Source: Allobosea caraganae | Lineage (GTDB): Bacteria > Pseudomonadota > Alphaproteobacteria > Rhizobiales > Beijerinckiaceae | Assembly: GCF_003351345.1 (NCBI RefSeq) | Contig: NZ_QQTO01000019.1 | Coordinates: forward strand, 930,001-994,000 | DNA length: 64,000 bases | Direction: 5' to 3' | Shown here: piece after piece, positions 1 to 64,000 of the stretch | Layout of the letters: every line of letters starts with the position of its first letter | How positions within the stretch are numbered: position 1 is the first letter of the stretch | The notes under the pieces: model-generated | What the model was told of the DNA's origin: nothing | The model's input: the letters and a program-made list of their open reading frames with translations, nothing else | The model's database searches: none | Translations under genes and position numbers: made by a program

Positions 1-287
1 AAGTTGCTGCGCAGCAATCCGATGGCGCAAAGCGTTCCCAGGGCCAGAGCGATCGCGGTCGAGAGTGCCGCAAGTTGCACCGAGGCGGCGACGACCGGCC
101 AGAGTTCGCGCGAGCGGCCGAGCGCCTGATACCAGCGCAGCGACCAGCTCGGCGCCGGCAAGGTGAAGACCGCGCTCGAGCCGAACGAGACCGCGACCGT
201 CACTACGAGCGGTGTCAGCAGGAAGACGACAGTGGCAATGGCAAGTAGCCAGACGGTGACGGAGGCGATGCGCTCGGTCAGGGTCAT
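1..287 (-). CDS. ABC transporter permease, PotC-like (partial, N-terminal part)
   Basis: This is the first 95 codons of an inner-membrane permease; the rest lies beyond the left edge. The translation starts MTLTERIASVTVWLLAIATV and holds one strong hydrophobic segment (about residues 10-35), then a periplasmic stretch with SWSLRWYQAL, typical of the PotC/second-permease class of spermidine/putrescine-type importers, and the start of a second membrane segment. Its ATG overlaps the stop codon of the upstream permease by four bases (ATGA), so the two are translationally coupled. It is the last visible gene of the minus-strand operon SBP, ATPase, permease, permease. The substrate cannot be told from the permease. 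Confidence 0.85.
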   Translation of the reverse strand, partial: MTLTERIASVTVWLLAIATVVFLLTPLVVTVAVSFGSSAVFTLPAPSWSLRWYQALGRSRELWPVVAASVQLAALSTAIALALGTLCAIGLLRSN

Positions 288-1120
288 GAGGCGCCTCCCA
301 GCCGCTTCGACAGGCTGGCGCTGGCGACCACGACGGCGACGGTGAGCACGAGCAGGACGACCGCCGTGGTCGAGCCGAGCTGCTCGTTGCGCATGAACAG
401 GAAGGAGCGGCCGGTCAGCGTCGCCAGGGTCTGGAAGCGGTCGCCGATCAGCAGGCTCGGGATGACATACATCGAGGCGGCCATCGAGAAGACGAAGGCG
501 ATGCCGGTGACGATGCCGGGCAAGGACAAGGGCAGCGCCACCTTGAAGAAGCGGTAGAAAGGCGAGGCGCCGAGCGTCGCCGCGGCCTCGCCAAGGCGTG
601 GGTCGATCAGCTTCAGCACCGAATAGATCGGCAGGATCATGAAGGGGACGAAGACGTTGGCGGCGCCGATGACGAGCCCGGCCTCGGTGAAGAGCAGGCG
701 CTGCGGCTCGTCCCAGAGCCCGATCCCGGTCATGAATTGCGAGACGATGCCATCGCGCCGCAGCACGATCTGCCAGGCGAAGGCCTTGACCACGACGCCG
801 ACCGAAAGCGGCAGGATGATCGCGACCAGGATCAGCGCCTGCATCGCGCCGCGGGTACGAGCGAGGGCAAGCGCCGTCGGATAGCCGATGACGAGGCAAA
901 GCAGCGTCACCAGCACCGAGATTCGCACGGTGTTGCCGATGACGATCCAGCTGAAGCCGTCGGAGAAGAAGCTGATGAATGGCGCCAGCGAGGGCACGCC
1001 GCCGACGAGCAGGCTGCGCCCGAGCAGGACGAGCAACGGCACGCCGTAGATCACGGCGATGTAGAGCACCGCCGGCAACGCAAGCAGCAGGACCGGGTCG
1101 AGGCGGCGGGCGGCGCTCAT
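284..1120 (-). CDS. ABC transporter permease, PotB-like
   Basis: A 278-residue inner-membrane permease of the binding-protein-dependent type. It has six hydrophobic segments and the cytoplasmic EAA loop LGEAAATLGASPFYRFFKVA followed by LPLSLPGI at about residues 175-205, which docks on the ATPase. The length is usual for PotB homologues. The start ATG overlaps the ATPase stop (1117-1120), and the stop overlaps the next permease start. Together with the SBP, the ATPase and the partial permease it makes a four-gene polyamine/opine-type importer. The divergent GntR and hydantoinase cluster suggests the ligand is a nitrogenous compound fed to those enzymes; this last step is inference. Confidence 0.88.
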   Translation of the reverse strand: MSAARRLDPVLLLALPAVLYIAVIYGVPLLVLLGRSLLVGGVPSLAPFISFFSDGFSWIVIGNTVRISVLVTLLCLVIGYPTALALARTRGAMQALILVAIILPLSVGVVVKAFAWQIVLRRDGIVSQFMTGIGLWDEPQRLLFTEAGLVIGAANVFVPFMILPIYSVLKLIDPRLGEAAATLGASPFYRFFKVALPLSLPGIVTGIAFVFSMAASMYVIPSLLIGDRFQTLATLTGRSFLFMRNEQLGSTTAVVLLVLTVAVVVASASLSKRLGGAS

Positions 1121-2193
1121 GGCGACGCGACCGCTGCCGGATAGACCAGCGTGTCCTCGACATCCCAGGACAGCTTCAGCTTGGTGCCGGGGCCGGCATC
1201 GGCCGGCAGTACCGGCGTCTCGACCAGGATCTGGCTGTCCTCGGGCGCGTGGAAATGCAGTTGCACGCGCGCGCCCTGGAAGGCGGCGTCAGCAAGCGGC
1301 GCCTCGATGCGGTTCGCCTTGTCGTGGCCGATGACCATGCGCTCCGGCCTGATGCCGAGCAGGACCGGGCTGCCCGGCAGGAAATTCGCCCTGGCGCGCA
1401 GCGACCCTGCCGCGGTCTCGACCGTGACCATGCCGTCGGCGGCTTCCGTCACCTTGCCCGGAAGCCGGGTCGAGAGGCCGACGAAGCCGAGCGCGAAGGG
1501 CGTCGCGGGCTGGTGGTAGATCTCGGCCGGCGTGCCGAGCTGCTCGATGCGGCCGGCATACATCACCGCAATCCGGTCGGACATGGTCAGCGCCTCGTCC
1601 TGGTCGTGCGTGACGAAGATCGCGGTGGTGCCGACATCGCGAAGGATGCGCTTGAGGTCGATCTGCATGGCTTCGCGCAGCTTGCGGTCGAGCGCCGAGA
1701 AGGGCTCGTCGAGCAGGAGCAGCTTCGGGCCGACGGCGAGGGCGCGGGCCACCGCGACGCGCTGCTGCTGGCCGCCCGAGAGCGCCTTGATCGAGCGCCC
1801 AGCGAAGGCGCTCATCTGCACCAGGCCGAGATATTTGGCCACAGTGGGCGCGATCTCGTCGCGCGGCGCCCCGCGCGCCTTCAGCCCGAAGGCGACGTTC
1901 TCGGCGACGCTGAGATGCGGGAAGAGCGCGTAGTTCTGGAAGACGACGCTGACGTCGCGCTTATGCGGCGGGCGGCGGGTGATGTCCTGCCCGTCGAGCG
2001 CGACCTTGCCCTGGTCGGGCGCCATCAGCCCGGCGACGATGCGCAGCAAGGTGGTCTTGCCGCAGCCGGATGGGCCGAGGAGCGAGATGAACTCGCCCCT
2101 GCCCATCGAGAGGTCGACGCCATCGAGCACGGTGGCGGCGCCAAAAGTCTTCGCCGCTCCCGCGACGCTGAGAAAGCCCGACCCCCCGCTCAT
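1117..2193 (-). CDS. ABC transporter ATP-binding protein, PotA-like
   Basis: A 358-residue ATPase that powers the importer. It has Walker A GPSGCGKTTLLR (about residues 40-50), a Q loop in VVFQNYALFPHL, signature ALSGGQQQRVAVARALA, Walker B LLLLDEPFSALD and the switch His in FVTHDQDEAL. A C-terminal TOBE-type domain (about 240-358) is typical of PotA/MalK/UgpC. I chose the ATG at 2193 because it lies four bases after the SBP stop and gives the usual MSG..LSV..KTFG beginning; the reading frame stays open further upstream but that part overlaps the SBP and is not Pot-like. It overlaps the permease start by four bases. Confidence 0.9.
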   Translation of the reverse strand: MSGGSGFLSVAGAAKTFGAATVLDGVDLSMGRGEFISLLGPSGCGKTTLLRIVAGLMAPDQGKVALDGQDITRRPPHKRDVSVVFQNYALFPHLSVAENVAFGLKARGAPRDEIAPTVAKYLGLVQMSAFAGRSIKALSGGQQQRVAVARALAVGPKLLLLDEPFSALDRKLREAMQIDLKRILRDVGTTAIFVTHDQDEALTMSDRIAVMYAGRIEQLGTPAEIYHQPATPFALGFVGLSTRLPGKVTEAADGMVTVETAAGSLRARANFLPGSPVLLGIRPERMVIGHDKANRIEAPLADAAFQGARVQLHFHAPEDSQILVETPVLPADAGPGTKLKLSWDVEDTLVYPAAVASP

Positions 2194-2197
2194 CCGC

Positions 2198-3250
2198 TCA
2201 GATCGCCATCTCGCGGTCCCAGCGCTTGATCCAGCCCTCGCGCTCGGCCGCGACGTTGGCCCAGTCGATCTGGTGGATCTTGATGTCGGCGGCGAGCCCG
2301 GCCGGGCGCGGCACCGCCTTGTTGGTCGCCAGCGAGAAGGTCGGCTCGGCGAGCTTGCTCTGGAAATCGGCGCCGAGCATCTCGTTGACATAGGCGAAGG
2401 CGAGCTCGGATTGCGGCGCGCCCTTGATCACCGCGATGCCGGACGGCATGGCGAAGACGCCTTCCTTGGGCGCGACGAGGTCGATCGGGGCGCCGGCCGC
2501 CTTGCGCTCCAGCGCGTAGGAGGACATGCCGCAGGCGATCATGTAGGCTTCGCCCTGCTCGAGGAGGTTATAGGCCTGCGGCTGCTGGGTGTAGATCGTC
2601 AGCAGGTTGGCCTTCAGCGTCGCGAGCTTCTTGAAGCCGGCATCGGTGTCCTTCTGCGCGGCGTCGATGGCAGCGCCGTTGGCGAGGTGCCCGGCCATGA
2701 AGATGTTGGGCAGGCCCTCGGTGTTCTGCAGCGAGGGGATGATGACGCGGCCCTTGTATTTCGGGTCGAACAGCTCGGCCCAGGAGGTCGGGGCCGTCTT
2801 CATCACGCTCTTGTTGTAGGCGATGCCGAGCCAGGGCTGCAGGTAGTTCGCCCACATCGCGTCCATATGGGTGGCGCCGGAGACGAGGTTGGCGAGGTTC
2901 GGCGCCTTGGCGGCGGTCAGCGGGTCGAGCAGGCCTTCCTTGACGGCGAGGATCATCACCGGATCGTCCATCTGGACGACCGACATGTACTGGCTGCCCT
3001 TGTTCTTCTGCATCTTCTCCAGGTTCACCAGCGAGCGCGTGCCCTCGAAGATGACCTTGCAATTGTACTTCTTCTCGAAGGCCGGAACCACGATCTGCTC
3101 GACCCAGGGCTTGTGCCCGGCCGCGCCGCCGACGACGAGCTCCTTGGTCTGCGCCCGCAGGACGGAGGGCATGGCGATCAGCGCCGTCGCGCCGGCACCG
3201 GTCTTCAGCAGCGTGCGGCGGCTCAGCCTGCCCTTGAAAAGCGTATCCAT
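2198..3250 (-). CDS. ABC transporter substrate-binding protein with Tat signal, PotD-like
   Basis: A 350-residue periplasmic binding protein. The N-terminus has a twin-arginine motif, RLSRRTLLK, then a hydrophobic stretch and a cleavage site near VLRAQ, so it is probably exported folded by Tat. The mature part follows the PotD/family-1 extracellular SBP pattern (ELVVGGAAGHKPWVEQ near the start, WANYLQPWLGIAYNK in the middle). The start at 3250 is preferred over an in-frame ATG 15 bases upstream because it puts the Tat motif at the usual distance. It is the first gene of the minus-strand operon and diverges from the GntR gene across about 300 bases. The ligand is unknown; the context suggests a hydantoin, ureide or similar amide. 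Confidence 0.88.
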   Translation of the reverse strand: MDTLFKGRLSRRTLLKTGAGATALIAMPSVLRAQTKELVVGGAAGHKPWVEQIVVPAFEKKYNCKVIFEGTRSLVNLEKMQKNKGSQYMSVVQMDDPVMILAVKEGLLDPLTAAKAPNLANLVSGATHMDAMWANYLQPWLGIAYNKSVMKTAPTSWAELFDPKYKGRVIIPSLQNTEGLPNIFMAGHLANGAAIDAAQKDTDAGFKKLATLKANLLTIYTQQPQAYNLLEQGEAYMIACGMSSYALERKAAGAPIDLVAPKEGVFAMPSGIAVIKGAPQSELAFAYVNEMLGADFQSKLAEPTFSLATNKAVPRPAGLAADIKIHQIDWANVAAEREGWIKRWDREMAI

Positions 3251-3439
3251 GATCCGGCCTCGCAAGTTCGCCGCGCTCCCAGATGGCGCGGATGCCGGAG
3301 GTGGTCAGCAATGGCTGTGCCAACTGCCGTGGGGTTGGGGAGATTAGATAAAACTCTTTTTTGCCAGATAGATAGATTGATTCCATGCCTGGAGCGCGTG
3401 CCGGGGTGATTTTGAAACGGGCTACGATGGGCGCTAATT

Positions 3440-3449
3440 TTGTGCACAA
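3440..3449. promoter_or_regulatory. Candidate GntR/FCD operator TTGTGCACAA
   Basis: A perfect 10-base palindrome, TTGTGCACAA, lies in the intergenic region between the divergent SBP operon and the GntR gene, 100 bases before the regulator's ATG. GntR proteins with an FCD domain bind short palindromes of the TTGT-ACAA or TNGT-ACNA type next to their own genes. The rest of the 298-base spacer is AT-richer than its surroundings and has no other gene. Confidence 0.4.
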
Positions 3450-3548
3450 TCGCTAACAGAATGTGCAGCATGCATCGCCGATTGGCGCTAGACTTGCAGG
3501 GGTTCGGCGCCGCCTTCACGCGGCGCGCTGCTGCGATAAAGTTAGTTC

Positions 3549-4262
3549 ATGGACGAAGCTGCGATTCACGGAATCCTCTCCCGGCTGCTGATGGCCGGGA
3601 CCCTGCCGGGCAGCGTCAAGCTCGGCGAGCATCGGCTCGCCGAGATTTTCGGCGTCAGCCGCGAGCGCATCCGCAAGGTGCTGCACCGGCTCGGCCATGA
3701 GCGGCTCTTGGAGATCGTCAAGAACAGGGGCGCCTTCACGATCGAGCCTGACCTGCGCGAAGGGCGGGTGGTCTACGAGGCGCGCCGCATCCTCGAGAGC
3801 GGCATGGCCGCCCATCTCGCCGACAACCTGACCGAGGCGCAGATCGCGCGCCTGCGCCAGCATGTCGACGCGGAGGCCGATGCGCTGCGCAGCGGCGACC
3901 AGCCGACCTGGCTCAGGCTCTCGGCCGAGTTCCATTTCCTGCTGGCGGAGATGACCGAGAACCCGATCGTCCAGCGCCAGGCACATGAGCTGATCAGCCG
4001 GACCTTGATGCTGGTGAAGCGCTACGAGACTACCGCCGGCTCGGCCTGCGGCTGCGAGGAGCACCGCGCCATCTTCCGCGCGCTGGCGGCGCGCGAGCGC
4101 GGCAAGGCGGTGAAGGCGATGCACAGCCATCTCTCGCTGGTCGAGACGCGGTTACGGCCGACTATCTGCGTCGAGGAGGGACCGTCGCTGGAAGAGGTGA
4201 TCGCGCACGAGATCGCCGTCTATCGCGAGGCCAACGGCGCTGCGCTGATGGCGGCGGGCTAG
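3549..4262 (+). CDS. GntR-family transcriptional regulator with FCD domain
   Basis: A 237-residue regulator. It has an N-terminal winged helix (LGEHRLAEIFGVSRERIRKV, about residues 22-41, then LLEIVKNRGAF as the wing) and a helical C-terminal FCD ligand domain with the Asp/His metal-ligand pattern (EFHFLLAEM around 135 and EEHRAIFRAL near 177). FCD regulators usually sense small carboxylates or nitrogen compounds and repress neighbouring catabolic genes. It is divergent from the transporter and upstream of the hydantoinase cluster, so it probably controls both. The plausible effector is an organic acid or a ring-opened hydantoin product. Confidence 0.88.
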   Translation: MDEAAIHGILSRLLMAGTLPGSVKLGEHRLAEIFGVSRERIRKVLHRLGHERLLEIVKNRGAFTIEPDLREGRVVYEARRILESGMAAHLADNLTEAQIARLRQHVDAEADALRSGDQPTWLRLSAEFHFLLAEMTENPIVQRQAHELISRTLMLVKRYETTAGSACGCEEHRAIFRALAARERGKAVKAMHSHLSLVETRLRPTICVEEGPSLEEVIAHEIAVYREANGAALMAAG

Positions 4263-4416
4263 CGGTGCTGCCGCCGATCCGACCTCGGGCTCTGCGGGGC
4301 AGGGCGTGGCATGTGCCCTGCATCGCCTGTGCTGACGTCGGGGCCGAGGTACAGGCTGCCTTCGTTCCTGGTCATTCGCCCCATCCCCCAAACCCCTGAG
4401 CGCGCGAGACTGCCGG

Positions 4417-5187
4417 ATGCTGCGGATTGGAATGCTGACCCCGTCCTCGAACACCGTGCTGGAACCGGTGACGAGCGCGATGCTGGCGGGCGTCGGCGGC
4501 ATCAGCGCGCATTTCAGCCGCTTCAAGGTCACCGAGATCGCGCTCGACCAGAAGGCGCTCGCCCAGTTCGACGACAGCGAGATTTTGCGCGCGGCGGAGT
4601 TGCTGGCCCATGCCAAGGTCGACGTCATCGCCTGGAACGGCACCTCGGCGAGCTGGCTCGGCATCGAGCGCGACCGGGCGCTGGCCAAGCGCATCACGGC
4701 CGCGACCGGCATTCCCGCCTCGACCTGCATCCTGGCGCTGGTCGATATCCTCAAGCGCATCGGCGCGACCAGCCAGGGCCTGGTCTCGCCCTATACCGAC
4801 GACGTCCAGGCCCGCATCGTCGCGACCTTCGCCGCCGCGGGCATCGTGTGCCCGGCCGAGCGCCATCTCGGCATCCGCGACAATTTCTCCTTTGGAACGG
4901 TCGAAGAGGCCGCCATTGGCGGCATGATCCGCGAGGTCGCGGCGGCCGCGCCCGACGCCGTCACCATCCTCTGCACCAACATGAACGGCGCCCGGATCGC
5001 CGCGGAGCTTGAACGGGAAGACGGGCCGCTCCTGCTCGATTCCGTGGCAGTCACGCTCTGGGGCTGCCTCCAAGCGCTCGGCCAGCCCATGCACGATTTC
5101 GCCCGCTGGGGCCGCCTGTTCCGCGACCCGCGCCTTGCAAATCCATCGAAAGCCGATCGAGAGCCCGCATGCCCAATTTCGACCTGA
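4417..5187 (+). CDS. Arylmalonate decarboxylase / maleate isomerase-like protein (Asp/Glu racemase superfamily)
   Basis: A 256-residue cytosolic enzyme of the Asp/Glu racemase superfamily. The start MLRIGMLTPSSNTVLEP resembles maleate isomerases. The residues of the two catalytic positions are informative. The first cysteine position reads AWNGTSASW (G75, T76, S77) and the second is C186 in TILCTNMNG, with Y126 in SPYTDDV. In arylmalonate decarboxylase the matching residues are G74, T75, S76, Y126 and C188, which form its dioxyanion hole with a single cysteine, so the protein looks set up for decarboxylation or a one-base reaction rather than racemisation. The 3' end overlaps the hydantoinase start by 19 bases. 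The substrate is unknown. Confidence is high for the family and moderate for the mechanism. Confidence 0.8.
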   Translation: MLRIGMLTPSSNTVLEPVTSAMLAGVGGISAHFSRFKVTEIALDQKALAQFDDSEILRAAELLAHAKVDVIAWNGTSASWLGIERDRALAKRITAATGIPASTCILALVDILKRIGATSQGLVSPYTDDVQARIVATFAAAGIVCPAERHLGIRDNFSFGTVEEAAIGGMIREVAAAAPDAVTILCTNMNGARIAAELEREDGPLLLDSVAVTLWGCLQALGQPMHDFARWGRLFRDPRLANPSKADREPACPIST

Positions 5188-6578
5188 TCATCCGCAACGG
5201 CACGATCGCCACCGCGAGCGAGAGCTACAAGGCCGATATCGGCATCCGTGATGGCCGCATCGTCGCGATCGGCGAGGCGCTCACGGGAGCCGACGAGGTG
5301 GTCGACGCCACCGGCAAGCTGGTGCTGCCGGGTGGCATCGACAGCCATGTCCATATCTCGCAGCCCTCCGGGCCGGGCATCGTCATGGCCGATGATTTCG
5401 AGAGCGCGACGCGGGCAGCGGCCTTCGGCGGCAACAGCACCGTGATGCCCTATTGCCTGCAGCAGAAGGGCGAGTCGCTGCGCACCGTGCTGAAGGACTA
5501 TCACGCGCTGGCGCAGGGCAATTGCCACATCGACCATTCCTTCCACCTGATCATCTCCGACCCGACGGAGAGCGTGCTCGGCCAGGAGCTGCCCGCGCTG
5601 TTCGCCAATGGCTACACCTCGTTCAAGGTGTTCATGACCTATGAGGGCATGGCGCTCGACGACTACGAGATGCTGAGCGTGCTCGAAGTCGCGCGCGAGG
5701 CCGGCGCGCTCGTGCAGATCCACGCCGAGAACTACGACGCGATCCGCTTCCTCACCGACCGGCTGGAGCGCGCCGGCAAGACCGCACCGCATTTCCATGG
5801 CCGCTCGCGGCCGATCCCGGTCGAGCGCGAGGCGACGCATCGCGCGATCTCGCTGGCCGAGCTGATCGACGTGCCCATCATGATCGTCCATGTCTCCAAC
5901 CGCGAGGCGATGGAGGAGATCAGGCGGGCGCAGATGCGCGGCCTCAAGGTGATGGGCGAGACCTGCCCGCAATATCTCGTGCTGACCGAGTCCGACATGG
6001 ATCGTCCCGGCACCGAGGGCGCGAAATATGTCTGCTCGCCGCCGCCGCGCGACCATGCCAGCCAGGAGGCCTGCTGGGAGGGCCTGCAGCGGGGCGTCTT
6101 CTCGGTCTTCTCGTCCGACCATTGCCCGTTCCGCTACGAGGACGAGGCGGGCAAGCTGGCGCCGAAGGGGCGCTCTTCCTTCCGCTGGGTGCCGAACGGC
6201 ATTCCCGGCATCGAGACGCGCCTGCCGATCCTGTTCTCAGAAGGCGTGGTCAAGGGCCGGATCAGCCTGGAGCAGTTCGTGGCGCTGACCGCGACCAACC
6301 ACGCCAAAATCTACGGGCTCTCCGGCAAGGGCTCGATCGCGGTGGGCTACGATGCCGATATCGCGATCTGGGACCCGGAGCTGAAGCGGCCGATTCAGCA
6401 GGCCGGCCTGCACCATGGCGCCGACTACACGCCGTTCGAAGGCATCGAGATCACCGGCTGGCCGGTCTCGCTGCTGGTGCGCGGCAATTTCATCGTGCGC
6501 GAGGGTGAGCTCGTCGGCGCCAAGGGCGAGGGGCGCTACCTGCCGCGTGCGAAGCCGTTCCAGTCGCGGCCGTTGTGA
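5169..6578 (+). CDS. hydA: D-hydantoinase / dihydropyrimidinase
   Basis: A 469-residue cyclic amidohydrolase of the hydantoinase/dihydropyrimidinase family, which opens hydantoin or dihydropyrimidine rings to N-carbamoyl amino acids in the cytosol. The binuclear metal site is complete: H60 and H62 in DSHVHI, the carboxylated lysine K153 in SFKVFMTYEG, H185 in QIHAEN, H241 in IVHVSN and D317 in SSDHCPF. The length is normal. It lies between two racemase-superfamily genes and behind the GntR gene in one apparent operon. No N-carbamoyl amino-acid amidohydrolase is in the window, so the second step must be done elsewhere or the ring product has another fate. D- or L-preference cannot be read from sequence. 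Confidence 0.9.
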   Translation: MPNFDLIIRNGTIATASESYKADIGIRDGRIVAIGEALTGADEVVDATGKLVLPGGIDSHVHISQPSGPGIVMADDFESATRAAAFGGNSTVMPYCLQQKGESLRTVLKDYHALAQGNCHIDHSFHLIISDPTESVLGQELPALFANGYTSFKVFMTYEGMALDDYEMLSVLEVAREAGALVQIHAENYDAIRFLTDRLERAGKTAPHFHGRSRPIPVEREATHRAISLAELIDVPIMIVHVSNREAMEEIRRAQMRGLKVMGETCPQYLVLTESDMDRPGTEGAKYVCSPPPRDHASQEACWEGLQRGVFSVFSSDHCPFRYEDEAGKLAPKGRSSFRWVPNGIPGIETRLPILFSEGVVKGRISLEQFVALTATNHAKIYGLSGKGSIAVGYDADIAIWDPELKRPIQQAGLHHGADYTPFEGIEITGWPVSLLVRGNFIVREGELVGAKGEGRYLPRAKPFQSRPL

Positions 6579-6608
6579 CCTTGGCGGCAAAGCGCGCCTC
6601 CGACCTGA

Positions 6609-7367
6609 ATGGGTGACCCTGTGCGCATCCTCGTCATCAATCCCAATACGAGCCCGGACATGACCGCGCTGGTCATGCGGGTGCTGGAGCCGCTCGCGCC
6701 GGCCGGCGTGGTGCTGTCCTCGGCCACCGGCCGTTTCGGCGCGCGCTACATCTCCAGCCGCAGCGCCGCGGCGATTGCCGGCCATGCCGCGCTCGATTGC
6801 TATGCCGAGCATGGCGGGGAGTGCGATGCGGTCTATCTCGCCTGCTTCGGCGATCCCGGGCTGCTGGCGCTGAAGGAGTTCGCCCGCGTGCCGGTCATCG
6901 GCATGGCGGAGGCGAGCTGCATCATCGCCGCACGACAGGCGGAGCGCTTCTCGATCGTCACCGGTGGCGAGCGCTGGGGGCCGATCCTGAGGGAGTTCGT
7001 AGCCTCGCTCGGCCTGGGCGAGGGGCTGGCCGCGGTCGAGACCGTCGCGCCGACCGGCGGCGAGATCGCGCGCGATCCCGATGCCGCGATCGCCCTGCTG
7101 GCGCAGGCCTGCCGGCTGACTGCCGAGCGCGATGGCGCGGGTGCGGTCATTCTTGGGGGCGCCGGGCTGGCGGGGCTGGCCGCACGCGTGCAGCCGCTCG
7201 TCGATATCCCGGTTATCTGCTCGGTCGAGGCCGGCTTCGGCGCGGTCATGGCAAGCGCGGCCTCGCCGCCAGCGAAGCCGGCGGCGGGCGATCTGGCCTT
7301 TCCCGCTCCGGTCGAGAGCCTCGCCCTCGCTCCGGCGCTTGCGGCGCTGCTCGCGCGGCCGGAATAG
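6609..7367 (+). CDS. Hydantoin racemase-like protein with only one catalytic cysteine
   Basis: A 252-residue protein of the Asp/Glu/hydantoin racemase family. It begins VRILVINPNTS, and the first catalytic cysteine is present in YLACFGDPG (C79). The second site, which in hydantoin racemases is a cysteine in an LGCAGM-type motif, here reads ILGGAGLAGL, so the cysteine is glycine (G184). Two-base racemisation therefore looks impaired. The ATG at 6609 is used; a GTG at 6621 would give the more usual MRILVINPNTS start and would bring C79 to the C75/C76 position of characterised enzymes. It is the last gene of the hydantoinase operon, 30 bases after hydA, and may be a decarboxylase, lyase or binding protein in that pathway. 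Confidence 0.82.
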   Translation: MGDPVRILVINPNTSPDMTALVMRVLEPLAPAGVVLSSATGRFGARYISSRSAAAIAGHAALDCYAEHGGECDAVYLACFGDPGLLALKEFARVPVIGMAEASCIIAARQAERFSIVTGGERWGPILREFVASLGLGEGLAAVETVAPTGGEIARDPDAAIALLAQACRLTAERDGAGAVILGGAGLAGLAARVQPLVDIPVICSVEAGFGAVMASAASPPAKPAAGDLAFPAPVESLALAPALAALLARPE

Positions 7368-7388
7368 AGCCGGCATAGGGCCGGTGCG

Positions 7389-7910
7389 CTATGCCGGGCT
7401 TGCGGCGAGCCGGGCGGTTCTGATCACGGCCCATTCGCTGATCGGGACGTCCTGGCCGGAGCGCACGACGCAGAGCCGGTCGAAGGCGATTGGCCGTCCG
7501 GCCAGCATGCGCTGGAACTCCTGCGCCGCCTCGGCCTTGGGGCTGGGCGGAACGAAGCCGTAGAGCAGCGAGACATGCGGCATGAAGGCCTCTGCCGCCT
7601 CGGGTTCCAGATGCTGCTTCAGCTGCGCCAAGGGCACGGCCACGGCGAAGCGCGCATAGAACGAGCGGAAATAGGCGTCGCTGGTCTCGACGCGGGCGAC
7701 CGCTTCCGAGAAGGCCGGGACGGCGCTTGCCGCCTCCGCGATCGCCGCGTCCAACGCGGCGACAGGCAGGTCGGTATCGCCCCGCACGGTGAGGTGCGGC
7801 GTGAAAACGGGCGTGCCGAAACGCCCGCTGAGATCGGCTACCAAGCCGGCTAGGAACTGGCCGTCCGCGGGGTTCGGCATCAACCAGATCGAGTGGATTT
7901 CGACTGACAT
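7389..7910 (-). CDS. 2H phosphoesterase, cyclic phosphodiesterase-like
   Basis: A 173-residue cytosolic protein of the 2H phosphoesterase superfamily. It shows the two H-x-T/S signatures, PHLTV (H39) and PHVSL (H112), about 70 residues apart, and the compact length of cyclic nucleotide phosphodiesterase/RNA-ligase-like members. These proteins hydrolyse 2',3'- or 1'',2''-cyclic phosphates. The start ATG at 7910 gives MSVEIHSIWLMP, typical for plant-type CPDase homologues; the frame is open further upstream but has no recognisable content. It converges with the hydantoin operon and diverges from the next ABC operon, so it seems to be a stand-alone gene. Its physiological substrate is unknown. 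Confidence 0.75.
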   Translation of the reverse strand: MSVEIHSIWLMPNPADGQFLAGLVADLSGRFGTPVFTPHLTVRGDTDLPVAALDAAIAEAASAVPAFSEAVARVETSDAYFRSFYARFAVAVPLAQLKQHLEPEAAEAFMPHVSLLYGFVPPSPKAEAAQEFQRMLAGRPIAFDRLCVVRSGQDVPISEWAVIRTARLAASPA

Positions 7911-7997
7911 CAAGGCTTCACAAAGCTGTTGCACATGGGCGCCGGTGTCCGGTATGTTTTTTCCAAGCGTGCCAGAAAATGGATGATTTATTCCATA

Positions 7998-9146
7998 ATG
8001 CTGGAACAAGATCGCGATAAGGGAGAAGGCCTTTTGCAGGCGGGATTGCAAGACAATCCGCGCTCGGGCGCGGCTATCAGCGTGCGCGGGCTGCATGTCG
8101 CCTATGGCGGCACGCGCGTTCTGCACGGCGTCGACCTCGATTTCACGCCGGGCAGCTTCACTGCGCTCCTGGGCTCCTCCGGTTGCGGCAAGACCACCTT
8201 GCTGCGCTCGCTGAGCGGCTTCGTGCCGGTCCAGTCCGGCTCGATCCTGGTCGGCGGCCGGGATGTCGCATCGCTGCCGCCGGAGAAGCGTGGTATGGCG
8301 ATGGTGTTCCAGTCCTATGCGCTCTGGCCGCATATGACCGTGCTGCAGAATATCGGCTACGGCTTGAAGCTGCGCGGCGCCTCCAGCGCCGAGATCGCCA
8401 CCAAGGTCGCCGCGATGCTCGAATTCCTGGGCCTGCCCGGATATGAGAGCCGCAAGGTCACCGCGCTTTCGGGTGGGCAGCGCCAGCGCGTCGCGCTCGG
8501 CCGGGCGCTCGCCATCGACCCCGGCATCCTGCTGCTCGACGAGCCGCTCTCCAACCTCGACGCCAAGATCCGCATGACGATGCGGCACGAGATCCGCGCG
8601 ATCCAGCAGCGGCTCGGCCTCACCGCCGTCCACGTCACGCATGACCGCGAGGAGGCCATGACCATGGCCGACCGGCTGGTGATCATGCAGGCGGGGCGGA
8701 TCGCGCAGGTCGGCACGCCCGAAGAGGTCTATGACCGCCCGGCGACCGCCTTCGTCGCGAATTTCATGGGCGCCGAGAACGTCCTGCCGGTCCGCGTCGA
8801 GCGCTCGGGGCAGGGCGCCTCGCTGCATGCGGGCGGGGCCTCGGCCAGCCTGGCGGCATCACCCTCCGCCGCTTTTCCGGCCGGAGAGGCCGTCGCCTAT
8901 TTCCGCGACGACGTCGCGCGCCTGGACGCGGTCGACGCGCCGGCCTCCGGCGACCTGGTCGTGCCCGGGCTGATCGCCGCCCGCGCCTATCCGGGCGGAG
9001 TCTACCGTTACCGCGTGGAGGCCGCCGGCCGTGAGATCACGGTCGACGACGCCACCCGCCACGAACTCGGAACGAAGGTCGGGCTGCGCATTCCCGTGCA
9101 GCGCCTTCACATCTTCCCGGCGACCGAGGCCGGGATTGCTGCCTGA
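7998..9146 (+). CDS. ABC transporter ATP-binding protein (PotA/FbpC-like)
   Basis: An approximately 382-residue ATPase. Walker A LGSSGCGKTTLLRS, Q loop MVFQSYALWPHM, signature LSGGQRQRVALGRALA, Walker B ILLLDEPLSNLD and switch HVTHDREEAM are all intact, and a TOBE-like C-terminal domain follows (about residues 240-382). The start is uncertain. The ATG at 7998 has no ribosome site, while an in-frame TTG at 8034 is preceded by GGGAGAAGG at 8021-8029, the best ribosome site in the region, and gives a 370-residue protein starting before AISVRGLHVAYGG. It is the first gene of a complete importer: ATPase, SBP, permease, permease. Confidence 0.87.
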   Translation: MLEQDRDKGEGLLQAGLQDNPRSGAAISVRGLHVAYGGTRVLHGVDLDFTPGSFTALLGSSGCGKTTLLRSLSGFVPVQSGSILVGGRDVASLPPEKRGMAMVFQSYALWPHMTVLQNIGYGLKLRGASSAEIATKVAAMLEFLGLPGYESRKVTALSGGQRQRVALGRALAIDPGILLLDEPLSNLDAKIRMTMRHEIRAIQQRLGLTAVHVTHDREEAMTMADRLVIMQAGRIAQVGTPEEVYDRPATAFVANFMGAENVLPVRVERSGQGASLHAGGASASLAASPSAAFPAGEAVAYFRDDVARLDAVDAPASGDLVVPGLIAARAYPGGVYRYRVEAAGREITVDDATRHELGTKVGLRIPVQRLHIFPATEAGIAA

Positions 9147-9160
9147 CAGGGGTTAGTCCA

Positions 9161-10291
9161 ATGCGCATCCTCACGATTGCCTGCTCGATCGCAGCGCTGA
9201 TGGCGGCTTCGCCGTTGTCCGCGCAGACCTTGAACGTCGCCACCGCCGGCGACCAGAACATGGTCGACTACGTCAAGGATTATCTCGGGCCGATGTTCGA
9301 GAAGTCCCATCCGGGCGTGAAGGTCGTTTCCGTCGGAACCGGCCCGGGCGATTCCGGCTCCCAGAAGATCTACGAGAAGCTCGACGCTCAGAAGGCCGGC
9401 AACGCGACCGATTTCGACGTCGTCGTCATCCACCAGAAGGCCGCCGGCACGATGGTGAAGGAAGGCCTGCTCGCCAAGTACACCGACAAGGTCGACACCT
9501 CGAAGATGGTCTCCAGCGAGTCGGCCAAGAACTCGCTCGGCTCCGACGTCTCGGGCTTCGTCATCCCGATGTTCCAGTCGCAGACTGCGCTGGCCTACAA
9601 TGCCGACCTGCTGAAGACCCCGCCGAACACCTTCGCCGAGCTGAAGGATTGGGCCGCGAAGAACCCGAAGCAGTTCGGCTATAACGGCATCAAGGGCGGC
9701 ATGTCCGGCGTCGCCTTCGTCACCGGCTGGGTCTACGCCTTCGGCGGCGACTCCGACAAGCTGATCAAGGGCCCGTACGATCCGGCCGTGAAGGCGAGCT
9801 GGGACAAGGCTCTCGGCGAGCTCAAGGACTTCAACAAGAACGTCATCATCACCCCCGGCAATGCCGGCACGCTGGACATGCTGAACCGCGGCGAGATCGC
9901 GATCGGCCCGGTCTGGGTCGACATGTTCTATTCCTGGCAGGCCGACGGCAAGCTGCCGCCGAACATGAAGCTCAAGCTCGCTGCTCCCGGCATGCCCGGC
10001 CAGCCGATGTACTACGCCGTGCCGGAGAAGACCGCCAACCGCAAGCTCGCGGAAGAGTTCATCGCGCTCGCCACCAGCCCGCAGGTGCAGGCTGACGGCA
10101 TCGTCAAGAAGTTCAACTGGTATCCGGGCATCGACGCCAAGAACCTCGAAGGCAAGCTCGACCAGGCCGCCTGGAACAAGCTCTTCACCGACATCACCCC
10201 GGCCGACCTCTCCTCTAAGGGGAAGTCCTTCCCGATCGCGCCCTACTTCAACGACATTCTCGAGAGCTACGAGAAGAAGGTCGCGAACTGA
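9161..10291 (+). CDS. ABC transporter substrate-binding protein (extracellular family 1)
   Basis: A 376-residue secreted binding protein. It has a Sec signal peptide of about 20 residues ending SPLSAQ, then TLNVATAGDQNMVDYVKDYL, the usual first strand and helix of family-1 SBPs of the iron, spermidine or sulfate type. The mature part is rich in lysine and aromatic residues (FGYNGIKGGMSG, VGPVWVDMFYSW-like region). The codon use is strongly biased to C-ending codons, suggesting high expression. It lies 14 bases after the ATPase and is followed by a strong hairpin (10307-10330) before the permeases, as expected when the binding protein is made in excess. The ligand is not identifiable. Confidence 0.88.
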   Translation: MRILTIACSIAALMAASPLSAQTLNVATAGDQNMVDYVKDYLGPMFEKSHPGVKVVSVGTGPGDSGSQKIYEKLDAQKAGNATDFDVVVIHQKAAGTMVKEGLLAKYTDKVDTSKMVSSESAKNSLGSDVSGFVIPMFQSQTALAYNADLLKTPPNTFAELKDWAAKNPKQFGYNGIKGGMSGVAFVTGWVYAFGGDSDKLIKGPYDPAVKASWDKALGELKDFNKNVIITPGNAGTLDMLNRGEIAIGPVWVDMFYSWQADGKLPPNMKLKLAAPGMPGQPMYYAVPEKTANRKLAEEFIALATSPQVQADGIVKKFNWYPGIDAKNLEGKLDQAAWNKLFTDITPADLSSKGKSFPIAPYFNDILESYEKKVAN

Positions 10292-10306
10292 GCCTTCCCG
10301 TCAACC

Positions 10307-10330
10307 GCGGCCCAGCACCAGCTGGGCCGC
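10307..10330. promoter_or_regulatory. Intercistronic stem-loop between SBP and permease genes
   Basis: GCGGCCCAGC, loop ACCA, GCTGGGCCGC form a perfect 10-base-pair stem 16 bases after the SBP stop codon. No U-run follows, so it is more likely an RNA-stabilising or partial-termination hairpin that keeps SBP mRNA above permease mRNA, as known for malE-malF type operons. Confidence 0.65.
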
Positions 10331-10355
10331 ACTTTCTCCTGATCGGCGCTTGCCA

Positions 10356-11189
10356 ATGCTGTCTCAACGCCAACTGGCGCTGGTCCTGATCGCGCCGGGC
10401 CTCTTCCTGGTCGCGGCGCTCTTCCTCTACCCGCTCGTCTTCTCGCTGATCTCGGCCTTCACCCGGCCTGACGGCTCGTTCACGCTCGAATGGTTCGCCA
10501 AGGCCTACGAGCTCTATTCCGGCGACATCGTCTTCACGATCGTCATCGTCCTGGCCTCCTGCGTGCTGACGGCGGTGGCCGCGATCGTGATTGCCGGCAC
10601 GCTGACGCTGGGCGAGAACCCGTGGATCGTCGGCACGCTGAAGGCGCTCTACCGCTGGCCGCTCTTCATCCCGTTCATCGTCGCGGCGCAGTGCATGCGC
10701 ACCTTCCTCGCCAAGAACGGCTTGATGAACAACACCTTCGTCTCGCTCGGGCTGATGGAGCCCTTGAGCGCGATCAGCTTCCTCGACTGGCGCGGCATCA
10801 TCGCCACCTTCGTCTGGAAGCAGACGCCCTTCGTCGCCCTGCTGCTCGCCGGCGCGCTCGCCTCGATCGACCGGGCGACGCTCGAGGCCGGCCGCAACCT
10901 CGGCGCCTCGCGGGCGAGGGTGATGCTGGAGCTGGCGCTGCCGCAGGTGATGCCGACGCTGCTCGTCGCGCTCGTGCTCTCCTTCGTGACGATGCTCTCG
11001 GTGCTCTCGGTGCCGATGATGGTCGCAGGCTCGCAGCCGACCATGCTGACCGTCGACATGGCCTTCCGCATCAACGCCTATGGCGACTACGCCACCGCCA
11101 ATGCGCTCGGCGTCATCACCTACCTGATCAGCGCCGGCGCCGCGATCATCTACCTGAAGCGCGGCATGAACCAGGAGGCGACGTCATGA
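10356..11189 (+). CDS. ABC transporter permease
   Basis: A 277-residue inner-membrane permease with six hydrophobic segments; the first is LALVLIAPGLFLVAALF. The EAA loop is LEAGRNLGASRARVMLELAL then PQVMP (about residues 172-195). The ATG at 10356 is chosen over a TTG six bases upstream. The end overlaps the next permease start in an ATGA. It is the partner of the ATPase at 7998 and the SBP at 9161. Confidence 0.88.
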   Translation: MLSQRQLALVLIAPGLFLVAALFLYPLVFSLISAFTRPDGSFTLEWFAKAYELYSGDIVFTIVIVLASCVLTAVAAIVIAGTLTLGENPWIVGTLKALYRWPLFIPFIVAAQCMRTFLAKNGLMNNTFVSLGLMEPLSAISFLDWRGIIATFVWKQTPFVALLLAGALASIDRATLEAGRNLGASRARVMLELALPQVMPTLLVALVLSFVTMLSVLSVPMMVAGSQPTMLTVDMAFRINAYGDYATANALGVITYLISAGAAIIYLKRGMNQEATS

Positions 11190-12001
11190 TCCGCCTGGCA
11201 TCGACCGCACGCGCGGCGCTCGCCGCCGCGCTGCTGACCGCCTTCGCCTTCGTCCTGATCGGCCCGCTCGCCAACCTCGCGCTCTGGTCCGTGGCCGAGC
11301 GCTGGTACACGCCCTACAAGCTGCCGGTCAGCTACGGCACGCGCTACTGGGAGCAGGTCTTCCGACCGTCCGGCGACGCCATGGCCTCGCTCGGCACCAG
11401 CGTCTGGATCGCGGTGCTGACGGTGATCGTCGCGCTCGCGCTGTCGATTCCGGCGGGCTACGCGCTGGCGCGCCTGAAGCTGCCGATGCGCTCGCTGTTC
11501 ATGGTCATGTTCCTGCTGCCGCAGGCCTTTCCCTCGGTGGCGATCTACATCAACGTCGCGCGGACCTTCTACCAGCTCGGCATCAACGGCACCGTCTTCG
11601 CCGTCGTGCTGGTCCATGCCGCCCATGGCCTGGTCTATTCGGTCTGGATCGCGGCTGCCGCCTTCGCCGCCGTCGACAAGGATCTGGAGCTGGCGGCGCG
11701 CAATATCGGCGCCTCGCCGATGCGCACCTTCGCCACGGTGACGCTGCCCCTGGCGATGCCGGGCATCATCGCCAGCGGCATCTTCGTCTTCCTGGAATCG
11801 CTCGACGAGTTCACCGGGACGTTCTTCGTCGGCGTGCCGCAGGTCATCACCTTGCCGCTGCTGCTCTATAACGCAGCCATGGGCGGCAATTATCAGGTCG
11901 CCTCGATCACGGCGCTGATCCTGCTCGTGCCCTCCGTGCTGTTCATGCTGTTCATCGAGCGCTTTTTGCGTGCCGACGTGCTGGCGAAGGTCGGCGCCTG
12001 A
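11186..12001 (+). CDS. ABC transporter permease
   Basis: A 271-residue inner-membrane permease, second of the pair. Hydrophobic segments include ALLTAFAFVLIGPLANLALW at the N-terminus. The EAA loop LELAARNIGASPMRTFATVT followed by LPLAMPGI lies near residues 165-195, and the C-terminus reads VLFMLFIERFLRADVL. It overlaps the previous permease by four bases and closes the operon. No enzyme gene is linked in the same operon, so the substrate stays open. Confidence 0.88.
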   Translation: MIRLASTARAALAAALLTAFAFVLIGPLANLALWSVAERWYTPYKLPVSYGTRYWEQVFRPSGDAMASLGTSVWIAVLTVIVALALSIPAGYALARLKLPMRSLFMVMFLLPQAFPSVAIYINVARTFYQLGINGTVFAVVLVHAAHGLVYSVWIAAAAFAAVDKDLELAARNIGASPMRTFATVTLPLAMPGIIASGIFVFLESLDEFTGTFFVGVPQVITLPLLLYNAAMGGNYQVASITALILLVPSVLFMLFIERFLRADVLAKVGA

Positions 12002-12402
12002 GGCCGGCTGCTGCAGGGCAACCGGGTGAAGTGGAACACCGGCGCTGATGAAGGGCGCAAGCCCTCCCCCCGCTTGCGGTGGGGAGGGTTGGGTGGGGGG
12101 CAGTGCCGCCTGGTGTTATGCAGAAGAACGGTCGCGACCTGCTTTCCGGCCCCCCATCCCTAACCCTTCCCCACCGCAAGCGGGGGGAAGGGGACGAGCC
12201 TCCCCTTCATCCGATCGCGTTGGCGGCGGCCGCGGGACGCATTGCCTTGGCCGGCCGGGCGGAGGATGATGGCCCCGCCCGCATTGCTGCCGCGTGCGGT
12301 CGGCCATGCCGGTATGTCGCAGCGGCAGCGGCGGCAGCCCCTGCAATGGCGGCGGCGGCATCCTATATAGGCGCCTGAGTTTCAGAAGCCTGGAGGTGCA
12401 AC
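12002..12402. other. 401-base intergenic region with a palindromic repeat
   Basis: No coding sequence is supported here; the short open frames are Pro/Arg-rich and composition-driven. The first half carries the inverted repeat at 12062-12194. The second half is GC-rich with GCGGC repeats and leads to the msrA ribosome site TGGAGG just before 12403. Confidence 0.6.
12062..12194. repeat. Palindromic intergenic repeat (CCCTCCCC...GGTGGGGAGGG family)
   Basis: The left arm (12062-12100) contains CCGCTTGCGGTGGGGAGGG and the right arm (12150-12194) contains its reverse complement CCCTTCCCCACCGCAAGCGG with few mismatches; the loop is about 50 bases. Each arm also holds the smaller palindrome CCGCTTGCGG. 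The layout matches REP/BIME-like elements placed after operons. The same general plan, with a different arm sequence, occurs at 53096-53358. Confidence 0.7.
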
Positions 12403-12939
12403 ATGAGCGATCAAACGGAACGTGCGGTCCTGGCCGGTGGCTGCTTCTGGGGAATGCAGCAGCTGATCCGCCGGCAGCCGGGCGTGCTCTCGACGCGCGT
12501 CGGCTATACCGGCGGCAGCGTCAAGAACGCGACCTACCGCAACCATGCCGGCCATGCCGAGGCGATCGAGATCGTCTTCGACCCGACCAAGACCAGCTTC
12601 CGCGAGATGCTGGAATTCTTCTTCCAGATCCACGACCCGAGCACGCTCGACCGCCAGGGCAACGATATCGGCGACAGCTATCGCTCGGAGATCTTCTACA
12701 CCAGCGAGGAGCAGCGCCGCGTCGCCGAAGAGACGATTGCGGACGTCGATGCCTCCGGCCTGTGGCCGGGCAAGGCCGTGACCGCGCTCAGCCCCGTAGG
12801 CGAGTTCTGGGAGGCCGAGCCGGAGCACCAGGACTACCTGGAGCGCTATCCAAGCGGCTATACCTGCCACCGCATCCGCCCGGGCTGGCGGCTGCCGCGG
12901 CGACAGGATGCGGCAGCGCAGTCCAGCGCGGCGGGCTGA
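12403..12939 (+). CDS. msrA: Peptide-methionine (S)-S-oxide reductase MsrA
   Basis: A 178-residue cytosolic repair enzyme that reduces the S-form of methionine sulfoxide in proteins. The catalytic motif GGCFWG is present with C14, as is the family stretch [22 protein letters not shown] and [23 protein letters not shown] follow as in typical MsrA. There is no signal peptide. The only other cysteine is in the C-terminal part ([12 protein letters not shown]), so recycling through a second cysteine is possible. It lies nine bases before a molybdoenzyme gene and forms a likely three-gene operon with it and a flavin reductase. Confidence 0.95.
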
Positions 12940-12948
12940 GCGACTGCG

Positions 12949-13554
12949 ATGGCGACGCGCGGCTTCACGGGACGACGCTCCACCGGCGACGAGACGGGGC
13001 GCGTTCCGCCCGGGCAGCACCTCGTCGAGGATTTTCCGGTGCTCTCGGCCGGGCCGACGCCGCGCGTCAAGCTCGACGACTGGTCCTTCACGCTCAAGAC
13101 CGGCCCCCGGCCAGTCAAGAGCTGGAGCTGGGCCGAGTTCAACGCCCTGCCTATCACCAAGATGACGCGCGACATCCACTGCGTCACGACCTGGTCGAAG
13201 CTGAACACGCCTTGGGAGGGCGTGCTGGTCGACGACATCCTGGCCGATGCCGGGATCGCGGCGCCGACCGGCTTCGCGTTGGCGCATTCCTATGATGGCT
13301 ACTCGACCAATGTCCCGACCGCCGACCTCATCGTCGGCAAGGCGATGGTGGCGCTGCGCTACGAGGGCGCGGCGCTGACGCCGGACCATGGCGGCCCGGC
13401 CCGGCTGCTGGTGCCGCATCTCTATTTCTGGAAGTCGGCGAAATGGCTGCACGGCCTGCAATTCACCGAGCGGGACGAGGCCGGTTTCTGGGAGCTGCGC
13501 GGCTACCACATGTACGGCGATCCGTGGCGGGAGCAGCGCTACACGAATGACTGA
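12949..13554 (+). CDS. Sulfite oxidase-like molybdopterin oxidoreductase (YuiH/YedY family, cytosolic)
   Basis: A 201-residue protein of the sulfite-oxidase fold. The molybdenum-ligand cysteine is C78 in DIHCVTTWSKLNTPWEG, and molybdopterin-contact motifs YDGYSTNVP, HGGPARLLVPHLYFWKSAKW and the C-terminal GYHMYGDPW are all present. It has no signal peptide and no dimerisation domain, so it is the short cytosolic YuiH-like form rather than the periplasmic MsrP. It overlaps by eight bases with a flavin reductase, its probable electron donor, and follows msrA, so a role in reducing methionine sulfoxide or another S/N-oxide is a reasonable but unproven inference. Confidence 0.85.
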   Translation: MATRGFTGRRSTGDETGRVPPGQHLVEDFPVLSAGPTPRVKLDDWSFTLKTGPRPVKSWSWAEFNALPITKMTRDIHCVTTWSKLNTPWEGVLVDDILADAGIAAPTGFALAHSYDGYSTNVPTADLIVGKAMVALRYEGAALTPDHGGPARLLVPHLYFWKSAKWLHGLQFTERDEAGFWELRGYHMYGDPWREQRYTND

Positions 13555-14299
13555 CGCGGGCGCGGCAGCGCTGCCCCGCCGCTGGCAGAGCGCCAAGATT
13601 GTGCGGATCGTCCAGCGCACGGCGCGGATCAAGAGCTATTTCTTCGACCTGCCAGAGCCCTTCGCGTATCAGGCCGGGCAGCATGTCGATGTCCGGCTGA
13701 CGGCTCCGGACGGCTACCGCGCCATGCGCAGCTACTCAATCGCGAGCGGGCTGGGCGGGGCAGGACCGCTCGAACTCGCCATTGAGCGGCTCGATGACGG
13801 CGAGGTCTCGCCCTTCTTCCATGACGTCGCCGAGGTCGGCGATGAGATCGAATTGCGTGGGCCGCTCGGCGGCCATTTCGTCTGGTCGCCGGCCGATGGC
13901 GGCCCGCTGCTGCTGATCGGCGGCGGCTCGGGCGTCGTGCCGCTGATGTCGATGCTGCGAGAGCTGCATTCGTCCGGCGCGCCGGTGCCGGCTGCGCTGC
14001 TGCTCTCGGCTCGGACCTGGGACGAGGCCCTCTTTCGCGATGAGCTGATCGCGCTGGAGCGCGAGCTGGGTTCGTTCGCGCTCGCCTTCGCGCTGACGCG
14101 CGAGCCGCCGCGCCGGCCGGAGGATTACGGAAGGCGGGCCGACATGGCGATGGTGTCCGAGGTGATGGCCCGGCTACCAGCACTGCCGAGGCATGTCTTC
14201 GTCTGCGGCTCCAACGCCTTCGTCGGTACGGCTGCGGATGGCGTGGTCGCCGCGGGGGTGCCGGCCACGAGCGTGCGGACCGAACGCTATGGCGCGTAG
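13547..14299 (+). CDS. FAD/NAD(P)H oxidoreductase, ferredoxin-NADP reductase type
   Basis: A 250-residue flavin reductase. The FAD-binding signature is RSYSIAS (about residue 65), with the phosphate loop DEIELRGPLGGHF, then the NAD(P) motif IGGGSGVVPLMSMLRE and the C-terminal CGSNAFV. No 2Fe-2S domain is attached, so electrons must pass directly to a partner. The ATG at 13547 lies inside the molybdoenzyme gene (overlap ATGACTGA), meaning close translational coupling, and this makes the molybdoenzyme the obvious partner. It ends two bases before the convergent permease gene. Confidence 0.85.
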   Translation: MTDAGAAALPRRWQSAKIVRIVQRTARIKSYFFDLPEPFAYQAGQHVDVRLTAPDGYRAMRSYSIASGLGGAGPLELAIERLDDGEVSPFFHDVAEVGDEIELRGPLGGHFVWSPADGGPLLLIGGGSGVVPLMSMLRELHSSGAPVPAALLLSARTWDEALFRDELIALERELGSFALAFALTREPPRRPEDYGRRADMAMVSEVMARLPALPRHVFVCGSNAFVGTAADGVVAAGVPATSVRTERYGA

Positions 14300-14301
14300 C
14301 G

Positions 14302-15174
14302 TCAGTCGCGTGGGTTGAGCGCGTCGTTCAGGCCGTCGCCGAGCAGGTTGAAGCCCACGACGACGGCGATGATCGCGAGGCCCGGCCAGAGGGCCATCCA
14401 GGGCGCCTCGCCCAAAAACTGCCGGGCGACGTCGAGCATGCTGCCCCAGGACGGGGCGGGGGGAAGCTGGCCGAGGCCGAGGAAGGCGAGGCTCGCCTCC
14501 GCCAGCACCGCGATGGCCATGGTCAACGTTGCCTGCACCACGATGGGCGGCAGGATGTTGGGCAGGATCTGGCCGGTCAGGATCGCGACATGGCCGATGC
14601 CCTGCGAGCGAGCGGCGGCGATGTAGTCCTCGGTGCAGACGACCAGTGTCTGTGCGCGGGCCACCCGGACGAAGATCGGCATGGCGGAAATGCCGATCGC
14701 GATCATCGCGTTCTCCAGGCTCGGGCCGAGGAAGGCGGCGAGCGCGATCGCCAGCACGAGGAAGGGGCAGGCAAGCAGCGCATCGGCCAGCCGCGAGATC
14801 GCCATGTCGGTGAACCTGCCGAAATAGCCGGCGAGCATGCCGAAGGGCAGGCCTATCAGCACGGCGACTGCGACCGAGACGATGCCGGCAGAGAGCGAGG
14901 CGCGCGTGCCGAAGATGACGCGCGAGAGCACGTCGCGGCCGAGATCGTCGGTGCCGAACCAATGGGCTGCGCTCGGCGCCTCGCGGATCGCCATCCAGTC
15001 CGGCGAATTCGGCTCGTAGGGCGCAATCAGCGGCGCGAAGACGGCGATGACGACGAAGAACAGCACGATCGCCGCGCCGATCAGCGCCGAGGGCTCATGC
15101 AGGATGCGCCCCAGACCTGAGCGCGAGTTGGCGCGGGCAGGCGCGGCGGTCGGAGCGGTTGCGGGCAGCGTCAC
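14302..15174 (-). CDS. Peptide-type ABC transporter permease, DppC-like
   Basis: A 290-residue inner-membrane permease of the oligopeptide/nickel family. After a short cytosolic N-terminus rich in Ala/Pro comes GRILHEPSALIGAAIVLFF, and the family region EPNSPDWMAIREAPSAAHWF with GTDDLGRDVLSRV is intact, as is the EAA loop EDYIAAARSQGIGHVAILTG. The start overlaps the upstream DppB-like gene by four bases. No ATPase is on this strand; the fused ATPase at 21503 is the likely energiser. Confidence 0.92.
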   Translation of the reverse strand: MTLPATAPTAAPARANSRSGLGRILHEPSALIGAAIVLFFVVIAVFAPLIAPYEPNSPDWMAIREAPSAAHWFGTDDLGRDVLSRVIFGTRASLSAGIVSVAVAVLIGLPFGMLAGYFGRFTDMAISRLADALLACPFLVLAIALAAFLGPSLENAMIAIGISAMPIFVRVARAQTLVVCTEDYIAAARSQGIGHVAILTGQILPNILPPIVVQATLTMAIAVLAEASLAFLGLGQLPPAPSWGSMLDVARQFLGEAPWMALWPGLAIIAVVVGFNLLGDGLNDALNPRD

Positions 15175-16112
15175 GTCCTGAGCCTCGGATTGAGCAGGAC
15201 ATAGGCGAGGTCGGCCAGGAAGCTCATCAGCAGGAAGACGGCGGCCGTGCAGAGCACGACGGCCTGGACGACGGCGTAGTCGCGGCTGAAGACGCCGTCC
15301 ACGATCATCTTGCCGAAGCCGGGGATGGAGAAGACCTGCTCAGTCAGGACCGCGCCGGCCAGCAATTCGCCGAACTGCAAGGTGCCGAGCGTCACCACCG
15401 GGATCAACGCGTTGGGGAGCGCATGACGCAGCACGAGCTTGCGCTCCTTCACGCCCTTGGCGCGGGCGGTGCGGATGTAATCCTGCTTCATCGCCTGGAT
15501 CATGGCGCTGCGGGTGTGGCGCATGATGATCGCCGCCGTGCCGGTGCCGAGCACGAGCGCCGGCATCAGCATCGCCTTCAGGTTGCCCCAGAGGTCTTCG
15601 GATGGCGGCACATAGCCGCCGGCCGGCAGCCAGCCGAGATGCACCGAGAAGAGCAGGATCAGCATGATGCCGAGCCAGAAATTCGGGATCGACAGGCCGG
15701 CCAAGCCGAACAGGCTCGCGCCATAGTCGAGCGCCGAGCCGCGCCTGAGCGCCGCGATGATGCCGATCGGCAGGCCGAGCAGCAGCGCGATCAGCATCGA
15801 GAGCACGGCGAGCTCGATCGTCACCGGCAGCTTCTCGGCCAGCATCGTGCCGATCGGCAGGCGGGTGCGGACCGAATTGCCGAAATCGCCCTGGAGCAGC
15901 CCGCCGAGCCAGGCGGCGTATTGCACCGGGACGGGATCGTTGAAGCGGTACTTCTCGCGCAGGTACTCGATGACCTCGGGGTTGCGCTCCTCGCCGGCGA
16001 GCGCCAGGGCCGGGTCTCCGGGCAGGAGCTTCTGCAGCCCGAACACCATCATCGAGACCAGCAGCAGCGTCGGGAGCGCAACGCCGAGGCGGCGCAGAAG
16101 CAGGGCCGTCAT
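15171..16112 (-). CDS. Peptide-type ABC transporter permease, DppB-like
   Basis: A 313-residue inner-membrane permease. The N-terminus MTALLLRRLGVALPTLLLVS and the region LPIGTMLAEKLPVTIELAVL are typical of DppB/OppB, as are QDYIRTARAKGVKERKLVLR then HALPNALIPVVT (EAA loop) and the C-terminal DLAYVLLNPRLR. It follows the SBP after a 70-base spacer containing a strong hairpin (16143-16168) and overlaps the DppC-like gene by four bases. Confidence 0.93.
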   Translation of the reverse strand: MTALLLRRLGVALPTLLLVSMMVFGLQKLLPGDPALALAGEERNPEVIEYLREKYRFNDPVPVQYAAWLGGLLQGDFGNSVRTRLPIGTMLAEKLPVTIELAVLSMLIALLLGLPIGIIAALRRGSALDYGASLFGLAGLSIPNFWLGIMLILLFSVHLGWLPAGGYVPPSEDLWGNLKAMLMPALVLGTGTAAIIMRHTRSAMIQAMKQDYIRTARAKGVKERKLVLRHALPNALIPVVTLGTLQFGELLAGAVLTEQVFSIPGFGKMIVDGVFSRDYAVVQAVVLCTAAVFLLMSFLADLAYVLLNPRLRT

Positions 16113-16142
16113 GGCGGCTATCGTGCTCCGTTCTTGTTCTTG

Positions 16143-16168
16143 ATCCGGGGCGCTTCAGCGCCCCGGAT
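16143..16168. promoter_or_regulatory. Intercistronic stem-loop between SBP and DppB-like permease
   Basis: ATCCGGGGCGC, a four-base loop, and GCGCCCCGGAT form a perfect 11-base-pair stem between the SBP stop (16183) and the permease start (16112). There is no U-run. It is the second case in this window of a hairpin exactly between an SBP gene and its permease genes, and probably raises the SBP:permease ratio. Confidence 0.68.
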
Positions 16169-16182
16169 GGGTCGGAAACGTG

Positions 16183-17694
16183 TCAGTTCGTCGGCTTCAC
16201 GCCGGAAAGGCGCAGCAGGCCGTCGGGATACATCGTGATGCCGCCGACGGTCTTGCGGGCCGCGAAGAACCAGTTCGAGTGGTATATCGGGATCGAGGAC
16301 AGGGCGGTGAGGTAGATGTCCGTCGCCTTCTCGTAGAGCGCGGCGCGCTTGGCCTCGTCCGCCTCGCCGCGCGCCTGGGTCAGCACGGCGTCGAGATCCT
16401 TGTTGCAGTACTTGTTGACGTTCTGCGAGCCGGTGCAGCCGAAGAAGGAGAACAGCGTCGGGTCCGGATCAGCGCGGCCGCTCCAGTTGCCGATATACAT
16501 CTCGAAATTGCCGTTGAGATAGCGCTCGATCGCGGAGGTCGTCTCGAGCGGCAGCAGCTTGACGTCGAAGCCGGCCTCGCCCGCCATCGACTGGACGATC
16601 TGCGCGACGCGGCCATCGGCCAGCGCGTTCTCATAGGTCAGTTCGACCGGGACGCGGGTCATGCCGGCTGCGGCGATCAGCGCCTTGGCCTTGGCGACGT
16701 CGCGGGCCGGGGCCTTGTGCGCCTTGCTGTAGAACGGGCTCGAAGGCGGGATCATCTGGTTGTCCGCGAGGAACTCGCCGTTGAAGGCGACGCGGTTGAT
16801 GACGTTGCGGTCGATCGCGAGCTCGAAGGCCTGGCGCAATTTCTCGTTCTTGCCGAGTGGGCCATTCGCCTTTTCGCCGTTGCCGACGTTGAACATCAGG
16901 TGCGAGACGGCGAGGCCCTGGCCGGCATGGAGCGCGAGATTGGCATCCTCGCGTACGGTCTTCAGGTCGGTCGGGGCGATGCGCTCGGCGAGGTCGAGAT
17001 CGCCGGCGCGGACGCGCGACAGGCGCACCGTGGAATCGCCGACATAGTAGTAGACGACCTCGTCATAGCCGATCTTGCCGGCGTCCCAGTAATCCGCGAA
17101 CTTCTTGACGCGGATCAGGTCGCGCGACTTGCGCTCGACGAACTGGTAGGGGCCGGCGCAGACCGGGGCGGTCGGGAAGTCGGCGCCCTTGGCCTTGGCG
17201 GCGGTGGGCGAGACCATCATGCCGGCGCGGTCGCTGAGATTGGCGAGCAGCGGCACGAAGGGCTCCGACAGGGTGAACTTGACCTTGTCGGCCGCGATGA
17301 CCTCGACGCCCGAGACCGGCGCCAGCTCCGCCTTGCGCTTGGAGTCGGGCATGGTCTTCATGCGCTCGATGTTGAACTTCACCGCCTCGCCGTCGAAGGC
17401 CGTGCCGTCATGGAACTTGACGTTCTTGCGCAGCGTGAAGGTAATCGCCTTGCCGTCCGGCGCCCAGTCCCAGCTCTCGGCGAGCTGAGGCACGATCTTC
17501 AGGTCAGGCGAGATGTCGACCAGCTTGTCGCAGAGCGAGGCGAAGACGAAGCGGCCGGTATAGGTGCCGCTCAGCGCCGGGTCGAGCGCATCGGGGTCGT
17601 CTTGGATGCCAACGCGCAGCGTCGCGGCTTGCGCGGCGCCGATGGTGAGGGCCATCACTGAGATGGCCAGAAACGCCCTGCGGATGCGTGTCAT
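16183..17694 (-). CDS. Peptide-type ABC transporter substrate-binding protein (family 5, DppA-like)
   Basis: A 503-residue periplasmic binding protein. The signal peptide MTRIRRAFLAISVMALTIG ends at AQA; the mature protein begins ATLRVGIQDDPDALDPALSG as in family-5 SBPs. Typical later motifs are KFHDGTAFDGEAVKFNIER and a C-terminal lobe ending in PIYHSNWFFAARK. The ATG at 17694 is preferred to upstream in-frame codons because GGAGGGG (17701-17707) lies at the right distance. It is divergent from the ROK regulator across a 203-base region that holds the palindrome at 17860-17882. Family-5 proteins bind peptides, but also opines, glycoconjugates and muropeptides. Confidence 0.92.
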   Translation of the reverse strand: MTRIRRAFLAISVMALTIGAAQAATLRVGIQDDPDALDPALSGTYTGRFVFASLCDKLVDISPDLKIVPQLAESWDWAPDGKAITFTLRKNVKFHDGTAFDGEAVKFNIERMKTMPDSKRKAELAPVSGVEVIAADKVKFTLSEPFVPLLANLSDRAGMMVSPTAAKAKGADFPTAPVCAGPYQFVERKSRDLIRVKKFADYWDAGKIGYDEVVYYYVGDSTVRLSRVRAGDLDLAERIAPTDLKTVREDANLALHAGQGLAVSHLMFNVGNGEKANGPLGKNEKLRQAFELAIDRNVINRVAFNGEFLADNQMIPPSSPFYSKAHKAPARDVAKAKALIAAAGMTRVPVELTYENALADGRVAQIVQSMAGEAGFDVKLLPLETTSAIERYLNGNFEMYIGNWSGRADPDPTLFSFFGCTGSQNVNKYCNKDLDAVLTQARGEADEAKRAALYEKATDIYLTALSSIPIYHSNWFFAARKTVGGITMYPDGLLRLSGVKPTN

Positions 17695-17859
17695 GCGGAT
17701 CCCCTCCGTCTCGCGGCTTTGCCGATTTCCGTTAAGCAAGCACGCTTGGCAAAGTTTGTAAATCCACCGAACAAATGGAAGTGGCGCACTTCTGAAATCG
17801 GGCATTCCGATGGTCCGGCTTGATCCGATCGGGTAACTTGACGCCGCGTCGAACTGCCT

Positions 17860-17882
17860 ATTAGTTCTGATATCAGACTAAT
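17860..17882. promoter_or_regulatory. Palindromic operator candidate for the ROK regulator
   Basis: TCTGATATCAGA is a perfect 12-base palindrome (17866-17877) flanked by ATTAG and CTAAT, giving an almost perfect 23-base dyad with a single extra T. It ends 15 bases before the ROK start codon, and a TTGACG element at 17838-17843 lies just upstream, so a protein bound here would block the plus-strand promoter. It also lies upstream of the divergent SBP gene. Confidence 0.6.
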
Positions 17883-17897
17883 CGCATCGGGCACGTC

Positions 17898-19109
17898 ATG
17901 GCTTCGGATATCGCCTCAACGACCATCGCAAGGCAGGCCTCGACCCGCCTGGTGATCGAACGCGTCCTGCGCGAGGGCCCGGTCTCGCGGGCGGAGATTG
18001 CGCGCGGCACCGGCCTGTCCAAGCAGACCATATCCGACGTGATGCGCGAGCTGGAGCGCGACGGCTGGGTGCGCGAGGAGGGGCAGGTCCAGGGCGCGGT
18101 CGGCCGCAGCGCCGTGACCTACGCCATCCGCCCCGACGCCGCCTTCGTGCTCGGCATCGACCTTGGCGGCACCAAGCTGCACCTGGCGCTGGCCGACCTG
18201 CACGGGCAGATCGCGGCGGAGGTCGTCGAGCCGACGACGCGCGAGGGCGGCAGCGCCGTCGTCGAGCAGATCGGCCGGCTGGCCGACATCCTGATCGAGC
18301 GCGCCGGCATCGCCCGCTCGCGGCTGCGTGGCGGCGTGATGGGCAGCCCCGGCATCATCGACCCCGCGACGGGCGCGATCGTGATCGCGCCGAACATTCC
18401 CGGGCTCGATTCGCTCGACGTGCGCGGCGCCCTGCGCACCCGGCTCGGCGTCGAGGTCGCGATCGAGAACGACGTCAACCTCGCCGCCATCGGCGAGCAT
18501 TGGCGCGGCGGCAGCAAGGGCGCCAACACCTTCGCCTTCATCGCGCTCGGCACCGGAATCGGCATGGGCATCTTCGCCGATGGCCGGATGGTGCGCGGCG
18601 CGCGCGGCGCGGCCGGCGAGATCGCCTACCTGCCGCTCGGCGGCGATCCCTATGACGCGCGCGGCCTGCGGCTCGGCACGCTGGAGACGGCCATTGGCAG
18701 CGCCGCCATCTCCGAGCGCTATGCGGCTTTGGGCGGCAGCGAGAAGCGCACGGTGCGGGAGATCTTCGACCGGCTCGGGCAAGAGGATGAAGCGGCGCGG
18801 GTCACCGTCGACGAGGTGGCGCGGGTGCTCGCCACCGCCGTGCTGGCCGTCCACAGCGTCATCGATCCCGAGATCGTGGTGATGGGCGGCAGCATCGGCG
18901 TCCGCCCCGAGCTGACCGAGCGCATCGCCGTCCATCTCGCGCATTGCATGCCGCAGCCGGCGCGGATCGAAGTCAGCGCGCTCGGCAGCCGCGCCACGCT
19001 GATCGGGGCGATCGGCAGCGCCATCGATCTGGTCCATCGCGCCCTGTTCGGCGTCGGCACCGGCGCGAGCCTGCTTGCCCTGCCGAGCTTCGCGGACGTC
19101 GCGGCATGA
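17898..19109 (+). CDS. ROK-family transcriptional regulator lacking the zinc motif
   Basis: A 403-residue regulator of the NagC/XylR ROK class. It has an N-terminal winged helix (SRAEIARGTGLSKQTISDVM, residues 30-49, then a wing ending AVGRSAVTY) and a sugar-kinase-like fold with the phosphate loop LGIDLGGTKLHLAL (85-98), IENDVNLAAIGEHW (189-202) and ALGTGIGMGIF. The consensus continues with GExGH and a C-x-C-G-x-x-G-C zinc site, but here the text is GEIAYLPLGGDPYDARG (240-256) with no Cys and no His. The ATP and zinc functions of kinases are thus not expected. It heads a plus-strand operon with the deaminase (four-base overlap) and is probably autoregulated. Confidence 0.88.
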   Translation: MASDIASTTIARQASTRLVIERVLREGPVSRAEIARGTGLSKQTISDVMRELERDGWVREEGQVQGAVGRSAVTYAIRPDAAFVLGIDLGGTKLHLALADLHGQIAAEVVEPTTREGGSAVVEQIGRLADILIERAGIARSRLRGGVMGSPGIIDPATGAIVIAPNIPGLDSLDVRGALRTRLGVEVAIENDVNLAAIGEHWRGGSKGANTFAFIALGTGIGMGIFADGRMVRGARGAAGEIAYLPLGGDPYDARGLRLGTLETAIGSAAISERYAALGGSEKRTVREIFDRLGQEDEAARVTVDEVARVLATAVLAVHSVIDPEIVVMGGSIGVRPELTERIAVHLAHCMPQPARIEVSALGSRATLIGAIGSAIDLVHRALFGVGTGASLLALPSFADVAA

Positions 19110-19876
19110 GCGGGCGCCGGCCGCAGCTGGAGGTCGTCGCTGATGCGGCTACCGCGGCGGCGCGGGCAGCCGAATTGATCGCGGCGCGGGTCGTCGCGGG
19201 CAGGGCCAGGGTTCTCGGCCTCGCGACCGGCGGGACCATGGTGCCGCTCTATGCGCATCTGGTTGCGGCCGTGCGGGCAGGGCGACTGTCGCTGAGTGCT
19301 GTCACGAGCTTCAATCTCGACGAATATGTCGGCGTCGCCCCGCAAATGCCGGCAAGCTTCCATGCCTATATGCGCCTGCACCTGCTCGACGAGGCCGATC
19401 TCGATCCGGCGCGCGCGCATGTCCCGGATGGCATGGCCCCGGACCTCACCGCCGAGGCGTCGCGCTACGAGATGGCGATCACCAGGGCCGGCGGCATCGA
19501 CCTGCAGGTCCTGGGCATCGGCGCCAACGGCCATATCGGTTTCAACGAGCCGGGCTCGGATTTCGGCTCGCGGACGCGCGTCCTGGAGCTGAGCGAGGCG
19601 ACGCGGCGGGCCAATGCCGCCGATTTTCCCGATGGCGCAGTGCCCGAGCGGGCGCTGACCATGGGCATCGCCACGATCCTGGAGGCGCGCGAGATCGTGC
19701 TGCTCGCCATCGGCGCGAAGAAGGCCGCGGCCATCGCGGCGGCCATCGAAGGGCCGCTCTCACCTAATTGCCCAGCGTCTGCGCTGCGATTGCATGCCCA
19801 GGTCCGGATCATTTGCGATAAGGCAGCGGCCTCGCAGCTCGACGGCCCGCAGGCCGATATCCGGAGACAGGCATGA
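19106..19876 (+). CDS. Glucosamine-6-phosphate deaminase-like protein (NagB family)
   Basis: A 256-residue cytosolic enzyme of the NagB/6-phosphogluconolactonase fold. It keeps the NagB loops GLATGGTMVPLYAHL, SFNLDEYVG (catalytic acid), and GIGANGHIGFNEPGS, with the catalytic His in GHIGF, then SRTRVLELSEATRRANA. NagB turns glucosamine-6-P into fructose-6-P and ammonia. The length and motifs match Bacillus-like NagB, which also has Asn in GxNGHIGFNEP. It starts in the regulator's stop codon and ends in the gamma-glutamyltransferase start, so the three are one transcript. No sugar kinase, PTS or NagA is near, so the phosphorylated substrate must be made elsewhere or differ from GlcN6P. Confidence 0.85.
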   Translation: MSGRRPQLEVVADAATAAARAAELIAARVVAGRARVLGLATGGTMVPLYAHLVAAVRAGRLSLSAVTSFNLDEYVGVAPQMPASFHAYMRLHLLDEADLDPARAHVPDGMAPDLTAEASRYEMAITRAGGIDLQVLGIGANGHIGFNEPGSDFGSRTRVLELSEATRRANAADFPDGAVPERALTMGIATILEAREIVLLAIGAKKAAAIAAAIEGPLSPNCPASALRLHAQVRIICDKAAASQLDGPQADIRRQA

Positions 19877-21468
19877 ACTGGGGCAACCGCGACTTCATGG
19901 CGCCGGGCCGCTCGCTTGCGGTCGGCGATCGCGGCATGGCGGCGACCTCGCATCCGCAGGCGACACTCGCGGCAGTCGAGATGCTGCGGGCCGGAGGCAA
20001 CGCGGTCGATGCCGCCATCGCAGCCGTCGCGCTGCAAGGCGTGATCGACCCGCACATGACGGGCATTGGCGGCGATTGCTTCGCGCTCTATGCGCCGGCC
20101 TCGGGCAAGCCGGTGGCGATCAACGGCTCGGGCCGGGCGCCGGGCAAGGCGGAGCTCGGCTGGTTCCTGGGCCAGGGGCTGACATCGATCGCCGACGATT
20201 CGCCGCATTCAGTCACGGTGCCCGGCGCCGTCGATGCCTGGTGCAAGCTCGCGGCCGATCACGGCACCAAGAGCCTCGACGAAATCCTGGCGCCGGCGAT
20301 CCGTGCCGCCGAGGACGGCTTTGTCGTCACGCCGCGCGCCGGGCTCGACTGGGCGCGCTACGCGGGCCGCATCGAGACGCACGGCACCGGCATCGCCGCC
20401 TATCTGCCCGGCGGCAAAGCGCCTGCGACCGGTGATCGACTCAACCACCCCGCCCTAGCCAAGACGCTGAGGCGCATTGCGCGCGAGGGGCGCTCGGCCT
20501 TTTACGAGGGCGAGGTTGCGGACGAGATCGTCGCAGTGCTGAAAGGGCTCGGCGGCCTGATGGAGGCCGATGATCTCGCCTCGGCCTCGGCCGATTATGT
20601 CGAGCCGATCGGCGCCGATTATCGCGGTCACCGGCTCTGGGAATGCCCGCCGAACGGGCAGGGCGTCGCGGCGCTGCTGATCGCGCGGCTGCTCGAAGGC
20701 TTCGATCTCGGGGATGCCAGCCTCAGCGAGGCCGACCGCATCCACCTCCTGGCCGAGGCGACCAAGGCGGCCTATCGCCAGCGCGACGCGCTCGTGGCTG
20801 ACCCGGCCTTCAAGCCGCTCGATGTCGAGTCGTTGCTCTCGGACGCCTCGATCAGGGCTCTGCGCGGCAGGATCGACCCGAAGCGCGCTTCGGAGGCCGC
20901 GGCCTTCGACATGCCCGTGCACAAGGACACGGTCTATGTCGCCGTGGCCGACCGCAACGGCAACGTCGTCTCCTTCATCAACTCGCTGTTCTTCGCCTTT
21001 GGCAGCGGCATCTATGCGCCCCGCTCCGGCGTGCTGCTGCAGAACCGGGGCGCCGGCTTCCGGCTGATCGAGGGCCACCCCAACGCGATCGCGCCGCGCA
21101 AGCGGCCGTTCCACACCATCATCCCCGGCCTGCTCGCCAAGGACGGCAAGCCTGCCATGGCGATGGGCGTGATGGGCGGGCAGTACCAGTCGACCGGGCA
21201 TGTCCAGATACTGACCGGCCTGCTCGATCGCGGGCTGGATATCCAGCAGGCCTCGGACGCGCCGCGCAGCTTCGCCTTCGACGGCAATCTCTCACTCGAA
21301 CCGATGATATCGCGCGCGGTGGCCGATGACCTCGCTGGGCGTGGCCACCGCGTCATCTGGGCGGACGAGCCGCTCGGCGGCTGCCAGATCGTCTATGTCG
21401 ATCACGCCAGGGGCGTGATGTACGGCGCCTCGGACCATCGCAAGGACGGCATCGCGCTGGCGGCATGA
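19873..21468 (+). CDS. Gamma-glutamyltransferase-like protein without signal peptide
   Basis: A 531-residue N-terminal-nucleophile hydrolase of the gamma-glutamyltransferase family. The large-subunit motifs AATSHPQATLAAVEMLRAGG and NAVDAAIAA are typical; the predicted self-cleavage site and nucleophile is T353 in HKDTVYVAVADRNGN, followed by SFINSLFFAFGSG. There is no signal peptide, so it acts in the cytosol, unlike classical periplasmic GGT, and must work on imported or internal substrate. This fits its place between a deaminase and a peptide transporter ATPase. The substrate may be a gamma-glutamyl or other amide conjugate. It overlaps the deaminase by four bases. Confidence 0.87.
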   Translation: MNWGNRDFMAPGRSLAVGDRGMAATSHPQATLAAVEMLRAGGNAVDAAIAAVALQGVIDPHMTGIGGDCFALYAPASGKPVAINGSGRAPGKAELGWFLGQGLTSIADDSPHSVTVPGAVDAWCKLAADHGTKSLDEILAPAIRAAEDGFVVTPRAGLDWARYAGRIETHGTGIAAYLPGGKAPATGDRLNHPALAKTLRRIAREGRSAFYEGEVADEIVAVLKGLGGLMEADDLASASADYVEPIGADYRGHRLWECPPNGQGVAALLIARLLEGFDLGDASLSEADRIHLLAEATKAAYRQRDALVADPAFKPLDVESLLSDASIRALRGRIDPKRASEAAAFDMPVHKDTVYVAVADRNGNVVSFINSLFFAFGSGIYAPRSGVLLQNRGAGFRLIEGHPNAIAPRKRPFHTIIPGLLAKDGKPAMAMGVMGGQYQSTGHVQILTGLLDRGLDIQQASDAPRSFAFDGNLSLEPMISRAVADDLAGRGHRVIWADEPLGGCQIVYVDHARGVMYGASDHRKDGIALAA

Positions 21469-21502
21469 GGATGGGGCAGGGCATGGCCAAGGGACAGGCG
21501 GG

Positions 21503-23119
<1,617 letters not shown>

Positions 23120-23158
23120 CATTCGCCAATCGATTGAATGGCTTGGGAGGGCCTGTTG

Positions 23159-24394
23159 ATGTCGTTCAAAGAGCTTCCGATCCTGCGCGTCGGCCTGATC
23201 GGCTCAGGCTTCATCGCCGCCTTCCACCTCCAGTCGATGCTCGGCGTGCGCAATATCAGCATTGGCGGCGTCTATAGCCGCTCGCCGGAGAAGCGCACCC
23301 GCATCGCCGAGAAGGCGCGCGAGCTCGGGCTCGGGCCGGCCCATGTCTTCGACAGCCTCAACGCGATGGCGATGTCGGGCGAGGTCGATGCGCTCTGGCT
23401 GCTGACGCCGAACGATACCCGCCTCGACATCATGCGCGAGATCCACCGGCTGGTGAAAGCCGGCGCACCTCTGCGAGCCATCGCCTGCGAGAAGCCGTTG
23501 GCGCGCACTTTGGCCGAGGCGCGCGAGATGCTGGTGCTGGCCGAGGATGCCGGGCTGCTGCACGGCTATCTGGAGAACCAGGTGTTCTCGACCGCCGTGG
23601 TGCGCGGCAAGGACATCATCTGGCGCCGGGCCGTGCCGCAGGGCGGGCGGCCCTATCTGGCGCGCGCGGCCGAGGAGCATGCCGGCCCGCACGAGCCCTG
23701 GTTCTGGCAGGGCGAGCGCCAGGGCGGCGGCGTGCTCTCCGACATGATGTGCCATTCGGTCGAGGTGGCGCGCTTCATGCTGACACCGCCCGGCGCGCCG
23801 CGCAATTCGCTGAAGCTGGTCAGCGCCAGCGCCACCGTGGCGACGCTGAAATGGACCCGGCCGCGCTATGCCGCCGACCTGCAAGCGCGCATGGGCATCG
23901 ACTTCGCCAAGCGCCCGGTCGAGGATTTCGCCCGCGGCATCATCACGCTCGAAGATGGCGACGGCCAGCAGGTGATGATCGAGGCGACGACCTCCTGGGC
24001 CTATGTCGGCGCCGGCCTGCGCATCCAGCTCGAGCTGCTCGGGCCGGAATATTCGATGGAGTTCTCCTCGCTCTCGACTGGCCTCAAGGTCTTCCTGTCG
24101 CGCGCCGTGACCGGCTCGGAGGGCGAGGACCTTGTCGAGAAGCAGAATGCCGAGCAGGGGCTGATGCCGGTGGTCGAGGACGAGGCCGGAATCTACGGCT
24201 ATACCGACGAGAACCGCCACATGGTCGAGGCCTTCAGGCGCGGCCTTGCGCCTGCCGAGACCTTTGCCGATGGCGTCGGCGTGGTCGAGATGCTGATGGG
24301 GCTCTACCGTTCGGCCGAGCTCGGCCGCACCGTCGAATTCCCCGATCCCGAGCTTGAGGGCTACGTGCCGCTGGTCGCGCGCAAGCCGGCCTGA
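23159..24394 (+). CDS. Gfo/Idh/MocA-family oxidoreductase
   Basis: A 411-residue NAD(P)-dependent sugar or inositol-type dehydrogenase. The Rossmann motif is VGLIGSGFIAAFHLQSM (about residues 10-27) and the catalytic EKP motif is present in AIACEKPLARTLAEA. LENQVFSTAVVRGKD and GGGVLSDMMCHSVEVARFM carry the family's substrate-site histidine and aspartate. The start at 23159 is preferred because GGGAGG (23145-23150) is nine bases upstream. It is the last gene of the ROK operon and suggests that a sugar or polyol part of the imported compound is oxidised. Confidence 0.87.
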   Translation: MSFKELPILRVGLIGSGFIAAFHLQSMLGVRNISIGGVYSRSPEKRTRIAEKARELGLGPAHVFDSLNAMAMSGEVDALWLLTPNDTRLDIMREIHRLVKAGAPLRAIACEKPLARTLAEAREMLVLAEDAGLLHGYLENQVFSTAVVRGKDIIWRRAVPQGGRPYLARAAEEHAGPHEPWFWQGERQGGGVLSDMMCHSVEVARFMLTPPGAPRNSLKLVSASATVATLKWTRPRYAADLQARMGIDFAKRPVEDFARGIITLEDGDGQQVMIEATTSWAYVGAGLRIQLELLGPEYSMEFSSLSTGLKVFLSRAVTGSEGEDLVEKQNAEQGLMPVVEDEAGIYGYTDENRHMVEAFRRGLAPAETFADGVGVVEMLMGLYRSAELGRTVEFPDPELEGYVPLVARKPA

Positions 24395-24693
24395 GAGAAG
24401 GCTTCGGACGTCCTCTGGCGCGCCGCCCGCGCTTCCGACGTTCATCGTCATGCCCGCTGCGTTCGGCTCTCGGCAGCCGGCCAGTGCCGAATGAGTTCTG
24501 TGAGGGGTTCTGCTCAAGCCGTTGATTAATTTTTGATTCGCACGCTGGCCCCGAGCAGCTGTACGGGCCTCAACAGGCGGCGCGCGGCAGAGGATGGCGC
24601 CAATCTCGACGGTTCGATTTCACCCTCCGTTAACTGCGCCGGGCTAGGACTTCGAACGTCCCTATTTGGTGTGTTCGAGTTATCGCGGTGCCT
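24395..24693. other. 299-base intergenic region before the soluble ftsK
   Basis: I see no gene or strong repeat here. The stretch GATTAATTTTTGATTCG near 24523-24541 is unusually AT-rich for this genome and may be part of the promoter of the ftsK-like gene. Confidence 0.4.
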
Positions 24694-27198
24694 ATGCGTC
24701 AGTTCGATATCAAGCCGCGAGTTTACGACGAGGATCGCGAGGATTATCCGCCCGTCGAGCAGGATGCTCCGGTCGTTCTCGTAAGAAGGCGCCGAGGTGT
24801 TGGCGCTGCCCCGCCAGTTCCGGAAGTTCCGGCTGCTGGTGCGGCGCCTGCCGCATCTCGCGGGACCTTCGTCTTTCCGCCGAATGTTCGCTTCACTCGG
24901 ACGCCCGACAAGGTGCGCCTGTCGCAAGCCGTGCCGAGCGTCGAGGCGCCTGAGGCTGTAGTCAGTGCTGCATTGCCGGAGCCGGCGGGCAAGCCGAGCC
25001 GCGTTCGCTATTGGCGGACGCCCGACCGTCTGCTGAAGCAGGTCTGGGGCGAGCAGCAGGCGCAGGCGCCGAACGAGGTGGCAGCGATTGAGACCGGGTT
25101 CGACCCGGGGGATTTCTATGAATACGCTCTCGACGATGAATTTGCCGAGGAGACCGCGGAGGAGGTGGCCGTTCCGCCACTCGCCGCGGCAGATGAGCCG
25201 AGCACGCCTTACGCCTTCATTTCCGATCACGCTTTCTGGGAGCTTGGGCCTGAGACGGCGGAGGGCGGGCTCGACCTGTCTTCCGAGCCCATATTCCGCA
25301 ATGAGCCGGAAGAGCCGGAGGGCGAGCTCTTCGAGCCCGAGATGCCGTTCGAAGCGCCGGTTTCCGAAAGCCGTCCGGTTGGCCGATCCGACGCAGCCGC
25401 AGTGAGGCCCTCAAGCCTCTCGTGGTCGCAGAGCTATAGTGTGAATCTGCGGTTCTCCGCCCAGCCATGGGTCGTTGACCGCCAGGAGGCTACGCCCGCC
25501 GAGGCGCCCAGGCCTGTCGCTCCGCCCGCGGTCGCGAGCATGCCCACGCCTGAGCCGGGTGTGCTCATCACCCGCAGAAGCAGGCCCGAACCTGCCGCCG
25601 AGCCGCCAAGGGCGAGGCGGCGGCCGGTCGAGCTTGCTCCACCGGTGCGGGCTTCCGATGTGTTCGAGCTGCCGCCGATCAGCTTCCTCGCCGAGCCGAA
25701 GGCGCAGCCCGAGATGGCTGTGTCGACCGAGACCCTGCAGCAGAATGCCGGGTTGCTCGAAGGCGTGCTCGAAGACTTCAACGTCCGCGGCGAGATCGTC
25801 CAGGCCTGCCCCGGTCCGGTGGTGACTTTGTACGAGCTTGAGCCTGCGCCTGGGACGAAGTCCTCGCGCGTCATCTCTCTCGCGGACGACATCGCGCGCT
25901 CGATGAGCGCGATCTCGGCGCGCGTGGCGGTGATCCCGGGCAAGAACGCGATCGGCATCGAGCTGCCCAACGCCAAGCGCGAGACCGTCTTCCTGCGCGA
26001 GCTGCTCGCCAGCCAGGACTTCGAGAGCACCAAGCACAAGCTGGCGCTCTGCCTCGGCAAGACCATCGGCGGCGAGCCGGTGATCGCCGACCTCGCCCGC
26101 ATGCCGCATCTGCTGGTGGCCGGCACCACCGGCTCGGGCAAGTCGGTCGCGATCAACACCATGATCCTGTCGATCCTCTACCGGCTCAAGCCGGAGGAGT
26201 GCCGGCTGATCATGGTCGACCCGAAGATGCTCGAGCTCTCCGTCTATGACGGCATCCCGCACCTGCTCACCCCCGTCGTCACCGACCCGAAGAAGGCGGT
26301 GGTCGCGCTGAAATGGGCGGTGCGCGAGATGGAGGAGCGCTACAAGAAGATGTCGAAGCTCGGCGTGCGCAACATCGACGGCTTCAACGTGCGCGTCGGC
26401 GAGGCGGTGGCGGCCGGCGAGGTGATCACGCGCACGGTCCAGACCGGCTTCGACAAGCATTCCGGCGAGGCGGTGTACGAGGAGGAGGTGATGGACCTCG
26501 CTCCGCTGCCCTACATCGTCGTGATCGTCGACGAGATGGCCGACCTGATGATGGTCGCCGGCAAGGAGATCGAGGGCACGATCCAGCGCCTGGCCCAGAT
26601 GGCGCGCGCGGCGGGCATCCACGTCGTGCTGGCCACCCAGAGGCCGTCGGTCGACGTCATCACCGGCACGATCAAGGCCAACTTCCCGACCCGGATCTCG
26701 TTCCAGGTCACCTCGAAGATCGATAGCCGCACGATCCTGGGCGAGATGGGCGCCGAGCAGCTGCTCGGCCAGGGCGACATGCTCTACATGGCCGGCGGCG
26801 GCCGCATCACCCGCGTGCACGGGCCGTTCGTCTCCGACGCCGAGGTCGAGAAGGTCGTGGCGCACCTGAAGACGCAAGGGCGGCCGGACTATCTCGAGGC
26901 GGTGACGGCCGAGGAGGAGGCCGCCGCGGCCGAGGACGAGGATGGCGGCGCCATCTTCGACAAGGGCGCCATGGCCTCGGCCGAGAGCGAGGATCCCTAC
27001 GAGCAGGCGGTGGCGGTGGTGCTGCGCGACAAGAAGGCCTCGACCTCCTACATCCAGCGCCGCCTGCAGATCGGCTACAACCGCGCCGCCTCGATCATGG
27101 AGCGGATGGAGCACGAGGGCATCGTCGGACCCGCAAACCACGCCGGAAAACGCGAGATTTTGGTCGAGACTGGACGCGCCCGCGAGGATGAGGACTGA
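24694..27198 (+). CDS. FtsK/SpoIIIE-type DNA translocase without membrane anchor
   Basis: An approximately 834-residue DNA translocase. The usual four N-terminal membrane segments are missing; residues 1 to about 360 are an acidic, Pro/Ala/Glu-rich linker with two similar blocks, [10 protein letters not shown] and [14 protein letters not shown]. The motor is complete: alpha/beta domains with VPGP-like [19 protein letters not shown], Walker [15 protein letters not shown] (about 475-488), Walker [14 protein letters not shown] and [13 protein letters not shown]. The C-terminal gamma winged helix ([20 protein letters not shown]) would read oriented DNA motifs. The start may be ATG 24694 or GTG 24688. 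Many Rhizobiales have a soluble second FtsK besides the membrane-bound one. Its role could be chromosome dimer resolution or segregation without septal anchoring. Confidence 0.92.
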
Positions 27199-27214
27199 GC
27201 GCGCGAGCGCTCAG
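27195..27214. terminator. Bidirectional hairpin over two convergent stop codons
   Basis: CTGAGCG, loop CGCGAG, CGCTCAG form a 7-base-pair stem that includes both the ftsK-like TGA (27196-27198) and the methyltransferase stop (27211-27213 on the other strand). The U-run is lacking, so Rho-dependent or structure-only termination is more likely. Confidence 0.45.
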
Positions 27215-27984
27215 CGCTTCTCGGCGAGCAGGGCGAAGCGGGTCGAGGAGCCCAGCCGGATGGCGTCGTGGATCGGCGCCGTCAGCTGCTGGGCCCGGAC
27301 GACCTGGCTGTAATCGGCCGGCGCGATGTTCACGAAGCCCGCGGCAACGAGCATGCCCTTCAGGCACTCCTGGCTCAGCCCGTCCTTGAAGAAGAAGCGC
27401 TTGCTGATCGAGGCGTGCGTGTCGCTGTCGATCTGGTGGACGGCGGCGCCGCGCTTGTCGCGCAGCCAGTTGCCGAGGCGGTTGATCAGGGCCTGGAGCG
27501 GTGTGCGGTTGATCCAGTCGCCGTCAATGACGAGCAGGCGCCCGCCCGGCCTGAGAACCCTGAACCATTCGGCGAAGGCGGCTTCCGGATCGGTCAGCGT
27601 CCAGACCAGATGGCGGGTGATCAGCGCGTCATAGCTCGCATCGGCGTCGAGCAGGTGCTCGGCATCGCCGAGCAGGATGCGGGCGGCCTTGCCGTGCTTG
27701 GCGCGGGCGCGCTCGATCATCGCCTCGGAGAAGTCGAGCGCGGTGACGCGGTGGTTCAGCGAGAGCAGGGCGCGGGTGATCTCGCCGGTGCCGCAGGCGA
27801 GGTCGAGCACGTCGATCGGCTTGGCACCGAAAGAGGTACGAATCAGGCGCTGGAAGGCCTTGAGCTCGCGGTCGGACTTGATCGCGTGGCCGTAGGACTG
27901 GTCGAAGGTCTCGGCCCTGACAGACCAATAGGCGCGGATCTCTTCCTTGAGGGAGAAATTGTCGTGTGGGGTCGGTGCCGGCAT
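27211..27984 (-). CDS. Class I SAM-dependent methyltransferase in the iron-uptake operon
   Basis: A 257-residue methyltransferase. SAM motif I is VLDLACGTGEITRALL (about residues 60-75), followed by VTALDFSEAMIERARA, and LRPGGRLLVIDGDW is the post-motif. The overall type is the UbiE/small-molecule class. It starts three bases after the ABC ATPase stop, so it is co-transcribed with SBP, permease and ATPase. Methyltransferases in such operons are often suggested to modify a siderophore, or the metal-chelate product, after uptake; the substrate here is unknown. Confidence 0.85.
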   Translation of the reverse strand: MPAPTPHDNFSLKEEIRAYWSVRAETFDQSYGHAIKSDRELKAFQRLIRTSFGAKPIDVLDLACGTGEITRALLSLNHRVTALDFSEAMIERARAKHGKAARILLGDAEHLLDADASYDALITRHLVWTLTDPEAAFAEWFRVLRPGGRLLVIDGDWINRTPLQALINRLGNWLRDKRGAAVHQIDSDTHASISKRFFFKDGLSQECLKGMLVAAGFVNIAPADYSQVVRAQQLTAPIHDAIRLGSSTRFALLAEKR

Positions 27985-27987
27985 GGC

Positions 27988-28773
27988 TCAGTGAACCTGG
28001 ATATAGGGCTCGACCAGAAGCGTGCCGCGGGCCGAGCGTTCGAGATGCACGCCGACCGCATATGTCTCCGAGACGGCCGGATGCGCAAGTACCTCGTGCG
28101 GCTCGCCGGACTGGGCGATGCGCCCCTGGTTCATGACGAGGATATGGTCGGCGAAGCGCGCCGCCAATGACAGGTCGTGGATCGCCACCATCGTGACGAT
28201 GCCGCGCCGGCGGGTCGCGGCGCGGATCGTCGCCATGACGTCGAGCTGGCGCCGGACGTCGAGCGCGCTGGTCGGCTCGTCGAGCAGCAGCGCGTCGGGC
28301 TCGCGCACCAGCGCCTGGCCGATCGCGGCGAGCTGACGCTGGCCGCCGGAAAGCGTGCCGATGTCGCGCGAGGCGAACGCCTCCAGGCCGAGTTCCACGA
28401 TCACCGCCTCGACCGCGCGCACGTCGTCGACTGACGCCGCCAGCGCGAAGCCGCGATGCAGGCTCTTGCGGGCCAGCAGGATGACGTCGAACACCGAGAG
28501 CGCGACGCGGGCCTCGGTGTCCTGCGAGAGGTAGAAGACTTTTCGCGCCCGCTCGCGCGTCGAGAGCGCGGCGAGATCGTGGCCGTCGAGCCTGACGCTG
28601 CCGCTCTTGGCGCGCAGCAGGCCGGCGACGCAGCGGAACAGTGTCGACTTGCCGGAGCCGTTGGGGCCGACCAGCGCGGCGAGGCTGCCGCGGGCCAGTT
28701 CGCCGGTGCCGAGACCCCGGAGGATCGGGGCCGAGCCGTAGCTGAAATGCAGGTCCTGGACGGTCAGGGTCAT
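27988..28773 (-). CDS. Iron-siderophore/heme-type ABC ATPase, FecE-like
   Basis: A 261-residue ATPase of the FecE/BtuD class. It shows Walker A VGPNGSGKSTLFRC (about residue 35), the FecE-type stretch FYLSQDTEARVALSVFDVIL, signature LSGGQRQLAAIGQAL, Walker B LLLDEPTSALD and MVAIHDLSLAARFAD. It lies two bases after the permease and three before the methyltransferase. Confidence 0.92.
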   Translation of the reverse strand: MTLTVQDLHFSYGSAPILRGLGTGELARGSLAALVGPNGSGKSTLFRCVAGLLRAKSGSVRLDGHDLAALSTRERARKVFYLSQDTEARVALSVFDVILLARKSLHRGFALAASVDDVRAVEAVIVELGLEAFASRDIGTLSGGQRQLAAIGQALVREPDALLLDEPTSALDVRRQLDVMATIRAATRRRGIVTMVAIHDLSLAARFADHILVMNQGRIAQSGEPHEVLAHPAVSETYAVGVHLERSARGTLLVEPYIQVH

Positions 28774-28775
28774 GT

Positions 28776-29837
28776 TTAGGCGGCCTTGCTGCGGATCGAC
28801 ATGACCAGGCTGACGAAGAACGGCACGCCGATCAGCGCCGTGATGATGCCGATCGGGTAGATCACGCCGGGATTGATCGCCTTCGAGACGCTGGAGGCGA
28901 GCGAGAGCAGCGTGGCGCTGGCGATGGTGGCGACCGGCAGGAAGAAGCGCTGGTCCTCGCCGACGAGCAGCCGCGCGATATGCGGGCCGACCAGGCCGAT
29001 GAAGCCGATGCCGCCGACGAACGAGACCGAGACCGCTGCCAGCAGCGAGGTCGCGACCAGGATCTCCAGTCTCAGGCGGTCGACGCGGACGCCGAGGCTC
29101 TCGGCCCGCTCGTCGCCGAGGCGCAGTGCGGTGAGCGCCCAGCCGCGCATCAGGAAGAAGGGCAGGGCGAGCGCGATCAGGCAGGCGGCGATGCCGACCT
29201 TGCCCCAGGTGGCGCGCGCCAGGCTGCCGAGCGTCCAGAACACGATCTGCGTCAGCTGCACCTCGTTCGAGCGGTACTGCATCAGCGCCGTGATGGCGTT
29301 GCAGGTGAAGAGCAGGGCGATGCCGACCAGGATCATCGTCTCGGCGCTGACGCCGCGCAGCTTGGTCATGAAGAACAGCACGAGCGAGGCGGCGAGCGCG
29401 AAGACGAAGGCGTTGGCCGTGACGATGAAGACGCCGGCGCCAGGGATGACGCTCCAGCCGGTGACGATCGCGACGGAGGCGCCGACGGTGGCCGCGGCGG
29501 AGACGCCGAGCGTGAACGGGTCGGCGAGCGGGTTGGCGAGGATGGTCTGCATGCCGGCGCCGCTCAGGCCGAGCATGGCGCCGACGGTCAGCGCCATCAG
29601 CGCGATCGGCAGGCGCAGGTCCCAGACGATCACCGAGAGGCGCGGTTCGGCCGCCTGCGGATCGACGAGCACGCGCAGGACATCCGCCAGCGGGATGTTG
29701 CCGGGGCCGATCGAGACGTCGAGCGCCACGGCGAAGACCAGCGCCGCAAGGCCGAGTCCGACGAGCTTGAGCCGGCGGGCATTGCGCTGGCGATAATCCG
29801 CAGTGGCGGTCGTGCCCAGGGGCAAGGCGGCGGTCAT
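28776..29837 (-). CDS. Iron-siderophore ABC permease, FecCD family
   Basis: A 353-residue permease with about ten hydrophobic segments as usual for BtuC/FhuB/FecCD proteins. The family motifs include DLRLPIALMALTVGAMLGLS then GAGMQTILANPLADPFTLGV and the C-terminal GFIGLVGPHIARLLVGEDQR. Only one permease gene is seen, as in homodimeric BtuC-like systems. It lies 49 bases after the SBP and two bases before the ATPase gene. Confidence 0.93.
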   Translation of the reverse strand: MTAALPLGTTATADYRQRNARRLKLVGLGLAALVFAVALDVSIGPGNIPLADVLRVLVDPQAAEPRLSVIVWDLRLPIALMALTVGAMLGLSGAGMQTILANPLADPFTLGVSAAATVGASVAIVTGWSVIPGAGVFIVTANAFVFALAASLVLFFMTKLRGVSAETMILVGIALLFTCNAITALMQYRSNEVQLTQIVFWTLGSLARATWGKVGIAACLIALALPFFLMRGWALTALRLGDERAESLGVRVDRLRLEILVATSLLAAVSVSFVGGIGFIGLVGPHIARLLVGEDQRFFLPVATIASATLLSLASSVSKAINPGVIYPIGIITALIGVPFFVSLVMSIRSKAA

Positions 29838-29886
29838 CGAGCGCGATCGGTCGGGGCGGCTGCGGCCAGGGTCACTGGAGCCAGGA

Positions 29887-31026
29887 TCACTGGAGCTTCG
29901 CCCAGAAGATGCCGGAATAGGAGATCGGCAGGAATTTCTCGTGGAATTCCTTGAAGATCGCCTCGGGATCGACGTCCTTGAACAGGTCGGGATAGAGCTC
30001 CTTCGCCATGGCCAGCTCGGCGACGAAGTAGAACGGCGCGTCGTAGAACTGGTGGTAGAAGGCCATCACCTTCTTGCCCTGCACGGCCTTGAGCTGCGGG
30101 AAGCCGGCGCGCTGCATCAGGGCGGAGAGCTCTTTCTGCACCTTCTCCGGCGTCGCGTCGTAGCCGAGGCTGACGGCGCTGCTGCCGGGGTTGCTGCCGT
30201 ACCAGTTCGAGCCGGTCAGGAAGTAGACGTCCGGGTTGTCGGTCAGCACCTTCTCCTGGGCGGCCTCGGCCTGGAAGCCGGTGAAGAACTGGCTGCCCCA
30301 GTTGCGGCCGCCGGCCTCCTCGATGAAGCGGCCGAAATTGGCCGGGCCGAAGGTGGCGCAGCAGGGCAGCAGGCCGGCGGCGCGCTCGACGAAGACCATC
30401 GGCTTCTTCTTGTCGGGAATGGCGCCGACGCGGGCATAGATGCGGCGAGTCTGCTGGAGGTAGTAGTCGGTGAAGGCGGTGGCCTCCTTCTCGCGACCGA
30501 GGACGCGGCCGAGGAGCTGGACGCTTGGGAGCACGTTCTGGGTCGGGTCCTGGCGGAAATCGACGAAGATCGTGGCGATGCCGGCCTTCTCGAGCTTGCC
30601 GAGCAGGCCGGTCTCCTGCGCCTTGAAGTAGTTGGACAGGTCGAGGACGTAGACCTCGGTGCCGAGCGAGGCGATCTTCTCCATGCTGACATCGGCGGCA
30701 TAGGGGTTGCCCATGTCGGCGACGTCCTTCGCCTTGGGGAACTTGGCGAGGTATTTCTGCCAGGCGCCGGGATCGTTCTGGATCAGGTCGTTGCCCCAGC
30801 CGACGACGCGCTTGAACGGGTCGTCGCGGTCGAGCATCGCCAACGTGTAGAGCTGCCGGCCCTCGCTGAGCACGATCTTCTGCGGGTCCTTGGTGACCTT
30901 GACGACGCGGCCGGCGAGGTCGGTGACCTCGATCGTCTCTGCCATCGCGGCGGCACTCAGGAAGGCCGCAGTGGAAAAGGCGAGCGCCGAGATCAGGCGG
31001 CGCAGCGAAACGGAACGAGACGACAT
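29887..31026 (-). CDS. Iron(-chelate) ABC transporter substrate-binding protein
   Basis: A 379-residue binding protein of the FecB/BtuF helical-backbone class. A Sec signal ends at AAAMAE; the mature part starts TIEVTDLAGRVVKVTKDPQKIV, and VYVLDLSNYFKAQETGLLGKL and VFVERAAGLLPCCATFG follow. It has two adjacent cysteines (PCC) and many Trp/Tyr. It is first of a four-gene operon behind an Irr-like palindrome (31104-31120), so it is most likely induced or repressed by iron/heme state. A TonB-dependent receptor is not in the window. The ligand may be a ferric siderophore or heme. Confidence 0.88.
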   Translation of the reverse strand: MSSRSVSLRRLISALAFSTAAFLSAAAMAETIEVTDLAGRVVKVTKDPQKIVLSEGRQLYTLAMLDRDDPFKRVVGWGNDLIQNDPGAWQKYLAKFPKAKDVADMGNPYAADVSMEKIASLGTEVYVLDLSNYFKAQETGLLGKLEKAGIATIFVDFRQDPTQNVLPSVQLLGRVLGREKEATAFTDYYLQQTRRIYARVGAIPDKKKPMVFVERAAGLLPCCATFGPANFGRFIEEAGGRNWGSQFFTGFQAEAAQEKVLTDNPDVYFLTGSNWYGSNPGSSAVSLGYDATPEKVQKELSALMQRAGFPQLKAVQGKKVMAFYHQFYDAPFYFVAELAMAKELYPDLFKDVDPEAIFKEFHEKFLPISYSGIFWAKLQ

Positions 31027-31093
31027 GGCTGTTCTTCCAGCTTGGGAGAATTGACCCAGCCGCTATCACGGGTCTGCGCCCCGCATCAAAGCA

Positions 31094-31129
31094 ATTCTCT
31101 TTGTTTAGATTTAGTCTAAATAAGAGAAT
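31094..31129. promoter_or_regulatory. Irr-box-like (ICE) palindrome upstream of the iron ABC operon
   Basis: The core TTTAGATTTAGTCTAAA (31104-31120) has perfect TTTAGA/TCTAAA half-sites in the 17-base spacing of the Rhizobiales iron control element bound by Irr (TTTAGAA..TTCTAAA). Outer arms ATTCTCTT (31094-31101) and AAGAGAAT (31122-31129) extend the dyad. It is about 78 bases before the SBP start codon. Confidence 0.65.
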
Positions 31130-31231
31130 GAAGTATTCGCGCGCGAAGATCGTAGAGACAGCTCTGATGGTACGGGCGAAATCTCGCCTATGCCGTGAGC
31201 GAATGACAGATCGGCGGCGGCGGGCTGCGCG

Positions 31232-32269
31232 CTAAGGCGCGGCCACGTAGAGGGAGCTCTGCATCAAGAGCATGATCAGGTCGGCCTGGCGGGCGGTGTT
31301 GGTCTTCCGGAAGATGTTGCGCAGATGGTAGGCGACGGTGGTCTGGGCGATGGCCATGTCGTCGGCGACCTCCTCCAGCCGGCGGCCCGAGGCGAGCGCG
31401 ACGCCGACGCGGGCCTCGGTCACGGTCAATCCGTACATGCGCCGGATGATCTCGGCCGAGACCGGCGGGCGCTGTTCTGGATCGATCAGGAAGGCGATCG
31501 CTGCCGGCCCATCACCGGATTCGGGCATCGGGATGCCGTAGATCTGGATGGCGAGCGGGTGGCGGAAGTCGCGCTCGGCCAGCACGAGGCTGACCTGCCC
31601 CTCCAGCCCGAGCGCCTCGTCGAGCGCCAGCGCCAGCGCCTTGGCGCCGGCCTGCTGGATGCCGCGCAACTGGCCGTTGGCGAGGATCACGGCATCGCCC
31701 TCGGCCGCAATGGCGCGGGCGGTATCGTTGATGAGCGAGACGAGGCCGCGCCGGTCGAACACGACGATGCCGCGGCCGACCTTGTCGAGCGCCGAGGCGA
31801 CGCCGTTCAGCGCCAGCTTCGCATCGGAGAGCGCGGTCTCGACGATGCTCCGGCGCTGGCTCTCGAAGCTCGCGTTGAAGCTCTGGCGCAGGCGGCCGAC
31901 ACGGTCGAGCCGCGTCCGGATCGTGGCGAGCAGCAGGTCGTAGTCGATCGGCTTGACCAGGTAGTCGTCGGCGCCGAGCTTGCGGCCCTGGACCATGTCG
32001 CTGCGGCCGGCCAGCGCCGTCAGGTAGATGAAGGGCACCTCCTCGTAGTCCGGCTGCGCCTTGCGCAGGCGCGGCAGGATCTCGAAGCCGCTCATGCCGG
32101 GCATGGTGATGTCGCAGAGGATCAGGTCCGGCTTGGCCTTGGCGAGCAGCGCCAGCGCGTCCTCGCCATTGCCGGCCTCAAGCACGGCGTAACCGGCGGC
32201 CTCGAGCTCCTCGACGATGTCGCCGCGCAGGTCGACCTCGTCTTCGACGCAAAGGATGGTCTGCGGCAT
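31232..32269 (-). CDS. Response regulator with receiver, PAS-like and LuxR-type HTH domains
   Basis: A 345-residue DNA-binding response regulator. The receiver domain has acidic pocket VEDEVD, phosphorylation site D53 in LILCDITMPGMSGFE and the switch lysine in VKPIDYDLLL. The middle part (ALDKVGRGIVVFDRRGLVSL) looks like a PAS sensor. The C-terminal helix-turn-helix YGLTVTEARVGVALASGRRL then AQTTVAYHLRNIFRKT is of the LuxR/NarL type. It lies five bases after the histidine kinase gene and is its obvious partner. Confidence 0.9.
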   Translation of the reverse strand: MPQTILCVEDEVDLRGDIVEELEAAGYAVLEAGNGEDALALLAKAKPDLILCDITMPGMSGFEILPRLRKAQPDYEEVPFIYLTALAGRSDMVQGRKLGADDYLVKPIDYDLLLATIRTRLDRVGRLRQSFNASFESQRRSIVETALSDAKLALNGVASALDKVGRGIVVFDRRGLVSLINDTARAIAAEGDAVILANGQLRGIQQAGAKALALALDEALGLEGQVSLVLAERDFRHPLAIQIYGIPMPESGDGPAAIAFLIDPEQRPPVSAEIIRRMYGLTVTEARVGVALASGRRLEEVADDMAIAQTTVAYHLRNIFRKTNTARQADLIMLLMQSSLYVAAP

Positions 32270-32274
32270 CGGTG

Positions 32275-34359
32275 TCAGACTCCGGTTCGCCGTTCGCGCG
32301 GCAGGGTCACGGTGAAGGCCGCGCCATGGCCCTGGCGCGAGCTGACGCTGATCGAGCCGCCATGCAGGTGCACGATCTCGCGGGCGAAGTGCAGGCCCAT
32401 GCCGGTGCCCTCGATGCCGGCGGCGGTGCGGGCGCGGAAGAAGCGCTCGAACAGGCGGGGGATCTCGTCCTCGGGAATGCCGATGCCGCGGTCGCGCACC
32501 GTCAGCGTCACCGAGCGGTCGTCGGTGGCGGCATCGACGATGATCGGCTGGTCGTCGGGCGAGTATTTGGCGGCGTTGGAGACGAGGTTGGCCAGCGCCT
32601 GGTCCATCAGCAGGGCGTCGCAGGAGACGCGCTCGGGCAGGTTCGCGAGCGCGAGGTCGAAGCGGCGATGGGGGGTGAGCTCCTGCTGGCGCTCGCAGAC
32701 GTCGCTGATCAGCTGGGCGAGGTCGCAGGGGCGGGGATGGAAGTCGATCTCGCCGGCGTCGAGCCGGGCCGCGTTGAGCGTGTTGTCGACCAACCGGGCC
32801 AGCCGCATCGCCGCGTGCCTGATCTTGCCGGTGCGGGTCTCGATCTCGCCGGCGGTCATGGTCGCGCCGCGGCGCTGCATGCGCTGCGCGCCGGAATCGA
32901 TGATCGCCAGCGGCGTGCGGAACTGGTGCGAGACCATCGAGACGAAGCCGGTATAGAGCTGGCGCAGGCTCTGCTCCTGGGCCAGTGCCGATTGCAGCGC
33001 CGCGGCGGCGTGCTTGTAGGTGGTGACGTCGGCGAAGCGCAGCACGCTGCTGCCGTCCGCGGCGCGGTTGAGGCTGGCGAGCAGCCAGACTCCCTGCGGC
33101 CGCAACAGCTCGACGGCGCGGCGCTCCTCGGCCGAGAGCGTGCCGGCTTGCGGAAAGCCGGTGCGGGCCAGCACGCTGTCGAGCGGCGTGCCCGGCGCGA
33201 ACAGCCCGGGCTCGGCCTTGAACATCTCGGCCGCGACCTCGTTGGCGACGATCAGCCGCCCGTCCGCGTCGAAGGCGGCGAAGCCGTCCGGGGCGGTGTT
33301 GATCGCCGAGCGGAGCTGGACCTGGGTGTGGTTGAGGCTGGCGGTGCGCTCCTCGACCTGGTGCTCGAGCTCCTCGTGATGGCGCGCCAGCTCGTGCTGG
33401 GCGAGCGCGCGCACGGTGACGTCGCGGATGATGACGACGCCGCCGACCACCTCGCCGCGCGAACGCACCGGGAAGCTCGCCTTCTCCAGATACATGCTCG
33501 TGCCGGGCATGAGGTGCTCCGACATGTAGAAATCCTCGCCGGCGAGCGTCTGCCGCAGCATCCGCGAGACGACGTGATCCTCCGGGAAGGGGAAGGCCTT
33601 GCGCAGGTCGGCGCCGACCACCTCGCTGGCCGGACGCCTGAAGATCGCGGCCATGGCGCTGTTCCAGTGGGTGCAGCGCAGGTCTTTGTCGAAGGCGACG
33701 ATGCCCTCCTTGCTCGATTCGATCAGCAGGTGGAGGAAGTGCTTCTCCTGGCGCAGCGTCTCGTCGGCAGCCTCGGCGCGGCCGAGGTTGTGCAGCAGGC
33801 GGGCGACCAGGAAGCAGCCGGTGAGCAGGATGCCGAGGATGCAGGCGATGATTTCGTAGAGGGTCAGGCGATAGGCGTCGCGCTGCTGGCCGAGCCGGTT
33901 GCGCTCGGAGAGGACGTTGGTGTTGGCCATGTTGCGCAGGTTCTCGACCGGGCCCGAGAGCGCCGTCGAGAAGGCCGCCCCCAGCTCGGGGCCGGGCTGC
34001 CGCACCAGCAGCGGTTCGAGCTTGAGCAGCGCGGCCTCGATCCGGCCGGCCTCGCCGGGAAAGCCGAGCGCGGCGAGCTTGCTGCCGAGATCGCCCTCGC
34101 GCAGCAGCACCAGCCGGCTGACCGCGATGTCGAACTGGCCGCTCAGCTCGGCGGCGGGGCCGAGCGCGGCGATGCGGGTCAGCTCCTGCAGCTCGAACTG
34201 GGCCTGCGAGAGCGCGTAGGCGGCGTCCTCGCCGAAGGCGCGGTGCATGGCGCGCTCGACATTGACCAGGCGCAGCAGCGCCCAGCCCAAGAGCGCGGCG
34301 AAGACCAGGATCGCCGCGACGGTGGCAGCCAGTTCGAGCCGGCGCCAGCGCCGCGTCAT
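32275..34359 (-). CDS. Membrane sensor histidine kinase with two PAS domains
   Basis: A 694-residue sensor kinase. Two hydrophobic segments (about 10-32 and 168-190) enclose a periplasmic domain of about 135 residues with no known motif. Two PAS domains follow (about 210-320 and 360-440), joined by a coiled-coil containing HHEELEHQVEERTASLNHTQ. The HisKA H-box is VSHQFRTPLAI with H478. The HATPase part has N, G1 and G2 boxes (NLVSNAAKYSPDDQ, VRDRGIGIPEDEI, GTGMGLHFAREIV). It overlaps the start of the small molybdopterin-fold gene upstream (34356-34359), which may be its accessory sensor. Confidence 0.92.
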   Translation of the reverse strand: MTRRWRRLELAATVAAILVFAALLGWALLRLVNVERAMHRAFGEDAAYALSQAQFELQELTRIAALGPAAELSGQFDIAVSRLVLLREGDLGSKLAALGFPGEAGRIEAALLKLEPLLVRQPGPELGAAFSTALSGPVENLRNMANTNVLSERNRLGQQRDAYRLTLYEIIACILGILLTGCFLVARLLHNLGRAEAADETLRQEKHFLHLLIESSKEGIVAFDKDLRCTHWNSAMAAIFRRPASEVVGADLRKAFPFPEDHVVSRMLRQTLAGEDFYMSEHLMPGTSMYLEKASFPVRSRGEVVGGVVIIRDVTVRALAQHELARHHEELEHQVEERTASLNHTQVQLRSAINTAPDGFAAFDADGRLIVANEVAAEMFKAEPGLFAPGTPLDSVLARTGFPQAGTLSAEERRAVELLRPQGVWLLASLNRAADGSSVLRFADVTTYKHAAAALQSALAQEQSLRQLYTGFVSMVSHQFRTPLAIIDSGAQRMQRRGATMTAGEIETRTGKIRHAAMRLARLVDNTLNAARLDAGEIDFHPRPCDLAQLISDVCERQQELTPHRRFDLALANLPERVSCDALLMDQALANLVSNAAKYSPDDQPIIVDAATDDRSVTLTVRDRGIGIPEDEIPRLFERFFRARTAAGIEGTGMGLHFAREIVHLHGGSISVSSRQGHGAAFTVTLPRERRTGV

Positions 34360-34916
34360 GAAAGGATCAGCTGCTTGAGCTGCCAGATCCAGCGCGCGTC
34401 ATAGCGCTCGTCCTGCAGCTCGCCGAACTGGTCGCGCGGATAGACGATCCACAAAGGCCCCTTGTCTCGTGCCGTCAACTCTCGTCCATCCATGCTGAGC
34501 GCGATGATCGCATCATAGCGCTGGAAGTCGGACAACGGAATGTCGACGACATAGTCGTTGAGCGCGACGGCGCGCATCATGGTGGCGCGCTCGGCGCCGA
34601 CCGCGGCGAGCAGATCTCGTACCAGCACGCCCTCGAAGACCTTCACGCCGTCGGTCCAGGCCGTGCCGGTCCTCAGCGTGCGCAGCCCGAGCTTTTCCAG
34701 CATCGCCCGGTCGAACACGGCGGCGGCGTTGCGGTTGGTGGCGGTGATCCGGCCGGAGATTTCGAGCAGCGGGCGGCCCTCCGGCTGCGGCAGGCTCGCG
34801 GCCAGCGCCGCCACGGTGAGGGCGAGCGCCGCCAGGATCGTCGCCAGCATCCAGGCGGCCGACGTCCAACCCGCGCGGCGAAGCCGCGTGACCATTCCAA
34901 ACGCCATCGTCCGCAT
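34356..34916 (-). CDS. Membrane-anchored molybdopterin/sulfite-oxidase-fold protein without Mo-ligand cysteine
   Basis: A 186-residue protein. An uncleaved-looking hydrophobic segment (SAAWMLATILAALALTVAAL, about 18-40) anchors a periplasmic domain that resembles the small oxidoreductase molybdopterin-binding fold (LLEISGRITATNRNAAAVFD; KVFEGVLVRDLLAAVG; ALNDYVVDIPLSDF; ALSMDGRELTARDKGPLWIV). It contains no cysteine, so it cannot coordinate Mo as sulfite oxidase does; it may bind a ligand or signal. The four-base overlap with the kinase gene says the two are made together. The start may also be at M4 or M8. Confidence 0.7.
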   Translation of the reverse strand: MRTMAFGMVTRLRRAGWTSAAWMLATILAALALTVAALAASLPQPEGRPLLEISGRITATNRNAAAVFDRAMLEKLGLRTLRTGTAWTDGVKVFEGVLVRDLLAAVGAERATMMRAVALNDYVVDIPLSDFQRYDAIIALSMDGRELTARDKGPLWIVYPRDQFGELQDERYDARWIWQLKQLILS

Positions 34917-35048
34917 CCCGTCGCCAAGGCAGGCCGACGCCGGGACCGTGGCCTCGGCGCGACAGGTGCGGGTTTAGGCGGGTGCTTCGCGCCCGGCCCC
35001 GTCTGAACGCAGGGGGACAGGGGAAGAAAGCTGCCGCTAGGTCGGCCC

Positions 35049-35124
35049 GCTTCCCCGGCGGACGCAGCGGACCCCGAGTCGGATTGCGGCCACTCGCCCC
35101 GCCGCCGCGCTCCGCCGGGGAAGC
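35049..35124. promoter_or_regulatory. Large inverted repeat in the leader of the autotransporter gene
   Basis: GCTTCCCCGGCGGA (35049-35062) and TCCGCCGGGGAAGC (35111-35124) are perfect 14-base inverted repeats with 48 bases between, which contain the smaller pair CGAGT/ACTCG. It ends 29 bases before the autotransporter ATG (ribosome site AAGGA at 35142-35146). It could be an RNA leader structure or a protein-binding dyad between the divergent sensor operon and the autotransporter. No known riboswitch consensus was recognised. Confidence 0.55.
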
Positions 35125-35153
35125 ACGATGCCCAAGCAAAACAAGGACATGCG

Positions 35154-38100
35154 ATGCCGACCCTGCCTGTGAGACATCTTCGCGGCGCCCTGCTGGTGAC
35201 AGCGTCCACCCTGGCGATGACGATCGCGCTGGCGCCGTCGGCGCAGGCTCAGGGCACGATCACCTATGGCTCCGGCGAGTCCCGTAACGCCCCGATCGCG
35301 ATGACCGGCAACACCACATTGGAGGTGCCGAACGGGCAGCAATACATCTCGATCCAGGCGGGTGTGATCAGCGGAGCCTTCGGCATCGTCAAGACCGGGG
35401 GCGGCGCCCTTCGGCTTGACGGTGACAACACCTACACGGGCGGGACGAACCACACCGCAGGCCTGCTCCTGGTGGGGCACCAGAACGCGCTGGGCACGGG
35501 TGCCTTGACGATGGCGCACGGGACGTCGCTCTCGATCGGCGCCGGCATCACCGTCAACAATGCCACGATGATCACAGGCAGCGTTAGCATGATCTCGGCC
35601 GGAGGGACGCATGGTGGCGTCATCAGCGGCAGCGGCGAGCTCAACACGAGCGGCTTCGACCGGCTGATCCTCAGCGGAAACAACGTCTACACCGGCGGAA
35701 CGACCGTACAGCGCGGCATTCTCGCTCTCGGCAGCGCCAACGCCGCAGGAACGGGTTCGATAACCCTGGGCACCAACGCCGATGTCGGGCTGGCTCTCAC
35801 CGGCCATACCTACGCAAACAACGTCGTTCTGCAAGGCGGAGTCATCATCGCCGAGAGCGCGTCCGAGCTGAGCGGTACGATCTCGGGGACGGGTCCGCTC
35901 AGAAAGCGCGGTACCGGCGCGCTCACGCTCAGCGGCAGCAACAGCCACGCCTACACCGATCTCAACCAGGGCGCCCTGCGCGTCGCCAATAGCGGGGCGC
36001 TCGGCGCCGGCGTGCTGCGGATGAGCGGCGGCACGACGCTCCAGCTCGACGACGCGATCACCGTCGCCAACCGGATCGATCTTCAGGGGGATGCCGGCTT
36101 CCAGGTGGCCGCGGGCGCTGCCACGATCTCCGGCGCGATCGGCGAGGCCGGGCGCTTCATGGGCATCACCAAGACGGGGGCCGGCGAGCTGGCGCTGACG
36201 GGCGTGAACACCTACACCGGCAATACGCGCGTCCAGGCGGGACAGCTCACCTTCGCCGAGCTCGGCGCGCTGTCGCAGAACTCCTTTCTGATGATCGATG
36301 CCGGAGCCACGGCGCAGTTCCGGGCGACGCAGACGATCGGCGATCTCAGCGGCGCCGGCCGGCTCGATATCGGCGATAGCGGCGCCATCGTCGGCTATCT
36401 CGGCAGCTCGTCGCATTTCTCCGGCATCATCGAAGGCGACGGCCATTTCCATAAGATCGGCTCGGGCGAACTCAGGCTGAGCGGCGACGGCTCGCGCCTG
36501 ACCGGCGACATCCAGGTGATGAACGGTACGTTGCGGGTCGACGGAACCCTGGGTGACCTCAACGGCGTGCGGAACAGCATCAATGTCGCCGAGGGCGGCA
36601 CCCTGACCGGCAACGGCCATCTCGGCGCCGTCTGGGTCCATGACGGCGGCATCCTGCGCGGCATCCAGGGCGACAGCCTGCGCATGCACAGCCTGAATCT
36701 GTCCGCCGGCAGCGTCATCGACGTGGAACTCACGACGCCAGGTGCGACCGCCGGGCTGTTCGAGGTCAACAACAACCTGGTGCTCGACGGCCGGGTCAAC
36801 GTGGCGAATTACGGCACGTTCGGACAGGGCGTCTATCGGCTGGTCAACTATGGCGGGACGCTGACCGATAACGGGCTCGAGATCGGCACGGTGCCCGGTG
36901 GCACCGACCGCAGCCAGCTCGCGGTCCAGACCTCGGTCGTCGGCGAGGTCAACATCGTCAACGCGGCGCTGACCGAGCGCCTGTTCTGGGACGGCAGCGA
37001 CATCAGCCGCTGGAACAACGGCCGGGTCGATGGCGGTGCCGGCACCTGGAGCGGCGACATCGACAGCTTCACCACGGTCGACGGCGCGAGCAACGGCCGG
37101 CAGGCGCCGACGCCGGGCTTCGTCATCTTCCAGAACACCGGCGGCATGGTGATCGTCGACGACGGCCATTCGCCGATCGAGGTCACCGGCATGCAGTTCG
37201 CCGCCGATGGCTACGGGCTGATGGGTGGGCGCATCCAGATCAACGATCCCGAGACGATCATCCGCGTCGGCGACGGCACGGAGGTCGGGGCTGGCTATAC
37301 CGCGATCATCGGCAGTGTGCTCACCGGCTCGGGGCGCCTGGTCAAGACCGATTACGGCACGCTCGTCCTGACCGGCGCCAACGATTATGCCGGCGGCACC
37401 GAGGTGCGCCACGGCACGCTGGTCGGCAATAGCACCAGCCTGCAGGGCGACATCGCCAACAACGCGCGCCTGGTCTTCGACCAGCAGGGCGATGGGCAAT
37501 ACCGGGGGCTGATCTCTGGCTCGGGCACGCTGGTCAAGACGGGCGCGGGCCTGCTCGACGCGACCGCCAGGGACCATGTGGTCGGCAGCACCGTCATCGA
37601 GCAGGGCGTGCTCGAAGTCTCCGGCGGCAGCCAACTCGGCGCCGTGCGCAATGACGGCGCGCTCTCGGTCCATGCCGGGGCTGATGGCAGCTTCGCCTCG
37701 GAGATGTCCGGCAGCGGCGAGTTCTGGAAGCGCGGCATCGGCAACCTGACCCTGACCGGCACCAACACCTATAGCGGCGGCACCCGGATATCGGACGGCA
37801 CGCTCACAGGTGCGGCTTCGAGCTTCGGCACCGGCGCGATCGTCAACGATGCAGCCCTCGTCATCGACCAGGCCGTCGATGGCAGCTTCGGTGGCGGCAT
37901 CCATGGCAGCGGCGCCTTCACCAAGCAGGGCGCGGGGACGCTGACCCTGACCGGGGTCAACGACCTGGAGGGCGCAACCACCGTCGCCGCCGGCCGGCTG
38001 GTGCTGAACGGCTCGTTGCTGAACTCGGCTGTCACCGTGCAGAGCGGGGCCGTGATCAGCGGCAACGGCGCGACGGCCGACCTGACCGTGCTCGCCGGCG

Positions 38101-39719
38101 GCACGATCGCGCCCGGCAATTCGGTCGGCTCCTTCACCGTGGGCGGCAATCTCGTGCTGGCGCCAGGCTCGACCTATGCCGCCGAGATCGCCGGCAATGG
38201 CGACGCCGACAGCATCATGGTCGCCGGCCAGGCGACGATCGGCGGCAGCCGGCTCGCGGTGACCGCGCTCGACCCGCGGGTGAGCTACCAGAACGGCCAA
38301 TCCTACATCGTCCTGATGGCTGCCGGCGGGATCAATGGCAGCTTTGCCGAAGCCGTGACGCAGTCGGCCTTCATCGATGTCTCGATCGATCAGACCACCG
38401 AGGCGGTCGCCGTCTCGATCAAGGTCAAGGATGGCGAGCCGCAGCCGGATCCGGGCACCGATCCTCAGCCCAATCCCGAGCCGGGCACCGACCCCGGTTC
38501 AAATCCCGGCTCCCAGCCCGGCCCGGGCGCCAACCCGACTCGGGAGCCCCCCACGCTGTTCGGCCGGGTCGCGCAGACGCGCAACCAGCTCTCGACGGCC
38601 CGGGCGCTCGACACCCTGCCGCAGGTCGGCGGCACGCTGGCCCTCTACAACAGCCTGCTGATGCAGGACGCTCCGGGCGCGCGCGCCGCCTTCGACCAGC
38701 TCTCCGGCGAAATCCACGCTTCGGCCAAGACCGCCTTGGTCGAGGAGAGCGGGGCGGTGCGCGCGGGGGCGATCGACCGGCTGCGCTCGGCCTTCGGCTC
38801 GGTCGGCGCGGCGCCCATGGCGACGATGAGCTACGGCTTCAGCGCCGACAAGGCCACGGCCGCGACCGGGCCGATGCCGAAGCGCCCGCAGGCTGAGCGT
38901 TTCGCGGTCTGGGGCCAGGGTTATGGCTCCTTCGGGCACAGTGACGGCAACCGCAACGCCGCCAGGCTCTCGCGCTCCAGCGGCGGCCTGATGGTCGGTG
39001 CGGATGTCGCAGTCTTCGACAACCTGCGCTTCGGCGCGCTCGCCGGCTATAGCCGCAGCGAGTTCGATGCCAAGGGCCGGGTCGATTCCGGGTCGAGCGA
39101 CAACTACCACCTCGGCCTCTATGGCGGCGGGCAGTGGGGCGGTATCGGGCTGCGCGCGGGCGCGAGCTACACTTGGCACGACGTGGACACCCGCCGCACC
39201 GTCTCCTTCACCGGCTTCGGCGACAGCCTGAAGGGCGGCTACAACGCTGGCACTGCGCAGGTCTTCGGCGAGCTCGGCTACCGCGTCGATCTCGGCCGGG
39301 TGGCGCTGGAGCCCTTCGCAGGGCTGGCCTATGTCAACCTGCACAGCGACGGCTTCACGGAGCAGGGCGGGGCGGCCGCGCTCGCCGCGCATGGTTCCGA
39401 TACCTCCGTCGGCTTCTCGACGCTCGGCCTGCGCGTGTCGAGCAGCCTGCAGGTCCAGGGCATGGAGCTGACCCTGCGCGGCACGCTGGGCTGGCGCCAT
39501 GCCTTCGGCGACACCACCCCGCTGGCGACGCTGGCCTTCGCCGGCAGCCGCGCCTTCTCGGTCGCCGGAGTGCCGGTCGCGAAGAATGCCGCCCTGGTGG
39601 AGACCGGGCTCGACCTCGCCATCGGCAACAGCACCACGCTCGGCCTGTCCTATACCGGCCAGCTCGCAGGCGATGCCCAGGACCACGCCTTCAAGGGCAA
39701 CCTCGCCGTCAAGTTCTGA
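35154..39719 (+). CDS. Autotransporter (type Va) with PATR-repeat passenger and beta-barrel
   Basis: A 1521-residue outer-membrane autotransporter. The signal peptide ends SAQA|QG at about residue 34. The passenger is a beta-helix made of autotransporter-associated repeats of the form ALTLSGSN..YT or TLTLTGVND; they occur about ten times between residues 80 and 960, e.g. GGGALRLDGDNTYTGGT, GAGELALTGVNTYTGNT and GIGNLTLTGTNTYSGGT. A non-repeat module at about 605-700 has RLFWDGSDISRWNNGRV. A Pro/Asp/Gly linker (about 1095-1130) joins a C-terminal pertactin-type barrel (about 1250-1521) ending in the canonical aromatic residue (AVKF). It is divergent from the two-component operon, which may control it. 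The role is probably adhesion or surface interaction; no enzyme domain is seen. Confidence 0.95.
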   Translation: MPTLPVRHLRGALLVTASTLAMTIALAPSAQAQGTITYGSGESRNAPIAMTGNTTLEVPNGQQYISIQAGVISGAFGIVKTGGGALRLDGDNTYTGGTNHTAGLLLVGHQNALGTGALTMAHGTSLSIGAGITVNNATMITGSVSMISAGGTHGGVISGSGELNTSGFDRLILSGNNVYTGGTTVQRGILALGSANAAGTGSITLGTNADVGLALTGHTYANNVVLQGGVIIAESASELSGTISGTGPLRKRGTGALTLSGSNSHAYTDLNQGALRVANSGALGAGVLRMSGGTTLQLDDAITVANRIDLQGDAGFQVAAGAATISGAIGEAGRFMGITKTGAGELALTGVNTYTGNTRVQAGQLTFAELGALSQNSFLMIDAGATAQFRATQTIGDLSGAGRLDIGDSGAIVGYLGSSSHFSGIIEGDGHFHKIGSGELRLSGDGSRLTGDIQVMNGTLRVDGTLGDLNGVRNSINVAEGGTLTGNGHLGAVWVHDGGILRGIQGDSLRMHSLNLSAGSVIDVELTTPGATAGLFEVNNNLVLDGRVNVANYGTFGQGVYRLVNYGGTLTDNGLEIGTVPGGTDRSQLAVQTSVVGEVNIVNAALTERLFWDGSDISRWNNGRVDGGAGTWSGDIDSFTTVDGASNGRQAPTPGFVIFQNTGGMVIVDDGHSPIEVTGMQFAADGYGLMGGRIQINDPETIIRVGDGTEVGAGYTAIIGSVLTGSGRLVKTDYGTLVLTGANDYAGGTEVRHGTLVGNSTSLQGDIANNARLVFDQQGDGQYRGLISGSGTLVKTGAGLLDATARDHVVGSTVIEQGVLEVSGGSQLGAVRNDGALSVHAGADGSFASEMSGSGEFWKRGIGNLTLTGTNTYSGGTRISDGTLTGAASSFGTGAIVNDAALVIDQAVDGSFGGGIHGSGAFTKQGAGTLTLTGVNDLEGATTVAAGRLVLNGSLLNSAVTVQSGAVISGNGATADLTVLAGGTIAPGNSVGSFTVGGNLVLAPGSTYAAEIAGNGDADSIMVAGQATIGGSRLAVTALDPRVSYQNGQSYIVLMAAGGINGSFAEAVTQSAFIDVSIDQTTEAVAVSIKVKDGEPQPDPGTDPQPNPEPGTDPGSNPGSQPGPGANPTREPPTLFGRVAQTRNQLSTARALDTLPQVGGTLALYNSLLMQDAPGARAAFDQLSGEIHASAKTALVEESGAVRAGAIDRLRSAFGSVGAAPMATMSYGFSADKATAATGPMPKRPQAERFAVWGQGYGSFGHSDGNRNAARLSRSSGGLMVGADVAVFDNLRFGALAGYSRSEFDAKGRVDSGSSDNYHLGLYGGGQWGGIGLRAGASYTWHDVDTRRTVSFTGFGDSLKGGYNAGTAQVFGELGYRVDLGRVALEPFAGLAYVNLHSDGFTEQGGAAALAAHGSDTSVGFSTLGLRVSSSLQVQGMELTLRGTLGWRHAFGDTTPLATLAFAGSRAFSVAGVPVAKNAALVETGLDLAIGNSTTLGLSYTGQLAGDAQDHAFKGNLAVKF

Positions 39720-39736
39720 GGTCAGGCGAGGGGACT

Positions 39737-39770
39737 CCAGCCAGCGCGGTGATGAGCCTGCGCTGGCTGG
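39737..39770. terminator. Hairpin between the convergent autotransporter and hydratase genes
   Basis: CCAGCCAGCGC (39737-39747) and GCGCTGGCTGG (39760-39770) form a perfect 11-base-pair stem with a 12-base loop, then TTT. It lies 18 bases after the autotransporter stop and just before the stop of the convergent hydratase, so it can stop both transcripts. Confidence 0.6.
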
Positions 39771-39771
39771 T

Positions 39772-40557
39772 TTAGCCCGCGGTCACCGAAAGCGCGACCT
39801 TCCCAAGACCCTCGATCTCGAACTCATAGGCCTCGGCGGTCTTGGGGAAGCGGGTCGTGACCAGGCTGCCGGTCATGACGATGTCGCCGGCGCGCAGCGC
39901 CTCGCCCTTCGCGGCAAGGTGGTTGGCGAGCCAGGCGAGCGGGGCGAAGGGGTGGCCGAGCACGTCGCGACCATGGCCACGATCGACCTCGACGCCGTTG
40001 CTGCGGACGGTGCCGAGCACGGCGTCGAGCGCCGGCCAGCTGTCGCGGAACTCGGAGAGCACGATGCCGGCATTCCAGGAATTGTCGGCGACCAGCGAGA
40101 GGATATCGAGCTCGGCGTAGTTGGCGGCGCGGTCGTCGACGATCTCGATGGCGGCGCAGACGCCGCCGACATGGCCGGCGACGCTCTCGGCCGTGAAGGG
40201 CGCGCCCTGCGGCGGCAGGTCGGAGGCCATGCGGACGGCGATCTCGAATTCGAGGCCGAGCCGGCCATAGCCGGAGATGGCTACGCTTGCGCCGGACTGG
40301 TGGACGCGGTCAGTCAGCACCACGCCGGCAATCGGCGAGTCGATGCCGCACATCTGCTGCATGCGCTGCGAGGTCAGGCCGATCTTGTAGCCGACCGGCT
40401 TGCCGTGCTTCGCCTGGAGCAGCGGCACGAAGCGGTCCTGGATCGCATAGGCGTCGGCCAGCGACGCGGCGCCATTCGCCGCCGCGAAGGGCCGAAACGG
40501 CTCGCCCTGCTCATGCTCGCGCAGCAGGCGCCGCGCCAGTCCGTCCGCATCCAGCAT
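39772..40557 (-). CDS. 2-keto-4-pentenoate hydratase-like protein (MhpD family)
   Basis: A 261-residue cytosolic enzyme of the MhpD/2-oxopent-4-enoate hydratase and 4-oxalocrotonate decarboxylase family, acting on short unsaturated keto-acids. Typical parts are LADAYAIQDRFVPLLQAKHG, GYKIGLTSQRMQQM, EFEIAVRMASDLP with the metal-binding acids and AAIEIVDDRAANYAELD. PFAPLAWLANHLAAKGEALR and VMTGSLVTT follow near the C-terminus. It ends the minus-strand group amidohydrolase, SBP, hydratase. The group suggests decarboxylation and hydration of an imported aromatic- or lactone-derived acid. Confidence 0.87.
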   Translation of the reverse strand: MLDADGLARRLLREHEQGEPFRPFAAANGAASLADAYAIQDRFVPLLQAKHGKPVGYKIGLTSQRMQQMCGIDSPIAGVVLTDRVHQSGASVAISGYGRLGLEFEIAVRMASDLPPQGAPFTAESVAGHVGGVCAAIEIVDDRAANYAELDILSLVADNSWNAGIVLSEFRDSWPALDAVLGTVRSNGVEVDRGHGRDVLGHPFAPLAWLANHLAAKGEALRAGDIVMTGSLVTTRFPKTAEAYEFEIEGLGKVALSVTAG

Positions 40558-40577
40558 CTTTATCTCCCCGGCCGCTT

Positions 40578-42155
40578 TCAGGCTTTATCGATGCCCCAGA
40601 AGACGGGGAATCCCTTGCCGACGCCGCTGATGTTCTTCCTGTATGCCGTGGCATAGAGATACTGGCCAAGCGGAATATAGGGCACGTCCTCGAAGGCCTG
40701 GACTTGGATCGCCTCGGCCGCCTTCTTGCGGCCGGCCTCGTCGGGGGCCGAGAGCCAGGAGGCGCGCAGCTCCTCCAGCTTGGGGCTGGTCGGCCAACCC
40801 GGCGCGGCGGCCGTGCCGTTGCTCCACAGCATGGTGTGGGTCATCGGGTTGAGCTGGTCGAGCCCGCCGGTGAAGTTGTCGATCACGCTCCAGCCGCCGG
40901 CCTCGACGCCGTCGCGCTTGGCGCGGCGCTGCACCACGGTGCCCCAGTCCGTCGCCTGATAGTCGACATTGAAGCCGAGCTTGACCAAGAGGTCGCGGCC
41001 GACCTCGGCGACGGCCGAGAGGATCGGGATGTCGGTCGCGCCGAGCATGACGATCTTCTCGCCCTTGTAGCCGGCGGCAGTGATGGCCTTGCGGGCCTCG
41101 TCTATGCTGAGGGGGGCGGGCATGCCGGCATTGCTCGCCATCGGCGTGCCCGGGCAGAAGAAGCCGACGCCGTCCTTCCACATCGACTTGTCGTCGCCGA
41201 CGGCCGCCTGCATGAAGTCGGCCTGCGCGACGGCGCGCAGCACGGCGCGGCGGATGGCGGGATTGTCGAAGGGCGGATGCAACTGGTTCATCCGCATGAT
41301 GCCGATATAGCCGGCCGGGTCCTGGATCTCGACCTTGAGGTTGGCGTCCTGCTTCAGGATCGGCAGCAGGTCGGGGATCGGCAGCTCCCACCAGTCGACG
41401 CTACCGGTCTGGAGGGCGGAACTCGCTGTCGAGGAATCGGCGATGGTGTGCCATTCGACCCGGTCGAACTTGACCACCTTGGGCCCGGCCATCCAATCCG
41501 TGGTGCCGGTCGGACAGGGAACGTAGCCGGCAAATTTCTCGTAGACGGCACGCGCGCCGGGCTGGCGCTCATCCGTCTTGAAGCGGAACGGGCCGCTGCC
41601 GACCATCTCGGTGACCTGCTTGAAGGGATCGGTCTGGGCGATGCGCTCGGGCATGATGGCGCAGAGATTGTTGGTCGCCTTGCCGAGCACGTCGGGCAGC
41701 TGCGGGAAGGGGCGCTTCAGCTTGAAGACGATCTTGCGATCGCTCGGGGCCGAGACCTCGTCGCAGGCCGCCATCAGCAGCATGCCCATGCTGTCGCGCT
41801 TGCCCCAGCGCTGGATGCTGGCGACGCAGTCGCGGGCGAGCACCGGGGTGTTGTCGTGGAACTTTAGGCCTTCGCGCAGGGTCAGCGTCCATTGCAAGCC
41901 ATCGTTCTCGACGACATGGCCTTCGGCCATCTGCGGCGAGGTGCGGAAGCTGCTGTCCTGGCCGTAGAGCGTGTCGAACACCATGGCGGCGTGGTTGCGC
42001 GTGACATAGGCCGTGGTCCAGACCGGATCGAGCACCGCGAGATCGGCCTGCGGGATGAACTTGAGGAGCTTCGTGCCCTGCGCCCGCACGATGGAGGGGG
42101 CGGCGAGGCTGCTCGCGGCCAGGGCCGAGCCGATCAGGAATTCACGCCGCCTCAT
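40578..42155 (-). CDS. Orphan peptide-type substrate-binding protein (family 5) with Tat-like signal
   Basis: A 525-residue periplasmic binding protein. The N-terminus RRREFLIGSALAASSLAA is a twin-arginine signal; the mature part starts GTKLLKFIPQADLAVLDPVW as in family-5 proteins. It carries LKFHDNTPVLARDCVASIQR and QTDPFKQVTEMVGSGPFRF, as family members do. No permease or ATPase genes are adjacent, so it would have to use another system, for example the DppBC-type permeases at 14302-16112, or act as a sensor or chaperone. Its ATG overlaps the amidohydrolase stop and a hydratase gene follows, so it is expected to feed that pathway. Confidence 0.9.
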   Translation of the reverse strand: MRRREFLIGSALAASSLAAPSIVRAQGTKLLKFIPQADLAVLDPVWTTAYVTRNHAAMVFDTLYGQDSSFRTSPQMAEGHVVENDGLQWTLTLREGLKFHDNTPVLARDCVASIQRWGKRDSMGMLLMAACDEVSAPSDRKIVFKLKRPFPQLPDVLGKATNNLCAIMPERIAQTDPFKQVTEMVGSGPFRFKTDERQPGARAVYEKFAGYVPCPTGTTDWMAGPKVVKFDRVEWHTIADSSTASSALQTGSVDWWELPIPDLLPILKQDANLKVEIQDPAGYIGIMRMNQLHPPFDNPAIRRAVLRAVAQADFMQAAVGDDKSMWKDGVGFFCPGTPMASNAGMPAPLSIDEARKAITAAGYKGEKIVMLGATDIPILSAVAEVGRDLLVKLGFNVDYQATDWGTVVQRRAKRDGVEAGGWSVIDNFTGGLDQLNPMTHTMLWSNGTAAAPGWPTSPKLEELRASWLSAPDEAGRKKAAEAIQVQAFEDVPYIPLGQYLYATAYRKNISGVGKGFPVFWGIDKA

Positions 42156-43090
42156 GGCCGCACCTCGTTCTGGTTGGGTTTCTTGTCGATGCGGTAGTAG
42201 CTGACCGCGTTGTCGTGGAAGATCGCGCGCTGCTCGCTGGCCGAGAACGGCTCCAGCATGTCCTTCAGCCGCTCGCAGACGTCAGTGAAGCTCATGCTTC
42301 GCCGCGCCACCGGATAGTCGCTGCCGAACAGGGTTCGCGACGGGCCGAAGGCCTCGACGATCGGCAGCACCGTCGCCTTGAGGTTGGCGAGCGAGCGGTC
42401 GGGGTCGTAGGCGCCGTAATTCGACAGCTTGATCGCGATGTTGGGCGCCTTGGCCATGGCGGCAAGCCCGGCGCGCCAACGCGCCAGGCCCTCGGCGTCG
42501 CGGTCGACCGGGCTGGCGCAATGGTCGACGACGAAGACCTGGTCGGGGAAGTCGAAGGCGAGCTTGGCGACGTCCTCGGCCTGATAGGGGTTCATCAGCA
42601 ATTCGAGCAAAAGGCCGTGCCGCTTCAGCAGCTTCAGGCCCTGCCGCCAGGCGGGATCGCCGAGGAGCGGCCTGTCGGTCCAGCGCTTCTTCGGGTCGGG
42701 GTGCCAGCGCACGGTCTCGCGCAGCCCGGCGACGGCGGGAAAGGCGGCCTGGCGCTCGACCATGCGTTCGGCGTCGGGCGCATCGAGCTTGGCGTAAGTG
42801 ACATAGCGCGTGGCGAGGTTGCCCGGCTTCTCGGCGGCCTCGAACCAGAGCGTCTCCTCGACCGGGTCGCGCTTGCGGTCCCAGAGTGCCTCGATGCAGA
42901 CGGTCGCGACCACGTTCTGGCCGGCGGCATCGGCCCAGTAGTCGGGCGCGAGGTAGTTCTTGCGCATGTAGGAGATGTCGCCGAGCGCGCCGATGCCCGA
43001 GGCCGCGTCGGTCAGCCAGGGATGGCGCTGCAGGCCGAGGTCCCAGAGATGGTGATGAGCATCGACGATCGGGCCGTCGTAGCGCGCCAT
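42152..43090 (-). CDS. Amidohydrolase family 2 (metal-dependent TIM-barrel hydrolase/decarboxylase)
   Basis: A 312-residue cytosolic protein of the amidohydrolase-2 family, which includes lactonases (LigI, L-fuconolactone/L-rhamnonolactone hydrolase) and decarboxylases. The metal site HxH is in IVDAHHHLWDLG, and the active-site arrangement FVVDHCASP, LFGSDYPVARR (catalytic Asp) is present. WLTDAASGIGALGDISYMRK near the start is typical of the lactonase-like branch. It is the first gene of a minus-strand operon (amidohydrolase, SBP, hydratase) and diverges from the Lrp regulator across 162 bases. The preferred guess is a lactonase for a sugar or aromatic lactone. Confidence 0.88.
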   Translation of the reverse strand: MARYDGPIVDAHHHLWDLGLQRHPWLTDAASGIGALGDISYMRKNYLAPDYWADAAGQNVVATVCIEALWDRKRDPVEETLWFEAAEKPGNLATRYVTYAKLDAPDAERMVERQAAFPAVAGLRETVRWHPDPKKRWTDRPLLGDPAWRQGLKLLKRHGLLLELLMNPYQAEDVAKLAFDFPDQVFVVDHCASPVDRDAEGLARWRAGLAAMAKAPNIAIKLSNYGAYDPDRSLANLKATVLPIVEAFGPSRTLFGSDYPVARRSMSFTDVCERLKDMLEPFSASEQRAIFHDNAVSYYRIDKKPNQNEVRP

Positions 43091-43252
43091 TCAATTCCCC
43101 CGCAGCCGGTTCCGCGCCTTGCCGCACTCGCGAGGGCGCAATGAAAGGCTCAATCTAGCCCAGGGCGCGCGATCTTTCTTTTCAAATTCGGCTGGTTCTG
43201 CGAGAGCCTTCGGCATGAACATTTCAAGGAAAGCCTGGAAGGCGAAACATTC

Positions 43253-43735
43253 ATGTCGATCAAGCTGGACCGGATGGATTTAAAGATCATCGAGGCCTTG
43301 CAGGAGGATGCGCGGCTGTCGAGCGCCGAGCTTGCCGAGCGCGTCGCGCTGACGGCCTCGCCGTGCTGGCGGCGGGTCAAGCGGCTGGAGGAGGAGGGCG
43401 TGATCACCGGCTACCATGCCGAGGTCGATCCGGCCCGGCTCGGCTACAAGGTCATGGCCTTCGTCCACATCTCGCTGGCGCGGAAGGACGCGGCCAATGT
43501 CCGCGCCTTCGAGGAGGCGGTCGCGGTCATCCCGCAGGTGGTCGCCTGCTATTGCGTCTCCGGCCGCTACGACCACCAGCTCACCGTCATCGCGCGCGAC
43601 CTCGAGGAGTTCGGCCAGTTCGCCCGCGACCAACTCGGCGCGCTGCCGGGCGTCGCCGAGGTCTACAGCGCCTTCGTGATGCAGAACGTCAAGACGCGCG
43701 GGCGGCTGCTGCCGCCGCTGGACGGGGCTGGTTGA
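43253..43735 (+). CDS. Lrp/AsnC-family transcriptional regulator
   Basis: A 160-residue regulator. The helix-turn-helix is LSSAELAERVALTASPCWRR (about residues 23-42), followed by the RAM/AsnC ligand domain (GYKVMAFVHISLARKD; YCVSGRYDHQLTVIARDLEE). It diverges from the amidohydrolase operon and converges, six bases apart, with the Gfo/Idh gene. Its divergent position suggests that it controls the amidohydrolase-SBP-hydratase operon, with an amino or keto acid as effector. Confidence 0.9.
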   Translation: MSIKLDRMDLKIIEALQEDARLSSAELAERVALTASPCWRRVKRLEEEGVITGYHAEVDPARLGYKVMAFVHISLARKDAANVRAFEEAVAVIPQVVACYCVSGRYDHQLTVIARDLEEFGQFARDQLGALPGVAEVYSAFVMQNVKTRGRLLPPLDGAG

Positions 43736-43741
43736 CGAGGC

Positions 43742-44875
43742 TCAGCCCGAGCGCGGCACGGTCTTGCGCTCGCCGCTTTCGGCGGAGGCCTCGATCAGCT
43801 CGAGCAGGCGCTGGTGTTCGAGCGCATCGGCGAAGCTGGGCGAGGCCGGTGTGCCGGTGCGGATGGCGTCGGCCATCCGCGCCAGCAATTGCGCGGTGAA
43901 GAAGGGCGGGCCGGCGGGCACCTCGGCCGGCACGATATTATAGTGAGCGGGCACCTCCAGCTCCTTGAAGTCGCGAGCTCCGCGCCGCGCGCTCGCCACG
44001 ACGAGATCGGCGCGCTGGAGGCCGACCGTGTTCGCGGCGACCGGAGGGCGGGTCGCGATGACGAGATCGCCATCGGTGCCGTTGATCTCCAGGCGCACGC
44101 CGGTCGGGGCGTACATGTCGGTCTTGATGTGGAGGCTGGCGACGGCGCCGCCTTCGAGCCTGCCCTGGACCAGCAGCTGGTCGGGCGAGGTGACGTCCAG
44201 CACCTCGTTGGTGCCGACGATGGTGGTCTGCTTGTGCTGAGTCGTCAGGATCGCCGAAAGCTCGGAGAAGCCACCGAGCATGTGTTTGAGGCTGTCGAGC
44301 GAGTGGCCGCCCGCGATCGTGAGCGCCGTGGCGCCAGCGCGCTTGTCGGTGCGGTAGGCCTCGCCCGGTGGCAGTTTTGCGCCGGAATTGGCGAGCGAGG
44401 AGGTGAAGGTGTAGGAAATGACCTCACCGACATGGCCGTCGCGGACGAGGTCGCGGATGAAGTTGAGGGTCGGGTTGGCCCGGCCCTGCAGCCCGACCAT
44501 GTGCTGGACGCCGCTTGCTTCGGCCGCGCGCAGCATCGATTGCGCCTCGCTGCTGTCGAGGCCGAGCGGCCATTCGCAGAAGACGTGCTTGCCGGCGGAG
44601 GCCGCGGCCTCGACCAGCTCCTTGTGCTGCGCCACCTTCACCGCAACGATGACGAGGTCGATGTCGTCGCGCGCGACGAGCTTGCGCCAGTCGGCGAGCG
44701 CGTGGGGCACGTTGAAGCGGCGCGCCGTCTCGTCGGCGCTTTCCTGGCGGGTGGTGCAGACGGCGGTCACCGCGTATTGCGGCAGCTTCATCAGCGCCGG
44801 CAGATGCGCGGTGACGCCCCAGCCGCGCTCCGGGTTCGCCCCGATGATGCCGACGCGGATCTGCTGTTCAGCCAT
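43742..44875 (-). CDS. Gfo/Idh/MocA-family protein with EWP in place of EKP (Gal80-like)
   Basis: A 377-residue Rossmann-fold protein. NAD binding is indicated by VGIIGANPERGWG (8-20). The position of the catalytic EKP motif reads FCEWPLGLDSSEA (E101-W102-P103); the lysine that usually acts in catalysis is a tryptophan, as in fungal Gal80 and its relatives. AGGHSLDSLKHMLGGFSEL is the substrate-domain helix. It may therefore be a non-classical dehydrogenase or a nucleotide-dependent regulator. It is on the same strand as TctA and TctB and 46 bases downstream of TctA, so it is likely co-transcribed with a carboxylate transporter. Confidence 0.85.
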   Translation of the reverse strand: MAEQQIRVGIIGANPERGWGVTAHLPALMKLPQYAVTAVCTTRQESADETARRFNVPHALADWRKLVARDDIDLVIVAVKVAQHKELVEAAASAGKHVFCEWPLGLDSSEAQSMLRAAEASGVQHMVGLQGRANPTLNFIRDLVRDGHVGEVISYTFTSSLANSGAKLPPGEAYRTDKRAGATALTIAGGHSLDSLKHMLGGFSELSAILTTQHKQTTIVGTNEVLDVTSPDQLLVQGRLEGGAVASLHIKTDMYAPTGVRLEINGTDGDLVIATRPPVAANTVGLQRADLVVASARRGARDFKELEVPAHYNIVPAEVPAGPPFFTAQLLARMADAIRTGTPASPSFADALEHQRLLELIEASAESGERKTVPRSG

Positions 44876-44921
44876 GATGGCTCCTCTGGGTTTCTTTTAC
44901 TTGGGCGCGGGGCGGCAGGGA

Positions 44922-46427
44922 TCACCGGTCCTCGACGAAGGCGGTTTCGCGCGTTTTCTGGAAGGATGGCAGCATAATCAGGATGAGCAGGCCGAGTGCG
45001 GCTGCCAGCAGCACGGCGCTGATCGGACTGGTGACGAAGGTCGAGGCGCTGCCGCCGGAGAGCTGCATGGCACGGCGCAGGTTCTCCTCCATCAGCGGCC
45101 CGAGCACGAAGGAGAGCAGGAGCGGCGCCGGCTCGAAGCCCCACTTCATGAAGAGGTAGCCCATGAAGCCGAACAGGACGAGCAGCATCACGTCGAAATT
45201 GCTGTTGTTGAGCGTGTAGACGCCGATGCAGCAGAACACGATGATCGCCGGGTAGAACAGATGGTAGGGGATCTTCAACAGCGCGACCCAGACCCGGATC
45301 AGCGGCAGGTTGATCACCACCAGCATGATGTTGCCGACCAGCATGGAGGCGATGACGCCCCAGAACAGGTCGGGGTTCTTGGTCATGACCTGCGGGCCGG
45401 GCTGAATGCCATGGATCATCATGGCGCCCGCCATCAGCGCGATGACGGCGTTGGCCGGGATGCCGAGCGTCAGGAGCGGGATGAAGGAGGTCTGCGCGCC
45501 GGCATTGTTGGCCGATTCAGGGGCGGCGACGCCCTCGACAGCGCCGCGCCCGAAGCGATGCGGTTCCTTCGAAATGCGCTTCTCGGCGGAATAGGCGACG
45601 AAGGAGGAGAGCATCGCGCCACCGCCGGGCAGCAGGCCGAGGAAGAGGCCGATGCCGGTGCCGCGCAGCACCGCCGGCCAGGCCCGGCGGAAATCGTCGA
45701 GCGTCGGCCAGAGGTTCTCGATGCGGCCGCTGATGGTGACGCGTTGCTCCGGCTTCTCCAGGTTGGTGATGATCTCGGCGATGGCGAAGAGGCCCATGGC
45801 GAGCGGCACGAAATTGATGCCATCGGCGAGGTCGACAATGCCGAAGGTCATGCGCCTGGCGCCGGATTCGACGTCGGTGCCCACCGATGACAGCAGCAGG
45901 CCGAGGATGATCATCGCCAGCGCCTTCACCAGCGAGCCCTGAGCGAGCACGATCGCGGCGACGAGGCCGAGCACCATCAGCGAGAAGTAGTCGGCCGGGC
46001 CGAAGGCGAGCGCGACCTCGGCCAGAGGCGGAGCGAAGAGCGCGATGAAGAAGGTCGCGACGATGCCGGCGAAGACCGAGCCGAGCGCGGCTACGGCGAG
46101 CGCCGGGCCGGCGCGGCCCTGGCGGGCCATCTGGTAGCCGTCGAGGCAGGTCACGACCGAGGAATTCTCGCCGGGCAGGTTGACCAGGATCGCGGTGGTC
46201 GAGCCGCCGTATTGCGCGCCGTAGTAGATGCCGGCGAGCATGATCAGCGCCGAGGTCGGCGGCAGGTAGAAGGTCGCGGGCAGCAGCATCGCCACCGTCG
46301 CGACCGGGCCGATGCCGGGCAGGACGCCGATCAACGTGCCGACCAGCGCGCCGACGAAGCAGTAGAACAGGTTGCCGGGCTGGACGGCGATGCCCAGCCC
46401 ATGCAGGAGGTTGGCCATGCTGTCCAT
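44922..46427 (-). CDS. tctA: Tripartite tricarboxylate transporter, large permease TctA
   Basis: A 501-residue inner-membrane protein with about 11-12 hydrophobic segments. Family signatures are VGTLIGVLPGIGPVATVAML, GIYYGAQYGGSTTAILVNLP and PGENSSVVTCLDGYQMARQG near the N-terminus, and LGLLPGGGAMLSSFVAY with GVAAPESANNAGAQTSFIPL in the second half. The start at 46427 shares one base with the TctB stop (TGATG). With TctB and a periplasmic TctC it imports carboxylates in a secondary-active manner; the ligand depends on TctC. The TctC gene is not here but at 50894 on the other strand. Confidence 0.95.
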   Translation of the reverse strand: MDSMANLLHGLGIAVQPGNLFYCFVGALVGTLIGVLPGIGPVATVAMLLPATFYLPPTSALIMLAGIYYGAQYGGSTTAILVNLPGENSSVVTCLDGYQMARQGRAGPALAVAALGSVFAGIVATFFIALFAPPLAEVALAFGPADYFSLMVLGLVAAIVLAQGSLVKALAMIILGLLLSSVGTDVESGARRMTFGIVDLADGINFVPLAMGLFAIAEIITNLEKPEQRVTISGRIENLWPTLDDFRRAWPAVLRGTGIGLFLGLLPGGGAMLSSFVAYSAEKRISKEPHRFGRGAVEGVAAPESANNAGAQTSFIPLLTLGIPANAVIALMAGAMMIHGIQPGPQVMTKNPDLFWGVIASMLVGNIMLVVINLPLIRVWVALLKIPYHLFYPAIIVFCCIGVYTLNNSNFDVMLLVLFGFMGYLFMKWGFEPAPLLLSFVLGPLMEENLRRAMQLSGGSASTFVTSPISAVLLAAALGLLILIMLPSFQKTRETAFVEDR

Positions 46428-46885
46428 CAGAGGCTCCAGAACGACGGCCAAACCGGCATGGCCAGTCCGAGCCCTTTGACGAAGACGCCGACGCTGAAGA
46501 CGGCGAGGATGGCGGCCATGCCGGCAACCTGCAGCGGCTTGGTGTCGCGATTGGCGGCGGCCGAGATCAGCACGACCCCGGCGACCGCGACGGGCAGGCC
46601 GAGCGGCTCGAGCGTGGCGGCGAAGAATGTGACGCTGGCGAGCACGAACAGGATCGGCCGCGGCACCCAGCGCTCGAGCGGCGGGCCCTCGGTCGTCACG
46701 CCCTGCACCAGCATGATCGCTCCGAAGACGAGCTGGACCGCGCAGAGCAGGCGCGGCACGTAGCCCGGCCCCATCTCCAGCGTCGTGCCCTGCCGGAGCG
46801 AGGCGCAGAGCCAGAGCGCCAGGATCGCGACCGCAATCAGGAAAAGCCCGCCGATGACATCGTTCGGGCTGCGGACCTTCAACAT
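46427..46885 (-). CDS. tctB: Tripartite tricarboxylate transporter, small permease TctB
   Basis: A 152-residue inner-membrane protein with four hydrophobic segments, of the usual TctB length. IGGLFLIAVAILALWLCASL and TTLEMGPGYVPRLLCAVQLV carry the family's MGPGY-P motif. It starts the TctB-TctA pair; the 97 bases before it (46886-46982) hold no gene but must contain the promoter or a link to the upstream SDR, which ends at 46983 on the same strand. Confidence 0.9.
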   Translation of the reverse strand: MLKVRSPNDVIGGLFLIAVAILALWLCASLRQGTTLEMGPGYVPRLLCAVQLVFGAIMLVQGVTTEGPPLERWVPRPILFVLASVTFFAATLEPLGLPVAVAGVVLISAAANRDTKPLQVAGMAAILAVFSVGVFVKGLGLAMPVWPSFWSL

Positions 46886-46982
46886 GTCCCGTCTCCTCCT
46901 CGAGAGTGCGCGCTTGGCCTCATGGCTGCGCGTTCTGTCTTGATATTCGGCCGGGCTCTGCGGCCCGTGCCCTTACGTATCG

Positions 46983-47741
46983 CTAGCCGACCAGCCGCCC
47001 GCCATCGATGGGCATGATGATTCCGGTGACGTATTCCGCTTCGTCGGACGATAGATAGACCGCCGCGGCGGCGATGTCCGTCGGCCGACAGAGGCGCCCG
47101 AGCGGGATCGTGGTCACCAGCCGGTCATGGGCGGCGTCGGCCTCGGCCTCGTCCTTGAACATCTCGGAGAACATCGGCGTGCGGCCGACGGCCGGCGCGA
47201 TGGCGTTGACGCGGATGCGGTCGGGCGCGAACTCGCCCGCCATCGATTGCGTGATCGAGATCACCGCCGCCTTGGTCGCGTTGTACCAGGTCATGCCCGG
47301 GCGCGGGCGGAGCGCCGTCACCGAGGCGATGTTGATGACCGAGCCGCCGCCGACGCGGCGCAGCACCGGCAAGGCATGCGCCGCCATGTGGTAGAGGCTC
47401 TTGACGTTGATCGCGAAGAGCCGGTCGACCTCGGCCTCCGGCGTGCGGCCGGTGCGCGAGGGATGCTGCGTGATCGCGGCATTGTTGATCAGCACGTCGA
47501 AGCCGCCGAACTGGGCGTCGACCTCCTTCACCATCGCGGCGACGGAGGGGCCGTCGGCGACGTCGCATTGCACCGCGATCGCCGCGCCATTGCCGGCCTC
47601 GGCTGCAACCTGCCTGGCGGCGTCGAGGTTCAAGTCGACGCAGGCGACGCGCGCGCCCTCCGCGCGGAAGCGCCGGGCCATTTCGGCGCCGTAGCCGGAG
47701 CCCGCGCCGGTGATCAAAGCCGTCTTGCCGTTCAGCCGCAT
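46983..47741 (-). CDS. Short-chain dehydrogenase/reductase
   Basis: A 252-residue NAD(P)-dependent SDR. It has the cofactor motif TGAGSGYG (residues 10-17), D at the end of the second strand (VDLNLDAARQ, suggesting NAD), NNAAIT, and the active site S in NIASVTALRPR with W-YNATKAAV as the Y-x-x-x-K. It ends with a typical MPIDGGRLVG. It lies two bases downstream of the enoyl-CoA hydratase gene and is co-transcribed with it and the CoA-transferase. Confidence 0.92.
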   Translation of the reverse strand: MRLNGKTALITGAGSGYGAEMARRFRAEGARVACVDLNLDAARQVAAEAGNGAAIAVQCDVADGPSVAAMVKEVDAQFGGFDVLINNAAITQHPSRTGRTPEAEVDRLFAINVKSLYHMAAHALPVLRRVGGGSVINIASVTALRPRPGMTWYNATKAAVISITQSMAGEFAPDRIRVNAIAPAVGRTPMFSEMFKDEAEADAAHDRLVTTIPLGRLCRPTDIAAAAVYLSSDEAEYVTGIIMPIDGGRLVG

Positions 47742-47742
47742 C

Positions 47743-48516
47743 TCAACGTCCTACGAAAACAGGTTGGCGCTTCTCGACGAAGGCGCGCTTCGCCTCCTGC
47801 GCATCTTCGGTCCGGCCGAGCTTCGTCGTCATGTCCTGCTCGAAGCGGTAGCCGTCGCGCAAGGTCAGGTTCTCGACCAGGTTGAACGAGTCCTTGATCA
47901 GCTGGATGGCGAGCGGGCTCTTGGCGGCGAGCTCCGCCGCCAGCTCCAGTGCCGCCGGCATCAGCTCATTGGCCGGGCGGAGCTCGTCGACGACGCCGAG
48001 CCGGTAGAGCTCGGCCGCGCTGATCCGCCGGCCGGTCAGCAGCAGACGCCGCGCCATGGTCGGGGTGAAATGGCGCTGCAGGAACTTTGCGCCGCCGGCG
48101 AGGCCGACATCGACCTCCGGCATGGCGCAGAAGGTCGCTTCATCCGCGATGATCATGTCGCAGGAGAGGGCGAGCGCGAAGCCGGCGCCGAGCGCCGGGC
48201 CGCTGAGCACGGCGATGACCGGCTTGGGGCAGTCCATGACCGCGTAGAAGACCTCGCGCACCAGCCGGTTGAGGCGGCGATAGTCGCCCGGCCCCGCGAC
48301 CAGGCCGGCGCGCTCCTTGATGTCGGCCCCGGCCGAGAAGGCGCGGTCGCTGCCGGCCAGGATGATGGCGCGGACATCGGTGCGGTCGGAGAGGTCGTCG
48401 AAGGCGTGCAGCAGCTCTTCGCGGATCTCGCGGCTGAGCGCGTTCACCGGGGGGCGGCTCATGGTCACGGTGGCGATGCTGTCAGCCACCGCCAGGTGCA
48501 GGTGCTTGAAGTCCAT
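47743..48516 (-). CDS. Enoyl-CoA hydratase/isomerase family protein
   Basis: A 257-residue crotonase-fold enzyme. The CoA-oxyanion segments are SDRAFSAGADIKER and AVLSGPALGAGFALALSCDM, and MPEVDVGLAGG covers the active-site loop. It shares its first base with the CoA-transferase stop (48516). With the CoA-transferase and the SDR it makes a module that activates a carboxylic acid to CoA, hydrates it and oxidises the hydroxyacid. Confidence 0.9.
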   Translation of the reverse strand: MDFKHLHLAVADSIATVTMSRPPVNALSREIREELLHAFDDLSDRTDVRAIILAGSDRAFSAGADIKERAGLVAGPGDYRRLNRLVREVFYAVMDCPKPVIAVLSGPALGAGFALALSCDMIIADEATFCAMPEVDVGLAGGAKFLQRHFTPTMARRLLLTGRRISAAELYRLGVVDELRPANELMPAALELAAELAAKSPLAIQLIKDSFNLVENLTLRDGYRFEQDMTTKLGRTEDAQEAKRAFVEKRQPVFVGR

Positions 48517-49691
48517 CAGGCAGTCTCGCTGGTTTTGCGGGCCGGGACCGGCGCGCCGGCGGCGAGTTCGCGCCTGATCTCGGCGCCGTGCTCGTCGAGC
48601 ACCGGGGGCGGGGTCATGGCGATGCCGTCGCGGTTGCCGTCATAGATGATCGGGGTGCGCAGCGTCCGGACCTTGCCCTCGGTCGGGTGGGTCATGGTCT
48701 GGTCGATGCCGAGATGGCGCACCTGCGGGTCGGCGACGACCTCGTCGGCCCCTAACACCGGCGCATGCGGCACGTCGGCAGCCTCCAGCAGCGGCAGCCA
48801 ATGCGCGCGCGGCTGACTTGCGAAGATCGGGCGCAGCACGTCCTCGAGCTGGTCGTGGTTGCGGACGCGGTCCATGCGCTGGGCAAAGCGCGGATCCTCG
48901 GCGAGGTCGGGCCGGCCGATCGCCTGGAGCAGGCCGTTCCAGAATTTCGGCGGCGAGGACAGGTGCAGCGCGATGGTGCGACCATCGGCGCAGCTGAGGG
49001 CGAGCGATTGCGAGACCCGGCCGCGGTCGCGCGGGGAGGGCACCTTGCCGTTGACGAAATAGCCCTGGAACTGCTCGACGGCGAAATGCATCGTCGCCTC
49101 CAGCATGGAGATCTCGACGAGGCGGCCCTTGCCGGTGCGCTCGCGCTCCATCAGCGCGCCCATGATGCCGAGCGCGGCATAGAGCCCGGTGACCGAATCC
49201 GAGACGGCGGGGCCGACGATGCGCGGCTCGTCGGGCGAGACGAACATGCTGAGGAAGCCCGACAGCGCCTGCGCGACCGTGTCGTAGGCCGGGCGATGGG
49301 TGTAGGGCCCATCGCGGCCGAAGCCGGTGATCTCGCAATGGACGAGGCGCGGGTTCAGTGCGCGGGCCTGCTCCGGGCCGATGCCGAACTTGTCGCCGGC
49401 GCCCGGCCGCGAGTTCTGGATCAGGACGTCGGCGCCGACGATCAGCTCGCGGAAGGCGATCTGGTCCTCTTCAAGCGCGAAGTCGAGCGCGATCGAGCGC
49501 TTGTTGCGGTTGAAGGCCTGGAATTGCGGGCCGTACAGCCCTTTTTCGAAGCTGCGGAACGGGTCGCCGCTGCCGGCGCGCTCGACCTTGACGACATCGG
49601 CGCCGAGGTCGGCCAGCAGCATCGCCGCATAGGGGCCGGTGATGAAGCGGCCGAATTCGATGACGCGGATGCCCGCGAGGACGCGGGTCAT
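48516..49691 (-). CDS. CaiB/BaiF-type (family III) CoA-transferase
   Basis: A 391-residue CoA-transferase. The N-terminus VLAGIRVIEFGRFITGPYAA then LLADLGADVVKVERAGSGD is typical; the catalytic Asp lies in the region PAYDTVAQALSGFLS. FGRDGPYTHRP is the conserved loop. The ATG at 49691 is chosen for the family start; the upstream open frame is not similar. It is the first gene of the operon CoA-transferase, hydratase, SDR and diverges from a LysR regulator across a 155-base spacer with a LysR-type palindrome. Confidence 0.93.
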   Translation of the reverse strand: MTRVLAGIRVIEFGRFITGPYAAMLLADLGADVVKVERAGSGDPFRSFEKGLYGPQFQAFNRNKRSIALDFALEEDQIAFRELIVGADVLIQNSRPGAGDKFGIGPEQARALNPRLVHCEITGFGRDGPYTHRPAYDTVAQALSGFLSMFVSPDEPRIVGPAVSDSVTGLYAALGIMGALMERERTGKGRLVEISMLEATMHFAVEQFQGYFVNGKVPSPRDRGRVSQSLALSCADGRTIALHLSSPPKFWNGLLQAIGRPDLAEDPRFAQRMDRVRNHDQLEDVLRPIFASQPRAHWLPLLEAADVPHAPVLGADEVVADPQVRHLGIDQTMTHPTEGKVRTLRTPIIYDGNRDGIAMTPPPVLDEHGAEIRRELAAGAPVPARKTSETA

Positions 49692-49748
49692 GCCGGCAAG
49701 GCCTGGCGTGCTGAAACGGCGTGGAGCTTCACTGCTCGAACATCTCGA

Positions 49749-49763
49749 TTGCGTGACATGCAA
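49749..49763. promoter_or_regulatory. LysR-type box in the LysR/CoA-transferase intergenic region
   Basis: TTGC GTGACAT GCAA has TTGC/GCAA half-sites and contains the T-N11-A core (T49750, A49762) of LysR-type operators. It lies 58 bases before the CoA-transferase start and 84 bases before the LysR start, in the right place for both autoregulation and activation. Confidence 0.45.
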
Positions 49764-49846
49764 CGAGGGGAGCGACTTGGCGCTTTCAATGCAAACCAAG
49801 TTAGATCAAGCTCGATTGCAGTTTTCTCAACCGAAACGCCTCGCCC

Positions 49847-50761
49847 ATGTTGCGCCTGCCGCCGCTGAACGCCATCCGGGTCTTCGAGGCCGCCGGGCGC
49901 CATCTCAGCTTCAAGAGCGCCGCCGCCGAGCTCTGCGTCACGCCGGGCGCGGTCAGCCGGCACGTGCTGAACCTGGAGCAGCATCTCGGCGAGCGGCTGT
50001 TCGACCGGCATCATCGCGAGGTTCGCCTGACCGCGCTGGGCGAGCTCTACCTCGCCACCGTGCGCCGCACGCTGACCGAGCTCTCCGACGCGACCGAGGC
50101 CTGCACCGTGATGCGCGCCAAGGGCCTGCTGCGGCTAAAGGTGCCACCGACCTTCGCCACGCTCTGGCTGGTGCCGCGGCTGGCCCGACTCAAGGCGCAG
50201 CATCCAGACCTGACCCTGCAGATCACCACCTCGCACGACCAGACGCGCTTCGCTGCCGACGAGATCGACGCCGCGGTCGGCTATGGCGGCGATTTCGGCG
50301 TCGACATCCAGGTCGATCGGCTCTTCGGCGAGGTGATGGTGCCGATCGTCGCTCCCGCCCGCGACGGCGACGTGGACGGGCCGGTTCCGCCCGAACAGCT
50401 GGTGCGCCGCACCTTGCTGCATTCCAGCCACCGCCTCGAGGATTGGGAGCGCTGGTTCGAGGCGGCGGGGCTAGGTCCGGTCAATCGCAACGAGGGGCTG
50501 GTCTTCGAGAATTCGAGCCTGACCTTCCGCGGCGCGATCGAGGGCGTCGGCGTCGCGCTGACCCAGGTCGCCTTCGCGCTCGACGAGCTCGACAACCGCC
50601 GGCTGGTCATTCCCTGCGACATCCACTTGCGCGACGAGACCGCCTATGTTTTCGCTGTCCCGCGCGCCCGGCTGCGCGATGCGCGCGTTCAGCGCTTCCG
50701 CAACTGGGTGATCGAGGAGGCGCGCACGACCCGCGAACGCGGCGTCCGCTTCCTGATCTGA
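49847..50761 (+). CDS. LysR-family transcriptional regulator (GcvA-like)
   Basis: A 304-residue regulator. The winged helix-turn-helix is LSFKSAAAELCVTPGAVSRH (about residues 21-40) with ERLFDRHHREVRLT, as in GcvA/AmpR relatives (PPLNAIRVFEAAGRH start). The effector domain includes KVPPTFATLWLVPRLARLKA and a C-terminus ending in RGVRFLI. It diverges from the CoA-transferase operon and precedes tctC, so it likely controls both the transport and catabolic genes. Confidence 0.92.
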   Translation: MLRLPPLNAIRVFEAAGRHLSFKSAAAELCVTPGAVSRHVLNLEQHLGERLFDRHHREVRLTALGELYLATVRRTLTELSDATEACTVMRAKGLLRLKVPPTFATLWLVPRLARLKAQHPDLTLQITTSHDQTRFAADEIDAAVGYGGDFGVDIQVDRLFGEVMVPIVAPARDGDVDGPVPPEQLVRRTLLHSSHRLEDWERWFEAAGLGPVNRNEGLVFENSSLTFRGAIEGVGVALTQVAFALDELDNRRLVIPCDIHLRDETAYVFAVPRARLRDARVQRFRNWVIEEARTTRERGVRFLI

Positions 50762-50893
50762 GAAAAAGCCCCTGCAATCTTTGCATCCGCCGCACGCTGC
50801 GTGTTCCGAAACCGGAACGTCCTAGTCGTTGACGCAAAGACGGGCGCTGTTAGCATTCGACCAAAGGACAAGAAACCATCCGGGAGGATCGAA

Positions 50894-51868
50894 ATGCGCA
50901 GGTTGTTGACTGGTCTCGTTGCTTCGGCAGTGCTGGCCTTGAGTGTGCCGGTCTCGGCACAGGAATTCCCAAATAAGCCGGTGCGCATCATCGTGCCGTT
51001 CCTGCCGGGCGCAGGCAACGACATCTTGGGTCGTCTGACGGCCGAGCATCTGAGCCCGCGGCTCGGTCAGCCGGTTACTGTCGAGAACCGGGCCGGAGCC
51101 GGCTCGCAGATCGGCGTCGACTACGTCGCGAAGTCCCCGCCCGACGGCTATACGCTGCTCTGGGCTGCGTCGGACGGCGTCTCGGTGCTGCCGGCGGTCA
51201 AGGACAACATGCCCTACAAGGTGCCGGAGGATTTCACCTTCGTCTCGCGCATCGTCGAACTGCCCTTCGCTCTCGTGGTCTCCGCCAAGCTGCCGATCAA
51301 GTCGGTGGCGGATCTTCTGGCCTATGCCAAGGCCAACCCGGGCAAGCTGCGCTACGGCACCTCGGGCGTCGGCGGCGTGCCGCACATGGGCACGGTGCTG
51401 ATGGAGAAGCGCGCCGGGATCAAGCTCTCGCACATTCCCTATCGCGGCGTCGCCGCCGTGGTGAACGACCTTCTCGGCGGCCATGTCGACATCGGCTTCG
51501 TCACCCCGCCGACGATCAAGCCGCATGCGGCCTCGACCGACAAGATCAGGATCATCGCGACCACCGGCACGAAGCGCCATGCGCTCTTCCCCGACGTGCC
51601 GACGCTGGTCGAGGCCGGCATTCCCGACGCCGTCATCACCGCCTGGTACGGCCTGCTCGCGCCGGCCAAGCTGCCGGCCCCGGTACTCGACAGGCTGACC
51701 AAGGACCTGCGCGCCACGCTCGCCGATCCGCTGGTGCAGCAGCGGCTCGACCAGCTCGGCTACACGCTCTCGCCCCTCGAAGGCGCGCCGTTCCGCGACT
51801 TCGTGGTCAACGACCTCAAGACCTGGACCGCGCTCGCCAAGAGCGAGAACATCAAGGTCGAGGAGTAA
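50894..51868 (+). CDS. tctC: Tripartite tricarboxylate transporter substrate-binding protein TctC
   Basis: A 324-residue periplasmic binding protein of the Bug/TctC family. The signal peptide MRRLLTGLVASAVLALSVPV ends at VSAQ; the mature start FPNKPVRIIVPFLPGAGNDI and GQPVTVENRAGAGSQIGVDY are hallmark motifs, as are DGYTLLWA, LRYGTSGVGGVPHM and GVAAVVNDLLGGHVDIGF. The ATG has a good site GGGAGG (50882-50887). It stands alone, with a Gfo/Idh gene 126 bases downstream, and may serve the TctA/TctB pair at 44922-46885 or another one. Confidence 0.95.
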   Translation: MRRLLTGLVASAVLALSVPVSAQEFPNKPVRIIVPFLPGAGNDILGRLTAEHLSPRLGQPVTVENRAGAGSQIGVDYVAKSPPDGYTLLWAASDGVSVLPAVKDNMPYKVPEDFTFVSRIVELPFALVVSAKLPIKSVADLLAYAKANPGKLRYGTSGVGGVPHMGTVLMEKRAGIKLSHIPYRGVAAVVNDLLGGHVDIGFVTPPTIKPHAASTDKIRIIATTGTKRHALFPDVPTLVEAGIPDAVITAWYGLLAPAKLPAPVLDRLTKDLRATLADPLVQQRLDQLGYTLSPLEGAPFRDFVVNDLKTWTALAKSENIKVEE

Positions 51869-51994
51869 CGCATAAGGCCGCCGCGCTCCCCAGACGCGGC
51901 GGCTCCTCATTTTGCCGGTCGTGCCGATGCTGCAAGACGCCCCGCGCCCGCGGGGCGAGCCTTATCGCACGCCATGTGACGAGAAGGCGATTTC

Positions 51995-53062
51995 ATGAAA
52001 CAGCGTGTCATCCATGTCGGCATCGGCGTCTTCGGCCGACGCTGGTGCAGCGAATTCCTCAAGACCAACGTGGCGGACGGCACGATCGAGGTGGTCGCGC
52101 TCGTCGACCTCAACCCCGAGGCACTCGCCTTCGGAGCCGCCCAGCTCGGCCTGCCACCCGAGCGCTGCTATCAGGACGCGGCCAAGGCCTTCGCCGAGGT
52201 GAAGGCCGATTTCTGCACCGTCGTGGTGACGCCGGCCTATCACGAGGCAATCATCGACCTCGCCATCGCCCATGGGCTCGACATCCTCTGCGAGAAGCCG
52301 ATCGCCGACACGATGGCGGCGACGCTCCGCGTCGCCCGCAAGGTCGAGGCCGCCGGCCTCAAGATGGCGGTGACGATGAGCCACCGCTTCGACCAGGACA
52401 AGACGACGCTGCGCCGGATCGTGCGCTCCGGCGTCCTCGGCAAGATCAACCATGTCAGCCTGCGCTTCCTCGGCGACATGCGCCAGCACATGGCCTGGAG
52501 CTCGCTGTTCCGGCATGAGATGGCGGACCCGCTGCTGATCGAGGGCGCGATCCACCATCTCGACATCATCGCCGATTTCGCCGGCGGCGCGCCCTGCCGC
52601 ACCGTCTACGCCAATACCTGGAAGCCGAGCTGGGCGGCGTATGTCGGCGACACCGACGGCATCGTCACGATGGAGTTCGAGAACGGCGTGCGCGCCGTCT
52701 ATGAAGGCTCCTGCGCCCATTCGACCGGGCTCAACACCTTCTACAAGGAATATATCCGCGTCGATGGCGAGCTCGGCAGCGCCGTCCTGCATCACCGCGA
52801 CGTCGAGGTCTTCATGCGCCAGGACATCTGGCGCCAGCAGAGCCGCGAGGGCGGCGGCCAGAAGATCCCGCTGCTCGAGCAGCGCAAATGGATCAACAAC
52901 TGGCTGATCGAGCTGTTCTGCCAGTGGCGCGACGGCGGCCCGGCGCTGGAGACGCAGGTCGCGGCCAACGTCCAGGCCTCGGCGCTGGTCTTCGGGGCGA
53001 TCGAGAGCAGCCGTAGCGGCCAGGTCGTGCGGTTGCAGGAGTTGCTGGCGAAGGCGGCGTGA
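51995..53062 (+). CDS. Gfo/Idh/MocA-family oxidoreductase
   Basis: A 355-residue NAD(P)-dependent dehydrogenase. Rossmann motif VGIGVFGRRWCSEFL (about 6-20), catalytic EKP in ILCEKPIADTMAATL, and LIEGAIHHLDIIADFAGG, which carries the family's active-site His region. The coding start at ATG 51995 has the ribosome-like GAGAAGG (51979-51985). It is downstream of tctC on the same strand, and probably oxidises an imported sugar acid or polyol. Confidence 0.88.
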   Translation: MKQRVIHVGIGVFGRRWCSEFLKTNVADGTIEVVALVDLNPEALAFGAAQLGLPPERCYQDAAKAFAEVKADFCTVVVTPAYHEAIIDLAIAHGLDILCEKPIADTMAATLRVARKVEAAGLKMAVTMSHRFDQDKTTLRRIVRSGVLGKINHVSLRFLGDMRQHMAWSSLFRHEMADPLLIEGAIHHLDIIADFAGGAPCRTVYANTWKPSWAAYVGDTDGIVTMEFENGVRAVYEGSCAHSTGLNTFYKEYIRVDGELGSAVLHHRDVEVFMRQDIWRQQSREGGGQKIPLLEQRKWINNWLIELFCQWRDGGPALETQVAANVQASALVFGAIESSRSGQVVRLQELLAKAA

Positions 53063-53399
53063 GGTCCAGGCCAGAAGTCGATAAGGCGCGGGGAACCCTC
53101 TCCTGTAAGGAGAGGGCAGGGTGAGGTGTCGGCCAGAATACCAGTGAGGCTGAGCGAGGGCCGCTGCTCCGCCAATGGCATCAAGGTTGAACGACGCTAC
53201 CTCTGTCATTGCGAGCTCGGCGAAGCAACCCAGGAGGACTGGACGAGCGAGACCCCTAGGTTGCTTCGCTACGCTCGCAATGACGGAAAAGCCGTTGGGT
53301 CACGGCAGCAGCGTCCAACGGCCTACACCTCACCCAACCCTCTCCTTACAGGAGAGGGCTCCCGCGCCCCTTTTTGTAACGCTCAGGAGGTGAACGACG
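53063..53399. other. 337-base intergenic region filled by palindromic repeats
   Basis: No gene is supported between the Gfo/Idh gene and the convergent CoA-transferase. The region is mostly the composite repeat 53096-53358, described separately. Confidence 0.7.
53096..53358. repeat. Composite nested palindromic repeat (type C arms around a type A element)
   Basis: Outer arms of 34 bases, CCCTCTCCTGTAAGGAGAGG... (53096-53129) and its inverse (53325-53358), match except for CA versus TT. Between them lies a second palindrome (53205-53284), GTCATTGCGAGC plus GCGAAGCAACC, with arms that match at 23 of 26 bases. The inner type A element has close kin at 58694-58780. Confidence 0.8.
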
Positions 53400-54635
53400 C
53401 TATCCCGCGCTCGCGACCTTGCGTCCGGTGCGCTCGCCTTCGCTGAACGCCCCGGCCTCTTCCAGCCTGCGCACCTCGTCCGCCGCAAATCCGTAATCGG
53501 CCAGGATCTCGTCGCGATGCTGGTCGAGCTCCGGCGGCGCGTGCTGGATGGTGGCGGGGGTGCCGCTGAGCCGGAACGGGCTGGAGACCGCCTTCACCGT
53601 CTCGCCGGCATAGTCGAACTGGGTCACGCCGCCGGATTCGGCGAGCTGCGGATGCTCGGCCGCCTCGCCGGCATTGTTGACCTTGGCGACGTTGACCTTC
53701 ACCGGGCCGAGCCGCTCGATGACCTCCTGGCTCGAGAGCAGGCTGGTCACGGCGGAGATCGCCTCGATCACCTCGGTGCGGTGGGTCTGGCGGTCGCGCA
53801 CCGTCTTGTATCGGGGGATGGCGAGCCGCTCGGCGTCGAGCGCGCGGGCGCAGCGCTGCCACATCGCATCGCTCGGCGCGATGATGACGACGCTGCCATC
53901 GGCGGTCGGGAAGACCTGGTTTGGCACGCTGAGATGGTTGGCCGTGCCCATCGGCTTCCGAATGGTGCCGTCGATCCAGTACTCGGAATAAAAATAGTTC
54001 AGCAGATGGGCCGAGCTCAGCAGCAGCGAGGCTTCGACGCGCTGACCCCTACCGGTCTGGGTACGGCTGTAGAGGGCCGCCATGACGGCGCCGACCAAGG
54101 CGAGCGAGCCGTGCAGGTCGACCACCGCAGTGCCGACGCGAACCGGCGGCCGGCCGGGCTCGCCGGTCAGGCTCATCAGGCCGCTATGGGCCTGGAGCGC
54201 GAGGTCGTTGGCGCCGAAATCGGAGAGCGGGCCCGACGGGCCATAGGCGAAGAACTCGCCATAGATCAGGCTGGGATTGGCTTCCTGCACGCTCTCATAG
54301 TCGAGCCGCCACTTCTTCATCGCGCCGGGGCGGAAATTATGGACGGCGACGTCGCATTGCGTGATCAGCCGCCGAGCCACCTTGCGGCCGGCCTCCGACT
54401 GGAGGTCGAGCGCGATCGAGCGCTTGTTGCGGTTGAGCGCGAGATAGGACGGGCTGACGCCGAGCCGCGGCTCGGTGCCCTCGGTCAGGCCCAGATAGCG
54501 CGCCTCGTCGCCGGTCAGCGGGGCCTCGACCTTGACCACGTCGGCGCCGAGATCGCCGAGAATCTGCGTGGCGGCGGGCCCGGCAAAGACGCGCGAGAAA
54601 TCCACAACCCTGATGCCGTCCAATGCGCCTGCCAC
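53400..54635 (-). CDS. CaiB/BaiF-type (family III) CoA-transferase
   Basis: A 411-residue CoA-transferase. The typical start ALDGIRVVDFSRVFAGPAAT and LGDLGADVVKVEAPLTGDEA is present, then the core NRNKRSIALDLQSEAGRKVA and YGPSGPLSDFGANDLALQAH, with the catalytic Asp in the last stretch. No ATG lies at a suitable place; a GTG at 54633-54635 gives VAGALDGIRVV, with a TTG at 54623 as the alternative. It is the last of three minus-strand genes with two MaoC-like hydratases, a different CoA module from the one at 46983-49691. Confidence 0.9.
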   Translation of the reverse strand: MAGALDGIRVVDFSRVFAGPAATQILGDLGADVVKVEAPLTGDEARYLGLTEGTEPRLGVSPSYLALNRNKRSIALDLQSEAGRKVARRLITQCDVAVHNFRPGAMKKWRLDYESVQEANPSLIYGEFFAYGPSGPLSDFGANDLALQAHSGLMSLTGEPGRPPVRVGTAVVDLHGSLALVGAVMAALYSRTQTGRGQRVEASLLLSSAHLLNYFYSEYWIDGTIRKPMGTANHLSVPNQVFPTADGSVVIIAPSDAMWQRCARALDAERLAIPRYKTVRDRQTHRTEVIEAISAVTSLLSSQEVIERLGPVKVNVAKVNNAGEAAEHPQLAESGGVTQFDYAGETVKAVSSPFRLSGTPATIQHAPPELDQHRDEILADYGFAADEVRRLEEAGAFSEGERTGRKVASAG

Positions 54636-54706
54636 GTCGCTTACCCGTTCTGCTCGTTGTCGTTCGGCCGCGGCGCACTCTTGGCCGCTGCCAGTCCCGT
54701 TCTGCC

Positions 54707-55162
54707 TCAGCGCACCGGCGCGTAGACCAGCGCCTCGCCCACGGTCAGCTTCTTGCCGGTGTCGTCCTCGCACCAGACGTCGAACTGGTAGGCGGTCTCG
54801 CCCTCGGCCGTCTGCGCCGTGGAGGTGACGCGGGCGACGGCGATGACGATCTGGTCCTCGAAGATCGGCGCGATGTACTTGGTGCGCAGCCGGCCCTTGC
54901 CGGCGACGGTGCGGCCGAAGACGTCGAAGAGCAGGCCCATGATCCAGTTGGTCGAGATCATGCCGTCCGAGATGATGCCGGGCAGGCCCTGCTTCCAGGC
55001 GTAGGCGTCGTCGTCGTGGATGGTCGGGTCCTGCGTATGGATGCGGCCGTCGTCATGGGCGACGGTCGGCTGGGCATCGACATACCAGCGCATGCGCTCG
55101 CGGGTCATGGGGCGGGGGGCGGAGCGCAACTCGGAGCCGATCTGCAAGGTCGTGGTCGTCAT
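54707..55162 (-). CDS. MaoC-like dehydratase family protein
   Basis: A 151-residue hot-dog-fold protein of the MaoC-like hydratase type. RYMRWYVD-like start (RERMRWYVDAQPTVA) and the loop HDDDAYAWKQGLPGIISDGM carry the Asp and Gly residues of the hydratase-2 site, then LRTKYIAPIFEDQIVIAVAR. It forms a pair with the next gene; MaoC-like pairs often make a heterodimer in which one chain carries the catalytic Asp-His. Likely role is hydration of an unsaturated acyl-CoA made by the neighbouring CoA-transferase. Confidence 0.8.
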   Translation of the reverse strand: MTTTTLQIGSELRSAPRPMTRERMRWYVDAQPTVAHDDGRIHTQDPTIHDDDAYAWKQGLPGIISDGMISTNWIMGLLFDVFGRTVAGKGRLRTKYIAPIFEDQIVIAVARVTSTAQTAEGETAYQFDVWCEDDTGKKLTVGEALVYAPVR

Positions 55163-55173
55163 GATCGTTTCCC

Positions 55174-55617
55174 TCAGGCCGCAGCGGAGTCTTCGCCGCG
55201 GAAGGCGAGGATGGCGGTGTCGCGATAGGCGATCAGCAGCTTGCCGTCGGAGGCGCGCCGCAGGTCGATCGTCATCACGACGTAGTCGCGGCCCTTCTTC
55301 TGGTAGCGCTCGACGACCTCGCCGGAGACGCTGAGCTTTTCGCCGACGGGCACCTCGGCATGGATGGTCGCGTCGTATTCATAGTGGATGCGGGCGCTCG
55401 GGCCGGTGCCGAGCGGGCAGCCGTGGCGGTAGAGCCGGAGCTTGTCGAGATGGACCAGGGTCGGCGGCGCGATCGGCCTGTCGACGCCCTGCAGGAAGTC
55501 GTGATGCAACTCGTTGGCGTGGCTGTACTCGCGCACCACGAAGGCGCTCATCGTGTATTCGAGCGGGCCGATCCTGTCGCCCACCTCCAGATCCGAAACA
55601 TACTTGCCTGTCGCCAC
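55174..55617 (-). CDS. MaoC-like dehydratase family protein
   Basis: A 147-residue hot-dog-fold protein. VSDLEVGDRIGPLEYTMSAF and VREYSHANELHHDFLQG show the usual MaoC start and the hydrated-acyl site; KLSVSGEVVERYQKKGRDYV and LLIAYRDTAILAFRGED follow as the last strands. It is the first gene of the minus-strand group and is divergent from a LysR regulator across about 260 bases containing TCGTGCA repeats. It is probably the partner chain of the protein at 54707. Confidence 0.8.
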   Translation of the reverse strand: MATGKYVSDLEVGDRIGPLEYTMSAFVVREYSHANELHHDFLQGVDRPIAPPTLVHLDKLRLYRHGCPLGTGPSARIHYEYDATIHAEVPVGEKLSVSGEVVERYQKKGRDYVVMTIDLRRASDGKLLIAYRDTAILAFRGEDSAAA

Positions 55618-55754
55618 GATGCGCCCTCGCCAGAACCCTGCTTGCTTGACGAGAGGATAGAAGGCGCATTCCCCGGCCTGAACCCGCAGGGAGCAAGCAG
55701 GAACTTTTCATCCGCCGCAAATGACCGGCGGAGCCTCTGAAAAATAACGGGTTT

Positions 55755-55819
55755 TTCGTGCAGTTGGGGTACGCGCGTTGGCGCAGGGCGGTCGTGCATC
55801 ACCACCAAAGCTTGCACGA
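55755..55819. promoter_or_regulatory. TCGTGCA repeats, candidate LysR binding sites
   Basis: TCGTGCA occurs at 55755-55761 and 55792-55798, and its inverse TGCACGA at 55813-55819, within the space between the divergent MaoC gene and the LysR gene. The last two form a 7-base inverted pair 14 bases apart, 58 bases before the LysR ATG. Confidence 0.4.
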
Positions 55820-55876
55820 TAGCCGGCTGCTCAATAGGCTTCCTTCCAAAATAAGCAAAGATCACAGGAGGACGCC

Positions 55877-56827
55877 ATGGAGTGGCTGCGTGCAGCGGAA
55901 CTGTTCGTCAACGTCGTGCAACTGGGTAGCCTGTCGGCGGCGGCGCGCCGCTGCGGCGTCTCGCCCGCGACGGTATCCCGGATCATCCATTCGCTCGAGG
56001 AGGATGTCGGCGGGCGGCTGCTCAACCGCACCAGCCGCAAGCTCAACCTGACCGAGGCCGGGGAGTTCTACTACAGCAAGGTCGACCAGATCCTGCACCA
56101 GATCCAGGAGGCCAACGACAGCGTCGCCCGGCTGCAATCGAGCCCGCGCGGGACCTTGCGGGTGCATTCGCGCATGCTGGTCGGCAACCAGTACATCGTG
56201 CCGGCCCTGACCGAGTTCTCGCGGCGCTATCCCGAGATCAGCGTCGACCTGCTGCTCTCGAACTACGCGGTCGACCTCGTCGCGCAGAACATCGATGTCG
56301 ACATCCGCATCGGCAAGATGGAGGATTCGGCGCTGATCGCGCGCAAGCTCGCCCATGCCCATCGCGTCGTCTGCGCGACGCCGCGCTATCTCGCGATCGT
56401 GCCGCCGCTGGAGAGCCCGGAGGCGCTGAGCGGCTATAACTGCCTGACCTACCGGCTCAATCTCGGCCGCTCGGTCTGGCGCTTCATCGATCCCGAGGGC
56501 AAGCTGAGCGAGGTTCCGGTCAACGGCAACCTGCAATCGGACAACGGCCAGGCCCTGCTGCAGGCGGCGCTGGCCGGGCATGGCATCGTGATCATGCCGG
56601 ACTGGGCGGTGCGCGACGAACTCGCCAGCGGCGCGCTGGTCAGGCTCTTGCCCGAATACCAGGTCAGCAACCTCGAATTCGACAATGGCGTCTACGCCGT
56701 GTTCCAGCACGCGACGCAGGTGCCGAGCAAGATCCGCGTCTTCGTCGACTATATCGCCGGCTACTTCAAGGAGCAGCTCGGCGAGGCGCCGAAGCGCCGC
56801 GAGCCGGCGAATCTGCGCGTGGTGTGA
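55877..56827 (+). CDS. LysR-family transcriptional regulator
   Basis: A 316-residue regulator. The winged helix is GSLSAAARRCGVSPATVSRI (about residues 16-35) with RLLNRTSRKLNLTEAGEFYY; the effector domain starts GTLRVHSRMLVGNQYIVPAL and shows LQSDNGQALLQAALAGHGIV, the usual LysR inducer pocket. The AGGAGG-type site (55866-55871) is five bases from ATG 55877. It is divergent from the MaoC/CoA-transferase genes and likely controls them. Confidence 0.93.
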   Translation: MEWLRAAELFVNVVQLGSLSAAARRCGVSPATVSRIIHSLEEDVGGRLLNRTSRKLNLTEAGEFYYSKVDQILHQIQEANDSVARLQSSPRGTLRVHSRMLVGNQYIVPALTEFSRRYPEISVDLLLSNYAVDLVAQNIDVDIRIGKMEDSALIARKLAHAHRVVCATPRYLAIVPPLESPEALSGYNCLTYRLNLGRSVWRFIDPEGKLSEVPVNGNLQSDNGQALLQAALAGHGIVIMPDWAVRDELASGALVRLLPEYQVSNLEFDNGVYAVFQHATQVPSKIRVFVDYIAGYFKEQLGEAPKRREPANLRVV

Positions 56828-56831
56828 AACT

Positions 56832-56955
56832 CACAGCCCTCATCCTGAGGAGCAGGCACTTGCCTGCGTCTCGAAGGATGTTCCAGAGGGCGCTGTCACC
56901 GCGAGCTGGTTCATCCTTCGAGACGCGCTTCGCGCTCCTCAGGATGAGGGCTGTG
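56832..56955. repeat. Type B palindromic repeat (BIME-like, two nested arm pairs)
   Basis: Outer arms CACAGCCCTCATCCTGAGGAGC (56832-56853) and its perfect inverse (56934-56955, 22 bases) enclose inner arms GCGTCTCGAAGGATG (56866-56880) and CATCCTTCGAGACGC (56912-56926). It lies immediately after the LysR stop and 23 bases before the convergent GST stop. The same element recurs at 60284-60391. Confidence 0.8.
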
Positions 56956-56977
56956 GGGCTCACGCCGATTTGCGGAC

Positions 56978-57574
56978 TCAGCTCGGCTCGGTCGCGGCCA
57001 TCGAGGGGCGTTCGAGCAGCCTGGCGTAGAAGGCGGCCAGCCGCGGGTGCTTGATGCCCTCGAATTCCGGCAGGCGGCGGGCCGTGTAGCCGATGGCGCA
57101 GGCGGTCGCGACCAGGCCAAGGTCGAATTCCGGCGCGGCCGGGTCGATCGTGCGCTCCAGCTCGTCGAGGCAGCGCTGGACCTTGCCGAAATGCCAGGCG
57201 ATGAACTCGGCCGATTGCTCGGCTGCCGGCCGCAGCCGCTCGTTGCGCACCAGGATTGCCGCCTCGATGATGCCGTCGGCATCGGCGATGCGCGTCAGCG
57301 CTCGCCAGCGGGCGGGGCCGCTCGCCGGCAGCAGCCGCTCCTTGCCGAACTCGGCGTCGAGATACTCGGCGATCACGGGCGAATCCTTCAGCGTCAGGCC
57401 GTCGGCCGTGACGAGGAAGGGGATTTTGCCGAGCGGGTTGAGCGGGATCACCGCCTCCGGCTTCTGGCGCGGGTTGACGTCGATCAGCTCGACCTTGTCG
57501 TGCAGCCCATGCTCGTGGATCACCACGAAGACTTTTCGCGCATAGGGCGACATGCTGTTGGCGTAGAGGCGCAT
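56978..57574 (-). CDS. Glutathione S-transferase family protein
   Basis: A 198-residue GST. The N-terminal thioredoxin-like half has MRLYANSMSPYARKVFVVIH (Ser in the position used for catalysis in many bacterial GSTs), VELIDVNPRQKPEAVIPLNP and GKIPFLVTADGLTLKDSPVI, containing the cis-Pro and the glutathione-binding Ser. A helical C-terminal half follows. The ATG at 57574 gives the proper start; longer frames upstream lack similarity. It is transcribed alone and converges with the LysR gene. Confidence 0.9.
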   Translation of the reverse strand: MRLYANSMSPYARKVFVVIHEHGLHDKVELIDVNPRQKPEAVIPLNPLGKIPFLVTADGLTLKDSPVIAEYLDAEFGKERLLPASGPARWRALTRIADADGIIEAAILVRNERLRPAAEQSAEFIAWHFGKVQRCLDELERTIDPAAPEFDLGLVATACAIGYTARRLPEFEGIKHPRLAAFYARLLERPSMAATEPS

Positions 57575-57869
57575 CGCGCTGATCCCTGTCGTCCGGGCGC
57601 GGCAGTGCTGTGCGCCATTGGATGAAGCTCTACCCGCGCCCGCGCGGGCCGGCCAGAGGGGCGCCTGGACAGCAGCTTTGCGCCGCGTGGAAATGCGTCG
57701 CTCCGGCAGGCCGATCCCCTCCAGTCTTCGTAAATCTGGTTTGCGCCGCGGCCCGTATGCGCTGGCCCGGCTGCAAAATAGCATCCTGGCGGTCGGAAGA
57801 GGCGGCGCCTGCTGCGAGAGCAGGGGGAGTTGCCGCGCCGGCTTGTCTCGCGCAGAACGGATCAGCCAT
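57575..57869. other. 295-base spacer between divergent GST and SDR genes
   Basis: I see no gene, repeat or clear operator here; it must contain the two divergent promoters. Confidence 0.4.
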
Positions 57870-58616
57870 ATGAACAGGATCGACCTCGACGGCCGCGTCG
57901 CCATCATCACCGGAGGCGCCGGCGGGATCGGTCTCGCCACGCTCGAACGCTTCGCCGCCTCGGGCGCCAAGAGCGTGATCTGGGACCTCGACGAAAAGCT
58001 CATCGGCGAGGCGGCGGCGCGCTTTCCTGGCACGACCGGCCTGCGCGTCGACGTCACCGACGAGGACGCGGTCAGGCGCGCCGCGGCCGAGACCTTCGCG
58101 CAGCACGGCAAGATCGACATCCTGGTGAACGCCGCCGGCGTCACCAATCCCAGGACGCTGGTGGTCGAGTACTCGCTGGCGCTGTGGCGGAAGATGATCG
58201 ACATCAACCTGACCGGCACCTTCCTGTGCTCGCGCGAGGTCGTGCCCTTCATGCAGAAGGTCGACTATGGCCGCGTCGTCAACCTCGGCTCGGTCTCGGG
58301 CAAGGAGGGCAACCCGTTCAGCTCGGGCTACTCCGCTTCGAAGGCGGCGGTGCATTCGCTGACCAAGTCGCTCGGCAAGGAACTGGCCAAGACCGGCATC
58401 CGCGTGAATGCGGTCGCGCCGGCGATCATCGCCACCAAGAACCTGTTCCACGACATGCCGGAGGAGATGCGCAACCTCTGGGTCTCGCGCGTGCCGATGG
58501 GCCGGCCGGGCCAACCCGAGGAGGTCGCGGCGATGATCGCCTGGCTCGCCTCGGAGGATTGCAGCTTCTCGACCGGCGGAATCTTCGACATCTCGGGTGG
58601 CCGTGCGACCTATTGA
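57870..58616 (+). CDS. Short-chain dehydrogenase/reductase
   Basis: A 248-residue SDR. Motif TGGAGGIG at residues 15-22, D in VIWDLDEK (NAD preference suggested), NAAG, then the active site S in NLGSVSGKEG and Y-S-A-S-K in SSGYSASKAAVHSL. The C-terminal GGIFDISGGRATY is typical of the 3-oxoacyl/sugar-dehydrogenase branch. It begins at ATG 57870, without a strong ribosome site, and is followed by a 36-base-pair hairpin before a convergent gene. Confidence 0.92.
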   Translation: MNRIDLDGRVAIITGGAGGIGLATLERFAASGAKSVIWDLDEKLIGEAAARFPGTTGLRVDVTDEDAVRRAAAETFAQHGKIDILVNAAGVTNPRTLVVEYSLALWRKMIDINLTGTFLCSREVVPFMQKVDYGRVVNLGSVSGKEGNPFSSGYSASKAAVHSLTKSLGKELAKTGIRVNAVAPAIIATKNLFHDMPEEMRNLWVSRVPMGRPGQPEEVAAMIAWLASEDCSFSTGGIFDISGGRATY

Positions 58617-58693
58617 GCGCCCGGCTCATAAAGGCCTGAGCCGCCAATCCTGAGGAGGCCGCATCGCGGCCTTCTCACGATGCTCCAGCTCTG

Positions 58694-58780
58694 ACCGTCA
58701 TTGCGAGCGCAGCGAAGCAATCCAGGGGGGCTTGCTCGCCCGGTCCCCCTGGATTGCTTCGCTGCGCTCGCAATGACGGT
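58694..58780. repeat. Type A palindromic repeat: perfect 36-base-pair hairpin
   Basis: Left arm 58694-58729 (ACCGTCATTGCGAGCGCAGC...) and right arm 58745-58780 are perfect reverse complements, with a 15-base loop. The inner part CATTGCGAGCG..GCGAAGCAA is shared with 53205-53284. Position between convergent genes suggests a termination or transcript-end role in addition to repeat mobility. Confidence 0.85.
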
Positions 58781-58796
58781 GAGGTCTTGAGGCGTA

Positions 58797-59216
58797 TTAC
58801 TTGGTGACGAAGACGCGGGCGATTTCCTGATCGGCCAGCTTCCAGCCGTCCTCGGTTCGCACGAAGCGGCTGTGCCAGTCGCCGATGCTGAAGGGCTGGC
58901 CCATCGCCAAAGGCAGCTCGGCGCCGCGGCCGTTATGCATCACGTAGTAGGTCAGGCCTTCGGCATGGTCGGCGTCGATGATGCGAATGCGCATCGTCGT
59001 CAGCAGATGCCGCATCACCAGGTCATCCGGGCGCTTGCCCAGGATGTTCGGGATTTCGGCCGCGCCGCGCAAGGTCAGGTCGCCGCGGCGCAGCGTCCCG
59101 TCCGGTGCGAAGAGCGCGACCATGCCGGCGGCGTCGCCTCGGTCGACCGCGACCGCGTATTCCGCCAGCAGGGAGCGGCAGGCCTGTTCGATGCTTTGCT
59201 TGTCGTGCGTGTCCAT
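58797..59216 (-). CDS. SnoaL-like / NTF2-fold protein
   Basis: A 139-residue protein of the NTF2-like fold, which includes SnoaL cyclases, steroid isomerase and small ligand-binding proteins. The start QACRSLLAEYAVAVDRGDAA then GMVALFAPDGTLRRGDLTLR is characteristic, and the C-terminus ends in SIGDWHSRFVRTEDGWKLAD. No catalytic set identifies a reaction. It converges with the SDR gene and is followed on its strand by the type A hairpin. Confidence 0.8.
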   Translation of the reverse strand: MDTHDKQSIEQACRSLLAEYAVAVDRGDAAGMVALFAPDGTLRRGDLTLRGAAEIPNILGKRPDDLVMRHLLTTMRIRIIDADHAEGLTYYVMHNGRGAELPLAMGQPFSIGDWHSRFVRTEDGWKLADQEIARVFVTK

Positions 59217-59436
59217 GCCCCGAGCGGTCGCACGTGGCTGTACGCCTGTCAGCCCGGCGCAAGCGACAAGCTGATTTCCGTCCTGTGAAACGGCGATCCG
59301 GCGTTTGCACGACGGGAGAAGCTGGCATCCGGCCCCTGCGCCTTACCCGGGGCGGGGGGCGCTGCTAGGTCTGGTGAGCAAGATGGCTGGTGTCTTTCGC
59401 CGGCCGAGATGTCACCGATACGGGCCGGGCGCAGCG

Positions 59437-60264
59437 ATGATCCATACAGAAATCAACGGCGTAAGCCTGCCGGTGCTCGGCTTCGGCACCTATCACCTGC
59501 GCGGGCCGGAGGGCGTCAGGGCGATCCGCCACGCGCTCGATATCGGCTATCGCTACGTCGATACCGCCGCACGCTACGAGAACGAGGAGGAGGTTGGCCA
59601 GGCCATCGCTGAATCCGGCCTCGACCGGGACCGGCTCTTCCTCGCCACCAAGCTGCGCTACACGGATCTTGAGCCGGCTTCGATCGAGCAAAAGGTGCAG
59701 GAGGGCCTGAAGCGACTGCGCGTCGACCATGTCGACCTCTTGATGCCGCATTGGCCGAGCCCGGAGATTCCGGTCGCGCCGATCATGGAGGCCTTCGCCA
59801 AGGTGCGAGACAAGGGCTATGCCCGCCATATCGGCGTCAGCAATTTTCCGACGCGGCACATGCGCGAGGCGATCGCGGCCTTCGACGGGCCGCTCTTTGC
59901 CAACCAGGTCGAGTATCACCCGTTCCTGCGCCAGTCGGCCGTGCTCGAGCAATTGCGCGCGCATGGCATTCTGCTGACCGCGGCGGTGCCGCTGGCGCGC
60001 GGCGCGATCGATGCGGAGCCGGTGCTGCACGAGCTTGCCGCCGCGCATGGCAAGACCACGGCGCAGATTACCCTGCGCTGGCTGATCCAGCAGCCCGGCG
60101 TGACCGCGATCCCGAAATCGGGGCAGGCAGAGCGGATCAGGCAGAATTTCGAGATTTTCGACTTCGCCCTGTCCGACGACGAGATGGCGCGGATCGACGC
60201 GCTGCAAGGCGACCGCCGCCTCGTCGACACGCATTGGGCGCCGGAATGGGATGCGGTGAGCTAA
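59437..60264 (+). CDS. Aldo/keto reductase
   Basis: A 275-residue NADPH-dependent reductase with an (alpha/beta)8 barrel. The catalytic tetrad is visible: Asp in YRYVDTAARYENEEEVG (with Tyr), Lys in LFLATKLRY and His in DLLMPHWPSP. VEYHPFLRQSAVLEQLRAHG and IPKSGQAERIRQNFEIFDFA are family motifs for substrate and NADPH binding. The ATG at 59437 is chosen because it gives the usual IHTEINGVSLPVLGFGTYHL start. It is transcribed alone and is followed by a type B repeat. Confidence 0.93.
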   Translation: MIHTEINGVSLPVLGFGTYHLRGPEGVRAIRHALDIGYRYVDTAARYENEEEVGQAIAESGLDRDRLFLATKLRYTDLEPASIEQKVQEGLKRLRVDHVDLLMPHWPSPEIPVAPIMEAFAKVRDKGYARHIGVSNFPTRHMREAIAAFDGPLFANQVEYHPFLRQSAVLEQLRAHGILLTAAVPLARGAIDAEPVLHELAAAHGKTTAQITLRWLIQQPGVTAIPKSGQAERIRQNFEIFDFALSDDEMARIDALQGDRRLVDTHWAPEWDAVS

Positions 60265-60283
60265 ACGGCGTCTAACCCACAGT

Positions 60284-60391
60284 CCTCATCCTGAGGAGCG
60301 CCGTAGGCGCGTCTCGAAGGATGTTCCAGGAGGTTCGGAAGCCCACTGGAGCATCCTTCGAGACGCCGCTGCGCGGCTCCTCAGGATGAGG
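60284..60391. repeat. Type B palindromic repeat, second copy
   Basis: Outer arms CCTCATCCTGAGGAGC (60284-60299) and GCTCCTCAGGATGAGG (60376-60391), inner arms GCGTCTCGAAGGATG (60309-60323) and CATCCTTCGAGACGC (60352-60366). Arms match those at 56832-56955; the loop differs. It lies between convergent genes. Confidence 0.8.
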
Positions 60392-60427
60392 GCTGAGCTG
60401 TTCGGGCCGTGAAGCGAAGGTTCCGCG

Positions 60428-61192
60428 CTACTTGCGCCGCCCCGCATACGCGCCGAGCCCGTCCTTGAGCTCGGCATTGCCGGTCTTGGCTTTCGCGTTC
60501 TTGGTCGCGAGCGCGATGCCGTCCTCGTAGCCGAGCTCCTCGCAATGGCGCAGGAAGCGCTTGGTCTCCTCCAACGCGCCGGGCTTACCGGCGAGGATGG
60601 CGGTCAGCGTCTCCTCCAACTCCTGCTCCAGCCTTGCTGCCGGGACGGCCCGGCTGACGAGGCCGAGGCGCATCGCCTCATGCGCGTCGAAGGTCCGGCC
60701 GGAGAGCAGCAGGTCGGCGGCGTCGCGCGGGCGCATCAGCTTGAGCAGGCTCGGCACTGCGCCATAGGGCGCGATGCCGTGGCGTACCTCGGGGAAGCCC
60801 AGCTTCGCCGTTTCCTCGGCGATGACGATGTCGGCCCAGCCGGCGATCATCGTGCCGATGCCGAGCGCGACGCGCTCGACCACGCTGACCACCGGCTTCG
60901 GGCAGAAATAGATCGCGCGGTTCATGCCCTCGATCAGGTCGTACATGCGCTCGACCTCTTCGGGCGGCGCAGTCTGCAGGGCGGCGAGGTCGTTGAGGTC
61001 GCGCCCGGCGCAGAAGGCGCCCTGCCGGCCGCGCAGCACGACGGCGCGGCAGCTCGCGTCGCCCGCGAGCGCCGTCATCTCGGCGACGAGCCCGGCGACC
61101 ATCTGGTTGGAGAGCGCGTTGAGCCGGCCGGGATTGCTCAGCCAGAGCGTGACGATCCCCGACGCGCTGCGCTCGACCTCGATGCCGCTCAT
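60428..61192 (-). CDS. Enoyl-CoA hydratase/isomerase family protein
   Basis: A 254-residue crotonase-fold enzyme. The oxyanion-hole segments are RGRQGAFCAGRDLNDLAALQ and VVSVVERVALGIGTMIAGWA; GFPEVRHGIAPYGAVP is the active-site loop. It ends in a basic tail (AYAGRRK). It is transcribed alone on the minus strand and may act in fatty- or aromatic-acid degradation. Confidence 0.88.
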   Translation of the reverse strand: MSGIEVERSASGIVTLWLSNPGRLNALSNQMVAGLVAEMTALAGDASCRAVVLRGRQGAFCAGRDLNDLAALQTAPPEEVERMYDLIEGMNRAIYFCPKPVVSVVERVALGIGTMIAGWADIVIAEETAKLGFPEVRHGIAPYGAVPSLLKLMRPRDAADLLLSGRTFDAHEAMRLGLVSRAVPAARLEQELEETLTAILAGKPGALEETKRFLRHCEELGYEDGIALATKNAKAKTGNAELKDGLGAYAGRRK

Positions 61193-61306
61193 GCCAATGC
61201 TCCTCGCTGACGCCGGGCGAATGCCCGTCCGGCGCTTATAGCCGAGCGGCGGGAGCGGGGTGTTGCGCCGGGTCGATTGTTGCTTTTCGCCCGGCGAAGA
61301 GTCGGA

Positions 61307-62344
61307 TCAGCGCAGCGGCGGGGCGTAGAGCACGCCGCCCATGCTCCAGAGCTGGTTGAGGCCGCGCGGGATGCCGAGGCGCGAGCGCGTCCCGAGATTG
61401 CGCTCGTAGATCTCGGAGTAGTTGCCGACGGCCTTCACGGCGCGGATGGCGAAGGCGTCGTCGAGGCCGAGCATCTTGCCGAGCCCGCCCTCGGCGCCGG
61501 TGAAGCGGCGGACGTCGGGCTTGGCCGAGGCGATGGCGTCGGCCGTGTTGGCCGAGGTGACGCCGAGCTCCTCGGCATTGATCAGGGCGAAGTGCACCCA
61601 TTTGACGATGTTGAACCAGGGGAAGTCGTCGGCGCGGGTCACCGGCCCGAGCGGCTCCTTGGAGATGACGTCGGGCAGGATGATCGCGTCCCCGGGCTTG
61701 GCGAGCTTGAGCCGCTCGGCATAGAGCGCCGACTGGTCGCGGGTCAGCACGTTGCACTGGCCGCCCTCGAAGGCGGCGAGCGCTTCCGAGCTCTTTGGGA
61801 AGGCGCGCTCCTCGTATTTCATCGAGTTGGCGCGGAAATAGTCGGCGAGGTTCGCCTGCGTCGTCGTGCCGGCCTCGACGCAGACCTTGGCGCCGTCGAG
61901 GTCGAGCGCCGAATCCTTGTTGAGGCTGCGCATCACCAGGAAGCCCTGGCCGTCATGGAAGTTGATGCCGGCGAAGGCGAGGCCGAGGCCGGCCTCGCGC
62001 TCCAGCGTCCAGGTCGAGTTGCGCGAGAGCAGGTCGACCTTGCCCGCCTTCAAGGCCTCGAAGCGATCGCTGGCCGAGAGCGGCACAAAGCTCACCTTGG
62101 ACGGGTCGTTGAAGATCGCGCCCGCGACCGCGCGGCAGAAATCGACGTCGAAGCCCGACCATTGCCCCTGGCCGTTCTGCTCGGAGAAGCCGTAGAGGCC
62201 CTCGCTGACGCCGCATTGCAGCGTGCCGCGCTGCTTCACCGTATCGAGCGTTCCGGCCGCGGCGGGAATCGCGACGGCGCAGAGCGCGGCCGCGCCGAGG
62301 CCGGCGAGGGCGGAGCGGGCGTAAGCCTTGACTGCGTGCAACAT
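61307..62344 (-). CDS. Amino-acid ABC transporter substrate-binding protein, AapJ/BztA-like (orphan)
   Basis: A 345-residue periplasmic binding protein of family 3. The signal ends near IPAAAG; TLDTVKQRGTLQCGVSEGLY and GFDVDFCRAVAGAIF with VSFVPLSASDRFEALKAGKV and DLLSRNSTWTLERE are those of the general L-amino-acid SBP (AapJ/BztA). No permease or ATPase gene is next to it, so it is an orphan SBP that must share components with another system. It is followed 34 bases upstream by an L,D-transpeptidase gene on the same strand. Confidence 0.92.
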   Translation of the reverse strand: MLHAVKAYARSALAGLGAAALCAVAIPAAAGTLDTVKQRGTLQCGVSEGLYGFSEQNGQGQWSGFDVDFCRAVAGAIFNDPSKVSFVPLSASDRFEALKAGKVDLLSRNSTWTLEREAGLGLAFAGINFHDGQGFLVMRSLNKDSALDLDGAKVCVEAGTTTQANLADYFRANSMKYEERAFPKSSEALAAFEGGQCNVLTRDQSALYAERLKLAKPGDAIILPDVISKEPLGPVTRADDFPWFNIVKWVHFALINAEELGVTSANTADAIASAKPDVRRFTGAEGGLGKMLGLDDAFAIRAVKAVGNYSEIYERNLGTRSRLGIPRGLNQLWSMGGVLYAPPLR

Positions 62345-62384
62345 GAGCGGTCCCCGTGACGCAAGAACTATGGTTTGAACGCGG

Positions 62385-63008
62385 CTACAGGCTGGCGCTG
62401 TGCCGGATGATCACCTTGGTGCCGACGGGCACGCGCTCGAAGAGATCGATGATGTCGCCATTGGCGAGCCGGAAGCAGCCCGACGAGATCGCCTGGCCGA
62501 TCGTCTCCGGCTGGTTGGTGCCGTGGACGCGAAACACCGTCGAGCCCAGGTAGAGCGCGCGCGCGCCCATCGGGTTGCCCGGCCCGCCGGCCATGAAGCG
62601 CGGCAGATAGGGCTGGCGCGCGATCATCTCCGGGGGCGGGCGCCAGTCCGGCCATTCCGACTTGCGGCTGACCTTGACCAGTCCCGACCACTGGAAGCCC
62701 TCGCGCCCGACGCCGATGCCATAGCGCAGGGCGCGGTTATTGCCCTGGACGACATAGAGGAAGCGCTCGGAACTCTGGATGATCACCGTGCCCGGCGCTT
62801 CGCTCGAACGGAACAGCACCATCTGCTTGGCATAGACGCCGTCGGCGTGGACGTGCTCGTCGGAGACGCGGCCGGGCTCGTCGCCGATATCCATGGTCTC
62901 CTGCTCGGCCGCCTTGGGCGCGCCCTGCGCCAGGGTTGGCGGGCTCGCCAGCGCGACGAGCGCGAGGGCGGCCGCGGCCAGGATGTCGAGCTTCAGGCTG
63001 GTGCCCAT
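62385..63008 (-). CDS. L,D-transpeptidase (YkuD domain)
   Basis: A 207-residue exported cell-wall enzyme. A signal peptide (about residues 1-28, ending LAQG) is followed by a YkuD domain that holds the catalytic His and Cys in FRVHGTNQPETIGQAISSGC then FRLANGDI (H162, C178). Such enzymes make 3-3 cross-links in peptidoglycan or attach lipoproteins to it. RYGIGVGREGFQWSG is the usual upstream part. It is placed between the orphan SBP and the lipoprotein gene on the same strand. Confidence 0.93.
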   Translation of the reverse strand: MGTSLKLDILAAAALALVALASPPTLAQGAPKAAEQETMDIGDEPGRVSDEHVHADGVYAKQMVLFRSSEAPGTVIIQSSERFLYVVQGNNRALRYGIGVGREGFQWSGLVKVSRKSEWPDWRPPPEMIARQPYLPRFMAGGPGNPMGARALYLGSTVFRVHGTNQPETIGQAISSGCFRLANGDIIDLFERVPVGTKVIIRHSASL

Positions 63009-63035
63009 GGTGTCATTCTCCGGAAGCGCTGGCGA

Positions 63036-63620
63036 TCAGGCGCCGCAGCGCACGTAGACGAAGGTGCCGTAGCGCCGGTCGGCGTCGGCGTCGACGAAGC
63101 GCATGGTCAGGATGTTGCTCGAGACCGCCTGGACCTCGCGGTCCTGCGGATCGCCGGCCGGGGCCTCGAAGCCGAGGTAGACCTTGTTGGCCGGCCCGGC
63201 CTTGAGCTTCAGCTCATAGGGCTTGGGGTCGTCGGCGACATGCATCATCACGCCGTCGGTCGGGCCCTTGGTGATGGTGTAGGGCTGGCCGCATTGCGCC
63301 TTGGCCTGCGCCTCGGTGCGCTTGCGGTCCTTCTCGGTGTGGTAGGAGGCGATGCCCCAGCGCCCGATCAGGCGTGCGTTGGTGAAGCCCGCGGGCGGGG
63401 GCGGGGCCGAGCCGACCGCTTGCGGGGCCGCCGTGTCGAGCGCGGTTTCGCCGATCGTGCCGCAGCCGGCGAGGGCGAGCGCCAGCAGCGCGGCGCCTGC
63501 GGCGGTCAATCCCGATGGCCGACGAAAGGGAAACGCGGCGCGCGCGCCAGTAGTGATGGCGGGAAATGAGGAGGGTGCCGGCGAAGTCGCGGCTTGTCTG
63601 GTCCGGTGTCGCAGCAGCAC
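63036..63620 (-). CDS. Putative lipoprotein of unknown function
   Basis: An up to 194-residue protein. A basic N-terminus precedes a hydrophobic segment with the lipobox LALAGC (about residue 52), so a later start near residue 36 could be the real one. The mature part has FTNARLIGRWGIASYHTEKD, SYxTEKDR and a C-terminal FVDADADRRYGTFVYVRCG. I do not recognise a named function; it resembles small outer-membrane or periplasmic lipoproteins found near L,D-transpeptidases in Rhizobiales. It lies 27 bases upstream of the L,D-transpeptidase gene on the same strand and may be co-transcribed with it. Confidence 0.7.
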   Translation of the reverse strand: MLLRHRTRQAATSPAPSSFPAITTGARAAFPFRRPSGLTAAGAALLALALAGCGTIGETALDTAAPQAVGSAPPPPAGFTNARLIGRWGIASYHTEKDRKRTEAQAKAQCGQPYTITKGPTDGVMMHVADDPKPYELKLKAGPANKVYLGFEAPAGDPQDREVQAVSSNILTMRFVDADADRRYGTFVYVRCGA

Positions 63621-63848
63621 GTCATGCCCCCCAGGGTCTTTTGACCTCTGCCATCATGGTCGAACATCTTCGCGGAATTCAAGCCGTGACGTGAAACCAT
63701 GGAATGGGCACCGCAGAGCTATGAATGAACGCTCCCGCGCCGAGGTCGGGGCTGCGGCGTTGCAAGTTTCTGAATTGGCGAGGAAACTGCCGGCAACCGC
63801 GGCGCCCTCGCAGCCGCGGTTCCGAGCAAGGGATGTGGCCGCGCCTTC

Positions 63849-64000
63849 ATGATCATTCGCCAACTGGTCTATCTCGACGCGCTCGCCCGCGAGAAGCACT
63901 TTCGCCGCGCGGCCGAGGCCTGCCATGTCTCGCAGCCGACGCTCTCGGCCGCGATCGTGCAGCTCGAGGAGGAGCTCGGCGTCCTCATCGTCGAGCGCGG
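63849..64000 (+). CDS. LysR-family regulator, OxyR/CynR-like (partial, N-terminal part)
   Basis: The first 50 codons of a LysR-type regulator run to the right edge. The winged helix starts [20 protein letters not shown] then [20 protein letters not shown], close to the OxyR branch ([16 protein letters not shown]). The target is unknown; it diverges from the lipoprotein/L,D-transpeptidase genes across 228 bases, where I see no strong palindrome. Confidence 0.9.

Follow-up and report, generated by a model that had tools for sequence, protein, structure and literature searches.

What does a single-cysteine protein of the arylmalonate decarboxylase (AMDase) kind do beside a hydantoinase gene? The question is raised by a gene of Allobosea caraganae in a 64,000-nucleotide stretch of contig NZ_QQTO01000019.1 (positions 930,001 to 994,000), the whole of which is called the window here. 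An earlier note on this DNA had read the product as a decarboxylase of the AMDase type within a hydantoin cluster.

Cofactor-free decarboxylases are rare and are prized as biocatalysts. To our knowledge, AMDase, with G74 and C188, is the only characterized enzyme with a single-cysteine arrangement of this kind. According to Maimanakos et al. 2016 (PMC4996985), four AMDases had been characterized before that study. A literature search, which left subscription papers largely outside, returned no publication that pairs arylmalonate decarboxylase with hydantoinase and none that pairs a cofactor-free decarboxylase with hydantoin. Searches on maleate isomerase residues and on imides brought up nothing of use here.

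The locus and its genes

The gene is flanked by a regulator, a hydantoinase, a racemase homologue and two ABC transporters (Table 1). Its product, the 4417-5187 protein, is the one PF17645 match found in a search of the source genome. The nearest named relative is encoded by Bosea sp. BK604 and shares 89% identity. Across the genus, 32 of 67 genomes contain some match at an E value of 0.001; the gene is considered accessory because only ten of the matches reach 56% identity. PADLOC gave no match that would indicate a role in defence.

Table 1. Features of the locus in positions of the window; codon coordinates were calculated by arithmetic from the start of the open reading frame (ORF).
Feature	Position	Strand	Basis or remark
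ABC transporter permease (PotB/PotH-like)	284..1120	-	Profile matches
ABC transporter ATP-binding protein	1117..2391 (ORF as listed)	-	Scanned as 1117-2067
ABC transporter solute-binding protein, divergent operon	2198..3265	-	Profile matches
GntR/FCD-type regulator, 5' of the 4417-5187 gene	3549..4262	+	Profile matches
Single-cysteine Amdase-family (PF17645) protein, 256 aa	4417..5187	+	ORF confirmed; sequence, profile and fold
N12 codon, PSSN motif	4450..4452	+	AMDase has Ala here; the P. putida maleate isomerase of known structure has Asn
N74-G75-T76-S77 codons	4636..4647	+	Gly where most relatives carry the first catalytic Cys
Y126 codon	4792..4794	+	AMDase dioxyanion-hole position
N156 codon	4882..4884	+	Aligned with V156 in the leaving-group pocket of AMDase; the maleate isomerase NdpH also has Asn
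C186-T187-N188 codons	4972..4980	+	The one catalytic Cys and its neighbours
D-hydantoinase/dihydropyrimidinase family cyclic amidohydrolase	5169..6578	+	Start overlaps the end of the 4417-5187 gene
Asp/Glu/hydantoin racemase homologue, 3' of the hydantoinase gene	6609..7367	+	C79 at the first site, Gly at the second (GGAGLAG)
Second ABC transporter (ATPase, binding protein, permease), downstream	7929..11189	+	Profile matches

The hydantoinase has its metal ligands in place and scores 759.9 bits on PRK13404 (cut-off 647) and 530.6 bits on the D-hydantoinase model (cut-off 393). The true start of the ABC ATP-binding ORF probably lies near 2193. It is uncertain whether the second ABC transporter belongs to the same pathway as the 4417-5187 gene. 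Between the racemase homologue and this transporter lies a small ORF (7389-7910, minus strand; 174 aa from the ATG of MSVEIHSIW), which by eye is like a cyclic phosphodiesterase/2H-type protein.

The DNA directly left of the window, locus L206, encodes a PuuE-like cyclic amidohydrolase of the polysaccharide-deacetylase family (L206:10565-11488; 317 bits against an equivalog cut-off of 424.6). A 92% homologue is found in the Bosea BK604 locus, and the protein is present in 6 of the 80 family loci (the best 80 of 192). A racemase homologue without Cys at either site is also encoded there.

Active-site residues and their conservation

A phmmer comparison with AMDase (3dg9/3ip8) gives 45.8 bits (E 6e-11) and sets G75-T76-S77 over G74-T75-S76, Y126 over Y126, and C186 over C188. 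The same mapping is obtained from a multiple alignment by way of L082, an AMDase homologue that scores above the equivalog cut-off, and so the five-residue match described in the earlier note stands. All 81 sequences compared, namely the window protein and the best 80 of 192 relatives, share W73-N74-G75-T76-S77, Y126, and C186-T187-N188. This set under-samples divergent members, and Bradyrhizobium contributes 30 of the 80 loci. P9, S10, S11, N12, R35, H150, and N156 are identical in the same 81. The single-cysteine site with Gly in the first position, also claimed in the note, is therefore common to all of them. A Cys near position 75, which the note had named as contrary evidence, is absent from the sequence of the protein.

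Four of the five matched residues are widespread. Among 47 Amdase-family sequences outside the group, the Thr is found in 42, the Ser in 32, the Tyr in 44, and the Cys in 42, so these residues are taken as features of the superfamily. The first site is occupied by Cys in 41 of the 47 and by Gly in 3. The 47 rows exclude L082, and the short L126 (132 aa) was omitted from one alignment. Judged by these alignments, Gly75 is the only one of the five residues that discriminates the group.

At the position of D208, all 34 core rows and the four sister rows listed have Asp, and 41 of the 47 outside rows have Ser or Thr. Allantoin racemase sequences have Asp at this position too, in agreement with a ureide ligand. 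Every one of the 34 core rows has H150, and the 47 mostly have Gly or Ser in its place. H150 might serve as a second acid/base, a role that would argue for a racemase.

The four invariant Asn residues N12, N74, N156, and N188 align opposite A17, M73, V156, and G190 of AMDase; N12 and N156 are common to maleate isomerase in the alignment. According to PMC12661438, the substrate of allantoin racemase is bonded by an Asn that lies early in the fold. Aligned by eye, this Asn appears equivalent to N12. The Asn set and D208 would suit an aryl ligand less well than one with an amide or ureide group. The idea that the invariant R35 takes the place of AMDase L40 was dropped, as the 40-48 segment aligns differently in two alignments and an ungapped reading sets R35 opposite G37 instead.

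Profile scores, family tree, and predicted fold

The Pfam family PF17645 (Amdase) matches the protein with 70.8 bits, above its cut-off of 25.9. The same model scores higher on EutA (81.4 bits) and on the annotated maleate isomerase NdpH (77.0 bits), and its name is therefore not diagnostic of AMDase. More specific models fall far short: the AMDase equivalog NF052327 gives 62.1 bits against a cut-off of 225, and the EutA model TIGR02990 gives 70.4 bits against 318.

Criteria for AMDases are listed in Table 4 of Maimanakos et al. 2016 (PMC4996985), where criterion 10 is the pair G74 and C188. Both residues of this pair are present (G75, C186), as are the dioxyanion-hole residues T75, S76, and Y126 (T76, S77, Y126), which are also common in the superfamily. 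P14 is kept as P9. Three residues depart from AMDase: P15 is replaced by S10, G189 by T187, and V156 by N156. Of the hydrophobic-pocket residues, M159 reads as Phe, and the segment with L40, V43, and Y48 is placed differently by two alignments. The motifs LMGTSLSF and ILLSCGGL are missing, and WNGTSASW and TILCTNMN are found instead. The AMDase pocket that destabilizes the leaving carboxylate is hydrophobic, according to PMC12576825; in place of its V156, all 81 sequences (the window and the best 80 of 192) have Asn. By the sequence features tested, the 4417-5187 protein is judged not to be an AMDase.

In a tree of 88 rows, the window's family is joined on one side by a WNGSKGG group (L122-L125), a WNATRG group (L127, L128, L131), and L149, with support of 100/100. 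AMDases, EutA, and NdpH are on the opposite side, and the placement of NdpH is unsure because its branch is very long. Forcing the window's family and the AMDases into one clade costs 45.7 log units and is rejected (p-AU 5.4e-7, AU test on a chosen subset of 39 of the 88 rows). AMDase function is therefore not simply transferable to the window's family.

The tree is unrooted and has no outgroup. The first-site states Gly/Ala, Cys, and other need only three changes on it, and L103 and L084, both outside the AMDases, also carry Gly at this site. For these reasons, the idea that Gly arose convergently with AMDase was dropped; on the distribution of states, Gly may be an old shared one.

Several relatives have layouts of their own. 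Members of the WNATRG group have Ala at the first site and Ser at the second, are without Tyr126, and keep N12, N74, and N156; a non-racemase function is possible for this sister group. L085, L096, and L108, from another Amdase-family group, have Gly at the second site and a Cys shifted by one residue ahead of the usual first site, which reads as a mirror-image single-cysteine layout. L103, outside both the AMDases and the window's family, has the first-site sequence GGTSAS and a single Cys, at the second site.

The AlphaFold2 model of the protein has a mean pLDDT of 95.7. In VIA-align, the top matches are maleate isomerases with Z scores of 31.1, 30.9, 30.9, and 30.5 (4FQ5 31.1, 2XEC 30.9, 4FQ7 30.5), and the match to 4FQ5 has an rmsd of 2.0 over 237 residues. 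Six AMDase entries range from 24.8 to 29.4 (3IXL 29.4, 3DG9 29.3, four others 24.8-25.7), and allantoin racemases reach 15-17. The predicted fold is thus slightly nearer to maleate isomerase than to AMDase in the model. Of the checks proposed in the earlier note, alignment bore out the residue mapping to AMDase, and structure prediction gave maleate isomerase as the closest fold (Z 31.1 against 29.4). The note's assignment to an AMDase-type decarboxylase finds no support in the equivalog score, the changes at P15, G189, and V156, the fold comparison, or the rejected clade.

Linkage to hydantoinase genes

A hydantoinase gene, called at an identity of at least 40% over 90 aa, is present in 58 of the 80 family loci (the best 80 of 192) within flanks of up to 8 kb. 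None is found in 20 control loci of other Amdase-family genes or in nine sister-group loci, two of which (L156, L157) have no tree placement. Against the controls, the difference has a Fisher p of 1e-9, computed on loci that are not independent (30 of the 80 are Bradyrhizobium). The linkage is observed under 15 of the 22 genus-or-higher names among these 80, in both Alpha- and Betaproteobacteria. It also holds in five of eight close genus loci, some of them from genomes already among the 80, and in one of four plasmid relatives (L147). Counting any hydantoinase match, 59 loci have one; 55 of these have it on the same strand, and in 26 it follows directly downstream at a distance of no more than 120 bases. 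In an alignment of 70 hydantoinase-type sequences, which includes duplicates and other amidohydrolases of the genome, five of the six metal-ligand positions are identical in all 70 and the sixth in 69. The linkage of the single-cysteine subfamily to hydantoinase is real.

The remaining 22 of the 80 loci have no hydantoinase within the fetched flanks, and in ten of the 80 neither hydantoinase nor HyuB nor amidase was found; the full 16.7 kb is covered in five of the ten, and the other five are shorter than 10 kb. An amidase neighbour is found in 13 of the 80 family loci against none of the 20 controls. HyuAB was considered as an alternative ring opener and set aside, with HyuB in 6 of 80 family loci against 4 of 20 controls and hence no enrichment.

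The cluster in the window departs from the usual hydantoin operon. In loci of this family and of related groups, 43 racemase-like rows were found, which represent 41 genes (one is split and one was entered twice). Both Cys residues are kept in one of these genes (L063) and the pair is missing in 40, most of which have neither, with Ala and Gly at the two sites. The pair-less homologues are thus improbable candidates for ordinary hydantoin racemases. All 14 Burkholderia and Caballeronia loci have the hydantoinase, and in none of them does the fetched DNA show a racemase homologue. Scans of ten window proteins and of six upstream L206 proteins gave no carbamoylase. One M20 query matched in 1 of the 80 family loci (the best 80 of 192), and M20 and CN_hydrolase are absent from the 25 commonest Pfam families of 125 neighbour proteins, drawn from 204 clusters and singletons. 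For the hydantoin cluster of the earlier note, the hydantoinase linkage is confirmed; the racemase homologue is without its Cys pair, and a carbamoylase did not turn up among the window proteins scanned.

The window cluster contrasts with a second one in the source genome, on contig C38:124000-142000 (L205). This cluster is canonical-looking and encodes another hydantoinase of the PRK13404 type (701.8 bits, 48% identical), a two-Cys racemase, an M20 hydantoinase/carbamoylase-family amidase, and a TRZ/ATZ-type hydrolase.

Proposed reaction and alternatives

The best-supported statement is that the protein belongs to a distinct single-cysteine subfamily, linked to hydantoinase and with an Asn-rich pocket, and, with putative residue roles, would transfer a proton on one face of an enolate. 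The reading tentatively preferred here goes further: a cofactor-free enzyme of the Amdase/maleate-isomerase fold whose one-face proton transfer may accompany the decarboxylation of a malonate-like ureido or amide acid. T76, S77, and Y126 would hold the substrate carboxylate as an enediolate, and C186 would move a proton on a single face. On the opposite, empty side, Gly75 would leave room for a leaving group, and N12, N74, N156, and N188 would bind the amide or ureido arm. Decarboxylation is placed ahead of other reactions because AMDase is the characterized precedent for this layout and because of the room left by Gly75. The substrate would be a malonate-like acid with a ureido or amide group. 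This acid would be made from, or would become, the substrate of the hydantoinase, and candidates are hydantoin-5-carboxylate and a 2-ureidomalonate-type acid. A further proposal, possible if doubtful, is a new cofactor-free decarboxylase family, found across Alpha- and Betaproteobacteria, that removes CO2 from ureido- or hydantoin-carboxylates. It would combine the single-Cys layout of AMDase with an Asn-rich, maleate-isomerase-like pocket, in a hydantoinase pathway without an obvious carbamoylase and beside pair-less racemase homologues.

An unbalanced racemase or epimerase is rather unlikely. C186 and a non-Cys partner, H150 or another polar residue, would invert a hydantoin or N-carbamoyl acid and so replace the activity that the neighbouring racemase homologue has lost. 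A racemase is expected in hydantoin clusters, the co-encoded homologues are without the dyad in all but one of 41 genes, and H150 has the conservation described above; unbalanced Thr/Cys pairs exist, as in EcL-DER (PMC12661438). However, Gly, found at the first site in all 81 sequences, cannot move a proton, and PMC10156859 reports that C75A of NozR abolished detectable interconversion. The Burkholderia and Caballeronia loci also tell against replacement, with hydantoinase there and no racemase homologue in the fetched DNA. An enzyme like maleate isomerase, with C186 acting on an unsaturated half-amide or diacid released when cyclic imides are broken down (maleamate or maleate type), is unlikely. 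The best structural matches of the protein are maleate isomerases (Z 30.5-31.1 against 29.4 and 29.3 for the best AMDases), PSSN and Asn 156 are shared with them, imidases are reported among hydantoinase-family enzymes, and amidase genes are enriched nearby. Against this, the nucleophilic first Cys of these enzymes is Gly in every one of the 81, and T76 and S77 stand where NdpH has Leu-Val. In 2XED, according to its title, the first Cys carries the succinyl group as succinyl-cysteine; we take this residue to be Cys76.

A lyase, in which C186 takes the alpha proton and the Gly75 face is the exit for urea, ammonia, or water, is quite improbable. It would explain the apparently absent carbamoylase, and the single M20 match in 80 loci and the absence of M20 and CN_hydrolase from the 25 commonest neighbour families agree with it, but neighbours of the amidase, alpha/beta hydrolase, or beta-lactamase families could supply the missing hydrolysis. 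We know of no lyase in the Amdase/maleate-isomerase fold family. A true arylmalonate decarboxylase that acts on aryl or alkyl malonates is the least probable of the alternatives and hardly credible. The GTS/Y/C alignment and the Pfam Amdase score above cut-off speak for it; EutA and NdpH score higher on the same Pfam model, the equivalog model is missed, the pocket features differ, and the clade is rejected.

With the preferred reading, decarboxylation of a ureido or amide acid, the 4417-5187 protein would carry out an uncharacterised cofactor-free step, which the sequence evidence suggests belongs to the breakdown of ring-shaped nitrogen compounds. If a hydantoinase-linked, Asn-rich single-Cys family is confirmed, it would widen cofactor-free decarboxylation to ureide and amide substrates and place it in a metabolic setting. 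For such operons, neither the Pfam name 'Arylmalonate decarboxylase' nor the label 'hydantoin racemase' is a reliable guide. A testable prediction is that relatives of Bosea, Bradyrhizobium, and Burkholderia have an as yet undescribed pathway for N-heterocycles.

Comparison with known systems

AMDase (EC 4.1.1.76; 3DG9, 3IP8) is similar to the protein in fold, first-site Gly, T-S-Y dioxyanion residues, and a single catalytic Cys. It differs in that P15, A17, M73, V156, and G189 of AMDase are Ser, Asn, Asn, Asn, and Thr here. The genomic context reported for AMDases in PMC4996985 is TTT, TRAP, and mandelate racemase, whereas the context here is hydantoinase.

Maleate cis-trans isomerase (2XEC/2XED, 4FQ5/4FQ7, NdpH) has the nearest fold and shares PSSN, Asn 156, Tyr 126, and the second Cys. 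Its members possess two catalytic Cys residues, the first of which is Gly in 81 of 81 sequences here (the window and the best 80 of 192), and they are 23-26% identical to the 4417-5187 protein.

EutA of ectoine utilization (TIGR02990) is also a member of the Amdase family, with a similar score (70.4 bits), the T-S residues, the Tyr, and the second Cys. Both Cys residues are present in EutA (L145, L132), whereas the first is missing here. Ectoine genes were not found among the ten window proteins scanned.

Hydantoin and allantoin racemases (3QVJ, 5LG5; PF01177) belong to the same fold superfamily (Z 15-17) and share Asp at the 208 position. KpAllR and its relatives use a Cys pair, according to PMC12661438, whereas only the second Cys is kept in the 4417-5187 protein.
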